A stretch of DNA of 64,000 nt from Streptomyces sp. NBC_01716. GTDB lineage: Bacteria > Actinomycetota > Actinomycetes > Streptomycetales > Streptomycetaceae. The notes below the pieces were generated by a model that saw only the letters and a list, made by a program, of their open reading frames with translations, ran no database searches and was not told the DNA's origin. Of this stretch, positions 1 through 64,000 are shown one piece after another (the first letter of the stretch is position 1; each line of letters opens with the position of its first letter). The position numbers and the translations under genes were made by a program. The stretch is from positions 6,510,001 to 6,574,000 of the forward strand of contig NZ_CP109181.1 in NCBI RefSeq assembly GCF_036248275.1. Reading direction: 5' to 3'.

Positions 1-144
1 GCCATATACCTGGTTCTCGTCGACCTGCTGTCCCGCACGCTCAACCGCCCCAACGAACTGCCGCTCGGCATCCTCACCGCCCTGCTGGGCGCTCCGTTCT
101 TCCTGTGGCTGCTGCGCCGCAACAAAGGACTGGACACCGTATGA
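1..144 (+). CDS. FecCD-type ABC transporter permease, C-terminal end (partial)
   Basis: Only the last 47 residues are present; the gene starts before the window. The tail reads AIYLVLVDLLSRTL, then NELPLGILTALLGAPFFLWLLRR and a short polar end. This is the typical last membrane helix of FecCD/BtuC-family permeases for ferric siderophores, haem or cobalamin. The TGA stop overlaps the ATG of the next gene (ATGA), so it is translationally coupled to the ATPase. The substrate cannot be told from this fragment. Confidence 0.85.
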   Translation, partial: AIYLVLVDLLSRTLNRPNELPLGILTALLGAPFFLWLLRRNKGLDTV

Positions 145-941
145 GACTCACCGTCGAACAGCTCCACATCACCCTCGACCGGCAGCCGATCCTGCGTGAT
201 GTGGGCCTGGAGGTGCCCCCGGGCGCGGTCGTCGGCCTCGTCGGCCCGAACGGCAGCGGCAAGTCCACGCTCCTGCGCGCCGTCTACCGCTCCCTGCGCC
301 CCAGGACCGGTGTCGTCCGCGTCGGCGGCGACGACGTCTGGACGCTCTCCTCCCGGGACGCCGCACGCCGGACCGCCGCCGTACTGCAGGACGGCGGCAG
401 CGTGTCGGGACTGAGCGTCACCGAGATCGTCACCCTCGGCCGCACCCCCCATCACGGCCTCCTCGGCCGGGACAGCGCCGACGACCGCCGGGCTGTGGAC
501 GACTCCCTCCGGAAATGCGGCGCGGACGTCCTCGCCGACCGCGACTTCGCCTCCCTGTCCGGCGGCGAACGCCAACGCGTCCTCCTCGCCCGCGCCCTGG
601 CCCAGCATCCCGACGTCCTGGTTCTCGACGAACTCACCAACCACCTGGACATCCGGGCCCGCTTCGAACTCCTCGACCTGATCCGCTCCACGGGCACCAC
701 GACGCTCGCGGCCCTGCACGACCTCGACCTCGCGGCCCGGCTCTGCGACCGGATCATCGTGCTCGACGAAGGATCCGTGGTGGCGGCGGGGGAGGTCCTC
801 GACGTCCTGACCTCCGAAATCCTGGCCGACGTCTTCGGCGTGTCCGCCAGCGCGGCCCGCCACCCGGACGGAGTCGTACGCATCACTTACGCGGCCGAGC
901 CACTCAACACGAAGCGGCCCACGCGAACGGCGGCCCGATAA
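141..941 (+). CDS. ABC transporter ATP-binding protein, iron-siderophore/cobalamin (FecE/BtuD) type
   Basis: This 266-residue protein is the ATPase partner of the permease just upstream and would energise uptake of a ferric siderophore or related chelate. Visible motifs are Walker A (GPNGSGKST, near residue 35), Q-loop region (AVLQDGG), signature LSGGERQR, Walker B (VLVLDELTNHLD) and the H-loop (LAALHDLDLAARL). The ATG at 141 was chosen because it overlaps the permease stop and begins the conserved N terminus; a longer reading from 105 would run through the permease. A substrate-binding protein is not visible and is probably further left. Family assignment is secure; the substrate is inferred only from family resemblance. 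Confidence 0.92.
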   Translation: MRLTVEQLHITLDRQPILRDVGLEVPPGAVVGLVGPNGSGKSTLLRAVYRSLRPRTGVVRVGGDDVWTLSSRDAARRTAAVLQDGGSVSGLSVTEIVTLGRTPHHGLLGRDSADDRRAVDDSLRKCGADVLADRDFASLSGGERQRVLLARALAQHPDVLVLDELTNHLDIRARFELLDLIRSTGTTTLAALHDLDLAARLCDRIIVLDEGSVVAAGEVLDVLTSEILADVFGVSASAARHPDGVVRITYAAEPLNTKRPTRTAAR

Positions 942-978
942 CCACGGCTCTTCCGAGCCGCGCTCAGGGCGAACCAAC

Positions 979-1014
979 GAGGGCCGCTGCCCCGGCTACG
1001 GGGTGGCGGCCCTC
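979..1014. terminator. GC-rich hairpin outside the left island junction
   Basis: A 16-bp stem (979-994 with 999-1014, two G-U pairs) closes a four-base loop. It lies 37 bases after the ABC ATPase and can end that operon. A near-identical hairpin at 14887-14922 sits at the same side of the other att copy, so this one may be the former glnA terminator displaced by the island, or the end of an older neighbouring island. Confidence 0.75.
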
Positions 1015-1034
1015 ACGGTCGACTCCGGCTTTTG

Positions 1035-1054
1035 GATGTCGAAGTACAGCTCGA
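1035..1054. repeat. Putative attachment site, left junction of the glnA island
   Basis: The 20 bases gatgtcgaagtacagctcga are identical to the last coding bases of glnA at 15085-15104. The match extends imperfectly leftward: gactccg occurs exactly 14 bases before the core in both copies, giving 29 of 34 identical positions. Outside the core, the left copy lacks the glnA stop codon. A duplicated 3' gene end flanking a block of accessory genes is the classical signature of site-specific integration. Confidence 0.8.
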
Positions 1055-1099
1055 TAAGTCTTCTGACCTGCACAGACCCTCTTGTGAGGAGCTGGCCGA

Positions 1100-1116
1100 T
1101 GCACAATCGGTGCACA
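1100..1116. repeat. TGCACA-type repeat, left end of island
   Basis: The 17 bases tgcacaatcggtgcaca lie 45 bases inside the left att core. They match 16 of 17 positions with 14963-14979, inside the right end, in the same orientation. Paired sequences just inside both ends fit recombinase or excisionase arm sites, though no protein in the window is shown to bind them. Confidence 0.5.
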
Positions 1117-1253
1117 TTGCGAGGAAGGGAAGGGCTCTGCCTGGGCCTGCCGATCGTCCAGGGCACCTGTAGTCGGGTTACGGCCTGCGTGACGTCGGCC
1201 GGCCAGTCGCGCCGAGCAGGCGAGCCCCAGCCTCCGGGAGGTCTCAGAGCTCG

Positions 1254-2699
1254 CTACTGGGCGGCATTGGCGCATGGTGAGTCACTGTCGGGGACGATCT
1301 TGATGCGGGCGTCCTCCAGACGGATGCTTGTGTTTTGGTTGGCGGCGGGGTCCCAGAACTCGAGCCGGTCACCGGATTGCCCAAAGATCACCACCGGAAT
1401 GCTGTGGGGAGGCGGGGCTCCGTAGAACGGCACTTCGCGGGAGGTTGGCTCCACGCACGCGTACTCGGCGCTGACGCCGAAGTAGTCCGGGATGTCGTGG
1501 CCGGCTGTGGCGAGCGCGCGGTTCTCCGCGCCACTGTTCGCCGCCGTGTGGAGGATGAGCAGGCTGAACGCCATGCTCATGCCTAGACCTAGGGTCACCG
1601 CAGGGGCCCAGGACAGCCATGGCCCTTGAACTCGCAGGGAGGGGGCGAGGAATCGCATCCACCCCAGGTAGGCAACCGGCAGCAGCGCCGTCGCGACGAA
1701 TACGCATAGCACCCAGAGTCCCGCCTGAATGTTGCCCAGCCCGTCGCTTCCGAGAGTGGGGCGCACACCGAACGGCGACAAATACGCTCGCTGGACGAGT
1801 GCCCCGAGCCATGGCACCAGGGGAACCGCGAGGGGCACGGCCAGCGGGACCAGCCACGGAAGCGCGCGATGCGTGGGGGTGCGCCGCACCGCCAGAAGGG
1901 TTCCGCCCAGCAGATAGCTCCCGGCCAGGGCCACGAGCGGGCCGCCAACTCGTGGGTTGTCCAAGCCGACCGCGGGCCAGAGCCCGGCACCGAGCAAGCA
2001 GATCGCCGTCGCGGTGAAGACGAGCGCCAAGGCTGCCAGGACGTGCCAGCCTCGAGACACCGAGGGGCTGCCGATCTCGTGGACCTCTGGGTCCAGCCGC
2101 CGCAGTGCCAGCGGGTGGTGCGAGAATTCGGCCCGAGCGGCTCGTCGTGTACGCGCCAGGCGACGCGGTCGGGGCTCGTCGAGCCCGGTCGGGACGCGGA
2201 CCAGCCGGACAGTGCCCGTATGCGGATCGTGCCCGCCGGTCCTGATGGCCAGGTGGAGCGCGTGGCTGATCCGTCGACTCAGCGGTCTCCGCTTGCCCCG
2301 CAGGTGCCATTCGATCTGTGGTCGCTGGACACGCTCAACAAGGTAGGCGTCGCGACAGTGCAGGGAGAGCTCGGCATTCTGGGCCAGCGTGTCGAGGGTG
2401 GCGACCGCCTGTTCGACCGCTGTCTCGCGAACCGCGCGGATGCGGATCTCGAGCACGCGCAGCGTCCAGCTCGCGTCCGTCGTTACCGTGGTCTCCCCGG
2501 CCGAAGCCTCGCGTATGGGCCAGCCCATCACGTCGCAGACCTGCTGGAGCAGGTCGAGTTCCTCAGGGTGGTCTAGGACCTCCACGAGGATGCGGATACG
2601 CCGGTTGAAGGGCAGCCCGGCCGGGCTCGCAGGCCCCGGGTCCGGCTGGGGGGCGGAACTCTGCCGGACCGGGCCCGGTCCGGAAAACGGAGTGCTCAT
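1254..2699 (-). CDS. Hypothetical membrane protein with about five helices
   Basis: I do not recognise this 481-residue protein. Residues 1-30 are a Pro/Ser-rich low-complexity leader. Residues about 30-215 are soluble and mixed alpha/beta (for example RIRILVEVLDHPEELDLLQQV). About five hydrophobic segments follow (around HVLAALALVFTATAICLLGA, GPLVALAGSYLLGGTLL, LPWLVPLAVPLAVPLVPWL, GLWVLCVFVATALLPVAYL and WAPAVTLGLGMSMAFSLLIL). The last 90 residues are soluble with two cysteines and probably outside the cell. It is the first gene inside the left island junction and is transcribed toward it. The upstream space at 2700-3031 separates it from a divergent tiny membrane gene. Whether it belongs to the nearby EACC1-caspase pair is unknown. 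Confidence 0.75.
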   Translation of the reverse strand: MSTPFSGPGPVRQSSAPQPDPGPASPAGLPFNRRIRILVEVLDHPEELDLLQQVCDVMGWPIREASAGETTVTTDASWTLRVLEIRIRAVRETAVEQAVATLDTLAQNAELSLHCRDAYLVERVQRPQIEWHLRGKRRPLSRRISHALHLAIRTGGHDPHTGTVRLVRVPTGLDEPRPRRLARTRRAARAEFSHHPLALRRLDPEVHEIGSPSVSRGWHVLAALALVFTATAICLLGAGLWPAVGLDNPRVGGPLVALAGSYLLGGTLLAVRRTPTHRALPWLVPLAVPLAVPLVPWLGALVQRAYLSPFGVRPTLGSDGLGNIQAGLWVLCVFVATALLPVAYLGWMRFLAPSLRVQGPWLSWAPAVTLGLGMSMAFSLLILHTAANSGAENRALATAGHDIPDYFGVSAEYACVEPTSREVPFYGAPPPHSIPVVIFGQSGDRLEFWDPAANQNTSIRLEDARIKIVPDSDSPCANAAQ

Positions 2700-3031
2700 A
2701 GGTGGATTCTGCCGTCACAGCTACTGCACACTTCCCGGCCTTGGCCCATGGTGTCCCACCCGGTCTCAGAACCACGCTGAATAAGGCACACCCCTCCCGT
2801 CTCGATTCGGGAATCAGTCAAACCGTCTTGGTCAAGCCGCCTGTCGATACGGCTTGCCGATCGCCAGGTGGGCCTTCTCGGCTGATCACGTCGTCCACAA
2901 CCGTCGCAAGGAGCAGTCGAGCGCCGCGCGCCGACCAGATCCAGCCGCTATTCCTCATCCGCCGGTTGCCGGTGAGACTCCTCTGTAACACTCCTGCTGA
3001 CGGACCCAGGCACCGAATCGGGGGTAGGACA
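2700..3031. other. Divergent intergenic region
   Basis: These 332 bases separate the leftward membrane gene from the rightward small membrane gene and must hold both promoters. An open reading frame crosses it on the plus strand, but its composition is unlike coding DNA and it lacks a ribosome site. I see no clear operator or hairpin. Confidence 0.5.
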
Positions 3032-3247
3032 GTGGCACAACCGCGAAAGGGGTACTACCGGGCGGCGCACTACGTGCGGCCGACGAACGTATCCAGCAAG
3101 GTCAAGATGCCGGCGCTCTGGGTGGTTGTTGTCGGCGTTCTCTTGGTGATCGCCGCTTGGAACACTCTCTTCGGCGATGGCGGCGACAAGACGACGCCGG
3201 AGCCTCAGCGCACGGCTCAGTCAGCCACGGAATCGCCGTCCCGTTAG
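3032..3247 (+). CDS. Small single-pass membrane protein
   Basis: This 71-residue protein has a basic N terminus (MAQPRKGYYRAAHYVRP), one membrane helix (ALWVVVVGVLLVIAAW, residues about 28-43) and a short Thr/Ser/Gln-rich tail, probably outside the cell. The GTG at 3032 was chosen because it has a GGGG ribosome site nine bases before it. Its last 27 bases overlap the 3' end of the convergent caspase gene. No family is recognised. Confidence 0.6.
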   Translation: MAQPRKGYYRAAHYVRPTNVSSKVKMPALWVVVVGVLLVIAAWNTLFGDGGDKTTPEPQRTAQSATESPSR

Positions 3248-4378
3248 CTTTCGGAAGGCTTGTCCCCAAGGGAACGTGGTGCGGGTGTTCTGGCTCCGGC
3301 CATGTGGCTCCTCGGATTCAGATCCTCTTGCAACCGGGGGAGTAGATCGAAGCCGTTCCCAGCACAACTGCCAGTCATTCAGCTGCTCGTCAGGCACTCC
3401 GCAGGCGGCTAGATAGACGCCCGTTGTCCGCCATGTCCTGGGCAAATCCTTGCGGTTAAGGAGGTTGCCGACCGTTCCGGGAGCGATCTGCCCGCCGGAG
3501 CGGTGGCTGATCGCCGCATGCGTGAGGGAGCTGGCGATGCGCACCTGCCCCAGTGCGTGGAAGAACCCTTCGACGGTGCGGATGGCTGCAGGGTCTGGCC
3601 ACGTTCGTTGGCCGGCATGCACGTCACTAGGGCTGCTGGACACAGGAGGTCGGCTGAAGGCGGGATTCCAGCCCAGCGCGAGCCGGCCGTTGCTGTTGCG
3701 CTCCCGTCCCTGGGGAACGGGGCGACCCTTTGCCGAAAGTGACCTTCGCAGCTCGCGGAAGACAGAGTCGAGCTCCAGCCGCTCGGGGCCTCCTGAGATA
3801 CCGGAGGTGAGGATGGCGAGCAGCTCGCCGGTGAAAGCGGTGTGGGGTTCCCCGGGTGGGGCGAGCGCCTGACGGTTCTCAGAGGCCGCGGCCAGCAAGT
3901 AGCTCCCTTCGACATCGGCTTGGGCAGCCAACTCCGACAGCCCCATCGTTCCCAGAGCCAGTCCGCCGTAGCAGCAGTCGAGAATGACGACCGTTCGTTC
4001 CGCTCGCCCCTCCAGCAGAGCGCCACGGAGCCATCCGTACGGAATCCCTGTTTCGACCCTTTGCTGTTTGGATTGAGGCAGCCCGAGATAGAGCTCGCCT
4101 TCTGGCGTGACCAGGCCATGCCCCGCGTAGTACACGAGCAGCGTGTCCCTGGCTGCGGCGCTGGCGTCGCGCAGGGAGTCCATGGCCGCTGTCGCGCTGG
4201 GCGGGTTGGAAAGCACGATGCAGTCGTCTCTGCCAAGACTCCAGGATGTGGGCCCCATGAGCACCTCCGCCATGGAGTTGAGGTTGTTGGAGACGGCCGG
4301 TAGATCTTCGAGGAAGTCGTACGTGCTCGTTCCGATCAGCACCGCCCTCGAAGCGCCGGGATCTGGGAACACGCTCAA
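3221..4378 (-). CDS. Caspase-family (C14) protease with C-terminal helix-turn-helix-like domain, EACC1-associated
   Basis: This 385-residue protein starts with a caspase fold. The beta strand RAVLIGTSTY opens it, the catalytic His lies in YYAGHG (His87) and the catalytic Cys in ILDCCYGG (Cys136). After a Ser/Pro linker, residues about 265-345 resemble the XRE-like domain common in actinobacterial conflict proteins (VEGFFHALGQVRIASSLTHAAI, then VGNLLNRKDLPRTW and WQLCWERL). It would act as a cysteine protease effector that kills or arrests the cell when triggered. Its ATG overlaps the stop of the EACC1 gene (ATGA), so the pair is coupled. EACC1-caspase pairs are known from comparative genomics of actinobacterial conflict systems; the trigger and substrates here are unknown. 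Confidence 0.85.
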   Translation of the reverse strand: MSVFPDPGASRAVLIGTSTYDFLEDLPAVSNNLNSMAEVLMGPTSWSLGRDDCIVLSNPPSATAAMDSLRDASAAARDTLLVYYAGHGLVTPEGELYLGLPQSKQQRVETGIPYGWLRGALLEGRAERTVVILDCCYGGLALGTMGLSELAAQADVEGSYLLAAASENRQALAPPGEPHTAFTGELLAILTSGISGGPERLELDSVFRELRRSLSAKGRPVPQGRERNSNGRLALGWNPAFSRPPVSSSPSDVHAGQRTWPDPAAIRTVEGFFHALGQVRIASSLTHAAISHRSGGQIAPGTVGNLLNRKDLPRTWRTTGVYLAACGVPDEQLNDWQLCWERLRSTPPVARGSESEEPHGRSQNTRTTFPWGQAFRKLTGRRFRG

Positions 4379-4740
4379 CCTGCCGAGCCCTCCCCGCCGT
4401 TTCGCCGGCTCTCTTGGAGTAGCCGTGTGATTCGTTCGATCTCCTCGTCACTGCAGTCGGTCAAGGCGTCAACGAGATCCTCGTGGCGGACCGTCACGCG
4501 CGAGGCTCGTGGGCGTGTCTGCTTCCAAGCGGCAAGCGTGAGAGCAAAGTTCGCGGCGCTCCATCCGTTCTCCGTGACCAACTGCAGGATGTCGGAGACT
4601 GCCCCCATCTCGCCCTCGCGCGGCGGTTGCTCGCACATCTCGACGCTGGCAGTACGCCGGATGTCGGGGTCTCGGCGGAGCCAAGTGAGCAGGGAACGGA
4701 GTTCGTCGTCCGCCGGCTCGACACGAACCTCAACGCGCAT
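4375..4740 (-). CDS. EACC1 (effector-associated constant component 1) family protein
   Basis: This 121-residue protein has the EACC1 layout: an N-terminal strand MRVEVRVEPADDELRSLLTWLRRDP, then the hallmark PPREGEMGAVSDILQLV, a helical middle (AANFALTLAAWKQTRP) and a short charged tail. EACC1 proteins are small adaptor-like partners encoded directly upstream of effectors such as caspases, trypsin-like proteases and nucleases in actinobacteria, and are thought to couple sensing to the effector. The gene overlaps the caspase gene by four bases. No NTPase signalling module (STAND or similar) lies beside the pair, so it is a minimal version or the sensor is elsewhere. Confidence 0.75.
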   Translation of the reverse strand: MRVEVRVEPADDELRSLLTWLRRDPDIRRTASVEMCEQPPREGEMGAVSDILQLVTENGWSAANFALTLAAWKQTRPRASRVTVRHEDLVDALTDCSDEEIERITRLLQESRRNGGEGSAG

Positions 4741-4864
4741 GTGATCCCCCTACTGTCGCGTTCTGGGCGGTGGTGGTCTCAACCATGGTCGGGCACGGTC
4801 GGACGCGGAGGGGATGTCTTCGCTCAACCTCTCTGCGGAGAAGCGGGACGAGGCGCAGAAGGGT

Positions 4865-5143
4865 CTATGCGGCGGCTCGATATCGTCGGCCGATCGCCTT
4901 GCGGGCCTTCTCAACCGCTCCCGTTACGCGGTGGACGTACCGGCGGAGAGCAAATGCAGGGTCCTCGTGACCGAGGAGGTCGGCCAGGGTGTAGACGTCC
5001 ACGCCTTCGTTGATCGCCTCGGAGGCGAAGAGGTGTCGCAGGGCGTGCGGCGGCGGCCTCACCACCGGAACCGCCATCATCGCCGACGGGCTTGGCCACA
5101 CCAGCCCCTCATTGCTGACCGGGGCCGTCGACTCCCGCCTCAT
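4865..5143 (-). pseudogene. Tyrosine recombinase (phage-type integrase) C-terminal remnant
   Basis: The translated frame contains the C-terminal catalytic block of tyrosine recombinases: HALRHLFASEAI (the HxLRH box), LADLLGHEDPAFALRRYVHR (the LGH box and the tyrosine nucleophile), then a helical tail VEKARKAIGRR. The N-terminal arm-binding and core-binding domains and the first catalytic Arg are absent; upstream DNA is not coding in any frame. It is probably what is left of the integrase that inserted this island or an earlier one. It sits well inside the island rather than next to an att site, so rearrangement has occurred. It cannot be active as it stands. Confidence 0.75.
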
Positions 5144-5509
5144 CGCACCGGACCCGGGTAGCCGACCAGGGCGCCGACTTCGTCAAACACGGCATCACCG
5201 CGTCCACGGCAGGATTGCGCCCTTTGCCAGTCTTCGAGCGGGACAAGGGACTCTCTCGTCACGCCCGGCGTGCCGCGCCGTTCGGCCACACGACATCAAC
5301 GGGCAGTCCTGCCGCGCGCGCCTCCTCGACGGTGTCGGCGGTGCCCCCGCCCTTGCCCGACGGAGGAGTCCCGTCCCTACACCGCGACAAGCCGGTCCGC
5401 GCGCGTGGGAGCGGCCTGCCTCCGAACCGCGCGGAGAGAGCGCCGTACGGATCTCCCCGGCCTCTCGTTCCGCGTGCTGCCGAGGAGCCAACAGGCGGTG
5501 ACGGACGCG
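5144..5509. other. Degenerate non-coding stretch
   Basis: These 366 bases lie between the integrase remnant and the flavoprotein gene. Several frames are open because of high GC, but none resembles a protein family or has a ribosome site. It is probably decayed DNA from the lost part of the integrase region. Confidence 0.5.
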
Positions 5510-6040
5510 TCAGCCCGCGACTGCCTTCACCGCGTCCAGCGCCGCAGGCCACGGATACGGCTTCTTCTCGCCGGGCTGGTTCGGCTCGAACCCCCCGGGG
5601 CCGTACAACACCCGTACTCCGGCGCCGCGGAGCGTCTCCAACGACCGGTGGAACGCCGGATGCTGCACATACGCCGCGTTGACGCACGGCATCGTCACCA
5701 GCGGAATGCTCTTCCCGATACCCTCAGCGACCACCCCGACGACGAAACTCGAAGTGATCCCCAGCGCCCACGAGTTGATCGTGTTGAAGGTGGCCGGCGC
5801 GACGAGGATCGCATCCGCTTTCGGCCAGACGTCCGGCTGGCCCGGCAGCTTGTACTCGGACCGGACCGGGCCGCCCGTCCGCTCCTCCAGCGTGGGCAAC
5901 TGATCACCGAGCCAACGGGCCGCCGTCGGTGTCAACCCGAGACGCACATCCCAACCGCGCTCCTGCGCCTCACCCACCACGTGTCCGATGTCGAACACCG
6001 GGGGCGCCGCGCTGCCGAACAGGTACAAGGTCCTCGTCAT
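5510..6040 (-). CDS. Flavoprotein (HFCD/PPC-decarboxylase-like family)
   Basis: This 176-residue protein resembles the flavin-binding cysteine-decarboxylase superfamily: the N-terminal strand TRTLYLFGSAAP, the central segment ADAILVAPATFNTINSWALGI (the family's conserved APAT-N motif) and PLVTMPCVNAAYVQHPAF. Members bind FMN and include phosphopantothenoylcysteine decarboxylase and lantibiotic decarboxylases; stand-alone actinobacterial versions are mostly uncharacterised. The ATG at 6040 was preferred over one 21 bases upstream because it opens the conserved strand. It is divergent from the XRE regulator at 6136, with 95 bases between them for both promoters. Similar regulator-flavoprotein pairs occur in other Streptomyces, but the function is unknown. 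Confidence 0.8.
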   Translation of the reverse strand: MTRTLYLFGSAAPPVFDIGHVVGEAQERGWDVRLGLTPTAARWLGDQLPTLEERTGGPVRSEYKLPGQPDVWPKADAILVAPATFNTINSWALGITSSFVVGVVAEGIGKSIPLVTMPCVNAAYVQHPAFHRSLETLRGAGVRVLYGPGGFEPNQPGEKKPYPWPAALDAVKAVAG

Positions 6041-6135
6041 GCCGTCCAGTCGACCACACACGAAAGCCGGGAACCGGTCGGCTCAGGCCCGGCGCGAGTA
6101 ACGTTCCAGATGACGAGTCAGGAACGGAGACCCGT

Positions 6136-7314
6136 ATGCGCAAGGACGAGCACACAGGCACTCGCATCGCCGACCAGAGGAAACTCGCCGGGCTGACACA
6201 ACGCGGCCTCGCCGGGCGCATCCCCTACTCATACAGCCTGCTCCATCAGGTCGAAGCGGGACACAAGAACGCGAGCCCAGACCTCGTGTCGGCCGTCGCC
6301 AGGGCACTTCGTATCGACGTCACCGCCCTGACAGGACAGCCTTACGTGACGGAACTCCAGCAGGACCGGCTCGCGGAACTCATCCGCCCCATCCGCGAAT
6401 CGCTCGACCTTTACGACCTCGGCGCCGACCCCGACCTCCGCCCCCGCAGCGTTCCGGAGTTGATCACTGCGGCGGACGACCTCTGCCGCCAGGTCCGCGC
6501 CACCCAGCTCAACAAGGCGGCCACCGCACTGCCTGCGGTTGTCGCGGAACTCACGACCGTCGCGCACCGGAACCCCACGACGGAACTGTGGCGTTCCCTC
6601 GCGTCCACCTACCGCACCGCCCACGACATCACGGTCAAGCTCGGCTACTTCGACCTGTCGAGCATCGCCCTCGCTCGAATGGACTGGGCAGCGCAACGCG
6701 CCTCCGATCCCCTCCTCGCCGCGGTGCGCCAGTACATGAGGGCCTTGGTCTACTTCCGCGAGGGCGAACACACCATCGGACTCCGGCTCATTGCCGCCGG
6801 CCAGAGTCTCATCGGCGACGCCGACGAGACCGTGGAGTCTCTTGCCGTCGCTGGGCAACTTCATCTCGGAGCCACCGTGATCGCCGCACGGGCCCAGGAC
6901 AAGACGACAGTCAAGACGCACTTGGCGGAAGCGCGGCGACTGGCCGGCCACACGGGCGAGGCGGGTCACGTTCACTGGCTCAGCTTTGGCCCGACCAATG
7001 TGCAACTGCACGAAGTGTCGGCGGATGTAGAGCTGCGCCACTATGGCAAAGCGGTCACCGACGCGGCGGCGGTGACGATGCCGAATTCGTGGCCCCTGTC
7101 CCGCCGGGCTCACTTCTACGTCGACAAGGCGCGCGCGGAGATGGAGATCGGGCGTACCGAATCCGCGTTGGTAGACCTGGTGACGGCGCGGAAGATGGCC
7201 CCGCAGCAGACCCGCTATCACCCTGGGGCGCGCGAGACCATCAAGGGTCTGGTGCACAAGCGCCGCACAACCCCGGACACGCTGGACAGTATGGCCGCGT
7301 GGATCGGTCTCTGA
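6136..7314 (+). CDS. XRE-family transcriptional regulator with helical repeat C-terminal region
   Basis: This 392-residue protein has an N-terminal helix-turn-helix at residues about 8-62 (GTRIADQRKLAGLTQRGLA, then SYSLLHQVEAGHKNASPDLV and ALRIDVTALTG). A long alpha-helical region of TPR-like character follows (for example ALVYFREGEHTIGLRLIAAG and ALVDLVTARKMAPQQ). This architecture is typical of Streptomyces regulators paired with DUF397, DUF6415 or anti-sigma-type ATPases in accessory regions. The ATG at 6136 follows a GGAACGGAGA ribosome site. Directly downstream lies a group of GTGTCAC sites that may be its targets. The signal sensed is unknown. Confidence 0.85.
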   Translation: MRKDEHTGTRIADQRKLAGLTQRGLAGRIPYSYSLLHQVEAGHKNASPDLVSAVARALRIDVTALTGQPYVTELQQDRLAELIRPIRESLDLYDLGADPDLRPRSVPELITAADDLCRQVRATQLNKAATALPAVVAELTTVAHRNPTTELWRSLASTYRTAHDITVKLGYFDLSSIALARMDWAAQRASDPLLAAVRQYMRALVYFREGEHTIGLRLIAAGQSLIGDADETVESLAVAGQLHLGATVIAARAQDKTTVKTHLAEARRLAGHTGEAGHVHWLSFGPTNVQLHEVSADVELRHYGKAVTDAAAVTMPNSWPLSRRAHFYVDKARAEMEIGRTESALVDLVTARKMAPQQTRYHPGARETIKGLVHKRRTTPDTLDSMAAWIGL

Positions 7315-7316
7315 CA

Positions 7317-7393
7317 GGTGTCACGCCCGCCCGGCGGGTGTCACTGAAGAGTGACACTTAGCCCCTTCCCCGCGCCGCACGCTGGTGACACCT
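7317..7393 (+). promoter_or_regulatory. Cluster of GTGTCAC operator-like sites
   Basis: Four copies of the heptamer GTGTCAC (either strand) occur within 77 bases. A single site at 7318-7324 and one near 7384-7390 flank a perfect inverted repeat, GTGTCACT-gaag-AGTGACAC at 7338-7357. The cluster lies between the XRE regulator and the small gene at 7421, where a promoter is expected. The arrangement suggests cooperative binding by the adjacent XRE protein; this is inference. Confidence 0.55.
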
Positions 7394-7420
7394 CATCACC
7401 GACGAGCCGGGGAGCACGCC

Positions 7421-7773
7421 ATGGACGAGACCACCTATCCAGCGATGCAGAGTACGTTCCCGCTCGACATCTCCACGATGACCGCAGCGGCAGCCGCCCT
7501 GCTCGATGATGACGCCGGGCCTCCTGCCGGCGAAGCACTGACTTCGCTCACTCACTTCGCGGGCACCTCAAGCTGCTCATCCCGGAGTTGGAACAGCGGT
7601 GCGACATGGCCGAGCCACGGGACGTGGCATGCGCTGAAGCGGGGATAGGTGAAGCGCAGCGTCACCTGGTAGCCGACCCCAGCTCGCTCGGCCCGGTACG
7701 GCACGCCACACTCCTCGCCCGCTCCGTCGCGGCGCTGTGCCGCCACTTTCAGCGCCTGGCGGTACCAGGATGA
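7421..7773 (+). pseudogene. DUF6415-like small protein, frameshifted
   Basis: The ATG frame from 7421 encodes MDETTYPAMQSTFPLDIST and an Ala-rich helix, then becomes unlike protein after about 7550. The expected continuation, LRGHLKLLIPELEQR and on to ATLLARSVAALCRHFQRL, is in another frame from about 7555 to 7773. Joined, the two parts give a protein of about 117 residues resembling the DUF6415-type proteins often found beside XRE regulators in Streptomyces. The downstream frame has a stop at 7507-7509, so the shift must lie between about 7510 and 7555, near the repeat acttcgc (7541 and 7554). It is either a real mutation or a sequencing error. A 17-codon frame starting at 7770 overlaps its stop and is probably meaningless. 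Confidence 0.5.
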
Positions 7774-7973
7774 AGATCATGCCTTCCTGGATCGGCGCCG
7801 AGGTCTGCAGGGTGCCGGGCTGAGGCCAGCAAAGACCAACGGCACAACCCCTTGCCCCGAACGGCCAACACCGGAACTGAGCGACCGCGCGGCAGGCGAC
7901 AGCGGCATCAGAAGCTCGCGAAGTCCCATGTCCCGGTCAGGGCTTGGCCTTCCACGACCTCAGAGGAATTCCT

Positions 7974-8468
7974 ATGCATCCGACGCCTCTGGCACACCGC
8001 ATTCCCGCTCTCCACTCCCGGCGTTTACCGGCCCGTCTCGGCACGATCCCGGCGGGTGGCGAGACGGGGACCTGGAGAGGGCCGATGAGAAGTGCGCACG
8101 CTGCGATGTCGTTCGATGCCGATCCGAGGCGAGTGGAGGCTGCGCGTCGGGTGACGGCGGCTGTGCTGGGGAGGGCTGGCGTCAGGGACCGTGAAGTGGT
8201 AGGGACGGTGCAGCTGCTGGTCAGCGAGATCGTCACCAACGCAATCGTCCACGGCCAAGCCAACTCGGTCTCTTTCCACATCACTTGTGACCCCACTGGT
8301 GAGGTATTGATCGAGGCGGACGACCACTCGGCCGGTGCTCCGGAAGTACGGAAGGCGGATCCGGACGACGAAGGTGGACGCGGCATGCAGCTCGTCTCTT
8401 TCTTCGCCCGTGACTGGGGCCGCAAAGGCACATGCACCTGGTGCACGTTCACCGCCGGGAGCGGCTGA
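7974..8468 (+). CDS. Anti-sigma-factor-type ATP-binding protein (HATPase_c_2, RsbW/SpoIIAB-like)
   Basis: This 164-residue protein carries a GHKL ATPase domain: the N-box LVSEIVTNAIVHG and the G-box region EADDHSAGAPEVRK followed by GGRGMQLVSFF. Streptomyces encodes many stand-alone versions, and some act as anti-sigma kinases or partners of regulators. The ATG at 7974 was chosen for its AGAGGA ribosome site six bases before it. About 40 N-terminal residues before the domain are rich in Arg and Pro, so a later start at 8085 (MRSAHAAM) is possible. Its stop overlaps the next ATG (TGATG). The location after an XRE regulator matches common regulator/ATPase pairs. Confidence 0.8.
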   Translation: MHPTPLAHRIPALHSRRLPARLGTIPAGGETGTWRGPMRSAHAAMSFDADPRRVEAARRVTAAVLGRAGVRDREVVGTVQLLVSEIVTNAIVHGQANSVSFHITCDPTGEVLIEADDHSAGAPEVRKADPDDEGGRGMQLVSFFARDWGRKGTCTWCTFTAGSG

Positions 8469-8812
8469 TGCACTCCTCCTCGATGGTCCTTGCCGCGACC
8501 GGTGGGCGCACAGAACCCCCGGTTGAGCGGTGGTTTCCACCCCTCGATTCCGAGGGTCTCGCCCGCGTCGCCAGCCTGCTTCGTCAGGTGAAGTCGTTGG
8601 AGGCGATCGTGGACGACGTTGGTGACGTTCTGGGTGACCAAGATCCCTGCGAGAGCGAGTTCGAAGAGAGCGCCGAGCGCTTGCGCGGCGATCTCCTGCG
8701 ACTCGTGGCTATCGCCAAGGCCGCTGGGGGCGGGGACGCACAGGTGTGCCGTCTCCTTCAGCGCGCGCCGCGCTGCGCTTCGAGGCCCTCCTCGATGAAG
8801 GAAGTCGCATGA
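8468..8812 (+). CDS. Hypothetical protein, helical
   Basis: This 114-residue protein is not recognised. It has a predicted helical core (LARVASLLRQVKSLEAIVDDVGDVL, then SAERLRGDLLRLVAIAKAAG) and a basic, Cys-containing tail. Its ATG shares a base with the stop of the ATPase gene and its stop overlaps the next small frame, so it is translated as part of the same operon. It may be a partner of the anti-sigma-type ATPase. Confidence 0.6.
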   Translation: MHSSSMVLAATGGRTEPPVERWFPPLDSEGLARVASLLRQVKSLEAIVDDVGDVLGDQDPCESEFEESAERLRGDLLRLVAIAKAAGGGDAQVCRLLQRAPRCASRPSSMKEVA

Positions 8813-9018
8813 CGGCCACCACCGCTGGTCCCTGGGCCGCGCGCCGACCCACCCAACACCCAAAGCCCCCCAAAGGCCGCGTCCCGACTCCAACGGTAGC
8901 CACGCGAAGGGAAGAGCTTCCTACAGGACAGCCAAGACCGAGGACCGACCGGGATACGGCGGGCGCCACCGGGTGTCGCCACGGCCTGGACAGCACCGCA
9001 ACTCGCATTTCCTTCTGA
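8809..9018 (+). CDS. Possible small Pro/Arg-rich protein
   Basis: A 69-codon frame starts with an ATG that overlaps the previous stop (ATGA) and is preceded by GAAGGAAG. The product is rich in Pro, Arg and Thr (PTQHPKPPKGRVPTPTV) with no fold or family visible. Coupling and ribosome site speak for it; composition speaks against it. Confidence 0.35.
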   Translation: MTATTAGPWAARRPTQHPKPPKGRVPTPTVATRREELPTGQPRPRTDRDTAGATGCRHGLDSTATRISF

Positions 9019-9086
9019 GCCTGTTGGCCCGAAACGCCGACCAGGCGCATTCGAAGCCCGCTCACGTACTTCCCGGAGACTCCACC

Positions 9087-9494
9087 ATGCGCACCACGAT
9101 CGCTGACGCAGACACCGCGACTCTGGTCCAGGAGACCACCGACGCTCTCCGCGCCGCATTCCGTCAGCACGGCCTTGCCGTTCCCGGTCTGTCTGCAGTC
9201 GGGGGCACGGTGGAGCTTGGCGAGGTCACTGTCGCCACCGCAGACCGGCTCGCCTGTCTCCTGGGTGCACCGGTGCAGAGGGTCGAGCGGAACCTGGAGG
9301 AATGGCCCGAGGTTCGGCAGGTCATGCGCAGACTCGGTGCGGCCTTCACAGCAGCGACTGGCGGCGGCTTTCTCGATCTGTACTTCCACCACGACTGTGT
9401 CCGCTGCGACCGCGACGCCGCCCTGGCACTCAGCCGCATCAACGCGCAGGCCGCGCAACGTCTCCTGGTCGCTCTCCGACCGCGAGCGGCGTGA
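9087..9494 (+). CDS. Hypothetical protein upstream of the nucleotide operon
   Basis: This 135-residue protein is not recognised. The N-terminal half is helical (TLVQETTDALRAAFRQHGL). The middle, VTVATADRLACLLGAPVQRVERNLEEW, could be a small helix-turn-helix. The C-terminal half contains HHDCVRCDRD, which has two Cys and two His close together and could bind a metal. The ATG at 9087 has a CGGAGA ribosome site. It is 103 bases before the five-gene operon and in the same direction, so it may be co-transcribed or regulatory. Confidence 0.65.
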   Translation: MRTTIADADTATLVQETTDALRAAFRQHGLAVPGLSAVGGTVELGEVTVATADRLACLLGAPVQRVERNLEEWPEVRQVMRRLGAAFTAATGGGFLDLYFHHDCVRCDRDAALALSRINAQAAQRLLVALRPRAA

Positions 9495-9597
9495 CCATGA
9501 GCCCACCATCCCGGCAGCCGGTGTGCCGAGCCGATCCGCGGCTTTTTCCAGCGGACCACCAGCCCGGCTCCAGGCTGTGTACCTGAAGGAGGAACCC

Positions 9598-10620
9598 GTG
9601 TTAACTCCACCTGTCTATCCGGACTTTGAGCGCGCGTATCTGGATGTGCTCGGTCATCTGGTGGATCGGTTCGAGTACCGGAACGCACCGCGTGGGAACG
9701 CCGCGCGTGAGCGCGTCGGTCTCAGTTTCCAGATCGCCGATCCGCGTGCGCGTCATCCGTATCTGGCCGAGCGGAAGGTCAATCCTGTCTGGCACTTCGC
9801 CGAGGCGCTCTGGTACCTCGCCGGTCGCAACGATCTGGAGATGCTCGCGTACTACGCGCCGCATGTGCGGCAGTTCTCGCGTGACGGTCGGACGATGGGC
9901 GGCTCCGCGTACGGCTCGCGCATGTTCAACCCGCCCACGGACGACGGCACATCACCGTTCGACCGGGTCCTGGAGCTGCTGCGTACGGAGCAGGACAGCA
10001 AGCGGGGCCTGCTGCCGATTTTCACCGCAGACGAGCTGGCCGTGGCCGACAACCCCGACATGTCCTGCGTGGTCGCCCTGCACCTCCTGGTCCGGGAGGG
10101 CCGACTCCACATGGTCTGCTACATGCGGGCCAACGACTGCGACCGCGGGCTGCTGTCCGACACGTTCTCCTTCACGATGATCCAGGAGTTCGCCGCCGCA
10201 CAGCTCGGGCTCGAACTGGGCACCTACACCCATCACATCGGCTCGGCGCACGTCGGCGAGCGTGATGTCCCGCGCATCGGGCGTGTCCTTGCCGAGGCCG
10301 AACTCCACGCGCCACAGGCGCGGTTCCCGTTCCCGAGGATGCCTGCCGGCACGTCCTTCTCAACCATCTCCGACCTGCTCGTACACGAGGAGAGACTGCG
10401 CAACGGCCGGGGCCGCCTGCAGCCGGAGAAGATCGCGGCGCTCGGCTTCGACCCGTACTGGCAGCAGGTGCTGCTGCTCTTCGAGGTGCACCGGCAGATC
10501 CGCCGCTGCCCGGCGGACCCGGTCGAGGAGAGCGTGCTGGGCGCCCTCGATCCGGGACTTCGCTGGCTGGTGGCCCATCGCTGGCCCAAGAGCATGCCCG
10601 ATATGGGAGCGCGATCGTGA
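9598..10620 (+). CDS. Thymidylate-synthase-fold enzyme, predicted (d)CMP hydroxymethylase-like
   Basis: This 340-residue protein aligns with E. coli ThyA with a constant offset of 11 over the active site. Glu58 matches Glu69, catalytic Cys146 matches Cys157 (DMSC), Arg166 matches Arg177, Asp169 matches Asp180 (MRAND) and His207 matches His218 (GSAHVG). Two specificity residues differ. Asn177, which selects uracil, is Asp188 here, and Tyr209, which contacts the sugar, is Gly220. Asn-to-Asp at this site is the known feature of T4 dCMP hydroxymethylase and is expected to favour cytosine. The start is GTG with AAGGAGGA just before it, and codon 2 is TTA, so translation should need the bldA tRNA. 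The last 100 residues are an extension beyond ThyA. It heads an operon with overlapping genes. A true ThyA role is unlikely. Confidence 0.85.
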   Translation: MLTPPVYPDFERAYLDVLGHLVDRFEYRNAPRGNAARERVGLSFQIADPRARHPYLAERKVNPVWHFAEALWYLAGRNDLEMLAYYAPHVRQFSRDGRTMGGSAYGSRMFNPPTDDGTSPFDRVLELLRTEQDSKRGLLPIFTADELAVADNPDMSCVVALHLLVREGRLHMVCYMRANDCDRGLLSDTFSFTMIQEFAAAQLGLELGTYTHHIGSAHVGERDVPRIGRVLAEAELHAPQARFPFPRMPAGTSFSTISDLLVHEERLRNGRGRLQPEKIAALGFDPYWQQVLLLFEVHRQIRRCPADPVEESVLGALDPGLRWLVAHRWPKSMPDMGARS

Positions 10621-11228
10621 CGATGCCCGGTAAGCCGTCCTGGAGCGGCGGTGTGGTCGACGGCGTCGACTGGGACCGGTGGACGGTGATCCTCTGCAAG
10701 CCGGACTGCGCCGAGACCGGCCTCACCGACCGGGTCCTTGAGCGGATCGCCGCCTGCGGTGTCGCCGTCCTCGGCCGGCTCGACCTTACGGCGAGGGCGT
10801 GGCAGGCCCACGTGCACTACTGGGACCTGCTGGTGGACGCCGACTGGTTCACCGACCGGGACATTCCCACCGCGCTCGATGCCCTGTACGCCGACAAGCC
10901 GGTGACCGTCGCCCTCGCCCACGGTGATGCCGGTATCCACGGCAGAGTGCGGGACCTGCTCGGTCACTTCGACCCCACGCAGGCCGCCAAGGGCACCATC
11001 CGCGGGGACCTCGGCCGCGACAGCCTGGAAGAGGCGCTCGTCGGCGGCCGGCTGGTGAACAACCTCGTGCACACCTCGGACGACCCCGACGCCGCGCGCC
11101 GGGACTTCGGCACCTGGTACGGCGCCCGCCGCCGCAGGCTGCTCACCCCACCCCCGCAACACCCACCGCACCAACGTGCGGCAGCCGAGCACCCGCTCCG
11201 GCACACCCCCGACTGGAGATCCGCATGA
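10617..11228 (+). CDS. Nucleoside diphosphate kinase homologue
   Basis: This 203-residue protein matches nucleoside diphosphate kinase. The first strand and phosphate-binding lysine appear as WTVILCKPDCAE. KGTIRGDLG carries the conserved Arg. LVHTSDDPDAARRDFGTWYG corresponds to the catalytic-His motif (HGSDSxxxAxxEI), with His retained. It should therefore be able to move phosphate from NTPs to nucleoside diphosphates. It is longer than housekeeping NDK (about 137 residues), with a 15-residue N-terminal lead, small insertions and a Pro/His/Arg-rich tail. The GTG start overlaps the stop of the ThyA-like gene. In this context it probably makes the triphosphate of the modified nucleotide; this role is inferred. 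Confidence 0.82.
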   Translation: MTMPGKPSWSGGVVDGVDWDRWTVILCKPDCAETGLTDRVLERIAACGVAVLGRLDLTARAWQAHVHYWDLLVDADWFTDRDIPTALDALYADKPVTVALAHGDAGIHGRVRDLLGHFDPTQAAKGTIRGDLGRDSLEEALVGGRLVNNLVHTSDDPDAARRDFGTWYGARRRRLLTPPPQHPPHQRAAAEHPLRHTPDWRSA

Positions 11229-12403
11229 ACACACCCGTCGCCCCGTTACGCCGTGCCCTGCCCATCCTGTTCTCGGACCAGATCGGCGGGCTCAAGCCGG
11301 AACTCGCCGACGTGATCGAGTACCGCAAGTCGGGGCTGTCGCTGAACTGGATCGTCGGCTGCTCGCTGGAGTGCGGATACTGCGTCCGGCATCTTTTCGA
11401 CAACTTCGAGATGAAGGCCCCCCGCCGCCTCATGAGCGACGAGGAGGCCGTCACCCGCCTCGTCGGGCACCCGTACTTCCGGGCGCACAAGACGCCCGTC
11501 CAGCTCCTGAACCGGGCTACGGACCCCATGCTCCCCATCGTCAAACCGCACGTGTTCAACGTGCTGCGGGCCCTGGATGAGCGGGGCCTGACCAACCACG
11601 TACTGATCATCACGCGATGGCGGGTGACGCCCGAGGACTGCGCCGTCCTCAACAGCTTCACCCACCCGCGCCTGACCGTGCTCGTCACGCACTCCAACAT
11701 CGCCGACCCGGCGATCGAGCCCGTTGACTCGACCATCGCCGCACGCAGCCTGCGCACCTTGTACGAGCACGCCGAGCGCTACCGCACCGTCCTGTACTGG
11801 CGTCCGATCGTGCCCGGCCTCAACAATTCCGCCGCCGACATCGAACGGGCACGGGAACTGTCCCGGCACGCGCACGCGACCGTCTTCACCGGCCTGTTCT
11901 TCCGCGATCAGATCGCCTCCTACTACCAGGCACACGGCCTGCCGATCCCCTACGACGAGACAGCCCGGCGGAAGATCATGCCCGAAGTCTCCGAGCAGCG
12001 GATCCTCGACGCCTTCCAACAGGACGGCACGTGGGGGGCGTTGTTCCGCAAGACGAGCTGCGGGGTGGCGTACGTCCACGGAGAGGCCGACTACAACGGC
12101 CACTTCGGCATCCGGGAACTGTGCGACATCTGCCCCGAGACCCAGATCGCGCGGTGCCAGGCGGCCTGGGTCAAGCCGGATCCGGCCACCGTCACGGCCG
12201 AAGCCCAAGCACTAGGCGCGACGGGCGCGGTGGAGGTCAACGACCGTGCCATCGTCGTGGAGGGACTGGACGAGCCGCCGCGCTACTACCTCCAGCACGG
12301 CTTCGGCTACCAGTGCCACGACCGCACCAAACCCCATCACCACCGCCGGCACGGCCGGGCCCCCATCGGCTGGACGGCGGAGAACGGACCCACCCCCGCA
12401 TGA
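11225..12403 (+). CDS. Radical SAM protein
   Basis: This 392-residue protein has the radical SAM iron-sulfur motif CSLECGYC (Cys46, Cys50, Cys53; CX3CX2C) after a strand NWIVG. The barrel follows (VQLLNRATDPMLP, HVLIITRWRVTPED, VLVTHSNI). A second cysteine group near residues 280-310 (KTSCGVAYV, then ELCDICPETQIARC) could hold an auxiliary cluster. The N terminus and spacing recall spore-photoproduct-lyase-like and other nucleic-acid-acting members, but I cannot assign a reaction. It overlaps both neighbours by four bases (ATGA at each end), so it is a stoichiometric member of the operon. It may modify a nucleotide, DNA or RNA base, or repair one. Confidence 0.85.
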   Translation: MNTPVAPLRRALPILFSDQIGGLKPELADVIEYRKSGLSLNWIVGCSLECGYCVRHLFDNFEMKAPRRLMSDEEAVTRLVGHPYFRAHKTPVQLLNRATDPMLPIVKPHVFNVLRALDERGLTNHVLIITRWRVTPEDCAVLNSFTHPRLTVLVTHSNIADPAIEPVDSTIAARSLRTLYEHAERYRTVLYWRPIVPGLNNSAADIERARELSRHAHATVFTGLFFRDQIASYYQAHGLPIPYDETARRKIMPEVSEQRILDAFQQDGTWGALFRKTSCGVAYVHGEADYNGHFGIRELCDICPETQIARCQAAWVKPDPATVTAEAQALGATGAVEVNDRAIVVEGLDEPPRYYLQHGFGYQCHDRTKPHHHRRHGRAPIGWTAENGPTPA

Positions 12404-13002
12404 ACTTCTCCTCCTGGCCCCCGCTCCTCGTGGTCGACGTCGAAGGCAACGGCGCCAACCTGCCCGACCTCGTCGAAGTCGCCGCACTCCCCGTACGCCA
12501 AGGCAGCCCGGACACCAGCACGGCCGGGGCGTGGCTGACCAAACCCCGGCACCCCGTGACCCCGTTCGCCACACGCGTCCACGGCCTGAGCAACGAGCGC
12601 CTGGATACCGAGCCGGTCTGGGAGGAGATCGCCGACCAGGTCGGCACGCTGCTGGGCACCTCGTGGATCTGCGCCCACAACGCGCACGTCGACCACCGGG
12701 TGCTCTCCGCACACCTCCCGGCATGGCGGCCGGCCGGAGTCCTCGACACCCTCCGCCTGGCCAAGGCCACCTACCCCGGCCTGCCCAAGTACTCGCTCGA
12801 TGCCCTGATCGAAGACCTCCGGCCGGACCTGACCGCAGCCCCCGCACATCGCCACCGCGCCACCTACGACGCCTACGCCACCGCCCAGCTCCTGATCCTC
12901 ATGGCCGACCGGTACGACACCTGGGACCAGCTCGTCGCCGCGGCCGTGCCGCCCGGCCTGCCCGGAGCCCCCGAACCAGACAAGGACCCCACCCTGTGGT
13001 GA
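12400..13002 (+). CDS. DEDDh-family 3'-5' exonuclease (DnaQ-like)
   Basis: This 200-residue protein carries the four acidic positions of DnaQ-type exonucleases: VVDVEGNG (Asp13, Glu15), CAHNAHVDHRVL (second Asp) and HRATYDAYATAQLL (His-x4-Asp, the DEDDh form). Such enzymes trim single-stranded DNA or RNA from the 3' end or hydrolyse oligonucleotides, using two metal ions. Nothing suggests a polymerase attachment. The ATG overlaps the radical SAM stop, and its own stop overlaps the next gene. Possible roles in the operon are removal of unwanted nucleotides from nucleic acid or recycling; both are inference. Confidence 0.85.
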   Translation: MNFSSWPPLLVVDVEGNGANLPDLVEVAALPVRQGSPDTSTAGAWLTKPRHPVTPFATRVHGLSNERLDTEPVWEEIADQVGTLLGTSWICAHNAHVDHRVLSAHLPAWRPAGVLDTLRLAKATYPGLPKYSLDALIEDLRPDLTAAPAHRHRATYDAYATAQLLILMADRYDTWDQLVAAAVPPGLPGAPEPDKDPTLW

Positions 13003-13607
13003 CCAACCCTCAGCCCATCCGCATCGGCGTCATGGGCACCCACTCCACCGGCAAGACCACACTCCTCAAGCGCATCGAGATGGAACTACGCGCCCATGGA
13101 ATCCCCGTTGCCCGCACCGGCCGGCTCGGAAAACGAGCCGCACTCGCCGGCCTCCCGAAGATGCAGCACCACACCGCCACCTCCACCGAATGGATCATCA
13201 CCCAAGGCATCGCCGACGAAATCGCCGCAACCGCCCACCCCGCCCCCGAACCAATCCAAGTCCTCCTCGCCGACCGCGCACCCTTCGACGCCCTCGCCTA
13301 CTTCCACGCCGCCCAGCAATGGCGACACGAAACCCCCGACCCCCTGGAGCAAGAACGACTACGCCTCCTCGCCTCCACCCAGACCCCGAAATACCACCTG
13401 CTCCTTGCCACAGTCCTCGACCCGGCACAACCGGTCGAGAACAAGCACGACTACGACGCCCACTACCGCGCGCTGGTCGACCACCACACGCACACGCTCC
13501 TCGCCGAAGACAAGATCCCGCACCAGCGCATCACCAGCGACCCCAACAGCCAGGCACACGCCATCGAACTGGCACTCCAACTCTGCCTCAACCAGGCCAC
13601 GCCATAA
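12999..13607 (+). CDS. P-loop kinase/AAA-type ATPase (nucleotide kinase candidate)
   Basis: This 202-residue protein begins with a strand and Walker A loop, IRIGVMGTHSTGKTTLLKRIE (P-loop residues 13-20). A later acidic strand, QVLLADRAPFDALAYF, resembles the DR motif of the AAA_28 group, which includes NadR-type nucleoside kinases. It is the size of a nucleoside or nucleotide kinase. The GTG at 12999 overlaps the exonuclease stop; a GTG one codon earlier is the alternative. As last gene of the operon it could phosphorylate the product of the ThyA-like enzyme before the NDK acts. This order parallels the hydroxymethylcytosine pathway of T4 phage, but no experiment supports it here. Confidence 0.8.
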   Translation: MTNPQPIRIGVMGTHSTGKTTLLKRIEMELRAHGIPVARTGRLGKRAALAGLPKMQHHTATSTEWIITQGIADEIAATAHPAPEPIQVLLADRAPFDALAYFHAAQQWRHETPDPLEQERLRLLASTQTPKYHLLLATVLDPAQPVENKHDYDAHYRALVDHHTHTLLAEDKIPHQRITSDPNSQAHAIELALQLCLNQATP

Positions 13608-13715
13608 GCATCATCCGGCAGGCAGTATCACCATGACCACCTCGGCCTCAGTTCAGGAACCAAAGCTGGAAAGAGGGACGCGTCGGCAAGCCGGCAGAGA
13701 CTTAGGGCCCGTGAC

Positions 13716-14354
13716 CTATGTCTCGTACTTCTCCGTCGCGGCCCGAGCCGACTTCGCGTTGGAAGTTGCGTTGAGACGGGCTACCTGCGCGCGTTGCGAG
13801 ACTTCGCCCCCGAAAGAGGACCATCCGAAGAGAGAAGCGAGCAGTTCGGCTGCAACAGCCGCTGCTGTTGTCAGCGCTGCCATCACCCCGCACATGGACG
13901 CGGGGGGCCTAGCAACCCATCGGCCTCGGCTTCTTGCAGCCGCGATGGCGCATTGCTCCGACCAGAGCTCAAGAACCTGAGCGAGACGGGCGAAGCAGGC
14001 TGCCGCCGCAGCCAAGCAAATATAGAAGCTAGTGAGCCCTCCGCCGATGCGCGCAGCGATACCAGGAGGCGGTCCTTCGTCGCTCCAAGGCCAACCCATG
14101 ACGGAATAGACGACGGCCAGACCGGCCGAAGCGGCTATCCATGCAGACCCGAGCAGATACTCCAGGCGGCCCTCGTAGTCATCCTCCTCTTCCTTGTCAT
14201 CCTGCTTGGGCTGTTGTTTAGTCGACGCAGGTTCGCCGGACGTCTTTTTTCCTGAGGGCGGAAGAATGATCTGCCAAAAGCCACCGTGGACGTCGCCGCC
14301 CACAAACGTGCCGGAGCCGTGGTTGTGCTGTTCCCGGTGCTCAGCGTCCGCCAT
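13716..14354 (-). CDS. Three-helix membrane protein with N-terminal GTFVGGDVHGG motif
   Basis: This 212-residue protein starts with a short soluble tag, HNHGSGTFVGGDVHGG (residues 10-25). A Lys/Glu/Asp-rich linker and three hydrophobic segments follow (around GSAWIAASAGLAVVYSVMG, SFYICLAAAAACFARLA and CGVMAALTTAAAVAAELLA), then a soluble tail. The tag is nearly identical to the C-terminal end of the protein encoded just upstream (GTGTFIGGDVHGG). Short Gly/His/Val hairpin motifs shared between the C terminus of one protein and the N terminus of its neighbour are the pattern of bacterial amyloid signalling sequences. Its start overlaps the upstream gene by 14 bases. The likely role is a membrane effector or sensor; the family is unknown to me. 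Confidence 0.65.
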   Translation of the reverse strand: MADAEHREQHNHGSGTFVGGDVHGGFWQIILPPSGKKTSGEPASTKQQPKQDDKEEEDDYEGRLEYLLGSAWIAASAGLAVVYSVMGWPWSDEGPPPGIAARIGGGLTSFYICLAAAAACFARLAQVLELWSEQCAIAAARSRGRWVARPPASMCGVMAALTTAAAVAAELLASLFGWSSFGGEVSQRAQVARLNATSNAKSARAATEKYET

Positions 14355-14434
14355 CTGACGCCCCGTCGTAGTTGAATGTCACGCCACCGTGCACGTCACC
14401 ACCGATGAACGTGCCAGTGCCAGTGTTGTGTTGG
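14281..14434 (-). repeat. Repeated DNA encoding the shared GTF-GGDVHGG motif
   Basis: Bases 14281-14330 (start of the membrane gene) and 14384-14434 (end of the upstream gene) are two imperfect direct copies of about 50 bases. Both encode HN-x-G-x-GTF-x-GGDVHGG on the minus strand. Conservation is stronger at protein level than DNA level, which suggests selection on the peptide rather than a recent duplication. Confidence 0.6.
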
Positions 14435-14754
14435 TTCCAGACATTCGAGACCGGCGGGTCAGGCACTGCGAGTTCGTCCACCTCGCTCATGGCGTCGCGG
14501 TGCTCGTCGAGATAGTGAGCGATGAGCTGTACCCAGGCAGTCGCTGCGAGCGCCTGAGCTTCTGGAGAGAGCGAGGTGAGCTGCGCTGCGGTGTCATCCA
14601 CTGCCTGGGCAGCGGCGCGCTGTTGATCCGGGGCCGCCCGGCGGAAGAAACGCGCAACTCTCAAGCGCATCTTCTCGGAGCCCGATGTGGCTATGGCTGC
14701 GACCAGCGTGCCAGCTGCACCAGTGGCCACAGCCATTAATTCGGCGTCGTACAT
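14341..14754 (-). CDS. Small helical protein with C-terminal GTFIGGDVHGG motif
   Basis: This 137-residue protein opens with a hydrophobic Ala/Gly-rich segment (ELMAVATGAAGTLVAAIA, residues 5-22). A basic helix RLRVARFFRR and a helical domain (QQRAAAQAVDDTAAQLTSL, AATAWVQLIAHYLDEH) follow. The C terminus ends in GTGTFIGGDVHGG (residues 112-124). Streptomyces has many small proteins of this layout, with a hydrophobic helix, WRR/FRR-type basic patch, helical body and short Gly-rich tail. The tail is duplicated at the N terminus of the next protein, so the two probably interact through it. The gene is the first transcribed from the right side of the island. Confidence 0.65.
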   Translation of the reverse strand: MYDAELMAVATGAAGTLVAAIATSGSEKMRLRVARFFRRAAPDQQRAAAQAVDDTAAQLTSLSPEAQALAATAWVQLIAHYLDEHRDAMSEVDELAVPDPPVSNVWNQHNTGTGTFIGGDVHGGVTFNYDGASDGGR

Positions 14755-14886
14755 GATCGATATCTCCCCATCCGTGATGACGTGCCCCAGCAGAACCTAC
14801 CGGGCACCACTGACACTCCGAGGGGACAATCCGCAGTCAGTGGCCTCTGGATAGTGCCGCCGCACACAGCGACCGAACAAACCAAC

Positions 14887-14922
14887 GAGGGCCGCTACCC
14901 CGGCAACGGGGTAGCGGCCCTC
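14887..14922. terminator. Perfect hairpin inside the right island end, likely current glnA terminator
   Basis: A perfect 16-bp stem (14887-14902 with 14907-14922) closes a GCAA tetraloop of the stable GNRA type. It lies about 160 bases after the glnA stop. It copies the hairpin at 979-1014, including the flanking accaacgag, so the island brought or kept a terminator for the gene it disrupted. Confidence 0.75.
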
Positions 14923-14962
14923 GCAGTGGTTATGACGTCGCGTCAGGGAATCGGTCCGGCGG

Positions 14963-14979
14963 TGCACACTCGGTGCACA
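14963..14979. repeat. TGCACA-type repeat, right end of island
   Basis: tgcacactcggtgcaca matches the left-end copy at 1100-1116 in 16 of 17 bases, in the same orientation. It lies 105 bases inside the right att core. It is a candidate recombinase arm site. Confidence 0.5.
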
Positions 14980-15081
14980 AGGGGGTGGAAAGCTAGCAGC
15001 TACCGTGAGAACTGGTGAGAAGCGTTCTCGCAGGTCAGCGCTGGTTGTGAGCCTTCCGCCCAAGTGGCCGGACTCCGCAGT

Positions 15082-16491
15082 CTAGATGTCGAAGTACAGC
15101 TCGAACTCGTGCGGGTGCGGGCGGAGTTGGATCGGGGCGATTTCGCTGGTGCGCTTGTAGTCGATCCACGTCTCGATCAGGTCCGACGTGAACACGCCGC
15201 CCGCCTGGAGGTACTCGTTGTCCGCCTCCAGGGCGTCGAGGACCGCCGGGAGGGAGGTGGGGACCTGGGCCACGTCCGCGTGTTCTTCCGGGGCCAGTTC
15301 GTAGAGGTCCTTGTCGATCGGCTCCGCCGGCTCGATCTTGTTCTTGATGCCGTCCAGGCCCGCGAGGAGCAGGGCCGAGAAGGCCAGGTACGGGTTGGAC
15401 GACGGGTCCGGGGCGCGGAATTCGACGCGCTTGGCCTTCGGGTTGGAGCCCGTGATCGGGATACGCATCGCCGCCGAGCGGTTGCGCTGCGAGTAGACCA
15501 GGTTGACCGGGGCCTCGAAGCCGGGGACCAGGCGGTGGTACGAGTTCACCGTCGGGTTCGTGAACGCCAGCAGCGACGGCGCGTGCCTGAGGATGCCGCC
15601 GATGTAGTAGCGGGCGGTGTCCGACAGGCCCGCGTAGCCCTGCTCGTCGTAGAACAGCGGGTCGCCGCCGGCCCACAGGGACTGGTGGACGTGCATGCCG
15701 GAGCCGTTGTCGCCGAAGATCGGCTTGGGCATGAAGGTCGCGGTCTTGTTGTTGCGCCAGGCGACGTTCTTCACGATGTACTTGAAGAGCATCAGGTCGT
15801 CGGCCGCGGCGAGCAGCGTGTTGAACTTGTAGTTGATCTCGGCCTGGCCGGCGGTGCCGACCTCGTGGTGCTGGCGCTCGACGTCGATGCCGACGCCGTC
15901 CAGCTCCAGGGAGATCTCCGCGCGCAGGTCGGCGAAGTGGTCGACCGGCGGGGTCGGGAAGTAGCCGCCCTTGTAACGGACCTTGTAGCCGCGGTTGTCC
16001 TCGGTCGAGCCGGTGTTCCAGGCGCCGGCCTCGGAGTCGATGTGGTAAAAGCTCTCGTTCGACGTCGTGTTGAAGCGCACGTTGTCGAAGACGTAGAACT
16101 CGGCCTCCGGGCCGAAGTACGCGGTGTCCGCGATGCCGGTGGAGGCGAGGTACGTCTCCGCCTTCTTGGCGATGTTGCGCGGGTCGCGGCTGTACTGCTC
16201 ACCCGTGATCGGGTCGTGGATGAAGAAGTTGATGTTCACCGTCTTGTCGCGACGGAAGGGGTCCACCCGAGCGGTCGACAGGTCCGCGCGAAGCGCCATG
16301 TCCGACTCGTGGATCGCCTGGAAACCGCGGATCGACGAACCGTCGAAAGCAAGCTCGTCATCCGGGTCGAACGCCTTCGCCGGGATCGTGAAGTGCTGCA
16401 TCACGCCAGGCAGGTCGCAGAACCGGACGTCTACGAACTTCACGTCCTCGTCAGCGATGAACTTCCTGGCGTCGTCGGCGTTCTGGAACAT
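15082..16491 (-). CDS. glnA: Glutamine synthetase type I
   Basis: This 469-residue enzyme joins ammonia to glutamate using ATP and is the main nitrogen assimilation step. The start [20 protein letters not shown] fits the usual length; a longer frame from 16608 runs through the promoter. Visible GS motifs are [23 protein letters not shown], the ATP-binding [16 protein letters not shown] and the adenylylation-site region [17 protein letters not shown]. The C terminus HEFELYFDI is encoded by the att core, so the island inserted without changing the protein. A GlnR box lies about 105 bases upstream of the start. The next gene is the divergent RDD protein, as in other Streptomyces. Confidence 0.98.
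15085..15104. repeat. Putative attachment site, right junction inside glnA 3' end
   Basis: This copy forms the last sense codons of glnA; the TAG stop lies directly outside it at 15082-15084. It is identical to 1035-1054. Confidence 0.8.
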
Positions 16492-16595
16492 CCAGCTCCT
16501 CCTCCTCCCGTCCCCGGGGAGGGGCGGGGGTCTATCGCTACTGGTCGTGCGGCCAGTGCGGTGGCACACGCAGGACCCGACCATAGGTATGCGGG

Positions 16596-16633
16596 ATTTC
16601 TCAAGCATGACCCATTTGTTTCGCCGAAGTTAA
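16596..16633 (-). promoter_or_regulatory. GlnR box of glnA
   Basis: Read on the minus strand, four five-base elements are spaced by exactly six bases: TTAAC, GAAAC, GTCAT, GAAAT. This matches the known a-site/b-site consensus for GlnR (gTnAc-n6-GaAAc, twice). GlnR activates glnA under nitrogen limitation in Streptomyces. The box lies 105 bases before the start codon, within the 296-base glnA upstream region. Confidence 0.85.
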
Positions 16634-16787
16634 CCGGCCCGGGTGTGCCGCGTTCCACAGACCGGCCACGGCGGCCTGAAACAGCCCTGCCGTCGGCAGA
16701 GCACGGCGGGCCGTCCACGCCCGCACCTCTTGTCTCTCTTGTACCCCGGGACCTGGTCCACGTACCCCCGCGCAGTACCGTGGTCGG

Positions 16788-17252
16788 GTGGACAACAGGC
16801 AAGCAATCGGATCGTGGCTCTCCGGACCCCGCGCGACGGCCGAGGAGATGGGCACGGACTTCGGGTACCGGGGCGAGCGCCTCGGACTGCCGAAGGAAGG
16901 CCCCGGTTCCGCCGCCCCCGCCGGGCGGCGTTTCGGCGCGCTCTTCCTCGACTGGGCGCTGTGCATGCTGATCGCGTACGGGCTCTTCGCCCAGAACGCC
17001 CAGTCCGCCTCCAACTACGCCCTCGGCGTTCTCCTCGTACTGAACATCCTCACCGTCGGCACCGTCGGCTGCACCCCCGGCAAGCGCCTCTTCGGGCTGC
17101 GGGTCATCTCCGAGAACCGCGAGCGGCTCGGCTTCGGGTGGGCCGTGGTCCGCAGCGCGCTGCTCTGCCTCGCCCTGCCCGCCCTCATCTGGGACCGCGA
17201 CGGGCGCGGGCTGCACGACCGGCTCGGGCGCGCCGTCCAGGTCAGGATCTAG
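16788..17252 (+). CDS. RDD-family membrane protein
   Basis: This 154-residue protein has a 40-residue polar N terminus, then an RDD domain. The first helix carries the family's Arg and Asp (GRRFGALFLDWALCMLIAYGLF), the second is YALGVLLVLNILTVGTVGCTPGK, the conserved loop is GKRLFGLRVI, and the last part VVRSALLCLALPALIWDRDGRGLHDRLG holds the final Asp motif. RDD proteins are small integral membrane proteins proposed to act in transport. The GTG at 16788 gives MDNRQAIGSWLSG. It is divergent from glnA. Confidence 0.9.
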   Translation: MDNRQAIGSWLSGPRATAEEMGTDFGYRGERLGLPKEGPGSAAPAGRRFGALFLDWALCMLIAYGLFAQNAQSASNYALGVLLVLNILTVGTVGCTPGKRLFGLRVISENRERLGFGWAVVRSALLCLALPALIWDRDGRGLHDRLGRAVQVRI

Positions 17253-17296
17253 TACATTTAGTTACAGAGAAGTCCCCAGGACACCAGGACATAGGA

Positions 17297-17334
17297 GAGG
17301 GCGGCGACGGAACTCGCGTTCCGCCGCCGCCCTC
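17297..17334. terminator. Terminator between convergent RDD and DUF4191 genes
   Basis: A 10-bp outer stem gagggcggcg with cgccgccctc, plus partial inner pairing (acggaac with gttccg), lies between the two convergent stops and can serve both. Confidence 0.8.
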
Positions 17335-17345
17335 CATACGTTCGT

Positions 17346-18044
17346 TCAGCGCATCTTTCCGCCGCGCGGCATCCGCATGCCCTTCGGCATCGGGCCCTTA
17401 GGCAGCGGCATGTTGCTCATCAGGTCACCCATCGCCCGCAGCCGGTCGTTGGCCGCCGTCACCTGGGGGCCGGAGAGCACCCGGGGCAGCTTGAGCATCG
17501 TCGTACGGACCTTCTTGAGCGGTACCTGGCCCTCGCCGTCACCCACGATGATGTCGTGCACCGGCACATCGACGACGATGCGCGCCATCTTCTTCTTCTC
17601 GGCCGCCAGCAGGCTCTTCAGCCGGTTCGGGTTGCCCTCGGCCACCAGGACGATGCCGGCCTTGCCGACCGCGCGGTGGATCACGTCCTGGCTGCGGTTC
17701 ATCGCGACCGCGGGGGTGGTGGACCAGCCACGACCCACGTTCTCCAGCACGGCCGCCGCCGCTCCCGGCTGGCCCTCCATCTGCCCGAAGGCAGCACGCT
17801 CGGCGCGGCGTCCGAAGACGATCGCCATCGCGAGGAAGGCCAGAATGAAGCCCAGAATGCCGAGATAAATGGGGTGACCGACCAGAAAGCCGATCGCGAG
17901 GAGGACGCCGAAGGTCACGATGCCCACGCCCGCGAGGACGAGACCGACCTTCTTGTCGACCCGTCGGGTCATCTTGTAGGTGAGGGCGATCTGCTTCAGT
18001 CGCCCAGTTTCCGCCGCAGTGTCTGCGTTTTCCTTCCTCGCCAT
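17346..18044 (-). CDS. DUF4191-family integral membrane protein
   Basis: This 232-residue protein has a basic N terminus, two adjacent membrane helices (VGLVLAGVGIVTFGVLLAIGF and YLGILGFILAFLAMAIVFG), then a soluble domain with GIVLVAEGNPNRLKSLLAAEKKKMAR and a Met/Pro/Gly-rich tail. DUF4191 is conserved next to lipA in actinobacteria, but its function is unknown. The soluble half resembles a small alpha/beta domain on the cytoplasmic side. Its neighbours lipA and lipB suggest a link with lipoylation, but this is only context. Confidence 0.9.
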   Translation of the reverse strand: MARKENADTAAETGRLKQIALTYKMTRRVDKKVGLVLAGVGIVTFGVLLAIGFLVGHPIYLGILGFILAFLAMAIVFGRRAERAAFGQMEGQPGAAAAVLENVGRGWSTTPAVAMNRSQDVIHRAVGKAGIVLVAEGNPNRLKSLLAAEKKKMARIVVDVPVHDIIVGDGEGQVPLKKVRTTMLKLPRVLSGPQVTAANDRLRAMGDLMSNMPLPKGPMPKGMRMPRGGKMR

Positions 18045-18062
18045 AACCGAAGTTTACGTGGC

Positions 18063-18296
18063 TCAGGAAGGACGGCCCGACACGGCCTCCAGTACGTGCT
18101 GCGTCTCGTCCCGGTCCTTGGCCCTGCGGCGGTCCTCAAGGACGGCGGTCCAGGCGTTCCTGCGGGCTGTGCGCTGGCCGCCGCTCATGAGAAGCGACTC
18201 CATGGCGCGCAGGGCGGTGGCGACGGAGGGCAGGGCGTTGGGGCGGCTGGCTGCCGCCATCACCTCGGTGACGGGTCGTACCGGCGCGGCCTGCAT
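18063..18296 (-). CDS. Small conserved hypothetical protein
   Basis: This 77-residue protein lies between DUF4191 and lipA, a position I recall as conserved in Streptomyces. It is helical (SVATALRAMESLLMS, then RRNAWTAVLEDRRRAKDRDETQHVLEAV), basic and charged. The ATG at 18296 follows a strong AGGAGGAA ribosome site. No function is known. Confidence 0.75.
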   Translation of the reverse strand: MQAAPVRPVTEVMAAASRPNALPSVATALRAMESLLMSGGQRTARRNAWTAVLEDRRRAKDRDETQHVLEAVSGRPS

Positions 18297-18434
18297 GGTG
18301 GCTGTTCCTCCTGGGAACGAGTGCGAGTGCGGGGTGAGGTGTGCTTGACAACGAGGGTTACTCCTCGGTGTTACCAGTGCGTGACCAAGCGGTCAAACGG
18401 CCGTGAATGCCCGAAGCCGTACCTCGGAACGCCG

Positions 18435-18483
18435 CCGCGGCCCGTACTCGGCCCCTTACCTGCGGGGAGAGTACGGGCCGCGG
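18435..18483 (-). terminator. lipA terminator
   Basis: A perfect 15-bp stem (18435-18449 with 18469-18483) with a 19-base loop lies 42 bases after the lipA stop, in the 228-base gap between lipA and the small gene at 18296. Confidence 0.8.
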
Positions 18484-18524
18484 CAATGCGGCCGTTACTG
18501 TCGAGTAGCCACTTGTGCTCGGAT

Positions 18525-19490
18525 TCACACCGCCTGGCGGACGGTGTCCGCGCCCCGGCGCTCCGTCGCCTGCTGGAACAGGCGCCCCGCGCGGTACGAG
18601 GACCGGACCAGCGGCCCCGACATCACACCGGAGTAGCCGATCGCGTCGGCCTCGTCCTTCAGCTCCACGAACTCGTGCGGCTTCACCCAGCGTTCGACGG
18701 GGTGGTGGCGCGGGGAGGGCCGCAGATACTGCGTGATCGTGATCAGCTCACAGCCCGCGTCGTGCAGGTCGCGCAGCGCCTCGCTGACCTCTTCACGGGT
18801 CTCGCCCATACCGAGGATCAGATTGGACTTCGTGATCAGGCCGGCCTCACGGGCCCGCGTGATGACATCGAGGGAGCGCTCGTAGCGGAAGCCGGGGCGG
18901 ATCCGCTTGAAGATCCGCGGCACCGTCTCGACGTTGTGCGCGAGCACCTCGGGGCGCGAGGAGAAGACCTCGGCCAGCTGCTCGGGCTCGGCATTGAAGT
19001 CGGGGATGAGGAGTTCGACCTTCGTACGGCCGGCCGGGCGATCGGCGGTCTGCGCGTGGATCTGGCGGACGGTCTCCGCGTACAGCCACGCGCCGCCGTC
19101 CGCCAGGTCGTCGCGTGCGACGCCGGTGATCGTGGCGTAGTTCAGGTCCATCGTGACGACGGACTCGCCGACCCGGCGCGGCTCGTCGCGGTCCAGCGCC
19201 TGGGGCTTGCCGGTGTCGATCTGGCAGAAGTCACAGCGCCGTGTGCACTGGTCGCCGCCGATGAGGAAGGTCGCCTCGCGGTCCTCCCAGCACTCGTAGA
19301 TGTTGGGACAACCGGCCTCCTGGCACACGGTGTGCAGGCCCTCGCCCTTCACGAGTTGCTGCATCTTGGTGTACTCGGGCCCCATCTTCGCCCGGGTCTT
19401 GATCCACTCGGGCTTGCGCTCGATGGGGGTCTGGCTGTTCCGGACCTCCAGGCGCAGCATCTTGCGTCCGTCGGGTGCGACAGCGGACAC
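18525..19490 (-). CDS. lipA: Lipoyl synthase
   Basis: This 321-residue radical SAM enzyme inserts two sulfur atoms into protein-bound octanoyl groups to make lipoyl cofactors. Both cluster motifs are present: the auxiliary CX4CX5C in [12 protein letters not shown] and the radical SAM CX3CX2C in CTRRCDFC. The conserved C-terminal RSSYRAG supplies the unusual serine ligand of the auxiliary cluster. The GTG at 19490 was chosen for length and its AGAGAGG ribosome site; the reading frame is open further upstream. It follows lipB on the same strand with 106 bases between. The dehydrogenase complexes that use the product are encoded in this same window (aceE, sucB, lpd). Confidence 0.97.
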
Positions 19491-19596
19491 GTCCGGCACC
19501 TCTCTCTGCTGGCGCGGCATTCGAATCTTCGGTGAACACCAGAGTACGCCCGTTGATTGCTTGGTATTGCGTGGCCGGTGGCCCGGCGCCGGCGGG

Positions 19597-20532
19597 TCAG
19601 GCGCGCGCCGGTTGCCCGACGGCGTCGGCGCCCGCATCGGACTTGGCCACGGCATCGGACTTGGCCATAGCCGTGAACTCGGCTACGGCCTCGGACTTGA
19701 CCCCGGCCGCGGACTTCGCATCGGCCGCCGCCCTGATCGCCGCCTCCGCCTCGATGTCGCGAGGTTTCGGCTCCGCCTGCTCCAGGACGTTCCGCAGATG
19801 GTGCTCCACCACGGGGAGCACCTCGGCGACGGTGAGGTCGTGGCCCAGTTCGTACGAGAGCGAGGTCACGCCCGCGTCCCGGATCCCGCACGGCACGATC
19901 TTGTCGAACCAGGTGTTGTCCGGGTTCACGTTCATCGAGAAGCCGTGCATCGTGACGCCCTTCGCGACACGGATGCCGATCTGGGCGAGCTTGCGGTCCT
20001 CGCGGCGCTGTCCCGCGTTGGAGGGGGCGTACTCCGGCCCGTTCAGCCGGGGGTCGAACTCCCCGTCCGTCAGCCGGGGATCGAAGTCCAGCGACAGACC
20101 GCCCAGGGCCGGGCGCTCCTCCACCGGATCGCCGAGCACCCACACGCCGCTGCGGCCCTCGACCCGGGTCGTCGCCACGCCGAAGTCGGCCGCCGTACGG
20201 ATCAGCGCCTCTTCGAGACGGCGCACGTGCGCCACCACGTCCACGGGGCGCGGCAGCTTCAGGATCGGATAGCCGACGAGCTGGCCGGGACCGTGCCAGG
20301 TGATCTTGCCGCCTCGGTCGACGTCCACGACGGGAGTGCCGTCCAGCGGGCGCTCACTGTCCTCAGTACGCCGCCCCGCCGTATAGACGGGCGGATGTTC
20401 GAGCAGCAGGCAGGTGTCGGGGATCTCGTCCGCGTAGCGGGCCGCGTGGACCTCGCGCTGCTTCTCCCACGCCTCCAGGTACTCGACGGCGTCGTCGCCG
20501 AAGCCCAGACGGACGAACCGCAGCTCACTCAC
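19597..20532 (-). CDS. lipB: Octanoyltransferase, with unusual repetitive C-terminal tail
   Basis: LipB moves octanoyl from acyl carrier protein onto lipoyl domains, the step before LipA. Visible motifs are [55 protein letters not shown] (catalytic Lys) and PCGI (catalytic Cys). The GTG at 20532 has AAGGAGG before it. The protein is 311 residues, about 50 longer than usual. The extra C-terminal segment is Ala/Lys/Asp-rich with repeated units ([24 protein letters not shown]), encoded by tandem repeats of about 18 bases near 19637-19700. The tail is probably disordered and dispensable. Confidence 0.96.
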
Positions 20533-20845
20533 GGCATTGCCTCCTTCGTCTGCGCCCGGTGTCCGGCGGGTGTGATCCTGGGTGTCCCCGCGACAACCGG
20601 GCGCGTGCACATATCGCGCCTCAGCCACTGTACGACCGCGTTCCGCGGAGTGGTCCGGCAGGCCCGCGGGGGCCGGGAGGGCTATACAGGACCGGTGGGT
20701 GCGGTACGTCAGCAAAGCCCACAATCCTCACACGATCGGATGAATGTGGGGCGAAGGTGACGGTGCGGGCAGCTCGGACCGCTAAATTCGCGCCGTTCCA
20801 TGAGGGCTGCTCTCGGGGCCCGGAAGGCAGGAGACCGTACAGCTG
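20533..20845. other. Divergent promoter region between lipB and the regulator
   Basis: These 313 bases separate lipB (leftward) from the regulator at 20846 (rightward). No reading frame with coding character or strong hairpin is seen; both promoters must lie here. Confidence 0.5.
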
Positions 20846-22456
20846 ATGTCGGAACGACCTCCGCAGCGCATCCCCAACCGCCAGCTCGCCGCGCTCATCG
20901 CAGAAGCCGGTTTCTCCAACGCGGGCCTCGCCCGCAGGGTGGACCAGCTCGGGCTGGAACACGGCCTCGATCTGCGATACGACAAGACATCCGTCACGCG
21001 GTGGCTGCGCGGTCAGCAGCCACGCGGCACCACGCCCGCACTGATCGCCGAGGTCTTCACACGACGCCTCGGCCGGCGGCTCTCCGCGCAGGACCTGGGT
21101 CTGGACGCCTGCGCGCCCGTGTACGCGGGGCTGGAGTTCGCGGCGACCCCTGAGGAGGCCGTCGACATCGTCGGCGGGCTCTGGCGCAAAGACTCGGGGA
21201 GCCACGCGGAGCTCCGGAAGATCGCGTTCACCCCGGCGGGCCTCGTCGTGCCGAGCCGCGACTGGCTGATCGGCCGCGCGGACGAGCGGGTCGGGCACGA
21301 GGCGTCCGCCGCGCAGGGGACCGCCGCCCCGGCTCATGTGCCGGGCCAGCCCACGGGCCACCGGCTGGCGACGGCCGGGGGCGGGGGCGCGTCGTACGGG
21401 GCGTCGTCCTCCTACGGAGGCGGAGGCTCGGGGCCCGGCCGCGCGGGGGACGGCACCGCGAGCGCCCGGGTGCCTCTCCAGGGCCGTGCCACCGTGCCGC
21501 GTCAGGCCGTCCCCGCCGGGATGTCGGCCCGGCAGACGGACCGCGTCGCCGGGCAGCGGGTGGGCGGCGGCGACGTCGCCGCCCTCCGGTCCGTCAGCGA
21601 CCTGTTCCGCACCCTGGACCAGGCGTACGGCGGCGGCCATGCCCGCCAGGCGCTCGTCAGGTACCTGGAGCACGAGTGCGAGCCGATGCTGCGCGGCGTG
21701 TACGGCGAGGCCACCGGGCGACGGCTGTTCGCCGCCGCGGCCGACCTGACCAGGCTGGCCGGCTGGACCTCGTACGACATCGCCGCGCACGGACTCGCCC
21801 AGCGCTACTTCGTACAGGCGCTGCGGCTGTCCCAGGCGGCGGGCGACCGGGCGTACGGCTCGTTCGTGCTGATCACCATGAGCCGCCAGGCCGTCTATCT
21901 CGGGCACGGCAGGGAGGCGGTCCAGCTCGCCCGCGTCGCCCAGCAGGGCGTCGGCTCGTCCGCGCCGCCCGTGGTGCAGGCGCTGCTGCACTCCGTCGAG
22001 GCGCGCGCGCACGCCGTGCTCGGCGAGGCGCGGGCCTGCACCACCTCGCTCGCGCGGGCCGAGCGCGCCCTGGAGTCGGCGCGGCCCGGCGACGAGGTGC
22101 CGCACTGGGCGCGCACCTTCGACGAAGGGCAGCTCGCGGACGAGTTCGCGCACTGCTACCGCGATCTCCAGCAGTACCGCGCGGCCGTCCAGCACGCGGA
22201 GCGCGCGCTTCAGTTACGGTCTCCCGCCTTCGCACGCAGCCGGCTCTTCTGCCGGGTGGTGCTGGCCTGCGCCCGCCTGGGGCTCGGTGAGCTGGACCAG
22301 GCGTGCGCGCTGGGAGCGGAGGCGGCGCAGCAGGCGACGGAGATCCGGTCGGCGCGTGCGGTGGACTACGTACGGGACTTCGAACGGCGGCTGGAGCCGT
22401 ACCGGGAAGCGGCCGCGGTACGCAACTACCGTGACCGGATCGCGGCGTTCGGCTGA
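20846..22456 (+). CDS. NsdA-like regulatory protein with helical repeats
   Basis: This 536-residue protein has an N-terminal helix-turn-helix-like segment (PNRQLAALIAEAGFSNAGLARRV, then YDKTSVTRWLRGQQPRG). A Gly/Ser-rich linker (residues about 155-215) and a C-terminal TPR-like region follow (AHGLAQRYFVQALRLSQAAGDRAYGSFVL, SVEARAHAVLGEARACTTSLARAERAL). The layout is that of the Streptomyces NsdA group of regulators that act on development and antibiotic production. The ATG at 20846 follows GGCAGGAGACC. It stands alone, divergent from lipB. The target genes are unknown. Confidence 0.85.
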   Translation: MSERPPQRIPNRQLAALIAEAGFSNAGLARRVDQLGLEHGLDLRYDKTSVTRWLRGQQPRGTTPALIAEVFTRRLGRRLSAQDLGLDACAPVYAGLEFAATPEEAVDIVGGLWRKDSGSHAELRKIAFTPAGLVVPSRDWLIGRADERVGHEASAAQGTAAPAHVPGQPTGHRLATAGGGGASYGASSSYGGGGSGPGRAGDGTASARVPLQGRATVPRQAVPAGMSARQTDRVAGQRVGGGDVAALRSVSDLFRTLDQAYGGGHARQALVRYLEHECEPMLRGVYGEATGRRLFAAAADLTRLAGWTSYDIAAHGLAQRYFVQALRLSQAAGDRAYGSFVLITMSRQAVYLGHGREAVQLARVAQQGVGSSAPPVVQALLHSVEARAHAVLGEARACTTSLARAERALESARPGDEVPHWARTFDEGQLADEFAHCYRDLQQYRAAVQHAERALQLRSPAFARSRLFCRVVLACARLGLGELDQACALGAEAAQQATEIRSARAVDYVRDFERRLEPYREAAAVRNYRDRIAAFG

Positions 22457-22461
22457 GCGGG

Positions 22462-23850
22462 CTATGCCGCCGTGGGGAGCTGGACGGGTCCGTCGCCGGG
22501 GCGTACGCCCAGGTCCGCCAAGATCGCGTACGCGGCCCTGCGGCCCGACGAGAGCGCGCCCTGGACGGTGCTCGTGTCGCGGTGGTCCCCGCACACGTAC
22601 AGCCCCGACAGCAGCCGCACCTGACGGCACAGATCGTGCGGTGCCGGCATGGCGGGGACGGCCTCCGGGTCGTGGTGGACGGCCAGCAGCTCCCAGTCGG
22701 CCGTGGACGTGCCGTACAGCGTCGCGAGATGCGCGCGTACCTCGGCGTCGAGTTCGGCCTCGGGAGGCGGCGTACGGAGCCCGAGCACCGTCGAGGAGAT
22801 CAGCGAGCGGCCCGCCGGGGCGCGCGACGGGTCCACCGCGCTCATGACCGTCGTGTGGGCGACGGGGCCGCCGCGCCGGTCGCCGTCCAGGAGCAGCGCC
22901 GGTTCGGTCATCGGGGGCGTGGGGGCAGTGTGGTGAAGGACCGTCACGGGGTGGAAGTCCGGCACCCGCAGGCCCGGCAGCAGTTCGGCGGCGGCGCGGG
23001 CGCCCGTCGCCACGAGCAGGGAGCGGCAGGAGATCTCGCCGTGCTCCTTCGTGCCGACGGAGCTGATCGACGCGTCCGTCACGCATACACCCGTCCGCAC
23101 CGTGCCGGGCGGCAGCGTGGCCGCGAGCTGCTCCGGCAGGGCGGCGGCGCCGCCCTCGGGGACGCACAGCCGGCCCCGGGAGAAGCTCCGCAGTGCCAGG
23201 TCCGCGCAGCGGCTGGAGGTGGTGAGGTCCGGGTCGCAGAGCAGCGCGGACAGCAGGGGGCGTACGAAGCCGTCGATGGTCCGCGCGGGCAGTCCGCGTG
23301 CGGACAGCGCGGCGAGGGCGGGGCGTTCGGGGCGGGCCAGCAGACGATTGACCGGCGTCGTCGCGAGGCGGCCGAAGGCCGCGTGGAGGCGGGCCTGGTC
23401 GAGCGCGTTGCCCAGCGGGGGGCGGGAGGTGAGCCGGGCGGCCCTGACGCCGCCCGGGACGCGGGTCCGTGCCGTCCTGGCGCGTGGGGCGCTTGCCAGG
23501 GCGCGTGCGGCGGTGAGTGCGCCCCGCGCGCTCCCCGCGCTGACGGTGACGCCCGCGCGATGGTGCCGTCCCTCGCTGTGGACGAGCACGCCCGGCGAGA
23601 ACAGCCGCAGCGCGGCGTCCGTCAGCGCGGGTGTGCGGAGCAGCTCCGGGTACGAGGTGTTGAGCAACTGACCTATGCGGTCGAGCCGGAAGCCGTCGAG
23701 GTGGTCGGTGGTCATCCTGCCGCCGATGTAAGGGGCGGCCTCCAGGACAGTGACTGTTACGCCGGCGCGGGTGAGCTGATGGGCTGCCGACAGACCTGCG
23801 ATTCCGGCGCCAATGATGACGACGTCCGCGTGATGTTCAGTGTTGAGCAC
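22462..23850 (-). CDS. FAD-dependent amine oxidase/protoporphyrinogen-oxidase-like oxidoreductase
   Basis: This 462-residue protein begins with the FAD-binding Rossmann motif DVVIIGAGIAGLSAAHQLTRAG and the flavin motif VLEAAPYIGGRMTTDHLDGFRLDRI. The C-terminal FAD motif LYVCGDHRDTSTVQGALSSGRRAA is also present. This is the amine oxidase/phytoene desaturase superfamily; the substrate is not known. The GTG at 23850 has GGGGAGGGG upstream. Five bases separate its 3' end from the convergent regulator. No biosynthetic neighbours suggest a pathway. Confidence 0.88.
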   Translation of the reverse strand: MLNTEHHADVVIIGAGIAGLSAAHQLTRAGVTVTVLEAAPYIGGRMTTDHLDGFRLDRIGQLLNTSYPELLRTPALTDAALRLFSPGVLVHSEGRHHRAGVTVSAGSARGALTAARALASAPRARTARTRVPGGVRAARLTSRPPLGNALDQARLHAAFGRLATTPVNRLLARPERPALAALSARGLPARTIDGFVRPLLSALLCDPDLTTSSRCADLALRSFSRGRLCVPEGGAAALPEQLAATLPPGTVRTGVCVTDASISSVGTKEHGEISCRSLLVATGARAAAELLPGLRVPDFHPVTVLHHTAPTPPMTEPALLLDGDRRGGPVAHTTVMSAVDPSRAPAGRSLISSTVLGLRTPPPEAELDAEVRAHLATLYGTSTADWELLAVHHDPEAVPAMPAPHDLCRQVRLLSGLYVCGDHRDTSTVQGALSSGRRAAYAILADLGVRPGDGPVQLPTAA

Positions 23851-24304
23851 GTGCCCCTCCCCGAGGTCGGCGCGGCTGTACGGGCCGGGGCGGGTGCCTC
23901 GCCCCCACTCAGGGAATACCCGAGTGCGGGTCGAGACTAGGAAGGGAACCGGCCCTTCGCAGTCGCGCAGTGGTGGGGGCATCGGTGCGTGCGGGGCGCA
24001 CGGCTTGCCGTCCGGCGGTTGCGGGGGTTGTTGGGTTACGGGGTCGCCTCCCGGCGGGGTCGGTTGTGCGGGTGGGTGTCCGGGTGCCGCTCCGGGGTCA
24101 TGCCCGGACGGCGTGATTTACGCCGCGTGCACGGCTCGTTGGACCCGGGGGAGCCGGGTCGTTCACGCGACACACATCAGCCTGAGTGTCCGACCACGAC
24201 CCCTGCGCGTCCCCCTTCCATCCCGCGGGCCGGTACGGGGCTTTGACAGCGCCACGCGACCCCCGCCCCCGGCAACGAACAGCAACCGAAATCCGAAACC
24301 CGCG
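23851..24304. other. Intergenic region without visible gene
   Basis: These 454 bases lie upstream of the oxidoreductase and downstream of the epimerase-like gene. Reading frames here are short and of poor coding character. No RNA gene or clear hairpin was recognised. Confidence 0.5.
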
Positions 24305-25198
24305 CTACACGCGAATCGCCGCGGTGATTGACTCGTCGATCTTTGGGAACGCGAACGTGAACCCCGACTCCAACAGCCGCCCCGGCAGCACCCGTTGGCT
24401 GCCCAGTACGTCCTCCGCGAAGCCGCCCAGCGCCACCCGCAGTGCCACCGGCGGTACCGCGAAGAGCGTCGGGCGGTGCAGCACGCGCCCCATCGCCGCC
24501 GTGACCTCGCGGTTCGTCACCGGTTCCGGGGCCGTGAGGTTCACCGGGCCCGACAGGGACTCCGTGTCGATCAGGTGCCGCAGGGCCGCCACATGGTCGT
24601 GCAGGGAGATGAAGCTCCAGTACTGCCGCCCGTTGCCCAGCCGGCCGCCAAGACCCGCCCGGAAGATGGGGAACAGCCGCCCCCACGCCCCGCCTTCGCG
24701 GGCCACCACGAGCCCCGTGCGGCCGAACACCGTCCGTACGCCCGCCTCCGCCGCCGAGGCCGCCGCTCCCTCCCACTCGACGCACACGGAGGGCAGGAAG
24801 CCCTCGCCGGCGGGCGCCGACTCGTCCACCGGGCGGTCGCCGGTGTCCCCGTAGAAGCCGATGGCCGAACCGCACACCAGGACCTTCGGCGGGGTGTCGA
24901 GGGACGCCACGGCCTCGGCGATCGCCGCCGTACCGAGGACGCGGCTGTCCCTGATCTTCTGCTTGTACGCCGCGGTCCACCGGTGGTCGCCGACCCCCGC
25001 GCCCGCGAGATGGACGACGGCCTCGCAGCCGTAGAGCCCGCTCACGTCCACGTACTGCCGCACGGGGTCCCACTCGACCTCGTTGCCCGCGCGGGAGGGG
25101 TGCCGGACCAGGCGGACCACCTCGTGCCCGTCGGATCGCAGGGAGCGCGTGAGCGCCGTGCCGATGAGCCCGGTGGAGCCGGTGATCGCGATCCTCAT
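24305..25198 (-). CDS. TIGR01777-family NAD-dependent epimerase/dehydratase-like protein
   Basis: This 297-residue protein has an N-terminal NAD(P)-binding motif (MRIAITGSTGLIGTALTRSL), VVHLAGAGVGDHRWTAAYKQKIRDSRV, VCGSAIGFYG and a C-terminal DUF1731-like end (GRVLHRPTLFAVPPVALRVALGGFAEDVLGSQRVLP). The family is an extended SDR group (SDR39U1-like) with unknown physiological role. The ATG at 25198 opens the Rossmann fold; one at 25207 is the alternative. It is divergent from a GNAT gene with 45 bases between. Confidence 0.9.
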   Translation of the reverse strand: MRIAITGSTGLIGTALTRSLRSDGHEVVRLVRHPSRAGNEVEWDPVRQYVDVSGLYGCEAVVHLAGAGVGDHRWTAAYKQKIRDSRVLGTAAIAEAVASLDTPPKVLVCGSAIGFYGDTGDRPVDESAPAGEGFLPSVCVEWEGAAASAAEAGVRTVFGRTGLVVAREGGAWGRLFPIFRAGLGGRLGNGRQYWSFISLHDHVAALRHLIDTESLSGPVNLTAPEPVTNREVTAAMGRVLHRPTLFAVPPVALRVALGGFAEDVLGSQRVLPGRLLESGFTFAFPKIDESITAAIRV

Positions 25199-25243
25199 GA
25201 AAACCATCCTGCCGGTACGCGCCCACATGGGACAGTTGCCGGT

Positions 25244-25738
25244 ATGCCGGAACCTCTCATACGCGCCGCTCTTTCGTCGGACGACGACGCGCTGAGCCGC
25301 ATCGACCACGACACGTGGTCGTCTCTGCACGCGGTGACGCCCAGGCAGGAGCCGCCGTTCGAGCCGTTCTTCGACGCGCGTCACCGGCCGCGGGACTACC
25401 TGATCGCGGAGCTCGACGGCCGGACGGCCGGCTACCTCCGGCTGGTGCCGCCCACCTCGCTCGCCTGCAACGCGCACGTCCGGCAGATCCAGGGCCTCGC
25501 CGTGCACGAGTGGGCGCGCGGTCGTGGCGTGGCGCGGCGGCTGCTGGGCGCGGCGATGGAGAGGGCGCGCGGCGAGGGCGCGGTACGGATGACGCTGCGG
25601 GTGCTCGGGCACAACAAGCCGGCGCGTGCGCTCTACGAGTCGGAGGGCTTCGTGGTGGAGGGCGTGCTGCCGGGGGAGTTCTTCCTGGACAGGCGGTACG
25701 TGGACGACGTGCTCATGGGCCGTTCGCTGGATGTGTGA
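25244..25738 (+). CDS. GNAT-family N-acetyltransferase
   Basis: This 164-residue protein has the GNAT fold: IRAALSSDDDALSRIDHDTW, the core strand VRQIQGLAVHEWARGRGVARRLLGAAMERA (acetyl-CoA pyrophosphate loop RGRGVA) and the C-terminal HNKPARALYESEGFVVEGV. The substrate is not predictable. It starts 45 bases from the divergent epimerase-like gene and converges on the DUF4240 gene. Confidence 0.9.
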   Translation: MPEPLIRAALSSDDDALSRIDHDTWSSLHAVTPRQEPPFEPFFDARHRPRDYLIAELDGRTAGYLRLVPPTSLACNAHVRQIQGLAVHEWARGRGVARRLLGAAMERARGEGAVRMTLRVLGHNKPARALYESEGFVVEGVLPGEFFLDRRYVDDVLMGRSLDV

Positions 25739-25749
25739 AGGCGCGTGCG

Positions 25750-26274
25750 TCAGTCGACGCCGAACCGCTCCCAGAGACGGGGAAGCCGGTCGGCGAGCGC
25801 CTGTGAGTCCTCGAAGTCGATCGGTGTGCCCTCGGGCTCAGGGGCCTGCGCGCCGACCCCCAGGTCGGGCGCGACGGCGCCGGTGAGCTGCTCGTACGCC
25901 TCGTCGGCCGCGTAGCCCAGTTCCTCGCCGTCGCCGTCGATCTCCTCGTCGAACTCGCCGATCAGGTCCGCGAGGCTGTCCGGATCGTGCACCGCGCCCT
26001 CGAAGACCTCCCGGCCCTGGCCGATGAGCCAGCAGCGGAAGTAGTCGAACGCGTCGTCGCTCGCGCCGCCCAGCAGGATCGCGGCCGCCGTCCACAGATC
26101 CCACTGGTACGCGCGGTTGTAGCGGGTCTCGAAGTGCCGGGCGAAGTCCAGGACCGAGTCGGGGTCCAGCTGGAGCAGCCGTTCCACGAGGAGATCGGCG
26201 TGCTCGTCCGGGTCGCCGCCGGCGGCCTCGCGCGTGGCGTCGATGATCTCCCAGAACTCCGTCTCGTCGGTCAC
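25750..26274 (-). CDS. DUF4240-family protein
   Basis: This 174-residue acidic protein has the DUF4240 N terminus: TEFWEIIDATREAAGGDPDEHADLLVERLLQL, YQWDLWTAAAILLGGASDDAFDYFRCWLIGQGREVFEGAV and a C-terminal DEAYEQLTG region. The family is cytoplasmic, widespread in Streptomyces and of unknown function. It ends 12 bases from the convergent GNAT gene. Confidence 0.88.
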   Translation of the reverse strand: MTDETEFWEIIDATREAAGGDPDEHADLLVERLLQLDPDSVLDFARHFETRYNRAYQWDLWTAAAILLGGASDDAFDYFRCWLIGQGREVFEGAVHDPDSLADLIGEFDEEIDGDGEELGYAADEAYEQLTGAVAPDLGVGAQAPEPEGTPIDFEDSQALADRLPRLWERFGVD

Positions 26275-26459
26275 GGGTACAGCATCGTGGTTGCCGGAGG
26301 GCGGCGCACGCGGAGCGCGGAAAGCGGGCGAGATCCGCGCCGGGCGGCCGAACGGAGCATGCGATCGCGTGGAAGCCGGATCATGTGGAAGCCGGACAGA
26401 AGATGTCTCCTTTCCGTGGAACGGTCACAGGGAAAGACCGACCGAGAAGGAGCCGCCTG

Positions 26460-27389
26460 ATGACCGACAACCGCGACAAGCCGCTGACAGAGAAGATCGC
26501 ACTGGTGGCCGGGGCCACCCGGGGCGCGGGCCGGGCGATCGCCGTGGAGCTGGGTGCCGCCGGGGCGACCGTGTACGTGACGGGGCGCACCACGCGCGAG
26601 CGGGTCAGCGAGGTGGGGCGGGCGACGGAGACCATCGAGGAGACCGCCGAACTCGTCACCCGCGCGGGCGGCGAGGGCATCGCCGTACCGACCGACCATC
26701 TGGAGGCCGAGCGGGTACGGGCCCTGGTGGAGCGGATCGACCGGGAGCAGGGCCGGCTGGATGTGCTGGTCAACGACGTGTGGGGCGGGAACCAGCTCCT
26801 CGACTTCAAGACCCCTCTGTGGGACATCGACCTGGAGCGCGGGCTGCGGATGCTCGACCTCGGGGTGAAGACCCATCTGATCACCAGCAGCGTCGCGCTC
26901 CCGCTGCTCGTACGGCGGCCGGGCGGCCTGGTGATCGAGGTGACCGACGGCACCGCCGAGTCGAACCGGAGGCCGCGCGAGAACTTCTACTACGACCTCG
27001 CCAAGAACGCCCCGATCCGGATGGCCTATCTGCTGGCCGAGGAGCTGAAGGAGGTGGGCGGCACGGCCGTCGCCGTCACTCCCGGCTTCCTGCGCTCCGA
27101 GGAGATGCTCGACGGCTTCGGCATTACCGAGAAGAACTGGCGGGACGGCATCAAGATCGAGCGGCACTTCGCGCTCTCGGAGACACCGGTGTATCTGGGG
27201 CGGGGAGTCGCGGCGCTCGTCGCCGACCCGGAGCGGGAGCGCTGGGCCGGGCAGTCGCTCTCCAGCGGACAGCTGGCGAAGGAGTACGGCGTCACGGACG
27301 TGGACGGAAGCAGGCCGGACATGTGGGGCTACATGGCGGCCGAGGCTGCGGCGCCCGGTACGGAGATCCCCATGGACGGCTACCGGTAG
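26460..27389 (+). CDS. Short-chain dehydrogenase/reductase
   Basis: This 309-residue SDR has the cofactor-binding motif KIALVAGATRGAGRAIAVELGAAGA followed by VYVTGRTTRE, which suggests NADP. LDVLVNDVWGGN replaces the usual NNAG-type motif. The active-site region is ENFYYDLAKNAPIRMAYLL, giving Tyr-x3-Lys. The substrate is unknown. The ATG at 26460 is preceded by GAAGGAGCC. The last 10 bases overlap the 3' end of the convergent WYL regulator. Confidence 0.9.
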   Translation: MTDNRDKPLTEKIALVAGATRGAGRAIAVELGAAGATVYVTGRTTRERVSEVGRATETIEETAELVTRAGGEGIAVPTDHLEAERVRALVERIDREQGRLDVLVNDVWGGNQLLDFKTPLWDIDLERGLRMLDLGVKTHLITSSVALPLLVRRPGGLVIEVTDGTAESNRRPRENFYYDLAKNAPIRMAYLLAEELKEVGGTAVAVTPGFLRSEEMLDGFGITEKNWRDGIKIERHFALSETPVYLGRGVAALVADPERERWAGQSLSSGQLAKEYGVTDVDGSRPDMWGYMAAEAAAPGTEIPMDGYR

Positions 27390-28345
27390 AGACGCGCGGT
27401 GCGGGCGGCGGAGTCGGCGAAGCGGGCACGCAGCTCCGCCGGCTCCAGCACCTCCAACTCCGGCCCGAAGCCGAAGAGCTGGGAGAACGCCACGTCGGCC
27501 GACTCGACCGGCAGCGTGAGCGTCGTCCAGCCGTCGTCGTCCGGGGGGCCGGCCGCAGCGGCGGCCTCCTCGGCCGAGGCCCGGTCGGTCACGTACGGCA
27601 GCCGGCGCAGGCCGTCGGGGGAGAGCCGGAGCACCACCTCCGTACGGAGGATCGACCGGGCGAACTGCGCGGCCCGCTCTTCCCAGAAGGCGGGCAGGTC
27701 GAAGGACTCGTCCCGCTCGAAGCGGTCCTCCAAGAACGTGACGTCGGTGAAGCGGTCGATCCGGTAGACCCGGAAGGACGCGTCGACGCGGGCGCACAGG
27801 TACCAGACGCCCGCCTTGAGCACGAGTCCGTACGGTGCCAACTCCCGCTCCACCTCGGCGTCCTGGCGCCGGTAGCGGGCGATGACGGTCCGGTCGTCCC
27901 AGACGGCCTCGGCGACGGCGGGCAGCCACTGCGGTGTCCGCGGCTCGTTGTACCAGCCCGGCGCGTCGAGGTGGAATCGCTGCGCCGCGGAGTCCGACGC
28001 GCCCCGCAGGGAGGGCAGCAGGGCGGCCGACACCTTCAGGCGGGCGGCGGACGCCGCGTCCTCCAGGCCCATCTCACGGAGCGCGTTCGGCAGCCCCGAC
28101 AGGAACAGGGCTTCCGCCTCGCCCCGTGCGAGGCCCGTGAGGCGCGTACGGTAGCCGCCCACGAGCCGGTAGCCACCCGAACGCCCCCGGTCCGCGTAGA
28201 CCGGCACTCCGGCCTCCGAGAGGGCCAGTGCGTCGCGCGTGACGGTGCGCTCGGACACCTCCAGCTCCTGGGCCAGCTCGGCCCCGGTCATGGCGGGCCG
28301 CGCCTGGAGGAGCAGCACCATCTTGATCAGCCGGGCAGCGCGCAT
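27380..28345 (-). CDS. WYL-domain transcriptional regulator (DeoR-type helix-turn-helix)
   Basis: This 321-residue regulator has an N-terminal winged helix (RLIKMVLLLQARPAMTGAELAQELEVSERTVTRDALAL, then the wing GVPVYADRGRSGGYRL). The WYL domain follows around AVWDDRTVIARYRRQDAEVERELAPYGLVLKAGVWYLCARV with the FRVYRIDRF strand. WYL regulators sense ligands, often nucleic acids or nucleotides, and control stress or DNA-damage genes. The ATG at 28345 starts the first helix. Its neighbour, the SDR, is convergent and may not be its target. Confidence 0.92.
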   Translation of the reverse strand: MRAARLIKMVLLLQARPAMTGAELAQELEVSERTVTRDALALSEAGVPVYADRGRSGGYRLVGGYRTRLTGLARGEAEALFLSGLPNALREMGLEDAASAARLKVSAALLPSLRGASDSAAQRFHLDAPGWYNEPRTPQWLPAVAEAVWDDRTVIARYRRQDAEVERELAPYGLVLKAGVWYLCARVDASFRVYRIDRFTDVTFLEDRFERDESFDLPAFWEERAAQFARSILRTEVVLRLSPDGLRRLPYVTDRASAEEAAAAAGPPDDDGWTTLTLPVESADVAFSQLFGFGPELEVLEPAELRARFADSAARTARLYR

Positions 28346-28388
28346 GGCCCCATTGTCCACGCGCGCCGCCGGGGGCCGGACGGGCTCG

Positions 28389-29207
28389 CTACGCGAGGGG
28401 CTCCTGGAGCTCCGTCACCCACTTGTCCTTGTCCGCCGGGCATTCGAGGTTGACCTCGCGCGCGTACCCGGCCGAGCGGTGGCCGCCCGTGTCGATCCAG
28501 CGGGCCAGGATCTGGCCCGTCGGCATGATCGTGTCCATCGGCCCCCGGTGCACGATCGTCGCGGCCCGCTCGATGGGAGGCAGGTCCCGGATCTCGAAGT
28601 CCTGGCCCGGCGCCGGGTCGGCGGCGACCACCACTCCCGCGTGGACGACGACCGCGCCGTTCCCCTCGGGCGCGTCCTCGTAGCAGGCGATGCCGGGCCC
28701 CGTCGGAGCCACGCCGGCCGCCTCCAGGCGCCGGAACAGCTCCTCGTACAGAGGAACGATCACCGGGCCGATGTCCTGGGGTTCGTACGTGGCGGCCACG
28801 GCGGTCAGTTCGGCCACCCGTACCGATGGAACGTTCTTGACGACAACGTCTTCGCTGGGCATACGCCCCTCACTCTCGATCGACCGGAGCCTCGCCTCGA
28901 CCTGGACCAGCGTGGCGGCGGCAGCCGCCATGGCGGCCTCCAGCTCGGCCCGCCGCAGTGTCAGCATCCCGCGCAGCTCGTCCGGGTTCACGCGGTCCTC
29001 CAGGATCTCCCGCACCTGCTGGAGCGTGAAGCCGAGATCCTTCAGGGCGATGATCCGGTTGAGCTGGGCGAGCTGGGCCGCCGTGTAGTGGCGGTAGCCG
29101 CTGTACGGGTCGGTCCGGGCCGGACGCAGCAGCCCGATCGCGTCGTAATGACGCAGCATGCGGGCCGACACCCGGCCGTACCTGGCGAAGTCTCCGATGG
29201 TGAACAT
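28389..29207 (-). CDS. MerR-family regulator with GyrI-like ligand domain
   Basis: This 272-residue protein has a MerR winged helix (MFTIGDFARYGRVSARMLRHYDAIGLLRPARTDPYSGYRHY), a dimerisation coiled coil (LRRAELEAAMAAAAATLVQVEARL) and a C-terminal GyrI/SOUL-like domain (VVVKNVPSVRVAELTAV to EVNLECPADKDKWVTELQEPL). This is the BmrR/TipA-like architecture that binds small lipophilic drugs and activates efflux genes. No transporter adjoins it, so the target is unclear. Confidence 0.92.
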   Translation of the reverse strand: MFTIGDFARYGRVSARMLRHYDAIGLLRPARTDPYSGYRHYTAAQLAQLNRIIALKDLGFTLQQVREILEDRVNPDELRGMLTLRRAELEAAMAAAAATLVQVEARLRSIESEGRMPSEDVVVKNVPSVRVAELTAVAATYEPQDIGPVIVPLYEELFRRLEAAGVAPTGPGIACYEDAPEGNGAVVVHAGVVVAADPAPGQDFEIRDLPPIERAATIVHRGPMDTIMPTGQILARWIDTGGHRSAGYAREVNLECPADKDKWVTELQEPLA

Positions 29208-29270
29208 GACGTCCCCTACTGCACGGCTTCACACGGTGTCAGGGTCAAGCATGGCCGGAAAGCCACCTCA

Positions 29271-29324
29271 TAAGGAAGCGGCTTCGGCCGACCCGTGGTG
29301 GGGCCGGCCGAAGCCGCTTCCTTA
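29271..29324 (-). terminator. aceE terminator
   Basis: A perfect 20-bp inverted repeat (29271-29290 with 29305-29324, 14-base loop) lies 27 bases after the aceE stop and before the MerR promoter. Confidence 0.88.
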
Positions 29325-29350
29325 CGGAGGACGTGTCCTCGTCGCCGGGC

Positions 29351-32020
29351 TCAGAGGCCGTAGCGCTCCCGCGCCTCCTTCACCGCCGACGCGGGCACCT
29401 CGCCGCGCCGCGCGAGCTGCGCCAGCGCCGCGACCGTGATCGACCCGGCGTCGACGCCGAAGTGCCGGCGGGCCGCCTCACGGGTGTCGGAGAGACCGAA
29501 GCCGTCCGTACCGAGCGAGGAGTAGTCCTGCTCGACCCACTGGCTGATCTGGTCGGGCACCTGGCGCATCCAGTCGCTGACGGCCAGCACCGGACCAGGC
29601 GCCCCGTCCAGGGCCCGCGTCACGTACGGCGTGCGCTGCTCGCCGCGCAGCAGCGCCTCGTCGCACTCCAGGGCCTCCCTGCGCAGCTCGCCCCAGGACG
29701 TCGCCGACCAGACGTCGGCCGTGACACCCCACTCGTCGGAGAGCATCCGCTGGGCGTCGAGAGCCCAGTGGATGGCCGTACCGGAGGCGAGGAGCTGGAG
29801 TCGCGGCGAGTCCGCCTTGGCGGGCACGCCCTCCTTGAAGCGGTACAGGCCCTTGACGATGCCCTCCTCCACGCCATCGGGCATGGCGGGCTGCGGCATC
29901 GGCTCGTTGTAGACGGTCAGGTAGTAGAAGACGTTCTCGGGGGCGGGGCCGTACATCCGCCGCAGACCGTCCTTGACGATGACCGCGATCTCGTACGCGA
30001 ACGCCGGGTCGTAGTTGAGCGAGGCCGGGTTCGTCGCCGCGAGCAGATGCGAGTGGCCGTCCGCGTGCTGGAGGCCCTCGCCCGTCAGGGTCGTACGGCC
30101 GGCGGTCGCGCCGACGACGAAGCCCTTGCCGAGCTGGTCGGCGAGCTGCCACATCTGGTCGCCCGTGCGCTGCCAGCCGAACATCGAGTAGAAGATGTAG
30201 AACGGGATCATCGTCTCGCCGTGCGTCGCGTACGACGTGGCGGCGGCGATGAAGTCGGCCATCGAACCGGCCTCGGTGATCCCCTCGTTGAGGATCTGGC
30301 CGTCCTTGGCCTCCTTGTAGTACATGATCTGGTCGCGGTCGACCGGGTCGTACGTCTGGCCCAGCGGCGAGTAGATGCCCGCCGACGGGAACAGCGCCTC
30401 CATACCGAACGTACGCGCCTCGTCCGGGACGATCGGGACCCAGCGCCTGCCGGTCTCCTTGTCCCGCATCAGGTCCTTCACCAGCCGGACGAACGCCATG
30501 GTCGTGGCGACCGACTGTTTGCCGGAACCCTTGTAGACGGTCTGGAACGCCTTCTCGGACGGCTCGGGCAGGGCGACGGCATGCACTCGGCGGGCCGGGG
30601 CGGGCCCGCCGAGTTCGGCACGCCGCTCCTGCAGATAGCGGACCTCGGGGGAGTCGGCGCCGGGGTGGGCGTACGGCACCAGCTCTTCGTTCAGCTTCGA
30701 GTCGGGGATGGGCAGTTCCAGCAGGTCCCGCATGGTGCGGAACTGCTCGCCGGAGAGCTTCTTCATCTGGTGGTTGGCGTTGCGCGACTCGAAGCCGGTG
30801 CCGAGCGTGTAGCCCTTCACCGTCTGCGCGAGGACCACGGTCGGCGCGCCCTTGTGGGCGAGCGCCGCGCGGTAGGCCGCGTACACCTTGCGGGCCTCGT
30901 GGCCGCCGCGCGAGGAGTGGAAGCACTCGTCGATCTTCGCGTCGGTCAGCAGCTTCGCCAGCTCGACGAGCGCGGGCTCGGCGCCGAAGAAGTGCTCACG
31001 GATGTACGCCACGTCGCGGGTCGCGTACGTCTGGAACTGCGCGTCCGGTACGGCACGCAGCCTCCGTACGAGGGCGCCCGTGGTGTCGAGCGCGAACAGC
31101 TCGTCCCAGGCGGAGCCCCACAGCGACTTGATGACGTTCCAGCCCGCGCCGCGGAACTGGGACTCCAGCTCCTGCACGATCTTGAAGTTGGCGCGGACGG
31201 GGCCGTCGAGGCGCTGGAGGTTGCAGTTGATGACGAAGGTGAGGTTGTCGAGCCCTTCGCGGGCCGCCAGGGCGAGTGCCGCCGTCGACTCGGGCTCGTC
31301 CATCTCGCCGTCGCCGAGGAACGCCCATACGTGGGAGGCGGAGATGTCCTTGATCCCGCGGTTCGTCAGGTAGCGGTTGAAACGCGCCTGGTAGATCGCG
31401 GAGAGCGGGCCGAGGCCCATGGAGACCGTGGGGAACTCCCACAGCCAGGGCAGCCGCCGGGGGTGCGGGTAGGAGGGGAGTCCCTTGCCGCCCGCCTCCT
31501 GGCGGAAGTTGTCGAGGTGCTCCTCGGTGAGACGGCCGTCGAGGAACGCGCGGGCGTAGATGCCGGGGGACGCGTGGCCCTGGATGTAGAGCTGGTCGCC
31601 GGAGCCGTCCCCCTCCTTGCCGTGGAAGAAGTGGTTGAAGCCCGTCTCGTAGAGCCAGGCGGCGGAGGCGAAGGTCGCTATGTGCCCGCCGACGCCGAGG
31701 CGTGAGCCGCGGGTGACCATGGCGGCCGCGTTCCAGCGGTTCCAGCCGGCGATCCGGGACTCCATCGCCTCGTCGCCTTCGAAGGCGGGCTCGGCGGCGG
31801 TCGGGATGGTGTTGAGATAGTCCGTCTCCAGCAGGGCGGGCACCGGAACGCCGGTGCTCTCGGCGTGCTGGAACGTGCGCCGCATCAGGTACGCCGCACG
31901 GTGCGGGCCCGCATGCTCGGTGACGGCGTCGAGAGAGGCCGCCCATTCGGCGGTTTCCTCGGCGTCGCGGTCCGGGAGCTGGTCGAGCTCGCTCGGAAGC
32001 TTGCCTACGGGGTCGGGCAT
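29351..32020 (-). CDS. aceE: Pyruvate dehydrogenase E1 component, homodimeric type
   Basis: This 889-residue thiamine-diphosphate enzyme decarboxylates pyruvate and passes the acetyl group to the lipoyl domain of E2. The ThDP motif is [22 protein letters not shown] followed by VINCNLQ. Other conserved blocks are [13 protein letters not shown] and the transketolase-like C-terminal half ([29 protein letters not shown]). Length fits the E. coli type. It is followed by a strong terminator and preceded by a 17-bp palindrome, with a GntR regulator upstream on the same strand. The E2 and E3 partners are encoded nearby (sucB, lpd), in keeping with the shared PDH/ODH complex of actinobacteria. Confidence 0.97.
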
Positions 32021-32129
32021 GGTCGCCGCCTTCCGGCCAACTGGAGGGGGTGGTGAAGAGTTGGGATGAGCCTTGTCTGGCAGGACAGGGCGACGGGCCG
32101 GGTGCGGCCCGATGTCGACTGTAAGTCGC

Positions 32130-32146
32130 TGATCGATGATCGATCA
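32130..32146. promoter_or_regulatory. Perfect 17-bp palindrome, likely GntR operator of aceE
   Basis: TGATCGAT-G-ATCGATCA is a perfect inverted repeat in the 228-base space between the GntR regulator and aceE, about 110 bases before the aceE start. Size and symmetry fit FadR-subfamily GntR operators. The regulator encoded just upstream is the likely binder; this is inference. Confidence 0.65.
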
Positions 32147-32248
32147 AAGCTTTGGCAGGAAAACTTCAGGATCTGAAGAAATTGGCATCCAGTGTCCCAA
32201 GATGGGGCACCCGGTGACGTAGCGAAGCGGGGCGAACCGGGCGCCCGT

Positions 32249-32872
32249 TCAGGCGCGCGGCGCGCATCCGAGCACATGGTCCTTCACCAGCGCGCCGATG
32301 TGGGGATCGCGGCGGCGGAAGGCCTCGACCAGTTCCTGGTGCTCCTCGGCGTACGACTGCTGGACAGTACCCAGCCACCGGATCGACAGCGCCGTGAAGA
32401 CCTCGATGCCGAGCCCCTCCCAGGTGTGCAGCAGCACGCTGTTCCCCGCGGCACGCACGAGCTCCCGGTGGAAGTCGACGGTGTGCCGCACCTGCGCCGT
32501 CCCGTCCGCCCGCCGGTCGGCCTCGTACAGCGCCGTCACATGCGGCTCCAGGGCGGTGGTGTCCTCCGCCAGCCGCTCGGCGGCCAGTTCGGCCGCGATC
32601 TGCTCCAGGCCGGCCCGCACGGGGTAGCTCTCCTCAAGATCGGCGGCGGTCAGATTCCGTACCCGCACGCCCTTGTTCGGCGCGGACTCGATCAGCCGCA
32701 ACGACTCCAGCTCGCGCAGCGCCTCACGTACGGGCGTCTGGCTGACCGCCAGCTCGGTCGCGATCCGCCGCTCGACGATCCGTTCACCCGGCTTCCAGCG
32801 TCCGCTGACGATGCCCTCCACGATGTGCTCGCGGATCTGCTCGCGCAGCGACTGGACGACGGGCGGGATCAT
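32249..32872 (-). CDS. GntR-family (FadR/FCD subfamily) transcriptional regulator
   Basis: This 207-residue protein has a winged helix (VQSLREQIREHIVEGIVSGRWKPGERIVERRIATELAVSQTPVREALRELESLRLIE) and a C-terminal all-helical FCD ligand domain with the metal- or ligand-binding His and Arg/Asp positions (YPVRAGLEQIAAELAAERL, HTVDFHRELVRAAGN, EEHQELVEAFRRRD). It lies between sucB and aceE, with its own terminator-separated 3' side. It probably senses a carbon metabolite and controls aceE. Confidence 0.92.
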   Translation of the reverse strand: MIPPVVQSLREQIREHIVEGIVSGRWKPGERIVERRIATELAVSQTPVREALRELESLRLIESAPNKGVRVRNLTAADLEESYPVRAGLEQIAAELAAERLAEDTTALEPHVTALYEADRRADGTAQVRHTVDFHRELVRAAGNSVLLHTWEGLGIEVFTALSIRWLGTVQQSYAEEHQELVEAFRRRDPHIGALVKDHVLGCAPRA

Positions 32873-32953
32873 GTCGGTGCTCCTTCGGGTGACCGACGCC
32901 GAGATTACCCCTCCCGGGGCGCTCCCCGATCGGTCATGGGGCGGTGCGTCAAC

Positions 32954-33003
32954 GCACGACGGCGCCCCCGACCGGATCTCTCCGGGCGGGGGCGCCGTCG
33001 TGC
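32954..33003 (-). terminator. sucB terminator
   Basis: A perfect 16-bp stem (32954-32969 with 32988-33003, 18-base loop) lies 18 bases after the sucB stop. Confidence 0.88.
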
Positions 33004-33021
33004 ACGTCTGCCTGGCGGGGA

Positions 33022-34800
33022 CTACAGGCCGAGCTCGACCTCGAACTCGCCCGCCTCAAGGATCGCCTTGACAGCGACCAGGTAACGGGCGGCGTCCGCG
33101 CCGTCCACCAGCCGGTGGTCGTAGGAGAGCACGACGTGGACCATGTCGCGCACCGCGATCGTCTCGCCGAGGTCCGGGTGGTTGATGACCACCGGACGGC
33201 GGACCGTCGCGCCGATGCCCAGGATGGCGACCTGGTTCGGGGGCACGATGATCGTGTCGAACAGGGCGCCGCGCGAGCCGGTGTTGCTGATGGTGAAGGT
33301 CGCGCCGGACAGCTCGTCCGGCGTGATCTTGCTGCCGCGGACCTTGCCCGCCAGCTCGGCGGTCTTCTTGGCGATGCCGGCGAGGTTCAGATCGCCCGCG
33401 CCCTTGATGACCGGCGTCATCAGACCCTTCTCGGAGTCCACGGCGATGCCGATGTTCTCCGAGTCGAAGTACGTGATGGTGCCCTCGTCCTCGTTGATAC
33501 GGGCGTTGACCACCGGGTACGCCTTGAGCGCCTGGGCCGCGGCCTTGACGAAGAACGGCATCGGGGACAGCTTGACGCCCTCGCGGGCGGCGAAGGAGTC
33601 CTTGGCCTGCGCGCGCAGCCTCATCAGCTTCGTGATGTCGACCTCGACGACCGACGTCAACTGAGCCTGGTTGTGCAGCGCCTTCATCATGTTCTCGCCG
33701 ATGACCTTGCGCATGCGCGGCATCTTGACCGTCTGGCCACGCAGCGGGGAGACCTCCAGCTTGGGGGCCTTCGACGCGGCGGGGGCAGGGGCGGCCACGG
33801 GAGCCGCGGCGCGGGCGGCGGCCTTGGCGGCCTCCGCGGCGGCGACGACGTCCTGCTTACGGATACGGCCACCGACGCCGGTGCCCTTGACCGAGGCCAG
33901 GTCGACCCCGTTCTCGGCGGCGAGCTTGCGCACCAGCGGCGTCACATACGCGCCGTCGTCGACGGGCGCCGCGGCGGGGGCGGAAGGAGCGGCCGTGGCG
34001 GCGGGCGCCGCGGGTGCCGACGGGGCGGGTGCGGCGGGTGCGGGCGCCGCGACCGGAGCCGCGGGGGCCGGCGCGGGCGCCGGGGCCTCCTGCTTCGGTG
34101 CGGGTGCGGGAGCGGCCGGTGCGGGAGCCGGAGCCGCGGCAGGAGCAGCCGGAGCCGGTGCGGGGGCAGCCGCCGGAGCGGCACCCTCGGCGCCGATCAC
34201 GGCCAGCTTCGCGCCGACCTCGGCGGTCTCGTCCTCGCCGACCGTGATCTCCAGCAGCACACCGGAGACCGGGGCGGGAATCTCGGTGTCGACCTTGTCC
34301 GTGGAGACCTCAAGCAGGGGCTCGTCGGCCTCGACCGCCTCGCCGACCTCCTTGAGCCAGCGGGTGACGGTGCCCTCGGTGACGCTCTCGCCGAGCGCCG
34401 GGAGCGTGACGTCGGTGCCCGTGGCGGCACCGGCCGGCGCGGCGGGAGCCGGCGCGGGCGCCGGAGCCTCGGGCGCCGCCGGGGCCTGCTGGACGGGGGC
34501 GGGCGCCGGCTCGGCCGGAGCCGCGGCCTGCTGCGGCGCCGCCGGGGCGGCACCGCCGCCCGAACCGTCGTCGATGACGGCCAGCTCGGCGCCGACCTCG
34601 ACCGTCTCGTCCTCGGCGACCTTGATCGACGCGAGGACCCCGGCGGCGGGCGCCGGGATCTCGGTGTCGACCTTGTCCGTGGAGACCTCGAGCAACGGCT
34701 CGTCGGCCTCCACGCGTTCGCCCTCGGCCTTCAGCCAGCGGGTGACAGTGCCCTCGGTGACGCTCTCGCCGAGCGCCGGCAGGGTTACGGAAACCGCCAT
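33022..34800 (-). CDS. sucB: 2-oxoacid dehydrogenase E2 component, two lipoyl domains
   Basis: This 592-residue acyltransferase is the core of the pyruvate/2-oxoglutarate dehydrogenase complexes. It has two nearly identical lipoyl domains, with lipoylated lysines in VSTDKVDTE near residues 43 and 169, each followed by long Ala/Pro-rich hinges. A peripheral-subunit-binding domain ([22 protein letters not shown]) follows. The catalytic domain ends in [16 protein letters not shown], which holds the active-site His and Asp. The E. coli-style name sucB is the one commonly used in Streptomyces, although in actinobacteria this E2 probably serves pyruvate dehydrogenase. It lies 96 bases after lpd and is likely in one operon with it. 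Confidence 0.95.
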
Positions 34801-34896
34801 GGTCTCACTTGCTCCTAACGGTGGGATCTCCCCAGCCGGCGCCGAGCGCCGTGCGAGGGGAAGTGCGGTAAAGGTCGTCGCGCCCGGACCGACGCA

Positions 34897-36285
34897 TCAG
34901 TCGTGGGAGTGGAGCGGCTTGCCGGCCAGGGCCAGGTGGGCCTCGCCGAGGGCTTCGTTCTGCGTCGGGTGCGCGTGGATGAGCTGCGCGACCTCGGCCG
35001 GCAGAGCCTCCCAGTTGTAGATCAGCTGTGCTTCGCCGACCTGCTCGCCCATCCGGTCACCGACCATGTGGACGCCGACGACGGCACCGTCCTTGACCTG
35101 GACGAGCTTGATCTCGCCCGCGGTCTTCAGGATCTTGCTCCTGCCGTTGCCCGCCAGGTTGTACTTCAGAGCGACGACCTTGTCCGCACCGTAGATCTCC
35201 TTGGCCTTGGCCTCGGTGATACCGACGGAGGCGACCTCGGGGTGGCAGTACGTCACCCGGGGCACGCCGTCGTAGTCGACGGGGACGGTCTGCAGGCCCG
35301 CCAGCCGCTCCGCGACGAGGATGCCCTCGGCGAAGCCGACGTGCGCGAGCTGGAGCGTCGGGGCGAGGTCACCGACGGCCGAGATCGTCTCCACGTTCGT
35401 CCGCATGTACTCGTCCACGAGCACGAAGCCGCGGTCCATCGCGACGCCCTGCTCCTCGTAGCCGAGGCCCTGCGAGACCGGGCCGCGGCCGATCGCGACC
35501 AGCAGCACCTCCGCCTCGAAGGTCTTGCCGTCGGCCAGCGTGACGCGCACACCGTCCTGCGTGTACTCGGCCTTGTCGAAGAAGGTGCCGAGGTTGAACT
35601 TGATGCCGCGCTTGCGGAAGGCGCGCTCCAGGAGCTTGGAGCTGTTCTCGTCCTCGACCGGCACGAGGTGCTTGAGGCCCTCGATGACGGTGACGTCCGT
35701 GCCGAAGGACTTCCACGCCGAGGCGAACTCGACGCCGATGACGCCGCCGCCCAGGACGATCGCGGACTGCGGGACGCGGTCCAGCTTCAGCGCGTGGTCG
35801 GAGGAGATGATCCGCTGGCCGTCGATCTCCAGGCCGGGCAGCGACCTCGGTACGGAGCCGGTGGCGAGCAGGACATGACGGCCCTGGACGCGGCGCCCGT
35901 CGACGTCGACGGAGGTCGGCGACGAGAGCCGGCCCTCGCCCTCGATGTAGGTCACCTTGCGGGAGGCGATCAGGCCCTGGAGGCCCTTGTAGAGGCCGGA
36001 GACGACCTCGTCCTTGTACTTGTGGACCCCCGCGATGTCGATGCCGTCGAAGGTGGCCTTGACACCGAACTGGTCGGCCTCGCGCGCCTGGTCGGCGATC
36101 TCGCCGGCGTGCAGCAGGGCCTTCGTAGGGATGCAGCCGTTGTGCAGGCAGGTGCCGCCGAGCTTGTTCTTCTCGATCAGGGCGACGTCCAGGCCCAGCT
36201 GCGCTCCGCGCAGCGCCGCGGCGTAACCGCCGCTACCGCCGCCGAGGATCACTAGGTCGAAAACGGTGCTGGCGTCGTTCGCCAC
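34897..36285 (-). CDS. lpd: Dihydrolipoyl dehydrogenase (E3)
   Basis: This 462-residue flavoenzyme reoxidises dihydrolipoyl groups of E2 with NAD. Motifs are the FAD-binding DLVILGGGSGGYAAALRGAQLG, the redox-active disulfide GGTCLHNGCIPTK, the NAD-binding IVLGGGVIGVEFASAW, the second FAD motif TISAVGDLAPTLQLAHV and the active-site HAHPTQNEALGEA. The GTG at 36285 gives the expected length; another GTG five bases upstream is out of frame. It is upstream of sucB in the same direction. Confidence 0.97.
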   Translation of the reverse strand: MANDASTVFDLVILGGGSGGYAAALRGAQLGLDVALIEKNKLGGTCLHNGCIPTKALLHAGEIADQAREADQFGVKATFDGIDIAGVHKYKDEVVSGLYKGLQGLIASRKVTYIEGEGRLSSPTSVDVDGRRVQGRHVLLATGSVPRSLPGLEIDGQRIISSDHALKLDRVPQSAIVLGGGVIGVEFASAWKSFGTDVTVIEGLKHLVPVEDENSSKLLERAFRKRGIKFNLGTFFDKAEYTQDGVRVTLADGKTFEAEVLLVAIGRGPVSQGLGYEEQGVAMDRGFVLVDEYMRTNVETISAVGDLAPTLQLAHVGFAEGILVAERLAGLQTVPVDYDGVPRVTYCHPEVASVGITEAKAKEIYGADKVVALKYNLAGNGRSKILKTAGEIKLVQVKDGAVVGVHMVGDRMGEQVGEAQLIYNWEALPAEVAQLIHAHPTQNEALGEAHLALAGKPLHSHD

Positions 36286-36672
36286 GTCACGTCCTCCATG
36301 CATGTGCGCCGGGCGCGGTCGATGACCGGGCGGCGGCTGGTGTTCGGCCGCTGTTTCGTCGGCCCTGTGGTGGGGGCCCTGTCCTGCCGAGAACCCATCT
36401 TCGCACTTGTCGGAGGGCGGCGGGACGCGGGGCCGGGGTCTGAGACGGCCGGCCGGCCGTCAACAGGGGTTACTGACTCGTACGGGTGCTCGTGCGGATG
36501 CCCGTACACACGCCGTACGCGTGTCGCACACATACCGACGCGTCCTCAGTACGGATGCCGCGATCGAAACGGGCCCGCCCCGCTGCCCCAGCACTCAACT
36601 GGAACCAGCGGGGCGGGTCACGCATTCCCTTGGACGGCCGGGGGCCGGCCGCGGGTCGGCGACGGTCCTCGA
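36286..36672. other. lpd promoter region and pepA 3' region
   Basis: These 387 bases contain the promoter for lpd and the terminator of pepA (36574-36617). Around 36478-36530 there are several short GTAC-containing palindromic stretches (such as cgtacgggtg and cccgtacac) but no defined operator. Confidence 0.5.
36574..36617 (-). terminator. pepA terminator
   Basis: A 12-bp perfect stem, cccgccccgctg (36574-36585) with cagcggggcggg (36606-36617), lies 55 bases after the pepA stop. Confidence 0.75.
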
Positions 36673-38217
36673 TCAGCCCAGGTCGCCCGCGGCGGTGCGC
36701 TCGGCGAGCTTCACGAGCGTGCGGATCGACGAGCCCGTGCCGCCCTTGGGCGTGTAGCCGTACGGGGCGCCTTCGTGGAAGGCCGGGCCGGCGATGTCCA
36801 GGTGCGCCCAGGTGATGCCCTCGCCCACGAACTCCTTGAGGAACAGTCCGGCGACCAGGCCGCCGCCCATGCGCTCGCCCATGTTCGCGATGTCGGCGGT
36901 GGGGGAGTCCATGCCCTTGCGCAGCTCGGTCGGCAGCGGCATCGGCCAGGACGCCTCGCCGACCTCCTCGGCGATCTCGTGCACGGAGGTACGGAACGCC
37001 TCGTCGTTCGACATGATGCCGAACGTCCGGCTGCCCAGCGCCACGACCATGGCGCCGGTCAGCGTCGCCACGTCGATGATCGCGTCGGGCTTCTCCTCGG
37101 AGGCGCGGGTGATCGCGTCCGCGAGGACGAGCCGGCCCTCGGCGTCGGTGTTCAGGACCTCGACGGTCTTGCCGCTGTACATGCGCAGGACATCGCCGGG
37201 GCGCGTCGCGGTGCCCGACGGCATGTTCTCGGCCAGCGCCAGCCAGCCGGTCACGTTGACCTGGAGGCCGAGGCGGGCGGCCGAGACGACGGCGGCGAGG
37301 ACGGCCGCTGCGCCGCTCATGTCGCACTTCATCGTCTCGTTGTGGCCCGGCGGCTTGAGCGAGATGCCGCCCGAGTCGTAGGTGATGCCCTTGCCGACCA
37401 GGGCGATCGTCTTCTTCGCCTTGGCGTGCGTGTACTCCAGGCGTACGAGGCGCGGGCCGTGCTCCGAGCCCTGGCCGACGCCGAGGAGGCCGCCGTAGCC
37501 GCCCTTGACGAGCGCCTTCTCGTCGGTGACCTGGACCTTGACGCCGTGCTCCTTGCCGGCCGCGGTGGCGATGGCGGCGAAGGTCTCCGGATACAGGTCG
37601 TTCGGCGGGGTGTTGATCAGGTCGCGGGCGCGGTTGATCTCCTCGGTCAGGGAGACCGCGCGCTCGACGGCCGCCTTGTGCGCCTTGTCGCGGGGCTTGC
37701 CGCCGAGCAGCGCGACCTCGCCGAGCGGCTGCTTCACACCGCCGTCGCCCTTGTCGCCGGCGGACTTGGCGCTCTTCTCGGCGCCGCGGTACGCGGTGAA
37801 GGCGTACGCGCCGAGCAGCGCGCCCTCCGCGACGGCCGCGAGGTCCTCGGCGGCCTCCACGGGCAGCGCGAACGCGGCCTTCTTGGCGCCGGAGAGCGTA
37901 CGGGCGGCGACACCGGCGGCCCGGCGGAGGGTCTCGGCGCCGTACGCCTCGTCCTTCTTCGGGGCCGTGCCGAGGCCGACCGCGATGACGATCGGGACCT
38001 TGAGGCCGGACGGCGCCGGGAGCTTGGTCGCCTCGCCCTCGGCACCGGTGGCGCCGAGGGACTCCAGGACGGAGGCGAGCTTGCCGTCGTACGCCTTGTC
38101 CACGGCCTCGGCGCCAGGCGCGACGGCCGGGCCCTTGGCTCCCTTGGCGACGCCGACGACGATCGCGTCGGCGCGCAATGTCGCCGCGCCGGCTGTGCTG
38201 AGAGTGAGAGCAGTCAC
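36673..38217 (-). CDS. pepA: Leucyl aminopeptidase (M17 family)
   Basis: This 514-residue enzyme removes N-terminal residues, using two metal ions. The C-terminal catalytic domain shows GKGITYDSGGISLKP, the metal-binding KCDMSGAAAVLAA, the signature NTDAEGRLVLADAI and GALMVALGSRTFG-like segment ATLTGAMVVALGSRTFG. The N-terminal domain is the usual macro-like part. The GTG at 38217 was chosen because it opens the conserved TALTLSTAGAATLRADAIVVGV; ribosome site is weak. It acts in cytosolic peptide turnover. Confidence 0.95.
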   Translation of the reverse strand: MTALTLSTAGAATLRADAIVVGVAKGAKGPAVAPGAEAVDKAYDGKLASVLESLGATGAEGEATKLPAPSGLKVPIVIAVGLGTAPKKDEAYGAETLRRAAGVAARTLSGAKKAAFALPVEAAEDLAAVAEGALLGAYAFTAYRGAEKSAKSAGDKGDGGVKQPLGEVALLGGKPRDKAHKAAVERAVSLTEEINRARDLINTPPNDLYPETFAAIATAAGKEHGVKVQVTDEKALVKGGYGGLLGVGQGSEHGPRLVRLEYTHAKAKKTIALVGKGITYDSGGISLKPPGHNETMKCDMSGAAAVLAAVVSAARLGLQVNVTGWLALAENMPSGTATRPGDVLRMYSGKTVEVLNTDAEGRLVLADAITRASEEKPDAIIDVATLTGAMVVALGSRTFGIMSNDEAFRTSVHEIAEEVGEASWPMPLPTELRKGMDSPTADIANMGERMGGGLVAGLFLKEFVGEGITWAHLDIAGPAFHEGAPYGYTPKGGTGSSIRTLVKLAERTAAGDLG

Positions 38218-38356
38218 GGTGGTGAAATCTCGCTTCCATAGAAGTTCATTCGGCGGAAGCCGGTCGTTCGTGGGGCCGGCCGTGCCCACCGCATCGTAAT
38301 TCGGCCCGCGGAGCACATCGAACGAGCCTACGCGCGGTGTTCACGCCGAGTCGCGG

Positions 38357-38380
38357 CGGCGGCCGGGACCGGCCGCCGCG
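38357..38380 (-). terminator. cobS terminator
   Basis: A 10-bp perfect GC stem with GGAC loop (38357-38366 with 38371-38380) lies 56 bases beyond the cobS stop. Confidence 0.65.
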
Positions 38381-38435
38381 TGCGGTTGCTGACATACCGT
38401 CAGAAACCTTGGCGCGGGCCCCGGTCGACGGTTCG

Positions 38436-39233
38436 TCACCCCAGGGTCAGGACGATCAAAGTCGCGGTGGCCGCCGTCTCGGCGAGGCCGCCGAAGACAT
38501 CCCCGGTGACGCCGCCGAAGCGGCGCACGCAGTGGGCGAGCAGCGCCTGGGCGGCGCCGAGACCGGCCGCGAGGGCCAGGGTGTGGTGCAGGGCGCCGTA
38601 CGCCCCGAACAGGCCGCCGCACGCCGCCGCGGCGAGCGCCGTCACGAGCAGCGACGCCAGTACCGCGGCCCGCGCCGGCACACAGCCGGCGACGGCGGCG
38701 CCCAGTCCGTCGGGCCGCGCGGGCGGTACGCCCGTACGCGCGGCCAGGGTGAGCGCGAGCCGCGCGGTGACGGCCGCGAGGGCGGCGGCGACGGCGCCGT
38801 ACGCCCAGCCCTCGTCGTACAGCTCCGTCAGCGCGGCCACCTGGGCCAGCAGGACGAGCAGCAGGGTGATCACGCCGAACGGGCCGATGTCCGACTGCTT
38901 CATGATCCGCAGCGCGTCCTCGGCCGGTTTCGCGCTGCCGAGTCCGTCGGCGGTGTCGGCGAGACCGTCGAGATGCAGGCCCCGCGTGAGCGCGGCGGGG
39001 ACGGCGGTGGTGGCCACGGCGGCGAGCAGCGGCCCGGAGCCCGCCAGGAGCAGTACGCCGCCCACGGCGGCGGCACACAGGCCCACGGCAAGACCTGCCA
39101 GCGGCGCCGCGAGCATCCCGGCGCGGGCGGCGTCACGGTCCCAGCGGGTGACCCGGACCGGGAGCGCGGTGAGCGTGCCGAACGCGAACCGTATGCCGTC
39201 GGCGGGCGTGTGCGTCGAACGTGGGGCGCTCAT
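38436..39233 (-). CDS. cobS: Adenosylcobinamide-GDP ribazoletransferase (cobalamin synthase)
   Basis: This 265-residue membrane enzyme joins adenosylcobinamide-GDP to alpha-ribazole, the final assembly step of cobalamin. The family motif LTRGLHLDGLADTADGLGS and IMKQSDIGPFGVITLLLVLLAQ are present, with several hydrophobic helices. The ATG at 39233 starts just before IRFAFGTLTALPV, the conserved first helix. A membrane gene transcribed the other way separates it from cobT and cobU. Confidence 0.95.
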   Translation of the reverse strand: MSAPRSTHTPADGIRFAFGTLTALPVRVTRWDRDAARAGMLAAPLAGLAVGLCAAAVGGVLLLAGSGPLLAAVATTAVPAALTRGLHLDGLADTADGLGSAKPAEDALRIMKQSDIGPFGVITLLLVLLAQVAALTELYDEGWAYGAVAAALAAVTARLALTLAARTGVPPARPDGLGAAVAGCVPARAAVLASLLVTALAAAACGGLFGAYGALHHTLALAAGLGAAQALLAHCVRRFGGVTGDVFGGLAETAATATLIVLTLG

Positions 39234-39331
39234 CGCGCGAAGGGTAGCCGGGGCAGGCGGGCGGTCCGGCGGGCGCGTAGACGATAAGTTGCCCATAGGT
39301 GAGCAAAAGGGTCGGAGTGGAGGCGGGCGGC

Positions 39332-40108
39332 ATGGGTTCCTGGTTCCACCAGAACTTCGTCGAGCCGGGCAAGATCCCGATGCTGCTCGTGCTGGCCTCC
39401 TTCGTACTGACCTTTCTGATCACGCGGATGATCACCCGCCTGATCCGGGCGGGGAAGGGGCCGTTCCGCAACCTCGGGTCGGGCGGGACGCACATTCACC
39501 ATGTGGTGCCCGGCGTGGTGCTCATGGTGATCGGCGGCTTCGGCGCGGTCGGCAGCGCGAGATCCGGAGCCGGGGCGGCGGTGTGCGCCGTGATCTTCGG
39601 CATCGGCGCCGGTCTGGTCCTCGACGAGTTCGCGCTGATCCTGCATCTGGACGACGTGTACTGGACCGAGCAGGGCCGGCAGAGCGTGGAGGTCGTGGTA
39701 CTCGCCGCGGCGCTGGCCCTGCTCGTCCTGAGCGGCTTCTCGCCCCTCGGCGTCGACTCGCTGTCGGGGGAGGAACGCCAGGACCGGACGACGCTGGCGC
39801 TGACTCTCGGCTCCAGCTTCGTCTTCGTACTGATCACGCTGTCCAAGGGGAAGCTGTGGATGGCGCTCGTGGGCACGCTGGTGCCCCCGGTGGCGATCGT
39901 CGGCGCGCTGAGACTGGCCCGGCCGTGCTCGGTCTGGGCCCGCCGCTTCTACCGGCGCCGCCACCGGGCGCGCGCCCGGATGACACTGCGCGAGTACCGC
40001 CGCGTCCGCCGCTGGTCGGCGCCGCGCCGCCGCGTCCAGGACTGGATCGGCGGCGCGCCGGACGACGAACCGGAGCGCCGGGCCGAGGCTGCGGACCCGC
40101 CGCACTGA
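39332..40108 (+). CDS. Integral membrane protein of unknown function
   Basis: This 258-residue protein has helices around KIPMLLVLASFVLTFLITRMI, HHVVPGVVLMVIGGFGAVG, GAAVCAVIFGIGAGLVLDEFALIL, VVVLAAALALLVLSGF and MALVGTLVPPVAIVGALRLA. The C-terminal 60 residues are highly basic and cytoplasmic (ARRFYRRRHRARARMTLREYRRVRR). Histidines in THIHHVV and acidic residues in LDEFALILHLDDVYW lie within or beside helices. The ATG at 39332 has GGAGG nine bases before it. The family is conserved in actinobacteria, but I know of no function. Confidence 0.85.
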   Translation: MGSWFHQNFVEPGKIPMLLVLASFVLTFLITRMITRLIRAGKGPFRNLGSGGTHIHHVVPGVVLMVIGGFGAVGSARSGAGAAVCAVIFGIGAGLVLDEFALILHLDDVYWTEQGRQSVEVVVLAAALALLVLSGFSPLGVDSLSGEERQDRTTLALTLGSSFVFVLITLSKGKLWMALVGTLVPPVAIVGALRLARPCSVWARRFYRRRHRARARMTLREYRRVRRWSAPRRRVQDWIGGAPDDEPERRAEAADPPH

Positions 40109-40165
40109 GGCGCCCGCGGCGAGCGGCTCCGGCCGTGCCCGCCGGGGCCTGACGAAGCGCTCCCG

Positions 40166-41287
40166 TTACGTCACGTCCTCGATGCCCGCGTTCTCCGCCG
40201 CCGCCGCCGCCTCCGCCGCCGCCTCCGACTCCGGTTCAGGCTCCGGCCGTTCCGGGAGTTCCGCCCCCAGTGCCGCCGCCGCCTGCACCAGCGGGAGTGC
40301 CAGCAGCGCGCCCGTCCCCTCGCCCACGACCACCCCGTGGTCGAGCAGCGGATCGATCGCCATCCGGTCCAGCGCCTTCGCCTGCGCCGGCTCCCCGCTC
40401 ACCTGGCCCGCCAGCCACCAGTCCGGAGCCCGGAACGCCGCCCGCTGGCCGACCAGCGCGCACGCAGTCGAGACGACGCCGTCCAGAATCACCGGCATCC
40501 GCCGCACCGCGCTCTGCAGCAGGAACCCGGTCGTCGCCGCCAGATCCGCACCGCCCACCGTGGCCAGCAGCTCCAGCTGGTCCCCGAGCACCGGCCGCGC
40601 CCTGCGCAGGGAGTCCCTGATCGCCGCGCACTTGCGCATCCACGCCAGGTCGTCGATCCCCGCGCCGCCGCGCCCCGTCACCACGGACGCGTCCGTGCCG
40701 CACAGCGCCGCGATCAGGGCGGCGGCCGGAGTCGTACCGCCGACGCTCAGATCGCCGAGCACGACCAGGTCCGTGCCGGAGTCGGCCTCCTCGTCGGCGA
40801 TCGCCATGCCGAGCCGTACGGCCTGCTCGGCCTCCTCGATCGTCAGCGCGTCCTCGACATCGATACGCCCGCTGCCGCGCCGTACCCGATGGCGTACGAC
40901 CTCTGTAGGAAGCAGCTCCGGATCGCAGTCGAGACCGGCGTCCACGATCCGTACCGGCACCCCCGCGCGGCGCGCGAGCACGGCCACGGGGCTCTCGCCC
41001 TCCAGCACCGCGCGTACCAGCAGATGCGCGCTGCCTGCGGGGCGCGCCGAGACATTGAGCGCGGCGACCCCGTGGTCACCGGCGAAGAGCACCACGCGCG
41101 GCTGCCGGATGGCGGTGACGGGTACGGAGGCCTGGGCGGCCGACAACCACTCGGCCAGTTCGTCGAGCCGGCCCAGCGCACCGGGCGGGACGGAAAGCCG
41201 CTCGCGGCGTTCCTCGGCGTCACGCCGCAGACCGCCGTCGGGGCGCTCGATCAGATCGGAGAAGTCGTCGAGATTCAGCGAGCTCAT
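40166..41287 (-). CDS. cobT: Nicotinate-nucleotide-dimethylbenzimidazole phosphoribosyltransferase
   Basis: This 373-residue enzyme makes alpha-ribazole phosphate, the lower ligand of cobalamin. Conserved blocks are PPGALGRLDELAEWLSAAQ, VLFAGDHGVA, LGDLSVGGTTPAAALIAAL, GGADLAATTGFLLQSAVRRMPVILDGVVSTACAL and the catalytic region GEGTGALLALPLV. The last 30 residues are a Glu/Ala/Pro-rich tail not needed for the fold. It lies 82 bases after cobU in the same direction. Confidence 0.94.
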   Translation of the reverse strand: MSSLNLDDFSDLIERPDGGLRRDAEERRERLSVPPGALGRLDELAEWLSAAQASVPVTAIRQPRVVLFAGDHGVAALNVSARPAGSAHLLVRAVLEGESPVAVLARRAGVPVRIVDAGLDCDPELLPTEVVRHRVRRGSGRIDVEDALTIEEAEQAVRLGMAIADEEADSGTDLVVLGDLSVGGTTPAAALIAALCGTDASVVTGRGGAGIDDLAWMRKCAAIRDSLRRARPVLGDQLELLATVGGADLAATTGFLLQSAVRRMPVILDGVVSTACALVGQRAAFRAPDWWLAGQVSGEPAQAKALDRMAIDPLLDHGVVVGEGTGALLALPLVQAAAALGAELPERPEPEPESEAAAEAAAAAENAGIEDVT

Positions 41288-41369
41288 TCGCCGAACAGTA
41301 CCGGCAGCACGGGGCGCCCCGGCAAAGCCCCGTCTGCCTCACGGCGCCCCCGCACCGGCCCGCCCGCCG

Positions 41370-42641
41370 TCACCCGCGCAGGATCAGCGCCTGCCCCGCC
41401 ACGACCAGCAGGAGGTGCTCGCACTCCGCCGCCACGGCCGCGTTCAGCCGCCCCAGTTCGTCCCTGAAGCGCCTGCCCGACGCCGTCGCCGGTACGACGC
41501 CGGAGCCGACCTCGTTGGTCACCAGGACCACCGTGCGCCGCGTCGCGCGCACCGCGCCGACCAGTTCGTCCGTCCGCTCGCGCAGCGCCTCCTCGCCGCC
41601 CCCTGTCCACGCCGCGTCGTCCCAGGCGCCCACCCGGTCCATCGCGTCCGTCAGCCACAGCGACAGGCAGTCGATCAGCATCGGCGGGCCCTCGCCGGTG
41701 AGCAGCGGTACGAGGTCGCACGTCTCGGCGGTGCGCCAGGACCCCGGCCGGCGGTCGCGGTGCGCCGTGACCCTGGCCCGCCACTCGGGGTCGCCCTCAC
41801 GGGCCCCGCCCGTCGCGACGTACAGCACGCCGGGGAAGGCGGCGAGCCGCCGCTCGGCCTCGACGGACTTGCCGGAGCGCGCACCGCCCGTCACGAGGGT
41901 GCGGCGCGGCAGTTCGGGTACGTCGTGGTATTCGCCGACCGTCAGCGTCGTCCCGTCCGGCACCGCCCGCGCGCCCACCGCCGCCAGCCTCCGGTCCAAC
42001 TCGGCGCCGGGCGCCACCTCGTGGCCGATGTGGACGGCGATGACGTCGGTGCCAGGACCCACCGCCCCGGCGGCGCGCAGCCTGGCCAGGGCGTCGGGGC
42101 GGCCCGTCACATCGGCGAGGAGCATGTCGTACGGGGCGGGCCCGGCGTCCCGCGCGGAGCGGTCACCGCCCCGGCCGGTCCCCCTCCCGCCGGCCTCCCC
42201 GTCGCCGTTGCCGGTGGCCGGGAGCCCCGCCGGTGCGCCGCCCGGGGGCAGATACAGCAGCCGCTCGCCGTCGGGGGCCGTCACCTCGTACCCCGTACCG
42301 GGGGAGTCCATGGGCACGGCCCGCACCCGGTGCCCGCTGATCAGCGTCAGCACCCTTCCGTCGGCGACCCGTCCGGCCGTCGGCAGCCCGGCGGGCAGTT
42401 CGACGGCCGGTCCCTCGTGCGGGTGCGTGAGCAGCACCTGCCGTACACCGGCCAGCGAGTGCCCCGCCCGCGCGGCGGCCAGCGCCGCACCCGGGGTGAG
42501 GTCGAGCAGCACCGCCCCGTCCACGAGCAGCGCGGTCGCCGCCCGCGCGAGGGGGCCGCGGGCGGTCGCGCAGGACGCGCAGGGGCAGCGGGTGCGGGGG
42601 AGGCCGTCGGGTGCTCCGGTGCCGAGCAGAGTCAGTTCCAC
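41370..42641 (-). CDS. cobU: MBL-fold domain fused to adenosylcobinamide kinase/guanylyltransferase
   Basis: This 423-residue protein has two parts. The C-terminal 180 residues are CobU: the P-loop RRTLVTGGARSGKSVEAERRLA, then WRTAETCDLVPLL, MLIDCLSLWLTDAM and VLVTNEVGSGVVPATASGRRFRDELGRLN. CobU phosphorylates adenosylcobinamide and adds GMP. The N-terminal 230 residues are a metallo-beta-lactamase-like domain (MELTLLGTGAPDGLPRTRCPCASC, LLTHPHEGPAVEL, then DVIAVHIGHEV). Its metal ligands are only partly conserved: HPHEGP replaces HxHxDH, so hydrolytic activity is doubtful. A Gly/Arg-rich linker joins the parts. The fusion appears in other Streptomyces as I recall. Confidence 0.9.
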   Translation of the reverse strand: MELTLLGTGAPDGLPRTRCPCASCATARGPLARAATALLVDGAVLLDLTPGAALAAARAGHSLAGVRQVLLTHPHEGPAVELPAGLPTAGRVADGRVLTLISGHRVRAVPMDSPGTGYEVTAPDGERLLYLPPGGAPAGLPATGNGDGEAGGRGTGRGGDRSARDAGPAPYDMLLADVTGRPDALARLRAAGAVGPGTDVIAVHIGHEVAPGAELDRRLAAVGARAVPDGTTLTVGEYHDVPELPRRTLVTGGARSGKSVEAERRLAAFPGVLYVATGGAREGDPEWRARVTAHRDRRPGSWRTAETCDLVPLLTGEGPPMLIDCLSLWLTDAMDRVGAWDDAAWTGGGEEALRERTDELVGAVRATRRTVVLVTNEVGSGVVPATASGRRFRDELGRLNAAVAAECEHLLLVVAGQALILRG

Positions 42642-42734
42642 GCGGATGATCCTCCCGTGTCACCGCGCTGGGTGCGCGCCCGGCTACGCTGCGGGCAGCA
42701 AGCAGATCATTTTCGCGGGCCCCGGGAGGCGGAC

Positions 42735-42962
42735 ATGGCGTGGACGTGGCGGTTCGAGAAGACCGACGGGACGGAGGTCCCGCCGGCCGTGGAGCCGGAG
42801 GAGTTCACCACGCAGGGCGACGCCGAGTCCTGGGTCGGTGAGGCCTGGAAGGAGCTGCTGGAGGGCGGTGCCGACCAGGTGACGCTCTTCGAGGACGGCA
42901 CCAAGATCTACGGGCCGATGAGCCTTCAGGCCGATCCGGAGAGCGCGCCCGACGAGAGCTGA
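42735..42962 (+). CDS. Small conserved acidic protein
   Basis: This 75-residue protein reads MAWTWRFEKTDGTEV and continues with FTTQGDAESWVGEAWKELLEGGADQVTLFEDG and a short acidic tail. It is soluble, Trp-rich and typical of a small conserved Streptomyces family with no known function. The ATG at 42735 follows GGGAGG. It is divergent from cobU. Confidence 0.8.
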   Translation: MAWTWRFEKTDGTEVPPAVEPEEFTTQGDAESWVGEAWKELLEGGADQVTLFEDGTKIYGPMSLQADPESAPDES

Positions 42963-43057
42963 CGGCGGGAACGTCCTCGCGCGCCCGGCCTCCCGCCCGG
43001 CGCTCGGGGACGTACCTCTCTCCTGACCGGAGCAAGTCTCCTTAAGGGGAGGCGTGT

Positions 43058-44932
43058 TCAGCGGGCCGACGCCAGGAACTGCGTCGCGGCCAGCTCTCCG
43101 TACAGAGGATCCTCCCGGACCAGCTCCTCGTGCGTACCCACCGCCCGCACCTTCCCCGCGTCCATCACCACGATCCGGTCCGCCAGCGTGACCGTCGACA
43201 GCCGGTGCGCCACCACCAGTACCGTCACGTCCCTGGCGACCTCGGCGACCACATCCCGCAGCGCCATCTCGTTGACCGCGTCCAACTGCGACGTCGCCTC
43301 GTCGAGAAGCAGCAGCCGGGGACCGCGCAGCAGCGCGCGGGCGATCGCCACCCGCTGCCGCTCACCGCCGGACAGCTTGGACCCGCGGTGGCCGACGAGC
43401 GTCTCAAGACCGTCGGGCAACTGCTCAACCAGCCTCTCCAGCTTGGTCCGTACGAGGACGTCCCTGATCTGGTCGTCGGTGGCGGCGGGCGCGGCGAAGA
43501 CCAGATTCTCCCGGAGCGTGCCCGCGAGCACGGGCGCGTCCTGCTCGACGTAACCGATGGCCGCCCGCAACTCGCCCAGCGGCCAGTCCCGTACGTCCCT
43601 GCCGTCGATCAGGACCCGGCCGCCCGTCGCGTCGTAGAACCGCTCGATCAGACCGAACACGGTCGTCTTGCCCGCGCCCGAGGGGCCGACGAAGGCCGTC
43701 ATCCCGGCGCCCGGCACCTCGAAGGAGACGCCGTGATGGACGAGCGGCAGCCCGTCGCGGTAGCGGAAGGTGACATCGTCGAAGACCACGGAGGCCGCGG
43801 GTGAACGACCGCCCGCCGCCGCCTCCTTGGGAGGTTCGATCTGCTCCGTCTCCAGCCGCTCCGCCTCGATGATCCGCGCGACGGCCGCCGTGCCGACCTG
43901 GTACTGAGACGCGGCCTCGACCAGCCGCGACACCGGGTCGATCAGATAGAAGAGGAAGAGCAGGAAGGCGATCAGCGTCGAGATCGAGATGGCGCCCGAC
44001 GCGACCCGGGCCCCGCCGATGCCGAGCACGGCCAGGAACGACACCTGGATGGCGAGACCGATCGACGACGAGGCGAGCGACTGCCACTTCGCGGATCTGA
44101 GGCCGTGCCGCCAGGCGTCCCGTGCGGCGCTCTCCACGACCGCAGCCTCCCGCTCCTCTGCGCCCGACGCCTTCAGGGTGCGGAAGGCGCCGAAGGCGCG
44201 CTCCAGGACGGTGGAGATCCGGCCGACCGCCTCCTGCGAACGCCGGGTGGCCTCGGCGATCTTCGGCAGGACGAGCGCGAAGGCGCCGCCGATGAGCACG
44301 ATCACCCCGAGCGTGACCCCGAGCAGCACCGGGTCCATGAAGCCCATCAGCACGATCGTCGCGACGAACGTGAGCCCGCCGGTCGCGGCCGACACGATCG
44401 ACTGCGTGGTCACGGCGCGCAGCAGCGTGGTGTCCGAGGTGACGCGGGACATCAGATCGCCCGGCTGGGTCCGCTCGACCTCCGGGAGCCGTAGCCGCAG
44501 CAGCCTCCCTATGAGGTCGCGCCGCGCCGAGAGGACGACGGACTCGGCGGTCCGCTCCAGGATGTAGGCGCCGACCGACTCGATCGCCGTGCCGAGCACC
44601 ACCAGACCGGTGAGCAGCAGCAGGACCCCGGTGATCGAACCGTCCTCACCCAGCCGGTCCACCAGCGCCTTGGCCGCGAGCGGCTGCGCCAGCCCCGTCG
44701 CGGCCCCGACGAGTGCGAACAGCGCGCCGAGCGCGACCATCCACCGGTGCGGGCGGAAGTGCCCGTACAGCGCCCGCCAGGTCTCCCCGGCGGACAGCTT
44801 CGGCGTCTTCTCCGCCCCGTCGGCCCCCGTCGTGCCCTCGGGCCCGGTTTTCGTGGTGCTTCCGGTGCTTCTGGCGCGTCCGGCGCCGTCGTCCGGTGTC
44901 CGGACCGTCTCGGTCGTCCCCGTGATGCTCAC
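43058..44932 (-). CDS. ABC exporter, fused membrane and ATPase domains
   Basis: This 624-residue half-transporter has a 55-residue disordered N terminus (Thr/Gly-rich), six membrane helices and an ATPase domain. The ATPase motifs are Walker [11 protein letters not shown]-loop [11 protein letters not shown], signature [16 protein letters not shown], Walker [13 protein letters not shown] and H-loop [11 protein letters not shown]. It would work as a homodimer and export a drug, lipid or peptide. No substrate gene adjoins it. It is probably a single-gene unit. Confidence 0.93.
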
Positions 44933-45014
44933 ATTCGTACGGACGCAGAGAGGCCCCGTGCGCCTGACAGGCCCCCGCCCCCGGCTCCCCGCGGTGCCCC
45001 TGTCACCCGCCCCG

Positions 45015-45812
45015 TCATCCGCGCACGCCGCACAGATGCAGCAGCGCCGCGACCCCTCGGTACGGCTCCGTACGTCCCGCCCGGTCCTCCGCGGCCAGCA
45101 GCAGCTCCAGTTCAGCCGCCGCAGGGGGCTCCACGTCGCTGGATATGTTGTCGGAGAAGACGCGTACCCCGTACCAGGTGTGCAGCGGCGCCGCGATCCC
45201 GGCGAGCGTCGCCGTCAGCGCCGACAGCCGGTCCGCGCGGACCCGCACGCCCAGCCCGTTCGTGTACGTGGGGGAGTCGAAGGCGTCCAGCGCCCCCGCC
45301 CAGTCCCCGGCGACGCCCGGCCGCAGGGCGAGCGCGTCCGCGTTCCGTACGAGGAGCGAGAGCAGCCCGCCTGGTGCCAGCATCCTGGCCAGCCCCGCGA
45401 GCATGGCGTCGGGCTCCTCGACGTACATCAGCACGCCGTGACAGAGCACCACGTCGAAACCGCCCGGCAGGAAGTGCACTCCGGTCTGGAGCCCGTCGCC
45501 CTCGACCAGCGTGACCCGCTCACGGATCCCGGCGGGTTCGGCTTCGAGCGAATCGCGCGCCGAGGCCATCATCCCGGGATCGGACTCCAGCCCGGTCACG
45601 GTGTGCCCGGCACGCGCCAGCCGGAGCGCCTGCGTGCCCCGGCCCATACCAACGTCCAGGACCCGCAGCCGCTGCCCGACGGGATAGCGGGAGGCCAGCT
45701 GTTCGTCGAGCTGCCGGGAGACCAGCTCCTGGCGGACGATGTCCCGCAGCCCGCCGAGGCCCGCAGGCCGGCCGGCCGAGCCCCCCGTGAAGCCGGATGC
45801 CCCAGTGCTCAG
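45015..45812 (-). CDS. SAM-dependent methyltransferase (class I), CTG start
   Basis: This 265-residue protein has motif I in [31 protein letters not shown] for the ribose-binding acidic residue, and [41 protein letters not shown]. The only in-frame ATG (45647) lies inside motif I and would destroy it. Upstream in frame, the CTG at 45812 overlaps the previous stop (CTGA) and gives a sensible N terminus, [13 protein letters not shown], before the conserved [19 protein letters not shown] therefore propose CTG initiation through coupling with the DUF3043 gene. The substrate is unknown. Confidence 0.82.
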
Positions 45813-46405
45813 GGCCGGTCCCCGCGCTTGACCTGCGGCTTGGGCAGACGCAGCCGGCGCATCTGGAGCGTACGCATCAGGGCGTAGGCGATGGCGCCGC
45901 GCCTGGGCTCGTTCGGGAAGCGCTCCGCGAGCTGCTTCTTCAGCCGGATCCAGATGCCGATGGAGTCGACGATGATCAGCACGATGATGCCCAGCCAGAG
46001 CAGCAGCGCGATGTTCTGCAGCTGACCGACGCGGACCATGCTCAGTACGAGGATGATCACCGCGAGCGGCAGGAAGAACTCCGCCATACAGAAGCGCGCG
46101 TCCACGTAGTCGCGGACGAAGCGGCGCACCGGGCCCTTGTCACGGGCCGGCAGATAACGCTCGTCACCGCTGGCCAGCGCCTCGCGCTGCTTCGCCAGAT
46201 CGATCCGGCGGGCCTCACGCTGTCTCTTCATCGCCGACTTGCGGTCGGTCGGCGTCGTCGAGGCACGGCGGCGCTGCGTCTGGGCCTCACTGCGCTTCGG
46301 CGTCGGTCGGCCCTTCGGGGCCTGCGGGTCTCTGGTCTGCGTGGAGAGGTCCGCCGTCACCTTGCCGGTGGGCGCCTTCTCGTCCTTGGAGCGGCTACGG
46401 AACAC
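45809..46405 (-). CDS. DUF3043-family membrane protein
   Basis: This 198-residue protein has a long basic N terminus (TPKRSEAQTQRRRASTTPTDRKSAMKRQREARRIDLAKQ, with many Arg/Lys). Two membrane helices follow (EFFLPLAVIILVLSMV and NIALLLWLGIIVLIIVDSIGIWI) and a basic tail. DUF3043 is typical of actinobacteria and has no known function. The GTG at 46405 was taken as start because it begins the family's FRSRSKDEKAPTGK. Its stop overlaps the methyltransferase start. Confidence 0.88.
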   Translation of the reverse strand: MFRSRSKDEKAPTGKVTADLSTQTRDPQAPKGRPTPKRSEAQTQRRRASTTPTDRKSAMKRQREARRIDLAKQREALASGDERYLPARDKGPVRRFVRDYVDARFCMAEFFLPLAVIILVLSMVRVGQLQNIALLLWLGIIVLIIVDSIGIWIRLKKQLAERFPNEPRRGAIAYALMRTLQMRRLRLPKPQVKRGDRP

Positions 46406-46677
46406 AAAGCCCAAGGGTACGGGGTGTTGCGCGGGCGACCCACCCCCGAGGGGAACGATCCGGCAACGGCGGACGTCTGTACTGGTGCAGAGGGGACTTA
46501 GCGCCCACTGCCCCCGAAGGTCACCTACTCCCTGCGCCGGAGCGATATGGGGGCCAGTCGTCCTTGGGGATGAGCCCATCCGTGCCCGAACAGTGCGGTA
46601 ATAGAGGCAGGGCCCGTACTGTGGGTTCTGTTGGAGTGCTGGATCCGGAGTCCGTCAGAAGGGGGCGCGCGAAGCCC

Positions 46678-47478
46678 ATGAGCGGTGTGATGAAACGTAT
46701 GGGGATGATCTTCCGCGCGAAGGCCAACAAGGCCCTGGACAGGGCTGAGGATCCGCGCGAGACCCTTGACTACTCGTACCAGAAGCAGCTCGAACTGCTT
46801 CAGAAGGTACGGCGCGGTGTCGCCGATGTGGCCACGTCGCGCAAGCGGCTGGAACTGCAGCTGAACCAGCTCCAGGGCCAGTCCACCAAGCTGGAGGACC
46901 AGGGCCGCAAGGCGCTGGCGCTCGGCCGTGAGGACCTGGCGCGGGAGGCGCTGTCCCGTCGTGCCGCCCTCCAGCAGCAGGTAAGCGATCTGGAGACGCA
47001 GCACACCACGCTGCAGGGCGAGGAGGAGAAGCTCACTCTCGCGGCCCAGCGTCTCCAGGCCAAGGTCGACGCCTTCCGTACGAAGAAGGAGACCATCAAG
47101 GCCACGTACACGGCCGCGCAGGCGCAGACCCGCATCGGGGAGGCCTTCTCGGGCATCTCCGAGGAGATGGGCGACGTCGGCATGGCCATCCAGCGTGCCG
47201 AGGACAAGACCGCGCAGCTCCAGGCGCGGGCCGGGGCCATCGACGAGCTGCTGGCGTCGGGCGCCCTGGACGACCACTCGGGGCTGGCGAAGGACGACAT
47301 CGCCGCCGAGCTGGACCGGATCTCCGGTGGTACGGATGTAGAGCTGGAGCTCCAGCGGATGAAGGCCGAGCTGGCGGGCGGTCCGTCGTCGCAGCAGCAG
47401 GCCATCGAGGGCGGCAAGGGCGACCAGCAGGACAGCTCCCAGCCCTCGCAGAGTCCGAACAAATTCGACAAGAGCTAA
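46678..47478 (+). CDS. pspA: PspA/IM30-family envelope stress protein
   Basis: This 266-residue coiled-coil protein starts MSGVMKRMGMIFRAKANKALDRAEDP, an amphipathic membrane-binding helix followed by long coiled coils (SYQKQLELLQKVRRGVADVATSRKRLELQLNQLQ). The tail is Gln/Ser-rich. PspA assembles on the inner face of damaged membranes and preserves the proton gradient. The ATG at 46678 fits the family; four codons on, another ATG is possible. It precedes the PspA-associated gene by nine bases. Confidence 0.94.
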   Translation: MSGVMKRMGMIFRAKANKALDRAEDPRETLDYSYQKQLELLQKVRRGVADVATSRKRLELQLNQLQGQSTKLEDQGRKALALGREDLAREALSRRAALQQQVSDLETQHTTLQGEEEKLTLAAQRLQAKVDAFRTKKETIKATYTAAQAQTRIGEAFSGISEEMGDVGMAIQRAEDKTAQLQARAGAIDELLASGALDDHSGLAKDDIAAELDRISGGTDVELELQRMKAELAGGPSSQQQAIEGGKGDQQDSSQPSQSPNKFDKS

Positions 47479-47487
47479 GGGCGCGTC

Positions 47488-47769
47488 ATGATCGTACGGA
47501 TCATGGGAGAGGGCCAGGTGGAGCTCGCGGACAGCCACCTGGCCGAACTGGACAAGCTCGACGACGACCTTCTCGCGGAGATCGACGCGGACGACGGTGA
47601 CGGTTTCCGCCGCACCTTCCACGCGCTTCTCGACAAGGTGCGTGAGCTGGGCGAGCCGGTTCCCGACGACTCCCTGGAGCCGTCGGGGCTGATTCTGCCC
47701 GCCCCGGGCGCCACGATCGAAGAAGTACGCGCGCTTCTCAGCGACGACGGTCTGATCCCCTCTCCCTGA
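47488..47769 (+). CDS. PspAA-domain protein (PspA partner)
   Basis: This 93-residue acidic protein (MIVRIMGEGQVELADSHLAELDKLDDDLLAEIDADD) is the small PspAA family that accompanies pspA in actinobacteria. It probably modulates PspA assembly. The start follows AAGGGCG nine bases upstream; a terminator follows at 47808. Confidence 0.9.
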   Translation: MIVRIMGEGQVELADSHLAELDKLDDDLLAEIDADDGDGFRRTFHALLDKVRELGEPVPDDSLEPSGLILPAPGATIEEVRALLSDDGLIPSP

Positions 47770-47807
47770 CCCTTCCGGCCGCCCCGCACCCCACGCTCCA
47801 GCACTCC

Positions 47808-47839
47808 CGATGCCCCGTGCCCCACGGCACGGGGCATCG
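47808..47839 (+). terminator. psp operon terminator
   Basis: A 13-bp perfect stem cgatgccccgtgc with gcacggggcatcg and a six-base loop lies 38 bases after the PspAA gene. Confidence 0.85.
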
Positions 47840-47939
47840 TGCTGTGGGACGGCGGTTCGCCCCGGGAACGGGCGCCGGGCCGGGGCCGCCGGTGAACGGA
47901 TATCACCCGTTCGGCCCTGCACGCCGTACCGTTCCGGTT

Positions 47940-49166
47940 GTGACCTCACTCGGAACCGGCTTCGACCGCGTAAGGAGCTGGCTGCGCGTCCACCCGCTCG
48001 CGTTCGACGCCGCGCTGGCCGCGGCCGTGCTGGTGTGCATGATGGCGGGCGCGTTCGCCGACCCGCGCCCCCGGCACGACGCGCTCCCCTCGTTCGGCCA
48101 GGAGGCCCCCGGGCTCCGCAGTGTGGTCCTGATGGCCCTCGGGGCGGGCGCGCTCGTCTTCCGGCGCCGTAACCCCCTGCCCGTGCTCGTCTTCACGGGA
48201 GCGGTGAGCGTCGCCGAGCTGCTGGCCAACGACGCGGTGTCGCCGGCCGCGATGAGCGCCGTCGTCGCCCTCTACACCGTCGCCTCGCGCACCGACCGGC
48301 ACACCACCTGGCGCGTCGGCCTGGCCACCATGGCCACGCTGACGGTCGCCGCGATGGTCTCCGGACCCACCCCCTGGTACACGCAGGAGAACCTCGGCAT
48401 CTTCGCCTGGACCGGGATGGCCGGTGCCGCCGGCGACGCCGTGCGCAGCCGTCGCGCCTTCGTCCACGCCATACGCGAGCGCGCGGAGCGGGCGGAACGC
48501 ACCCGTGAGGAGGAGGCGCGCCGCCGCGTCGCCGAGGAGCGGCTGCGCATCGCCCGCGACCTGCACGACGTCGTCGCCCACCACATCGCGCTGGTCAACG
48601 TCCAGGCGGGCGTCGCGTCGCACGTCATGGACAAGCGCCCCGACCAGGCCAAGGAGGCGCTCGCGCACGTACGAGAGGCCAGCCGGTCCGCGCTCAACGA
48701 ACTGCGCGCCACCGTCGGCCTGCTCCGCCAGTCCGGCGATCCCGCCGCCCCCACCGAACCGGCCCCGGGCCTCGCGGTGCTCGACGAACTCGTCGGCACC
48801 TTCCGGCACGCGGGCCTGCCCGTCGAGGTGGCCCGCGGCGACGTGGGCGCCCGTCTGCCCGCGGCCGTCGACCTCGCGGCGTACCGCATCATCCAGGAGG
48901 CGCTGACCAACGTCCGCAAGCACGCGGGTCCGGGCGCCAGGGCCGAGGTGAGTGTCGTACGGGTCGGACCGACCGTCGAGGTCACCGTCCTGGACGACGG
49001 CACCGGCACCGGCGAGCCCGCCGACGGCAGCGGCCACGGCCTCCTCGGGATGCGCGAGCGCGTCACCGCGCTGGGCGGCACCCTCACAGCGGCCCCCCGC
49101 CACGGCGGCGGCTTCCGTACGCAGGCGATACTGCCGGTCAAGGCCCGCACGGGGGAGGACACATGA
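47940..49166 (+). CDS. Sensor histidine kinase, NarL-type two-component system
   Basis: This 408-residue kinase has four to five membrane helices in its first 150 residues (FDAALAAAVLVCMMAGAFA, SVVLMALGAGALVF, LPVLVFTGAVSVAELLAN). A coiled linker, the HisKA_3 domain (RLRIARDLHDVVAHHIALVNVQAGV, phosphorylated His) and an ATPase domain (YRIIQEALTNVRKHAG, VLDDGTGTGEPADGSGHGLLGMRERV) follow. The GTG at 47940 avoids the terminator. It is coupled to the response regulator (ATGA). The location after pspA suggests an envelope stimulus. Confidence 0.93.
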   Translation: MTSLGTGFDRVRSWLRVHPLAFDAALAAAVLVCMMAGAFADPRPRHDALPSFGQEAPGLRSVVLMALGAGALVFRRRNPLPVLVFTGAVSVAELLANDAVSPAAMSAVVALYTVASRTDRHTTWRVGLATMATLTVAAMVSGPTPWYTQENLGIFAWTGMAGAAGDAVRSRRAFVHAIRERAERAERTREEEARRRVAEERLRIARDLHDVVAHHIALVNVQAGVASHVMDKRPDQAKEALAHVREASRSALNELRATVGLLRQSGDPAAPTEPAPGLAVLDELVGTFRHAGLPVEVARGDVGARLPAAVDLAAYRIIQEALTNVRKHAGPGARAEVSVVRVGPTVEVTVLDDGTGTGEPADGSGHGLLGMRERVTALGGTLTAAPRHGGGFRTQAILPVKARTGEDT

Positions 49167-49849
49167 CGATCAGGGTGCTGCTCGCCGACGACCAGACACT
49201 GCTGCGCAGCGCGTTCCGGGTGCTGGTGGACTCGGAGCCGGACATGAAGGTCGTGGGGGAGGCCGCCGACGGGGCCGAGGCCGTGGCACTGGCCCGTTCC
49301 GAGAAGGCCGACGTCGTCCTGATGGACATCCGGATGCCCGGTACGGACGGGCTCGCGGCCACCCGCATGATCAGCGCCGATCCTGAGCTGGACGGGGTCA
49401 GGGTGGTCATGCTGACGACCTTCGAGGTCGACGAGTACGTGGTGCAGTCGCTGCGGGCCGGTGCCGCCGGCTTCCTCGGCAAGGGCGCCGAGCCCGAGGA
49501 ACTCCTCAACGCCATCCGTGTCGCGGCGGCCGGTGAGGCGCTGCTGTCGCCCGTCGCGACGAAGGGGCTCATCGCCACTTTCCTGGCCCAGGGCGGCAGC
49601 GCGGGAGAGGGACCCGACTCCGCGGCGTACTCCAAGCGGCTCGCGGCCCTGACGGTGCGCGAGCGTGAGGTCCTCGTCCTCGTCGCGGGCGGCCACTCGA
49701 ACGACGAGATCGCGGAGCGTCTGGTCGTCAGTCCGCTCACCGTCAAAACCCATGTCAACAGGGCCATGGCGAAACTGGGGGCACGTGACCGTGCCCAATT
49801 GGTGGTAATCGCCTACGAATCGGGCCTGGTACGTCCAAGGGTGGAGTAG
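49163..49849 (+). CDS. Response regulator, NarL/LuxR family
   Basis: This 228-residue regulator has the receiver domain (TIRVLLADDQTLLRSAFRVL, phosphorylatable Asp in DVVLMDIRMPGTDG, and the Lys in FLGKGAEPEELL). The LuxR-type helix-turn-helix is LTVREREVLVLVAGGHSNDEIAERLVVSPLTVKTHVNRAMAKL. Its ATG overlaps the kinase stop. It may control the RND pump downstream, 147 bases away. Confidence 0.95.
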   Translation: MTIRVLLADDQTLLRSAFRVLVDSEPDMKVVGEAADGAEAVALARSEKADVVLMDIRMPGTDGLAATRMISADPELDGVRVVMLTTFEVDEYVVQSLRAGAAGFLGKGAEPEELLNAIRVAAAGEALLSPVATKGLIATFLAQGGSAGEGPDSAAYSKRLAALTVREREVLVLVAGGHSNDEIAERLVVSPLTVKTHVNRAMAKLGARDRAQLVVIAYESGLVRPRVE

Positions 49850-49995
49850 GTCCCGGGGGTCAGTACTCCAGGCGCGGTATGCGGCGCGTAAGGAAATGGA
49901 CCTGGGGTTCGACGGAACGGCCCTGCCGGATGGCAGATCGTATAGACGGGCCCCTGCGCCCTTCTGCACGCGTACACCACAGAAGAGAGACCCCA

Positions 49996-52900
49996 ATGTC
50001 CTGGCTGTCGAGATTCAGCCTCGCGCAACGGGCCCTCATAGGGCTGATATCGATCATCGCGCTCGTCTTCGGGGCGATCGCCATCCCCCAGCTGAAGCAG
50101 CAGCTGCTGCCCTCCATCGAGCTTCCGATGGTCTCGGTTCTCGCCCCGTACCAGGGCGCTTCGCCCGACGTGGTCGAGAAGCAGGTCGTCGAGCCGATCG
50201 AGGCCTCACTCGAATCCGTCGACGGCATCACCGGCGTCACCTCCACGGCGAGCGAGGGCAGCGCCGTGATCATGGCCAGCTTCGACTTCGGTGGTGACGG
50301 TTCGCAGCAGTTGGTCGCCGACATCCAGCAGGCCGTGAACCGGGCAGGGCCCCAGCTTCCCGATGACGTCGACCCGCAGGTCATCGCCGGCTCGACGGAC
50401 GACATCCCCACCGTCGTCCTCGCCGCCACCTCCCAAGAGGACCAGCAGGCGCTCGCCGACCGGCTGGAGCGCACGGTCGTTCCGGCGCTTGAGGACATCG
50501 ACGGTGTCGGTCAGGTCTCCATCGACGGTGTCAGGGACCTCCAGGTCTCCGTCACCCCCGACGAGAAGAAGCTCGCGTCCGCGGGCCTCAACACCCTGGC
50601 ACTCTCCGAGGCGCTGAAGGCGGGCGGCGCGACCGTCCCCGCGGGATCGTTCTCCGAGGACGGCAAGAGCCGCACCGTCCAGGTCGGCGGCGGCTTCACC
50701 TCCCTGGAGCAGATCGAGGACCTGCGGGTCGGCGGTCCGCAGCCCGGCGCCCCCGAGGGCGGGCAGGCCGCGAAGCCCGTACGGCTCGGTGACATCGCCA
50801 CGGTCGAGCAGGAGCCGTCCGAGGCGACGTCCCTGACCCGTACGAACGGTGAGCCCAGCCTCGCCGTCATGGCCACCATGGACAACGACGGCAGCGCCGT
50901 CACCATCTCGGACGCCGTCAAGGACAAGCTGCCGGACCTGCGCAAGGACCTCGGCGCGGGCGCCGACCTGACCGTGGTCAGCGACCAGGGTCCGGCCGTC
51001 TCCAAGTCGATCTCCGGCCTGACCACCGAGGGTGCGCTCGGTCTGGTCTTCGCCATCCTGGTCATTCTGGTCTTCCTGGCATCGATCCGCTCGACCCTGG
51101 TCACCGCGGTCTCCATCCCGCTCTCGGTCGTCCTCGCGCTGATCGTGCTGTGGACCCGCGACCTGTCGCTCAACATGCTCACCCTGGGCGCGCTCACCAT
51201 CGCGATCGGACGCGTCGTCGACGACTCGATCGTGGTGCTGGAGAACATCAAGCGGCACCTGGGCTACGGCGAGGAGCGCGAGTTCGCGATCACCTCGGCG
51301 GTCAAGGAGGTCGCGGGCGCGGTCACCGCGTCGACGCTCACCACGGTCGCGGTGTTCCTGCCGATCGGCCTCGTGGGCGGCATGGTGGGCGAGCTGTTCG
51401 GCTCGTTCTCGCTGACGATCACGGCGGCCCTGCTGGCGTCGCTGCTCGTCTCGCTCACGGTCGTACCGGTGCTCTCGTACTGGTTCCTGCGCGCCCCGAA
51501 GGCCGTACGGGGCATGGACCCCGCCGAGGCCCGCAGGATCGCGGAGGAGAAGGAGTCCAACAGCCGTATGCAGCGGGCGTACGTCAGGGTCCTCGGCTTC
51601 GCGACCCGGCGCCGGATCACGAGCGTCGTCCTGGCGTTCGTCGTCCTGCTCGTCACTCTCGGCATGGCACCGCTGCTCAAGACCAACTTCTTCGACCAGG
51701 GCGAGCAGGAAGTGCTCACCGTCAAGCAGGAGTTGGCTCCGGGCACCAGCCTGGAGGCGGCCGACACCGCGGCGAAGAAGGTCGAGAAGACCCTCGGAGG
51801 CATCGACGAGATCAAGGAGTACCAGGTCACCGTCGGCTCCTCCGGCTTCATGGCGGCGTTCGGCGGCGGTACGGGTGCCAACCAGGCGTCGTACCAGATC
51901 ACCCTGAAGGACTCGGGGACCTACGACGAGACCAGCGACACCATCGAGGACGCCCTCGGCAAGCTCGACGGCATCGGTGACACGACCATCGCGGCCGGCG
52001 ACGGCTTCGGCGCCCAGGACCTGAGCGTCGTCGTCAAGGCGCCCGACGCGAAGATCCTGGCGGCGGCCGCCGAGCAGGTACGCGAGGAGGTCGCCGGCAT
52101 CGACGATGTCACCGACGTCCAGAGCGACCTGGCGCAGAGCATCCCGCGCATCTCGGTCAAGGCCAAGCCCGCGGCCGCCGAGGCCGGGTTCACCGATGCC
52201 TCGCTCGGCATGGCCGTCGGCCAGGCCGTGCGCGGTACGCCGTCCGGCAAGGCGATCCTCGGTGACACCGAGCGCGACGTGTACGTCACCTCCGCCGAGC
52301 CGGCCAAGACGCTCGCCGAACTGAAGGAGCTGCCGCTCGGCGGTGTGAAGCTCGGTCAGATCGCCGACGTCAAGCTGGCGCCGGGCCCGCTGTCCAAGAC
52401 CCGGATCGACGGCGCCACGGCCGCGACGATCACCGCCAAGCCCGAGGGTGACAACACCGGCGCCATCGGCACCACGCTCCAGTCGAAGATCGACGCGCTC
52501 GACCTGCCGGAGGGGGCGACCGCCTCCATCGGCGGTGTGTCCGAGGACCAGGACGAGGCGTTCCTCCAGCTGGGGCTCGCCATGCTGGCGGCCGTCGCGA
52601 TCGTGTTCATGCTGCTGGTCGGCACGTTCAAGTCGCTGGTCCAGCCGATGATCCTGCTGGTCTCCATCCCGTTCGCGGCGACCGGCGCGATCGGTCTGCT
52701 GCTCCTGACCGGTACGCCGCTGGGTGTGCCGGCGATGATCGGCATGCTGATGCTGATCGGCATCGTGGTGACCAACGCGATCGTGCTCATCGACCTGATC
52801 AACCAGTACAGGGCGCAGGGGCTCGGTGTGGTCGAGGCGGTCGTCGAGGGCGGCAGGCACCGGCTGCGGCCGATCCTGATGACCGCTCTGGCCACGATCT

Positions 52901-53187
52901 TCGCGCTGCTTCCGATGGCGATGGGGATCACCGGCGAGGGTGGCTTCATCGGCCAGCCGCTGGCCGTGGTGGTGATCGGCGGTCTGCTCTCGTCGACGCT
53001 GCTGACGCTGCTGCTGGTGCCGACGCTCTACACGATGGTCGAGCTCCGCAAGGAGCGCCGAGCGGGCAAGAAGGCGGCCAAGCGCGCCCGTAAGCCGGGC
53101 GGCGGGAGTGCCGACGGTGGCGGGAGCGACGGAGGCGGCGTGCCGCCGCACTCCGACGCGTCGCCGGCCCAGCCGGTCAATGTCTGA
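49996..53187 (+). CDS. RND-family efflux transporter (AcrB/HAE1-like)
   Basis: This 1063-residue protein has the RND plan: helix 1 (LAQRALIGLISIIALVFGAIA), large periplasmic-type loop, helices 2-6, a second loop and helices 7-12. The proton-relay Asp pair lies in GRVVDDSIVVLENIKRHL, and the second half shows the parallel PAMIGMLMLIGIVVTNAIVLIDLINQY. Gram-positive RND pumps of this AcrB-type are less typical than MmpL; with no outer membrane and no adaptor gene nearby it would export substrates across the plasma membrane alone. The ATG at 49996 has AAGAGAG upstream. It follows the two-component genes. Confidence 0.94.
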   Translation: MSWLSRFSLAQRALIGLISIIALVFGAIAIPQLKQQLLPSIELPMVSVLAPYQGASPDVVEKQVVEPIEASLESVDGITGVTSTASEGSAVIMASFDFGGDGSQQLVADIQQAVNRAGPQLPDDVDPQVIAGSTDDIPTVVLAATSQEDQQALADRLERTVVPALEDIDGVGQVSIDGVRDLQVSVTPDEKKLASAGLNTLALSEALKAGGATVPAGSFSEDGKSRTVQVGGGFTSLEQIEDLRVGGPQPGAPEGGQAAKPVRLGDIATVEQEPSEATSLTRTNGEPSLAVMATMDNDGSAVTISDAVKDKLPDLRKDLGAGADLTVVSDQGPAVSKSISGLTTEGALGLVFAILVILVFLASIRSTLVTAVSIPLSVVLALIVLWTRDLSLNMLTLGALTIAIGRVVDDSIVVLENIKRHLGYGEEREFAITSAVKEVAGAVTASTLTTVAVFLPIGLVGGMVGELFGSFSLTITAALLASLLVSLTVVPVLSYWFLRAPKAVRGMDPAEARRIAEEKESNSRMQRAYVRVLGFATRRRITSVVLAFVVLLVTLGMAPLLKTNFFDQGEQEVLTVKQELAPGTSLEAADTAAKKVEKTLGGIDEIKEYQVTVGSSGFMAAFGGGTGANQASYQITLKDSGTYDETSDTIEDALGKLDGIGDTTIAAGDGFGAQDLSVVVKAPDAKILAAAAEQVREEVAGIDDVTDVQSDLAQSIPRISVKAKPAAAEAGFTDASLGMAVGQAVRGTPSGKAILGDTERDVYVTSAEPAKTLAELKELPLGGVKLGQIADVKLAPGPLSKTRIDGATAATITAKPEGDNTGAIGTTLQSKIDALDLPEGATASIGGVSEDQDEAFLQLGLAMLAAVAIVFMLLVGTFKSLVQPMILLVSIPFAATGAIGLLLLTGTPLGVPAMIGMLMLIGIVVTNAIVLIDLINQYRAQGLGVVEAVVEGGRHRLRPILMTALATIFALLPMAMGITGEGGFIGQPLAVVVIGGLLSSTLLTLLLVPTLYTMVELRKERRAGKKAAKRARKPGGGSADGGGSDGGGVPPHSDASPAQPVNV

Positions 53188-53214
53188 CCGGGGTCGTCCG
53201 GAGCAGTAACCGAG

Positions 53215-53247
53215 TAAGGGGCGCCCGCCAATAGCGGGCGCCCCTTA
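53215..53247. terminator. Terminator between RND pump and nadA
   Basis: A perfect 14-bp stem taaggggcgcccgc with gcgggcgcccctta, five-base loop, lies between the two convergent genes. Confidence 0.88.
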
Positions 53248-53277
53248 CCGCTGTTCCCGGTACGCCGTGGTCAGGCC

Positions 53278-54465
53278 CTACGGCAGCGCCAGCATCCGCT
53301 CCAGCGCCAGCTGCGCGAAGTCCGCCGTCTCCTTGTCGACCTGGATCCGGTTGATCTCCTTGCCGTCGGCGAGCGATTCGAGCGCCCACACCAGATGCGG
53401 CAGATCGATGCGGTTCATCGTCGAGCAGAAGCACACCGTCTTGTCGAGGAAGACGATCTCCTTGTCGTCGGCGGCGAAACGGTTCGCCAGCCGCCGTACC
53501 AGATTCAGCTCGGTGCCGATCGCCCACTTCGAACCGGCCGGCGCCTCCTCCAGCGTCTTGATGATGTACTCCGTCGAGCCGACGTAATCGGCGGCGGAGA
53601 CCACCTCGTGCTTGCACTCCGGGTGGACCAGCACGTTCACCCCCGGGACCCGCTCGCGGACGTCGTTCACCGAGTCCAGCGAGAAACGGCCGTGCACGGA
53701 GCAGTGGCCGCGCCACAGGATCATCTTCGCGTTCCGCAGCTCCTCGGTGGTCAGACCGCCGTTCGGCTTGTGCGGGTTGTAGAGGACGCAGTCCTCCAGG
53801 GACATCCCCAGGTCCCGTACGGCGGTGTTGCGGCCGAGGTGCTGGTCGGGGAGGAAGAGGACCTTCTCGCCCTGCTCGAAGGCCCAGTTCAGGGCGCGTT
53901 CGGCGTTGGACGAGGTGCAGATCGTGCCGCCGTGCTCGCCGGTGAAGGCCTTGATGTCGGCGGAGGAGTTCATGTACGAGACGGGTACGACCTGCTCGGC
54001 TATGCCGGCGTCGGTCAGTACGTCCCAGCACTCGGCGACCTGTTCGGCCGTCGCCATGTCCGCCATGGAGCAGCCGGCGGCCAGGTCGGGCAGGACGACC
54101 TTCTGGCCGTCGGCCGTCAGGATGTCCGCGGACTCGGCCATGAAGTGGACGCCGCAGAAGACGATGTACTCGGCCTCGGGGCGCGCCGCTGCGTCCTTGG
54201 CCAGCTTGAACGAGTCCCCGGTCACGTCGGCGAACTGGATGACCTCGTCGCGCTGGTAGTGGTGGCCGAGGATGAAGACCTTCTCGCCGAGCTTCTCCTT
54301 CGCCGCGCGGGCGCGTTCGACCAGATCCGGGTCGGACGGCGACGGGAGGTCGCCGGGGCACTCCACGCCGCGCTCGCTCCGGGCGTCGGCCTCACGGCCG
54401 AGCAGGAGCAGTGCGAGGGGCGTCGGCTGGACATCGAGATCCTGACGAGCTTGGGCCGTGGTCAC
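53278..54465 (-). CDS. nadA: Quinolinate synthase
   Basis: This 395-residue [4Fe-4S] enzyme condenses iminoaspartate with dihydroxyacetone phosphate to make quinolinate for NAD. Visible blocks are VFILGHHYQRDEVIQFADVTGDSFKLA, IVFCGVHFMAESADIL (cluster Cys), VSYMNSSADIKAF, VNVLVHPECKHEVV (second Cys), IGTELNLVRRLA and KTVCFCSTMNRI (third). The GTG at 54465 has AAAGG at the right distance; the GTG at 54474 would lie too close. It is divergent from erpA, whose product handles Fe-S clusters. Confidence 0.96.
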   Translation of the reverse strand: MTTAQARQDLDVQPTPLALLLLGREADARSERGVECPGDLPSPSDPDLVERARAAKEKLGEKVFILGHHYQRDEVIQFADVTGDSFKLAKDAAARPEAEYIVFCGVHFMAESADILTADGQKVVLPDLAAGCSMADMATAEQVAECWDVLTDAGIAEQVVPVSYMNSSADIKAFTGEHGGTICTSSNAERALNWAFEQGEKVLFLPDQHLGRNTAVRDLGMSLEDCVLYNPHKPNGGLTTEELRNAKMILWRGHCSVHGRFSLDSVNDVRERVPGVNVLVHPECKHEVVSAADYVGSTEYIIKTLEEAPAGSKWAIGTELNLVRRLANRFAADDKEIVFLDKTVCFCSTMNRIDLPHLVWALESLADGKEINRIQVDKETADFAQLALERMLALP

Positions 54466-54786
54466 GTCACGCACCCTTTCTTCTCTGCGGAGGAGCCTTT
54501 TCGTCTAATTGACGTTATCTATCATAACCCCTTCACGTCACTTTGACGATGGCGATAGCGTCGATGTGACGCATTCCCGGGAACACGGCACATGCCGCCG
54601 CGGAGCGGGGTGTGCGAGCATGAAGAAGAACGCAGAACCACGAACAGAAGCTCGACAGAAGGACGGCAGACGAGGCGAGCGGCGGGGCCCGGAATGAATC
54701 CGGGGCCGCACCGGTTGTAGCTGTCGGCAATGAGTCCGTACTTCCCCTGCCTCGGCGGGAGAGGCCCCACCCCGGGAGAGAAGCAG
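54466..54786. other. nadA-erpA divergent intergenic region
   Basis: These 321 bases hold the promoters of nadA and erpA. The left part is AT-richer than average (54505-54550) and contains the palindrome at 54514. A short open frame at 54509-54697 has no coding character. Confidence 0.6.
54514..54528. promoter_or_regulatory. GTTAT-N5-ATAAC palindrome upstream of nadA
   Basis: An inverted repeat of five bases with five-base spacer lies 49 bases before the nadA start in the AT-rich core of the divergent region. Two TTGACG hexamers flank it (54508 and 54542). It may be an operator or part of the nadA promoter. Confidence 0.4.
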
Positions 54787-55143
54787 ATGTCCGTATCGGA
54801 CGAGACCACCACCGTAAGCGACGGCATCCTCCTGTCCGACGCCGCCGCGGGCAAGGTCAAGGCCCTGCTCGACCAGGAAGGCAGGGACGACCTCGCGCTG
54901 CGCGTCGCGGTCCAGCCCGGCGGCTGTTCCGGTCTCCGTTACCAGCTCTTCTTCGACGAGCGCTCGCTGGACGGCGACGTCGTCAAGGACTTCGGCGGCG
55001 TCAAGGTCGTGACCGACCGGATGAGCGCCCCGTATCTGGGTGGCGCCTCCATCGACTTCGTCGACACCATCGAGAAGCAGGGCTTCACGATCGACAACCC
55101 CAACGCCACCGGCTCCTGCGCCTGCGGCGACTCCTTCAGCTGA
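54787..55143 (+). CDS. erpA: Iron-sulfur cluster insertion protein, A-type carrier
   Basis: This 118-residue protein is an A-type Fe-S carrier that hands clusters to target enzymes. The three conserved cysteines are in GGCSGLRYQLFFDE and GSCACGDSF. The ATG at 54787 follows GGGAGAGAAG. The neighbour nadA is an Fe-S enzyme, as is lipA elsewhere in the window. A terminator follows at 55179. Confidence 0.94.
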   Translation: MSVSDETTTVSDGILLSDAAAGKVKALLDQEGRDDLALRVAVQPGGCSGLRYQLFFDERSLDGDVVKDFGGVKVVTDRMSAPYLGGASIDFVDTIEKQGFTIDNPNATGSCACGDSFS

Positions 55144-55178
55144 TCGCGCCTATCGCCGATCGCTGATCGCACAGCCGA

Positions 55179-55212
55179 GAAGGCGGCGGCCCCCGTTGGG
55201 GCCGCCGCCTTC
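55179..55212 (+). terminator. erpA terminator
   Basis: A perfect 15-bp stem (55179-55193 with 55198-55212) with CGTT loop lies 36 bases after erpA and also before the stop of the convergent gene. Confidence 0.88.
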
Positions 55213-55238
55213 CGCGTGCGTCGGCGTGCTAGGTCCTG

Positions 55239-56741
55239 TTACTTCCTGAGGGGCACGGCGTCGCCCGTGACCGCGTCCACGACCTTACGGTCGCCAAGTG
55301 GCCGGTCCAGCGTCACCTTCTCGGTGAAGCTCTTGGCCATCGCGATGCAGACACCTCCCCGCGGCGCCGAGTCCACCACCTCCACCCTGACCGTGGACGC
55401 GCTCTCGTCCGCCCGCAGGGAGTACTCGCCGCACACGCCGTCCACGAAGCGCACGCTCAACGTGCTGCCCTCGGCGCTGTACGTCTCGATCGACGACCCC
55501 TGTTCGTCCTGAGGGGGCGCCGCGTCGGCCTCGCCGCCCTGCGTCAGATACTCGGGAAGTACCGCCGTCCGGGTGACCGTCGACGTCGGCCCGCCCCCGG
55601 TGCCCGCCACCTCGAACCACCACGCGGGTACGAGCGCCGGCCGCCCGTCCACCTGCTGTGCCGACAGACCGAAGACCGCCTTCTCCAGCGGCACCCGCGT
55701 GGGCTTCACCGGCTCCCCGCCCCTGCCCTTCGGCTCGCACGGGGCCGCCGGCTCCCGCCCGTCCTTCTGCGGTACCGCCGACGCGCAGCCGCCGATCCCG
55801 CTCGTGCCCGGCGCGTTCACCGACTCGTTCAGCAGCTTCAGCGCCTCGGCCGCGCCCACCACCGGGTACTCCTCGCCCTTCTCTGGCGCCTTCAACTTCC
55901 CGCTGCCCGCGACGACTTGGCCGTCCGCGCCGATCTGGATGCCGGTCGACCAGCCGTACGTGGGCAGCCCGCCGATCACGGGCGCGGCGTTCACCACCCG
56001 TACGGCGCCCATCAGTTGGCCCGCGTCGAGTGCGGCGTCCTGCTGGCCGAGCGCCTTCAGCACGGGCGCGGCGGCCTTCTTCGCGGCCTCCTCGCTCACC
56101 GGTCCCGCCCCGTCCTGGGGTACGACGGGATTGTTCCCGACCGCGCCGCCCCCGCCGCTCGGGCACTCCTTGCCCTTGAGGCAGTTGTCGCCGCCGGGAG
56201 CGGGACCGAAGCGGCCGAACGTCCAGTCGCCGGGCGCCTGCTTGTCGACACTGAGCAGCGGGCCCGAACCGTCCTTCTGGGCACCGACCTTCCAGGCCGT
56301 ACCCGCGAGTTCGGGCGCACCGGCCACCCCCAGGGCCTTGGCGAGACGCGCCACGTCCGCCGCCGCGACGGAACCCTCGGGGCGGTGTACGGCGGCCGAG
56401 TCGGGCCCCTCGGGGAGGGTGCCGGCCGCGTGGTACTCGACTCCGTACGGGCTCGGCTCCCCGGGCGCGATCCCGAGGCCGGGATCCGTACCGGAGCCGT
56501 CCGCCGACGTCGCGGTGTCCGCCCCGCCGTCGAGTGCCAGCGGCGGCGGATCCAGGTCGCGTGCGGCCTTCTTGTCCGCGCCGTCGCCGTCCGACGAGGT
56601 CGTGGCGAGATACGCTCCCCCGCCGCCCGCGAGCAGGACGGCCGCCGCCACCGAAGCGATCACGAGCGGGGAACGCCGCAACCCCGGGCGGGCGCCGTCG
56701 CGTTCGCCTCCGCTGTCCTGAGGTCGTTCGGTACTGGTCAC
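55239..56741 (-). CDS. Membrane-anchored extracytoplasmic protein of unknown function
   Basis: This 500-residue protein has a short cytoplasmic N terminus, one membrane helix (LVIASVAAAVLLAGGGGAYLA, residues 26-46), a disordered Asp/Gly/Ala-rich stretch and then a large extracellular domain. Cys pairs occur in GDNCLKGKECPSG, GGCASAVPQKDGREPAAPC and DGVCGEYSLRAD...GGVC and probably form disulfides. Conserved-looking blocks are GGLPTYGWSTGIQIGADGQVVAGSGKLKAPEKGEEYPVVGAAEAL. The topology resembles Streptomyces proteins with large outside domains, but I recognise no family. It is probably co-transcribed with the small gene upstream. Confidence 0.82.
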   Translation of the reverse strand: MTSTERPQDSGGERDGARPGLRRSPLVIASVAAAVLLAGGGGAYLATTSSDGDGADKKAARDLDPPPLALDGGADTATSADGSGTDPGLGIAPGEPSPYGVEYHAAGTLPEGPDSAAVHRPEGSVAAADVARLAKALGVAGAPELAGTAWKVGAQKDGSGPLLSVDKQAPGDWTFGRFGPAPGGDNCLKGKECPSGGGGAVGNNPVVPQDGAGPVSEEAAKKAAAPVLKALGQQDAALDAGQLMGAVRVVNAAPVIGGLPTYGWSTGIQIGADGQVVAGSGKLKAPEKGEEYPVVGAAEALKLLNESVNAPGTSGIGGCASAVPQKDGREPAAPCEPKGRGGEPVKPTRVPLEKAVFGLSAQQVDGRPALVPAWWFEVAGTGGGPTSTVTRTAVLPEYLTQGGEADAAPPQDEQGSSIETYSAEGSTLSVRFVDGVCGEYSLRADESASTVRVEVVDSAPRGGVCIAMAKSFTEKVTLDRPLGDRKVVDAVTGDAVPLRK

Positions 56742-56831
56742 CGTCTGCTCCTTCGGGCCGGTCGGCCCCGCCGTGGCCGGGACACCGGTGAGACGGCCGC
56801 CAGGAGCGCTCGGTTCCCCGCGACCTAGTAC

Positions 56832-57044
56832 CTAGTCGCCGTACTCGGACATGCCGTCGATCAGCCGGGCGGAGTCCGGCGGGACCGTGACGCCATGGAT
56901 CAGCGACGGAGGGACGGGGACGGGAGCGTCCGGGGCGGGCTTCACCCAGTCCGGCGCCATCCGCGCGCAGTCACCGCGCAGCTCGGCCAGGCTGGTGTCG
57001 GATTCGCGCACGGCACGCTCGCGGGGGACGGTGTCATTCCTCAT
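56832..57044 (-). CDS. Small hypothetical protein
   Basis: This 70-residue soluble protein (MRNDTVPRERAVRESDTSLAELRGDC and a Pro-rich second half) is not recognised. The ATG at 57044 lies just after the divergent promoter region of the sugar kinase gene. It is 90 bases before the membrane-anchored gene, in the same direction. Confidence 0.6.
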   Translation of the reverse strand: MRNDTVPRERAVRESDTSLAELRGDCARMAPDWVKPAPDAPVPVPPSLIHGVTVPPDSARLIDGMSEYGD

Positions 57045-57223
57045 GCACGCACCGTAAGCACGGAGTGGTCGAGAGGAAAGCCGTACTATCGGGTAGTTTG
57101 CCGTTTCGAGGCTCCCGGACCGACCCGATAGCGTGAGCTGTCCACAAGCCCTCCCGTCGCCCACCGCCACCCTTGCCGGAGCGCTGGCGCGCACACCTCC
57201 CAATTCCACAGGAGCAGTCAGCC

Positions 57224-58198
57224 GTGAGAATCGCAGTCACCGGCTCCATCGCCACCGACCACCTCATGACCTTCCCCGGTCGCTTCGCCGACCAGTTGGT
57301 CGGAGACCAGCTGCACACGGTCTCGCTTTCCTTCCTGGTCGACAACCTCGACGTACGCAGGGGCGGTGTCGGCGCCAACATCTGCTTCGGCATGGGGCAG
57401 CTCGGCAGCGCGCCGATCCTGGTCGGTGCCGTCGGCCCCGACTTCGACGATTACCGCGCCTGGCTCGACCGCCACGGCGTCGACACCGCGTCCGTCCGGG
57501 TCTCCGAGGTCCTGCACACCGCGCGCTTCGTCTGTACGACGGACGCCGATCACAACCAGATCGGCTCCTTCTACACCGGCGCCATGAGCGAGGCGCGGCA
57601 GATCGAGCTGAAGTCGGTCGCCGACCGGGTCGGCGGACTCGACCTCGTACTGATCGGCGCCGACGACCCGGAGGCGATGCTCCGCCACACGGAGGAGTGC
57701 CGCACCAGGTCCATCCCCTTCGCCGCCGACTTCTCGCAGCAGATCGCGCGGATGGACGGCGAGGAGATCCGGCTGCTGCTCGACGGCGCGACGTACCTGT
57801 TCTCCAACGAGTACGAGAAGGGGCTCATCGAGTCCAAGACCGGCTGGACCGACGCCGAGATCCTCGCCAGGGTCGGCCACCGGGTCACCACCCTCGGCTC
57901 GCGCGGCGTCCGGATCGAGCGCGTCGGCGACGACCCGATCGAGGTCGGCTGCGCGGAGGAGACGGCCAAGGTCGACCCGACCGGCGTCGGCGACGCCTTC
58001 CGGGCCGGCTTCCTCTCCGGTCTGTCGTGGGGCGTGGGCCTGGAGCGCGCGGCGCAGGTCGGCTGCATGGTCGCGACCCTGGTCATCGAGACGCTCGGCA
58101 CCCAGGAGTACACACTGCGGCGCAACCACTTCATGGAACGCTTCACCAAGGCGTACGGCGACGAGGCGGCCGACGAGGTCCGTGCGCATCTGAAGTAG
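57224..58198 (+). CDS. PfkB-family carbohydrate/nucleoside kinase
   Basis: This 324-residue protein is a ribokinase-fold kinase. The N terminus RIAVTGSIATDHLMTFPGRFAD, the substrate-binding RRGGVGANICFGMGQLG and the ATP/anion-hole motif DPTGVGDAFRAGFLSGL (catalytic Asp) are seen. Related actinobacterial proteins are often annotated as adenosine or sugar kinases; the substrate is not certain. The GTG at 57224 follows CAGGAG. It converges on the cysteine desulfurase gene. Confidence 0.92.
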   Translation: MRIAVTGSIATDHLMTFPGRFADQLVGDQLHTVSLSFLVDNLDVRRGGVGANICFGMGQLGSAPILVGAVGPDFDDYRAWLDRHGVDTASVRVSEVLHTARFVCTTDADHNQIGSFYTGAMSEARQIELKSVADRVGGLDLVLIGADDPEAMLRHTEECRTRSIPFAADFSQQIARMDGEEIRLLLDGATYLFSNEYEKGLIESKTGWTDAEILARVGHRVTTLGSRGVRIERVGDDPIEVGCAEETAKVDPTGVGDAFRAGFLSGLSWGVGLERAAQVGCMVATLVIETLGTQEYTLRRNHFMERFTKAYGDEAADEVRAHLK

Positions 58199-58296
58199 GC
58201 GCAGCCCAGGGGGCGCGCGCCCATCACCGGACACCCGTTGTGCGGCCCGCGCCCCCCGGCGTACGCCTTCTTCACGACGCCGGGCACCGGGGGCGG

Positions 58297-59679
58297 TCAG
58301 ACGAGACGGCGCACCACGAACGAGGTGCCGTCCCGGCCGCCGTACTCCTGCCCGCGCATCTCGCACCAGGCCGGGATGTCCAGACGGGCGGCCTCGTCGT
58401 CGGACAGCACGGTCACCGTGCCGCCCACCGGTACGTCCCCGATGACCTTCGCCAACTCGATCACCGGGATCGGGCACAGCTTGCCGAGCGCGTCCACGAC
58501 CAGCGAGGGAGTTCCGGCGGCGCCGGCGGACTCCGTCCGTACGACCGGGGCGCCCAGCCGCTCCCGTACACGCGCCACCACCCCCGGCAGCACCTCCAGG
58601 AACCGGTCCACCTCCGCCTCGGCCGTACCGGCGGGCAGCGACACCCTGACGTTGCCCTCGGAGAGCACCCCCATCGCCCGCAGCACATGGCTCGGCGTCA
58701 GCGTGCTGCTCGTGCAGGACGAGCCGGACGACACGGAGAAGTCCGCCCGGTCCAGCTCGTGCAGCAGAGTCTCCCCGTCGACATAGAGACAGGAGAAGGT
58801 GACGAGATGGGGGAGCCGGCGCACCGGATCGCCCACCACCTCGACATCGGGGACCAGTCGCGGCACCCGCGCCCGGATCCGGTGCACCAGCACCCGCAGC
58901 CTGGCCGCCTCGTCCGCCGCCTCGGCGCGCACCGCCCGCAGCGAGGCCGCGGCGGCGACGATCGCCGGCAGGTTCTCGAAACCGGGCACCCGCCCCGACT
59001 CCCGCTCGTCCACCGGCCCTTGGGGAGCGAACCTGACCCCCTTGCGTACGGCGAGCAGCCCCACCCCGGCAGGCCCGCCCCACTTGTGCGCACTCGCGGT
59101 CAGCAGCGACCACCGCCCCTCCACCGGCCCCCACCCCAGCGACTGCGCCGCGTCCACCAGCAGCGGCACCCCGGCCGCCCGGCACGCGTCGGCGACGGCC
59201 TCGACCGGCTGCACCGTGCCCACCTCGTGGTTGGCCGACTGGAGGCAGGCGAGCGCCGTGTCCGCGCGCAGGGCCGCCGCGTACGTGTCGGGGGACACCG
59301 CGCCCGTACGGTCCACCGGCACCTCCGTCACCGCCGCGCCGGCCCCGCCGGTGACCCGGGTGTGTCCGGCATGAAGCACCGACGAGTGCTCGACCGCCGA
59401 GACCACCACATGGCTGCCGACCCGCCGACGGCCCGCGAGCGCTCCGGTCATTCCCGTATGCACGGCGTACGTCCCCGAAGGAGTGAAGACGAGTTCGTCG
59501 GGGCGGCAGCCGACGGCCTCCGCCGCGGTCTCGCGCGCGGCGTCCAGCAGCAGCCTGGCCCGCCGTCCCTCGCGGTACAGCCGGGCGGGGTCGGCCCAGC
59601 CCTCGTCGAGGGCGGCACGCAGGGCCTCGTGTGCGACGGGGTGCAAAGGAGCGGAGGACGCGGAGTCGAAGTAGGCCAC
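58297..59679 (-). CDS. Cysteine desulfurase fused to TusA-like sulfurtransferase domain
   Basis: This 460-residue protein combines two sulfur-handling modules. Residues 1-375 are a class V aminotransferase/cysteine desulfurase, with SAVEHSSVLHAGH, the PLP-binding TASAHKWGGPAG and the catalytic Cys in VSSGSSCTSSTLTPSHVLRAMG. Residues about 385-460 are a TusA/SirA domain with the CPxP motif in VDALGKLCPIPVIELAKVIGDVPVGGTVTVLSDDEAARLDIPAWCEMRGQEY. The desulfurase would make a persulfide from cysteine and pass it to the fused TusA cysteine, for thio-modification or molybdopterin/Fe-S pathways. It is divergent from the cytochrome oxidase genes. Confidence 0.92.
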   Translation of the reverse strand: MAYFDSASSAPLHPVAHEALRAALDEGWADPARLYREGRRARLLLDAARETAAEAVGCRPDELVFTPSGTYAVHTGMTGALAGRRRVGSHVVVSAVEHSSVLHAGHTRVTGGAGAAVTEVPVDRTGAVSPDTYAAALRADTALACLQSANHEVGTVQPVEAVADACRAAGVPLLVDAAQSLGWGPVEGRWSLLTASAHKWGGPAGVGLLAVRKGVRFAPQGPVDERESGRVPGFENLPAIVAAAASLRAVRAEAADEAARLRVLVHRIRARVPRLVPDVEVVGDPVRRLPHLVTFSCLYVDGETLLHELDRADFSVSSGSSCTSSTLTPSHVLRAMGVLSEGNVRVSLPAGTAEAEVDRFLEVLPGVVARVRERLGAPVVRTESAGAAGTPSLVVDALGKLCPIPVIELAKVIGDVPVGGTVTVLSDDEAARLDIPAWCEMRGQEYGGRDGTSFVVRRLV

Positions 59680-59934
59680 GCCGCAACGCTAAGCCCTGGC
59701 TCCCCGAAGGCGTCTGGAGAGGCGTCAGAAGTGCCCCGCGGCAAGCCCCGTCCGGTGCGTTCCACCCCTTCGGGGCCCCGGACGGCGCGTTGGGCACCCT
59801 CCATGCGTGACCCCAAATTGCGTCCAGTAGGGTTTGGTCCGCATAAACATCCAAACCCCTGCCCGCGTCAGGGCCGGCGACGACCGTGACGGCCGCAGCC
59901 GGCCGCGCGGGCGAGACTCTCGGGAAGGCGCTAC

Positions 59935-60897
59935 GTGAGTCCCAACGGCTCCGACCGCTCGTCGCGGCGCCCGATGCGGCGGAAGCTGCCGCAGGTGCTG
60001 ACTGCGGGCCTGATCCTCGCGACCGCCACCGGTTGCACATACAAGGATTTCCCCCGCCTTGGAATGCCCACACCGGTGACCGAGGAGGCCCCCAGAATCC
60101 TCTCCCTCTGGCAGGGCTCGTGGGCGGCAGCGCTCGTCACGGGCATCCTGGTGTGGGGGCTGATCGTGTGGAGCGTCATCTTCCACCGGCGCAGCCGCAC
60201 CAAGGTGGAGGTACCTCCGCAGACCCGCTACAACATGCCCATCGAGGCCCTGTACACGGTCGTTCCGCTCATCATCGTGTCGGTGCTCTTCTACTTCACC
60301 GCGCGTGACGAGTCGAAGCTCCTCTCCCTGGATGACAAGCCCGCCCACACCATCAACGTGGTCGGCTACCAGTGGAGCTGGGGCTTCAATTACGTCGAGA
60401 ACGTGGACGGTGAGGCTTCCACCGGCGCCAAGGTCGCCCCGGAACTCGCCGACATCCCCCAGAAGTTCCTGGAGGACTTCCCCGCGGGCGCCGAAGGCGT
60501 CTACGACGCCGGAATCCCGGGCACGAGGAACCCCCAGAACGGCAACCCGGGTCCGACCCTGTGGCTGCCGAAGGGGGAGAAGGTCCGGTTCGTCCTCACG
60601 TCACGTGACGTCATCCACTCCTTCTGGGTCGTGCCGTTCCTGATGAAGCAGGACGTCATCCCGGGTCACACCAACGCCTTCGAGGTGACTCCCAACCGGG
60701 AGGGCACGTTCAAGGGCAAGTGCGCCGAACTGTGCGGTGTGGACCACTCCCGGATGCTCTTCAACGTCAAGGTCGTCTCCCCGGAGCGCTACCAGCAGCA
60801 CTTGAAGGAGCTGGCCGAGAAGGGGCAGGACGGCTACATCCCGTCGGGCATCGAGCTGACGGACCCGGCCAGGAATGCGGAGAAGAAACAACTGTGA
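59935..60897 (+). CDS. ctaC: Cytochrome c oxidase subunit II
   Basis: This 320-residue subunit receives electrons from cytochrome c at its CuA centre. It has a lipoprotein-type signal ([20 protein letters not shown]), two helices ([21 protein letters not shown] and [18 protein letters not shown]), the aromatic motif [11 protein letters not shown] and the CuA ligands in [11 protein letters not shown] and [12 protein letters not shown]. The GTG at 59935 begins a basic N terminus. The stop overlaps ctaD (GTGA). The upstream 255 bases hold the shared promoter with the divergent gene. Confidence 0.96.
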
Positions 60898-62633
60898 GCA
60901 TCCTCAACGAACCCAAGGGTGCCGCCGTAGCAGCTGACGACTCGTACGAGAACGAGCTGCCGGTGCGGCGCAAGCAGCCCGGCGCTGTCGTCGTCAAATG
61001 GCTGACCACCACCGATCACAAGACGATCGGCACGCTCTACCTGGTCACGTCGTTCGTCTTCTTCTGCATCGGTGGTGTGCTCGCGCTCTTCATGCGCGCC
61101 GAGCTCGCCCGTCCCGGCACGCAGATCATGTCGAACGAGCAGTTCAACCAGGCGTTCACGATGCACGGCACGATCATGCTGCTGATGTTCGCGACGCCGC
61201 TGTTCGCCGGTTTCGCGAACTGGATCATGCCGCTCCAGATCGGTGCGCCCGATGTGGCGTTCCCGCGGCTCAACATGTTCGCCTACTGGCTCTACCTGTT
61301 CGGCTCGATCATCGCGGTGGCCGGTTTCGTCACCCCGCAGGGCGCGGCCGACTTCGGCTGGTTCGCCTACTCCCCGCTGTCGGACGCGGTCCGTTCACCG
61401 GGTGTCGGCGCCGACCTGTGGATCATGGGTCTGGCCCTCTCCGGCTTCGGTACGATCCTCGGCTCGGTCAACTTCATCACCACGATCATCTGCATGCGCG
61501 CGCCCGGCATGACGATGTTCCGCATGCCGATCTTCTGCTGGAACGTGCTGCTGACCGGTGTGCTCGTCCTGCTCGCCTTCCCGGTGCTGGCCGCCGCGCT
61601 CCTCGCCCTGGAGGCCGACCGGAAGTTCGGTGCGCACATCTTCGACGCGGCCAACGGCGGCGCGTTGCTCTGGCAGCATCTCTTCTGGTTCTTCGGGCAT
61701 CCAGAGGTGTACATCATCGCCTTGCCCTTCTTCGGGATCGTCTCCGAGATCATTCCGGTGTTCAGCCGGAAGCCGATGTTCGGCTACATCGGTCTCGTCG
61801 GCGCGACGATCGCCATCGCCGGCCTTTCGGTGACGGTGTGGGCGCACCACATGTATGTGACGGGCGGCGTCCTCTTGCCGTTCTTCTCCTTCATGACATT
61901 CCTGATCGCGGTACCGACAGGAGTGAAATTCTTCAACTGGATCGGCACGCTGTGGAAAGGCTCGTTGTCCTTCGAGACACCGATGCTATGGACCATCGGC
62001 TTCCTGGTCACCTTCGCCTTCGGCGGTCTGACGGGCGTCATCCTGGCCTCGCCGCCGATGGACTTCCATGTCTCCGACTCGTACTTCGTCGTCGCGCACT
62101 TCCATTACGTCGTCTTCGGCACGGTGGTCTTCGCGATGTTCGCCGGCTTCCATTTCTGGTGGCCGAAGATGACGGGCAAGATGCTCGACGAACGGCTCGG
62201 GAAGATCACCTTCTGGACGCTGTTCATCGGTTTCCACGGCACGTTCCTGGTGCAGCACTGGCTGGGCGCGGAAGGTATGCCACGGCGGTACGCGGACTAC
62301 CTCGCCGCCGACGGCTTCACCGCCCTGAACACCATTTCCACGATCAGCTCCTTCCTCCTGGGCATGTCGGTCCTGCCGTTCTTCTACAACGTCTGGAAGA
62401 CCGCCAAGTACGGGAAGAAGGTCGAGGTGGACGACCCGTGGGGCTACGGCCGCTCACTCGAATGGGCGACTTCCTGCCCGCCGCCGCGGCACAACTTCCT
62501 CACGCTGCCGCGGATCCGCTCCGAATCCCCGGCGTTCGACCTGCACCACCCGGAGATCGCGGCGCTCGAACACCTTGAGAACGACGGGCAGAAGGACGCC
62601 GCCCTTGTCGGTGGCAAGGAGGTCGGCAAGTGA
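60894..62633 (+). CDS. ctaD: Cytochrome c oxidase subunit I
   Basis: This 579-residue catalytic subunit binds haem a and the haem a3-CuB site. The typical blocks are [28 protein letters not shown] (haem His), [28 protein letters not shown] (CuB His with the Tyr cross-link), [10 protein letters not shown] (two CuB His) and [17 protein letters not shown] (haem ligands). The GTG at 60894 overlaps the ctaC stop. Its stop overlaps ctaF. Confidence 0.98.
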
Positions 62634-63028
62634 AGGTCCAAGGCTGGATGTTCCTCTGGCTGAGCCTCTTCATCCTCGTCGTCGCCGCCGTCTACGGCGT
62701 GTGGTCGAAGGAGCCCGTCGGCACCACCGCGCTCTTCCTGGCCTTCGGCCTGAGCCTCATGATCGGCTTCTACCTGGCCTTCACGGCCCGGCGGGTCGAC
62801 GCGATGGCGCAGGACAACAAGCAGGCCGACGTCGCGGACGAGGCCGGCGAGGTGGGGTTCTTCTCCCCGCACAGCTGGCAGCCGCTCTCCCTGGCCGTCG
62901 GCGGGGCGCTCGCGTTCCTCTCCATCGCCATCGGCTGGTGGCTGCTGTTCTTCTCCTTCCCGGTACTCCTGATCGGCCTGTGGGGCTGGGTCTTCGAGTA
63001 CTACAGCGGTGAGAACCAGAACCAGTAG
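62630..63028 (+). CDS. ctaF: Cytochrome c oxidase subunit IV (actinobacterial)
   Basis: This 132-residue protein has four helices ([58 protein letters not shown] and [20 protein letters not shown]) and is the small actinobacterial oxidase subunit. The GTG at 62630 overlaps the ctaD stop. A strong terminator follows. Confidence 0.94.
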
Positions 63029-63058
63029 GCACCGCGGCGGACAGCCGTAATTGGCACA

Positions 63059-63102
63059 AGGGGCCCGGATCCTCCTCACCCCTGAGGAGGATCCGGGCCC
63101 CT
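63059..63102 (+). terminator. Cytochrome oxidase operon terminator
   Basis: A perfect 20-bp stem (63059-63078 with 63083-63102) with CCCC loop and a following CGTTTG lies 31 bases after ctaF. Confidence 0.92.
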
Positions 63103-63155
63103 CGTTTGCAGTCACACAGCGCGCCGTAACCGAACATTCTTCATAACGTGTGCAT

Positions 63156-64000
63156 ATGAACCACAAGCCGCGCTTTCGCACCGTTCTCGGCTGCACTGTG
63201 CTGGTCCTGTCCTTCGGGGCGGCAGCGACCGGCTGTGGCGGCCCGGACGGCCACCCGCTGTCCGGCAAGCCCTACGACGCAGCCGACCAGGTCTCCCTCA
63301 ACGCACCCAAGGGTGACGCCAAGGCGAACCCTGACAAGCCACTGGAAATCGTCGCCAAGGGCGGTGACGCACGTATCACCGACGTGACCGTCACGGACGG
63401 CTCCGGCCACCACCTGGCGGGCGAGCTGGCCGCGGACGGGGCCCGCTGGCACTCCACGGCGCCACTGGCCGCCGGTGCCCGCTACACCGTGAAGGTCTCC
63501 ACGGAGGACGACGACGGTGCCCCTGGCAGCCGTACGCTCGACTTCGAGACGTCCCGGGTGAAGCAGCGGAACCTGGCCGTGAAGTTCGGCCCCAAGGCCG
63601 GCAAGTACGGCGTCGGCCAGCCCATCACCGCCGAGCTCGGCACGCCGGTCAAGGACAAGGAGGCCAGGGCCGTCGTCGAGCGGGGCCTCAAGGTCCGCTC
63701 CAGCCCCGCCGTGGAGGGCGCCTGGCACTGGGTCGACGACAAGACCCTGCACTTCCGGCCCAGGGAGTACTGGCCCGCCAACGCGTCCGTCAACGTCAGC
63801 AGCACCCTCGACGGCATCAAGGTCGGCGACAAGCTGTACGGCGGACCGGTCAAGCCCCTCAAGATCAGCACCGGCGACCGGCTCGAAGCCATCGCCGACG
63901 CCGGTACGCACCACATGACGGTGATGCGCAACGGCGAGGAGATCAAGACCGTCCCCGTGACCACCGGCAAGCCCGGCTTCTCGACCCGTAACGGCATCAA
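63156..64000 (+). CDS. Lipoprotein with Ig-like domain, L,D-transpeptidase candidate (partial)
   Basis: The gene runs off the window end; 281 residues are visible. It starts with a lipoprotein signal (FRTVLGCTVLVLSFGAAATGCGG). Two Ig-like beta domains follow (ITDVTVTDGSGHHLAGELAADGARWHSTAPLAAGARYTVKVS, then VGQPITAELGTPVKDKEARAVVERGLKVRSSPAVEGAWHWVDDKTLHFRPREYWPANASVNV). The start of a YkuD-like catalytic domain is seen in GDRLEAIADAGTHHMTVMRNGEEIKTVPVTTGKPG. This is the layout of mycobacterial-type L,D-transpeptidases that make 3-3 cross-links in peptidoglycan. The catalytic Cys lies beyond the window, so activity is not shown here. Confidence 0.85.
   Translation, partial: MNHKPRFRTVLGCTVLVLSFGAAATGCGGPDGHPLSGKPYDAADQVSLNAPKGDAKANPDKPLEIVAKGGDARITDVTVTDGSGHHLAGELAADGARWHSTAPLAAGARYTVKVSTEDDDGAPGSRTLDFETSRVKQRNLAVKFGPKAGKYGVGQPITAELGTPVKDKEARAVVERGLKVRSSPAVEGAWHWVDDKTLHFRPREYWPANASVNVSSTLDGIKVGDKLYGGPVKPLKISTGDRLEAIADAGTHHMTVMRNGEEIKTVPVTTGKPGFSTRNGI

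Follow-up and report, generated by a model that had tools for sequence, protein, structure and literature searches.

The window analysed here, a stretch of 64,000 nucleotides from Streptomyces sp. NBC_01716, carries five overlapping genes that the initial annotation took for a possible modified-nucleotide pathway made as one unit, and the question raised by this locus is what such a combination of enzymes would produce and to what end. The best explanation overall, to which we assign a probability of about one half, is a mobile, defense-associated module producing a modified nucleotide. The operon belongs to a widespread, mobile gene set found on plasmids, near anti-virus genes and in phages. 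It probably builds an unusual form of CTP, and the gene set, seemingly undescribed, may constitute a new kind of chemical defense against phages.

The operon and its first enzyme

All five open reading frames lie on the forward strand between 9598 and 13607, as first annotated, joined by four 4-bp stop/start overlaps (Table 1). The overlapping genes are real, and Pfam identifies four of the five proteins.

Table 1. Operon features, in window coordinates.
Feature	Position	Strand	Remarks
Ribosome-binding site AAGGAGG, 5' of operon	9586..9592	+	read in sequence
MilA-type CMP 5-hydroxymethylase homologue (thymidylate-synthase fold)	9598..10620	+	GTG start; PF00303 Thymidylat_synt 2.4e-18; PDB 5jnh/5b6d
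Divergent nucleoside diphosphate kinase (NDK)	10617..11228	+	GTGA overlap; PF00334 NDK 2.7e-14
Radical SAM enzyme, unnamed family	11225..12403	+	ATGA overlap; CxxxCxxC + second 4-Cys set
DEDDh 3'-5' exonuclease	12400..13002	+	ATGA overlap; PF00929 RNase_T 6.5e-16
P-loop kinase, nucleoside/NMP-kinase fold	12999..13607	+	GTGA overlap; PF13521 AAA_28 2.7e-8

Phage T4 makes hydroxymethyl-dCTP by way of a thymidylate-synthase-fold hydroxymethylase, a kinase and an NDK, three enzyme classes that the operon also encodes; to our knowledge, the T4 pathway has neither a radical SAM enzyme nor an exonuclease. The analogy drawn on this basis in the initial annotation is probably wrong in the sugar. The first protein aligns nearly end to end with the CMP hydroxymethylase MilA (PDB 5jnh and 5b6d, E 3.3e-81 and 5e-81, residues 7/8–331 on 6–326), its next-best relative in the PDB being thymidylate synthase at E 7e-13. 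MilA selects ribose through Lys133 and Ala176, where T4 dCMP hydroxymethylase and ThyA are described as having Arg and Ser, and cytosine through Asp186 (PMC5175136). These three substrate-selecting residues correspond to K135, A178 and D188 of the window protein, which, together with E69, C157 and H218, are invariant in 30/30 aligned sequences; the Asp stands where ThyA has its uracil-binding Asn, again in all 30, and H218 preserves the ribose-binding His216 of MilA. The position of MilA Tyr218, likewise ribose-binding, is Gly here and variable in relatives, and in 17 loci forming a streptomycete group at 33–36% identity the three selecting positions carry R, then G or S, then D. Judged by its residues, the enzyme is probably of the CMP type. 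On the same residues, and with ThyX present in the source genome, a host thymidylate synthase was set aside, and T4-like synthesis of hydroxymethyl-dCTP for DNA is rejected for want of the deoxy-specific Arg/Ser pair, which is replaced by Lys/Ala.

The closest characterized relatives are accordingly MilA and BcmA, of mildiomycin and bacimethrin biosynthesis, with which the enzyme shares full-length homology and the Lys/Ala/Asp set for CMP. It differs in the Gly noted above and in its company: the operon lacks a MilB glycosidase, and the gene is linked instead to those for the NDK homologue, radical SAM enzyme, exonuclease and kinase. In the NDK homologue K28 and H152, the latter presumably the active-site His by alignment to NDK, are kept in 52/53 aligned rows; the housekeeping NDK is encoded elsewhere in the source genome. 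Many relatives show two tandem NDK matches, fused in locus L074.

Radical SAM enzyme, exonuclease and kinase

The third protein by itself has no Pfam match. We call it a radical SAM enzyme because its CxxxCxxC motif (C46, C50, C53) is invariant across 20 aligned relatives, seven of which weakly match PF04055 (E 0.0016 at best), because plasmid-borne relatives are annotated as radical SAM proteins, and because the predicted model (pLDDT 76.8) forms a radical-SAM barrel with generic fold matches. The alignment of 20 also reveals a second conserved four-cysteine set (C279, C300, C303, C311). Viperin matches the predicted model at Z 10.5, amid many other radical-SAM enzymes at Z 9.5–12.0. A PDB sequence search returned no radical-SAM match, and PADLOC 2.0.0 (2023 library) gave none at E 0.1. 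Spore photoproduct lyase, lysine aminomutase and viperin were each set aside as identities, the fold matches lying within ~2.5 Z of one another and the sequence matches being absent or weak; in fold the protein is no closer to viperin than to other radical-SAM enzymes.

The exonuclease retains a full DEDDh active site: D13 (39/42 aligned, three gaps), E15 (40/42), H152 and D157 (both 42/42), and the third acid D98 (Asp in 31/42, Glu in 11/42). It alone matches the PADLOC CRISPR-associated DEDDh model (2e-26) and PDC-S48 (1e-16), both of which we read as general for DEDDh domains. The kinase model (pLDDT 87.3) is closest to the NadR kinase domain (Z 17.0) and thymidylate kinases (Z 14.8–16.2), and in PADLOC the protein gives weak P-loop matches only. 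The source genome carries a further copy of the core, in which a thymidylate-kinase-family protein takes the place of this kinase, and that protein is the sole match to PADLOC M51B. PDC-M51 was considered as a known name for the system and rejected: the M51A matches in the source genome are weak and far away, and no paper on it was found.

Distribution and genomic context

One refutation proposed in the initial annotation was that homologues do not co-occur in other genomes; they do, in a gene order shared between phyla, and the reading survives this test. We retained 46 loci, from Actinomycetota, Alpha- and Gammaproteobacteria and Nostoc. Downstream of the radical SAM gene the exonuclease is present in 45/46 and the kinase in 40/46, the AAA_28 kinase being missing or broken in the other six; nor was it found in L108 and L109. 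Pairwise distance matrices, computed over all loci with both proteins, correlate at 0.52–0.91 (permutation p ≤0.002), and it is this correlation together with the recurring order that sets the operon apart from chance. The radical SAM enzyme and exonuclease, initially regarded as outsiders to the pathway, form with the kinase its widely shared core; the thymidylate-synthase-fold enzyme and NDK are a lineage-specific add-on, present in 26/46 loci, all in Streptomyces and close genera. Elsewhere the kinase is often followed by members of two further families, an aldo/keto reductase (22/46 loci) and a nudix-like protein named by eye (16/46), both absent from the 64-kb window, and a dGTPase-like HD protein (PADLOC dGTPase 1.5e-8) is a further accessory; the HD protein and reductase fit nucleotide or redox work.

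A modified-nucleotide pathway made as one unit, and kept together elsewhere, stands as probable. That no described system has this gene set also held in PADLOC and the literature searched; PADLOC 2.0.0 (2023 library) contains no system model for radical SAM plus kinase, and a phosphorothioate paper (PMC10853773) concerns other systems. Within the genus the module is patchy, occurring in at least 18/199 genomes (6 of the 18 as fragments only), a lower bound given that nine candidates per genome were scored. The corresponding phylum search, with four candidates scored per genome, recovered 1/396 genomes, the source genome itself, and is not usable as a rate.

Among the three options offered initially (a modified nucleotide for DNA or RNA, a nucleotide-based defense or signal, a nucleoside natural product), nucleotide-based defense is favored by the genomic context. 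The core is found near SIR2-HerA, Shedu, CBASS and other defense genes: SIR2-HerA lies directly upstream in Pseudomonas locus L057, a ThsB (Thoeris) gene lies nearby in L058, and a HamB-like helicase adjoins the module in L087. Named non-toxin-antitoxin defense genes occur near 5/9 plasmid loci (4/9 have none) versus 0/9 matched stretches, by a naming rule fixed after the plasmid loci had been seen; a looser rule would count two control stretches (AbiEi antitoxin domain; caspase family plus VapC), and the defense count rests on these nine plasmid loci and single cases.

SIR2-HerA itself, known as the separate two-gene system Nezha (PMC11559045), lies directly 5' of the core both in L057 and in the Mu-like phage L106, where the cargo block reads SIR2-HerA-rSAM-Exo-Kin; it is absent from the window operon, whose five genes belong to other families by Pfam. 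The pair is separable from the core, since the L058 core, 96–98% identical to that of L057, lacks SIR2-HerA upstream, and since the 34 plasmid records bearing a related HerA do not overlap with the 30 listed of the 40 radical-SAM records. A second HerA contig (L111) has no module genes at the cut-off used. With HerA genes occurring apart, and L058 and L111 against it, a single obligate five-gene system that includes SIR2-HerA was set aside.

The main rival, which we regard as unlikely, is that the operon makes a secreted nucleoside antibiotic from 5-hydroxymethyl-CMP, as for mildiomycin and bacimethrin, with the exonuclease and accessories providing self-resistance. MilA is, after all, a natural-product enzyme; five streptomycete loci have, 2–4 kb from the radical SAM gene, an ABC transporter recognized by eye, which fits product export; and Photorhabdus makes 4'-thiothymidine with a radical SAM enzyme, a nucleoside kinase and a nucleoside triphosphatase (PMC12691670). 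However, 20/46 loci have the common core without the thymidylate-synthase-fold enzyme and NDK, the core sits near defense genes and in phage cargo, and no MilB-type glycosidase was noticed beside the operon (where few neighbor families are annotated), unlike L086.

An improbable alternative is nucleic acid modification or repair, in which the radical SAM enzyme would act on RNA or DNA like spore photoproduct lyase or RlmN and the exonuclease would trim the lesion. Those two enzymes are among its tied fold matches, and the exonuclease is the most constant partner, but the fold matches are unspecific, and this reading leaves unaccounted for the CMP hydroxymethylase, the NDK, the NMP-type kinase and the latter's exchange for another kinase family. 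Most improbable is a phage-derived counter-defense or genome modification, whereby phages would alter the nucleotide pool to shield their own DNA: the module does occur in the Mu-like phage and, as TS-NDK-rSAM-Exo, beside prophage lysis (endolysin) genes on two contigs, but the first enzyme is ribonucleotide-type by residues, many loci are plasmid-borne, 50,697 phage records searched by tblastn (E 1e-5) gave no match, and in L106 the module travels with a known defense pair.

Proposed chemistry and known parallels

We return, then, to a defense-associated module producing a modified nucleotide. That the operon encodes a nucleotide pathway is likely, and a role in phage defense somewhat better than an even bet; the exact chemistry, as follows, is doubtful. 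In the streptomycete version the MilA-type enzyme is predicted from its residues to convert CMP to 5-hydroxymethyl-CMP, which the P-loop kinase and NDK homologue would raise to the triphosphate, and the radical SAM enzyme would perform radical chemistry on this hydroxymethyl nucleotide or on another nucleotide. By analogy with the ddhCTP of viperin, the resulting analogue might poison phage RNA or DNA synthesis, and the DEDDh exonuclease may protect the host by excising misincorporated analogue from its nucleic acid, much as the nsp14 3'-5' exonuclease ExoN removes ddhCMP (PMC9415739). Other lineages retain the radical SAM enzyme, exonuclease and kinase but differ in accessories, which include an aldo/keto reductase, an HD protein and a nudix-like protein. 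The phage-cargo and prophage placements count for the defense reading too; against it count the empty search of 50,697 phage records, the separability of SIR2-HerA, the Gly at MilA's Tyr218 position, the transporter near five streptomycete loci and the loci that lack an intact AAA_28 kinase.

Viperin, the familiar example of radical-SAM chemistry yielding an antiviral nucleotide, has CMPK2 as its nucleotide kinase partner; we know of no tested function for any member of the present module. The likeness to viperin, which is tied to antiviral defense (PMC9642334), and to SAND, lies in the pairing of a radical SAM enzyme with a nucleotide kinase and is claimed only for how the system may work. 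The radical SAM protein here matched viperin specifically neither in sequence nor in fold, and the module differs in its second four-cysteine set, its constant exonuclease partner and, in streptomycetes, its base-modifying enzyme. Another parallel is thmABC, the three adjacent Photorhabdus genes for the 4'-thiothymidine enzymes, compared here by description; it shares the radical SAM enzyme and nucleoside kinase and, so far as the description extends, lacks a thymidylate-synthase-fold enzyme, NDK or exonuclease (PMC12691670).

Tentatively, the module could have arisen independently of viperin as another radical-SAM route to an antiviral nucleotide: a new family would make a nucleotide that terminates chains or miscodes, with a dedicated kinase to activate it and a dedicated DEDDh exonuclease for self-immunity; a streptomycete branch would have captured a CMP hydroxymethylase and NDK, yielding an analogue that carries 5-hydroxymethylcytosine and is distinguished from normal CTP. 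If so, it would show that radical-SAM synthesis of antiviral nucleotides has more than one evolutionary origin and how bacteria escape harm from a chain terminator of their own making, and it would point to new nucleoside chemistry (5-hydroxymethylcytidine analogues) relevant to antiviral and antibiotic leads.

As for the operon's surroundings, the window contains no tRNA, which rules out a tRNA-borne insertion site within it. An EACC1-caspase pair (PMC7159879) lies upstream of the operon in the same window and adds to the defense context.

Module architecture across loci

The proposal of the initial annotation that five overlapping genes form a single operon is borne out: all four 4-bp overlaps are present (see table), and a clear AAGGAGG can be read in the sequence ahead of the first gene. 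Pfam also agrees with the families assigned to four of the proteins, namely the thymidylate-synthase (TS) fold, NDK, RNase_T exonuclease and AAA_28 kinase. For the third protein, which matches nothing in Pfam by itself, assignment as a radical SAM enzyme rests on a CxxxCxxC motif invariant among 20 aligned relatives, weak PF04055 matches in seven of those 20, a barrel in its predicted structure and the annotation of plasmid relatives. Its nearest relatives are mostly from Streptomyces; the genome around the window measures 8.67 Mb. The two small genes directly downstream of the operon both carry a GTF(V/I)GGDVHGG motif and lack a Pfam match.

Coordinates of the features discussed, with named defence genes near plasmid cores
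Feature	Location	Strand	Basis
Five-gene operon	window 9598-13607	+	
Overlap 1, GTGA	10617	+	sequence
Overlap 2, ATGA	11225	+	sequence
Overlap 3, ATGA	12400	+	sequence
Overlap 4, GTGA	12999	+	sequence
EACC1 gene, then caspase-domain gene	window 3221-4740	-	
Two small overlapping genes	window 13716-14754	-	
Second radical SAM-exonuclease pair	L078:8493-10852		
SIR2, HerA, radical SAM, exonuclease, kinase	L106:5012-10236	opposite to head genes	
MilA-like gene and neighbours	L086:6978-10453		
Shedu + ABC-three-component	L067, L069, within 8 kb		by name
N-6 DNA methylase	L070, within 8 kb		by name
CBASS-type DncV/ThiF/patatin	L071, within 8 kb		by name
Anti-phage dGTPase + TIR	L088, within 8 kb		by name

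The module core is the radical SAM enzyme, the exonuclease and the kinase. Radical SAM searches yielded 36 loci in named genomes and 40 plasmid records; 48 loci were examined along with the window, and 46 were kept upon dropping the radical SAM fragments L064-L066. The exonuclease lies downstream of the radical SAM gene in 45 of the 46 (the exception is Nostoc L072), and the AAA_28 kinase is found at ≥50% coverage in 40, being missing or broken in L036, L046, L048, L061, L063 and L078. TS and NDK genes sit upstream in 26, window included, all from Streptomyces save one Kitasatospora and one Actinacidiphila. An aldo/keto reductase follows the kinase in 22 loci, a nudix-like protein (named by eye; no Pfam match) occurs in 16, and an HD protein with dGTPase-like similarity in four (Rhizobium, two Sinorhizobium, Labrenzia). 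The 46 loci are partly non-independent, the radical SAMs of L057 and L058 being 98% identical; four of them (L075, L057, L067 and L078) doubled as queries, and the divergent L075 enters the count only through a match to itself. Between the distance matrices of the module proteins the correlations are r 0.52-0.91 (permutation p ≤0.002), values that still include shared species history, and the radical SAM/kinase correlation is weaker in streptomycetes alone (r 0.33, p 0.049).

Proposed nucleotide chemistry

The best PDB relatives of gene 1, over its full length, are structures of the CMP 5-hydroxymethylase MilA (5jnh and 5b6d; E 3e-81 and 5e-81), with ordinary thymidylate synthases next at 7e-13. 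In MilA, Lys133 and Ala176 favour ribose, Asp186 goes with cytosine, and with A176S and K133R combined the enzyme prefers dCMP instead (PMC5175136). Gene 1 has K135, A178 and D188 at these places; these three, like its catalytic Cys and Glu, do not vary across the relatives aligned (30 of 30). By its residues gene 1 is a CMP enzyme, with the caveat that the ribose-binding Tyr218 of MilA is Gly here. The Lys/Ala/Asp set is no general trait of the TS-like family, since a separate, more distant group of 17 Streptomyces loci (L012-L028; 33-37% identity) carries Arg, Gly or Ser, and Asp, which suggests a dCMP-type enzyme. ThyX is present in the NBC_01716 genome, and a housekeeping-type NDK is encoded elsewhere in it. 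In another Streptomyces genome, a MilA-like gene (L086; 43% identical) adjoins a nucleoside deoxyribosyltransferase-like gene and a phosphomethylpyrimidine kinase, in what looks like a bacimethrin/MilB-type cluster.

NBC_01716 has a second radical SAM-exonuclease pair at about 7.71 Mb (L078), without TS and NDK and with an in-frame stop in the exonuclease. Its order is regulator, radical SAM, exonuclease and a thymidylate-kinase-family protein (PF02223, 6e-31), the last taking the place of the AAA_28 kinase. Because one nucleotide-type kinase is here exchanged for another, the conserved kinase role is suggested to be phosphorylation of a nucleoside or NMP. For the window kinase, structure prediction points the same way: the matches include thymidylate kinases (up to Z 16.2) and, at Z 17.0, the ribosylnicotinamide-kinase domain of NadR.

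In the streptomycete form, the simplest sequence of steps would have gene 1 convert CMP to hmCMP, the kinase form hmCDP and NDK form hmCTP, after which the radical SAM enzyme would make the active analogue; core-only lineages would start from an unmodified nucleotide. Coronavirus nsp14 ExoN takes the viperin product ddhCMP out of RNA (PMC9415739), and by analogy the exonuclease may confer self-immunity. The module would work like viperin systems, the likeness proposed here being one of action.

It is possible instead that the operon makes an excreted antibiotic. The radical SAM-kinase-triphosphatase logic of 4'-thiothymidine offers a parallel (PMC12691670), and five loci (L033, L042, L048, L049 and L083) encode, at a distance of 2-4 kb from the radical SAM gene, an ABC transporter (identified by eye) whose membrane and ATPase parts are fused, which could mark product export.

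Defence neighbours and phage cargo

The mobile antiviral reading draws on the company the core keeps. In Pseudomonas L057, SIR2 and HerA genes (PADLOC models, 4e-73 and 9e-161) precede the core and a PDC-S65 candidate-defence gene lies downstream. The nearly identical core of L058 is followed by PDC-S65 and a ThsB (Thoeris) gene, with no SIR2-HerA pair upstream. L106 is a Mu-like phage contig with terminase, portal, capsid, protease and minor head protein genes; between its head genes sits one block of SIR2, HerA and the core, with no further gene called inside it, and its best SIR2 and HerA models are those of L057. In L108 and L109, whose radical SAMs are 45-47% identical, the immediate neighbours of TS-NDK-rSAM-Exo are endolysin and tail genes of prophage, a usual site for phage cargo. 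SIR2-HerA (Nezha) restricts phage, by evidence via NAD+ depletion (PMC11559045).

Eighteen of the 40 plasmid records are non-Streptomyces; nine were compared, and nine were left out as apparent near-copies by genus and identity (two Rhizobium, four Labrenzia, three Roseibium). Under a naming rule fixed only after the loci had been seen, non-toxin-antitoxin defence genes are named within 8 kb of the core at 5/9 loci versus 0/9 matched stretches half a plasmid away (Fisher one-sided p 0.015, by hand); L068, L072, L073 and L087 have none by name within that distance. A looser rule would count two control stretches (AbiEi antitoxin domain; caspase family and VapC), and one control stretch carries Fic and RelE genes. 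HMM searches, with control stretches scanned by name only, place a HamB-like helicase next door to the L087 core and a DpdJ-like helicase with a methylase at the viral-collection locus L107. About 5 kb upstream of the window operon lies an EACC1-caspase pair, a predicted two-gene conflict system (PMC7159879).

Novelty, rarity and mobility

Among the PADLOC 2.0.0 models, none matches the radical SAM, those matching the kinase are all weak P-loop hits, and the exonuclease is matched by the DEDDh models. No description of the gene combination was found in the open full-text papers searched, subscription papers and bioRxiv being mostly outside that scope. The radical SAM occurs in at least 18 of 199 Streptomyces genomes (nine candidates scored per genome), six of the 18 having fragments only; close TS relatives (>50% identity) occur in 11 of the 199, nine of them among the 18. 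Several module copies reside on plasmids typed conjugative or mobilizable. The 19 kb around glnA in nine relatives yielded no counterpart (>55% identity) of any protein that the window encodes to the left of this gene; for one marker gene the distance to glnA is ~6 kb in a relative and ~63 kb in NBC_01716. Broken copies in L055, L041, L063 and L036, with a split radical SAM or exonuclease or an interrupted or truncated kinase, are signs of decay.
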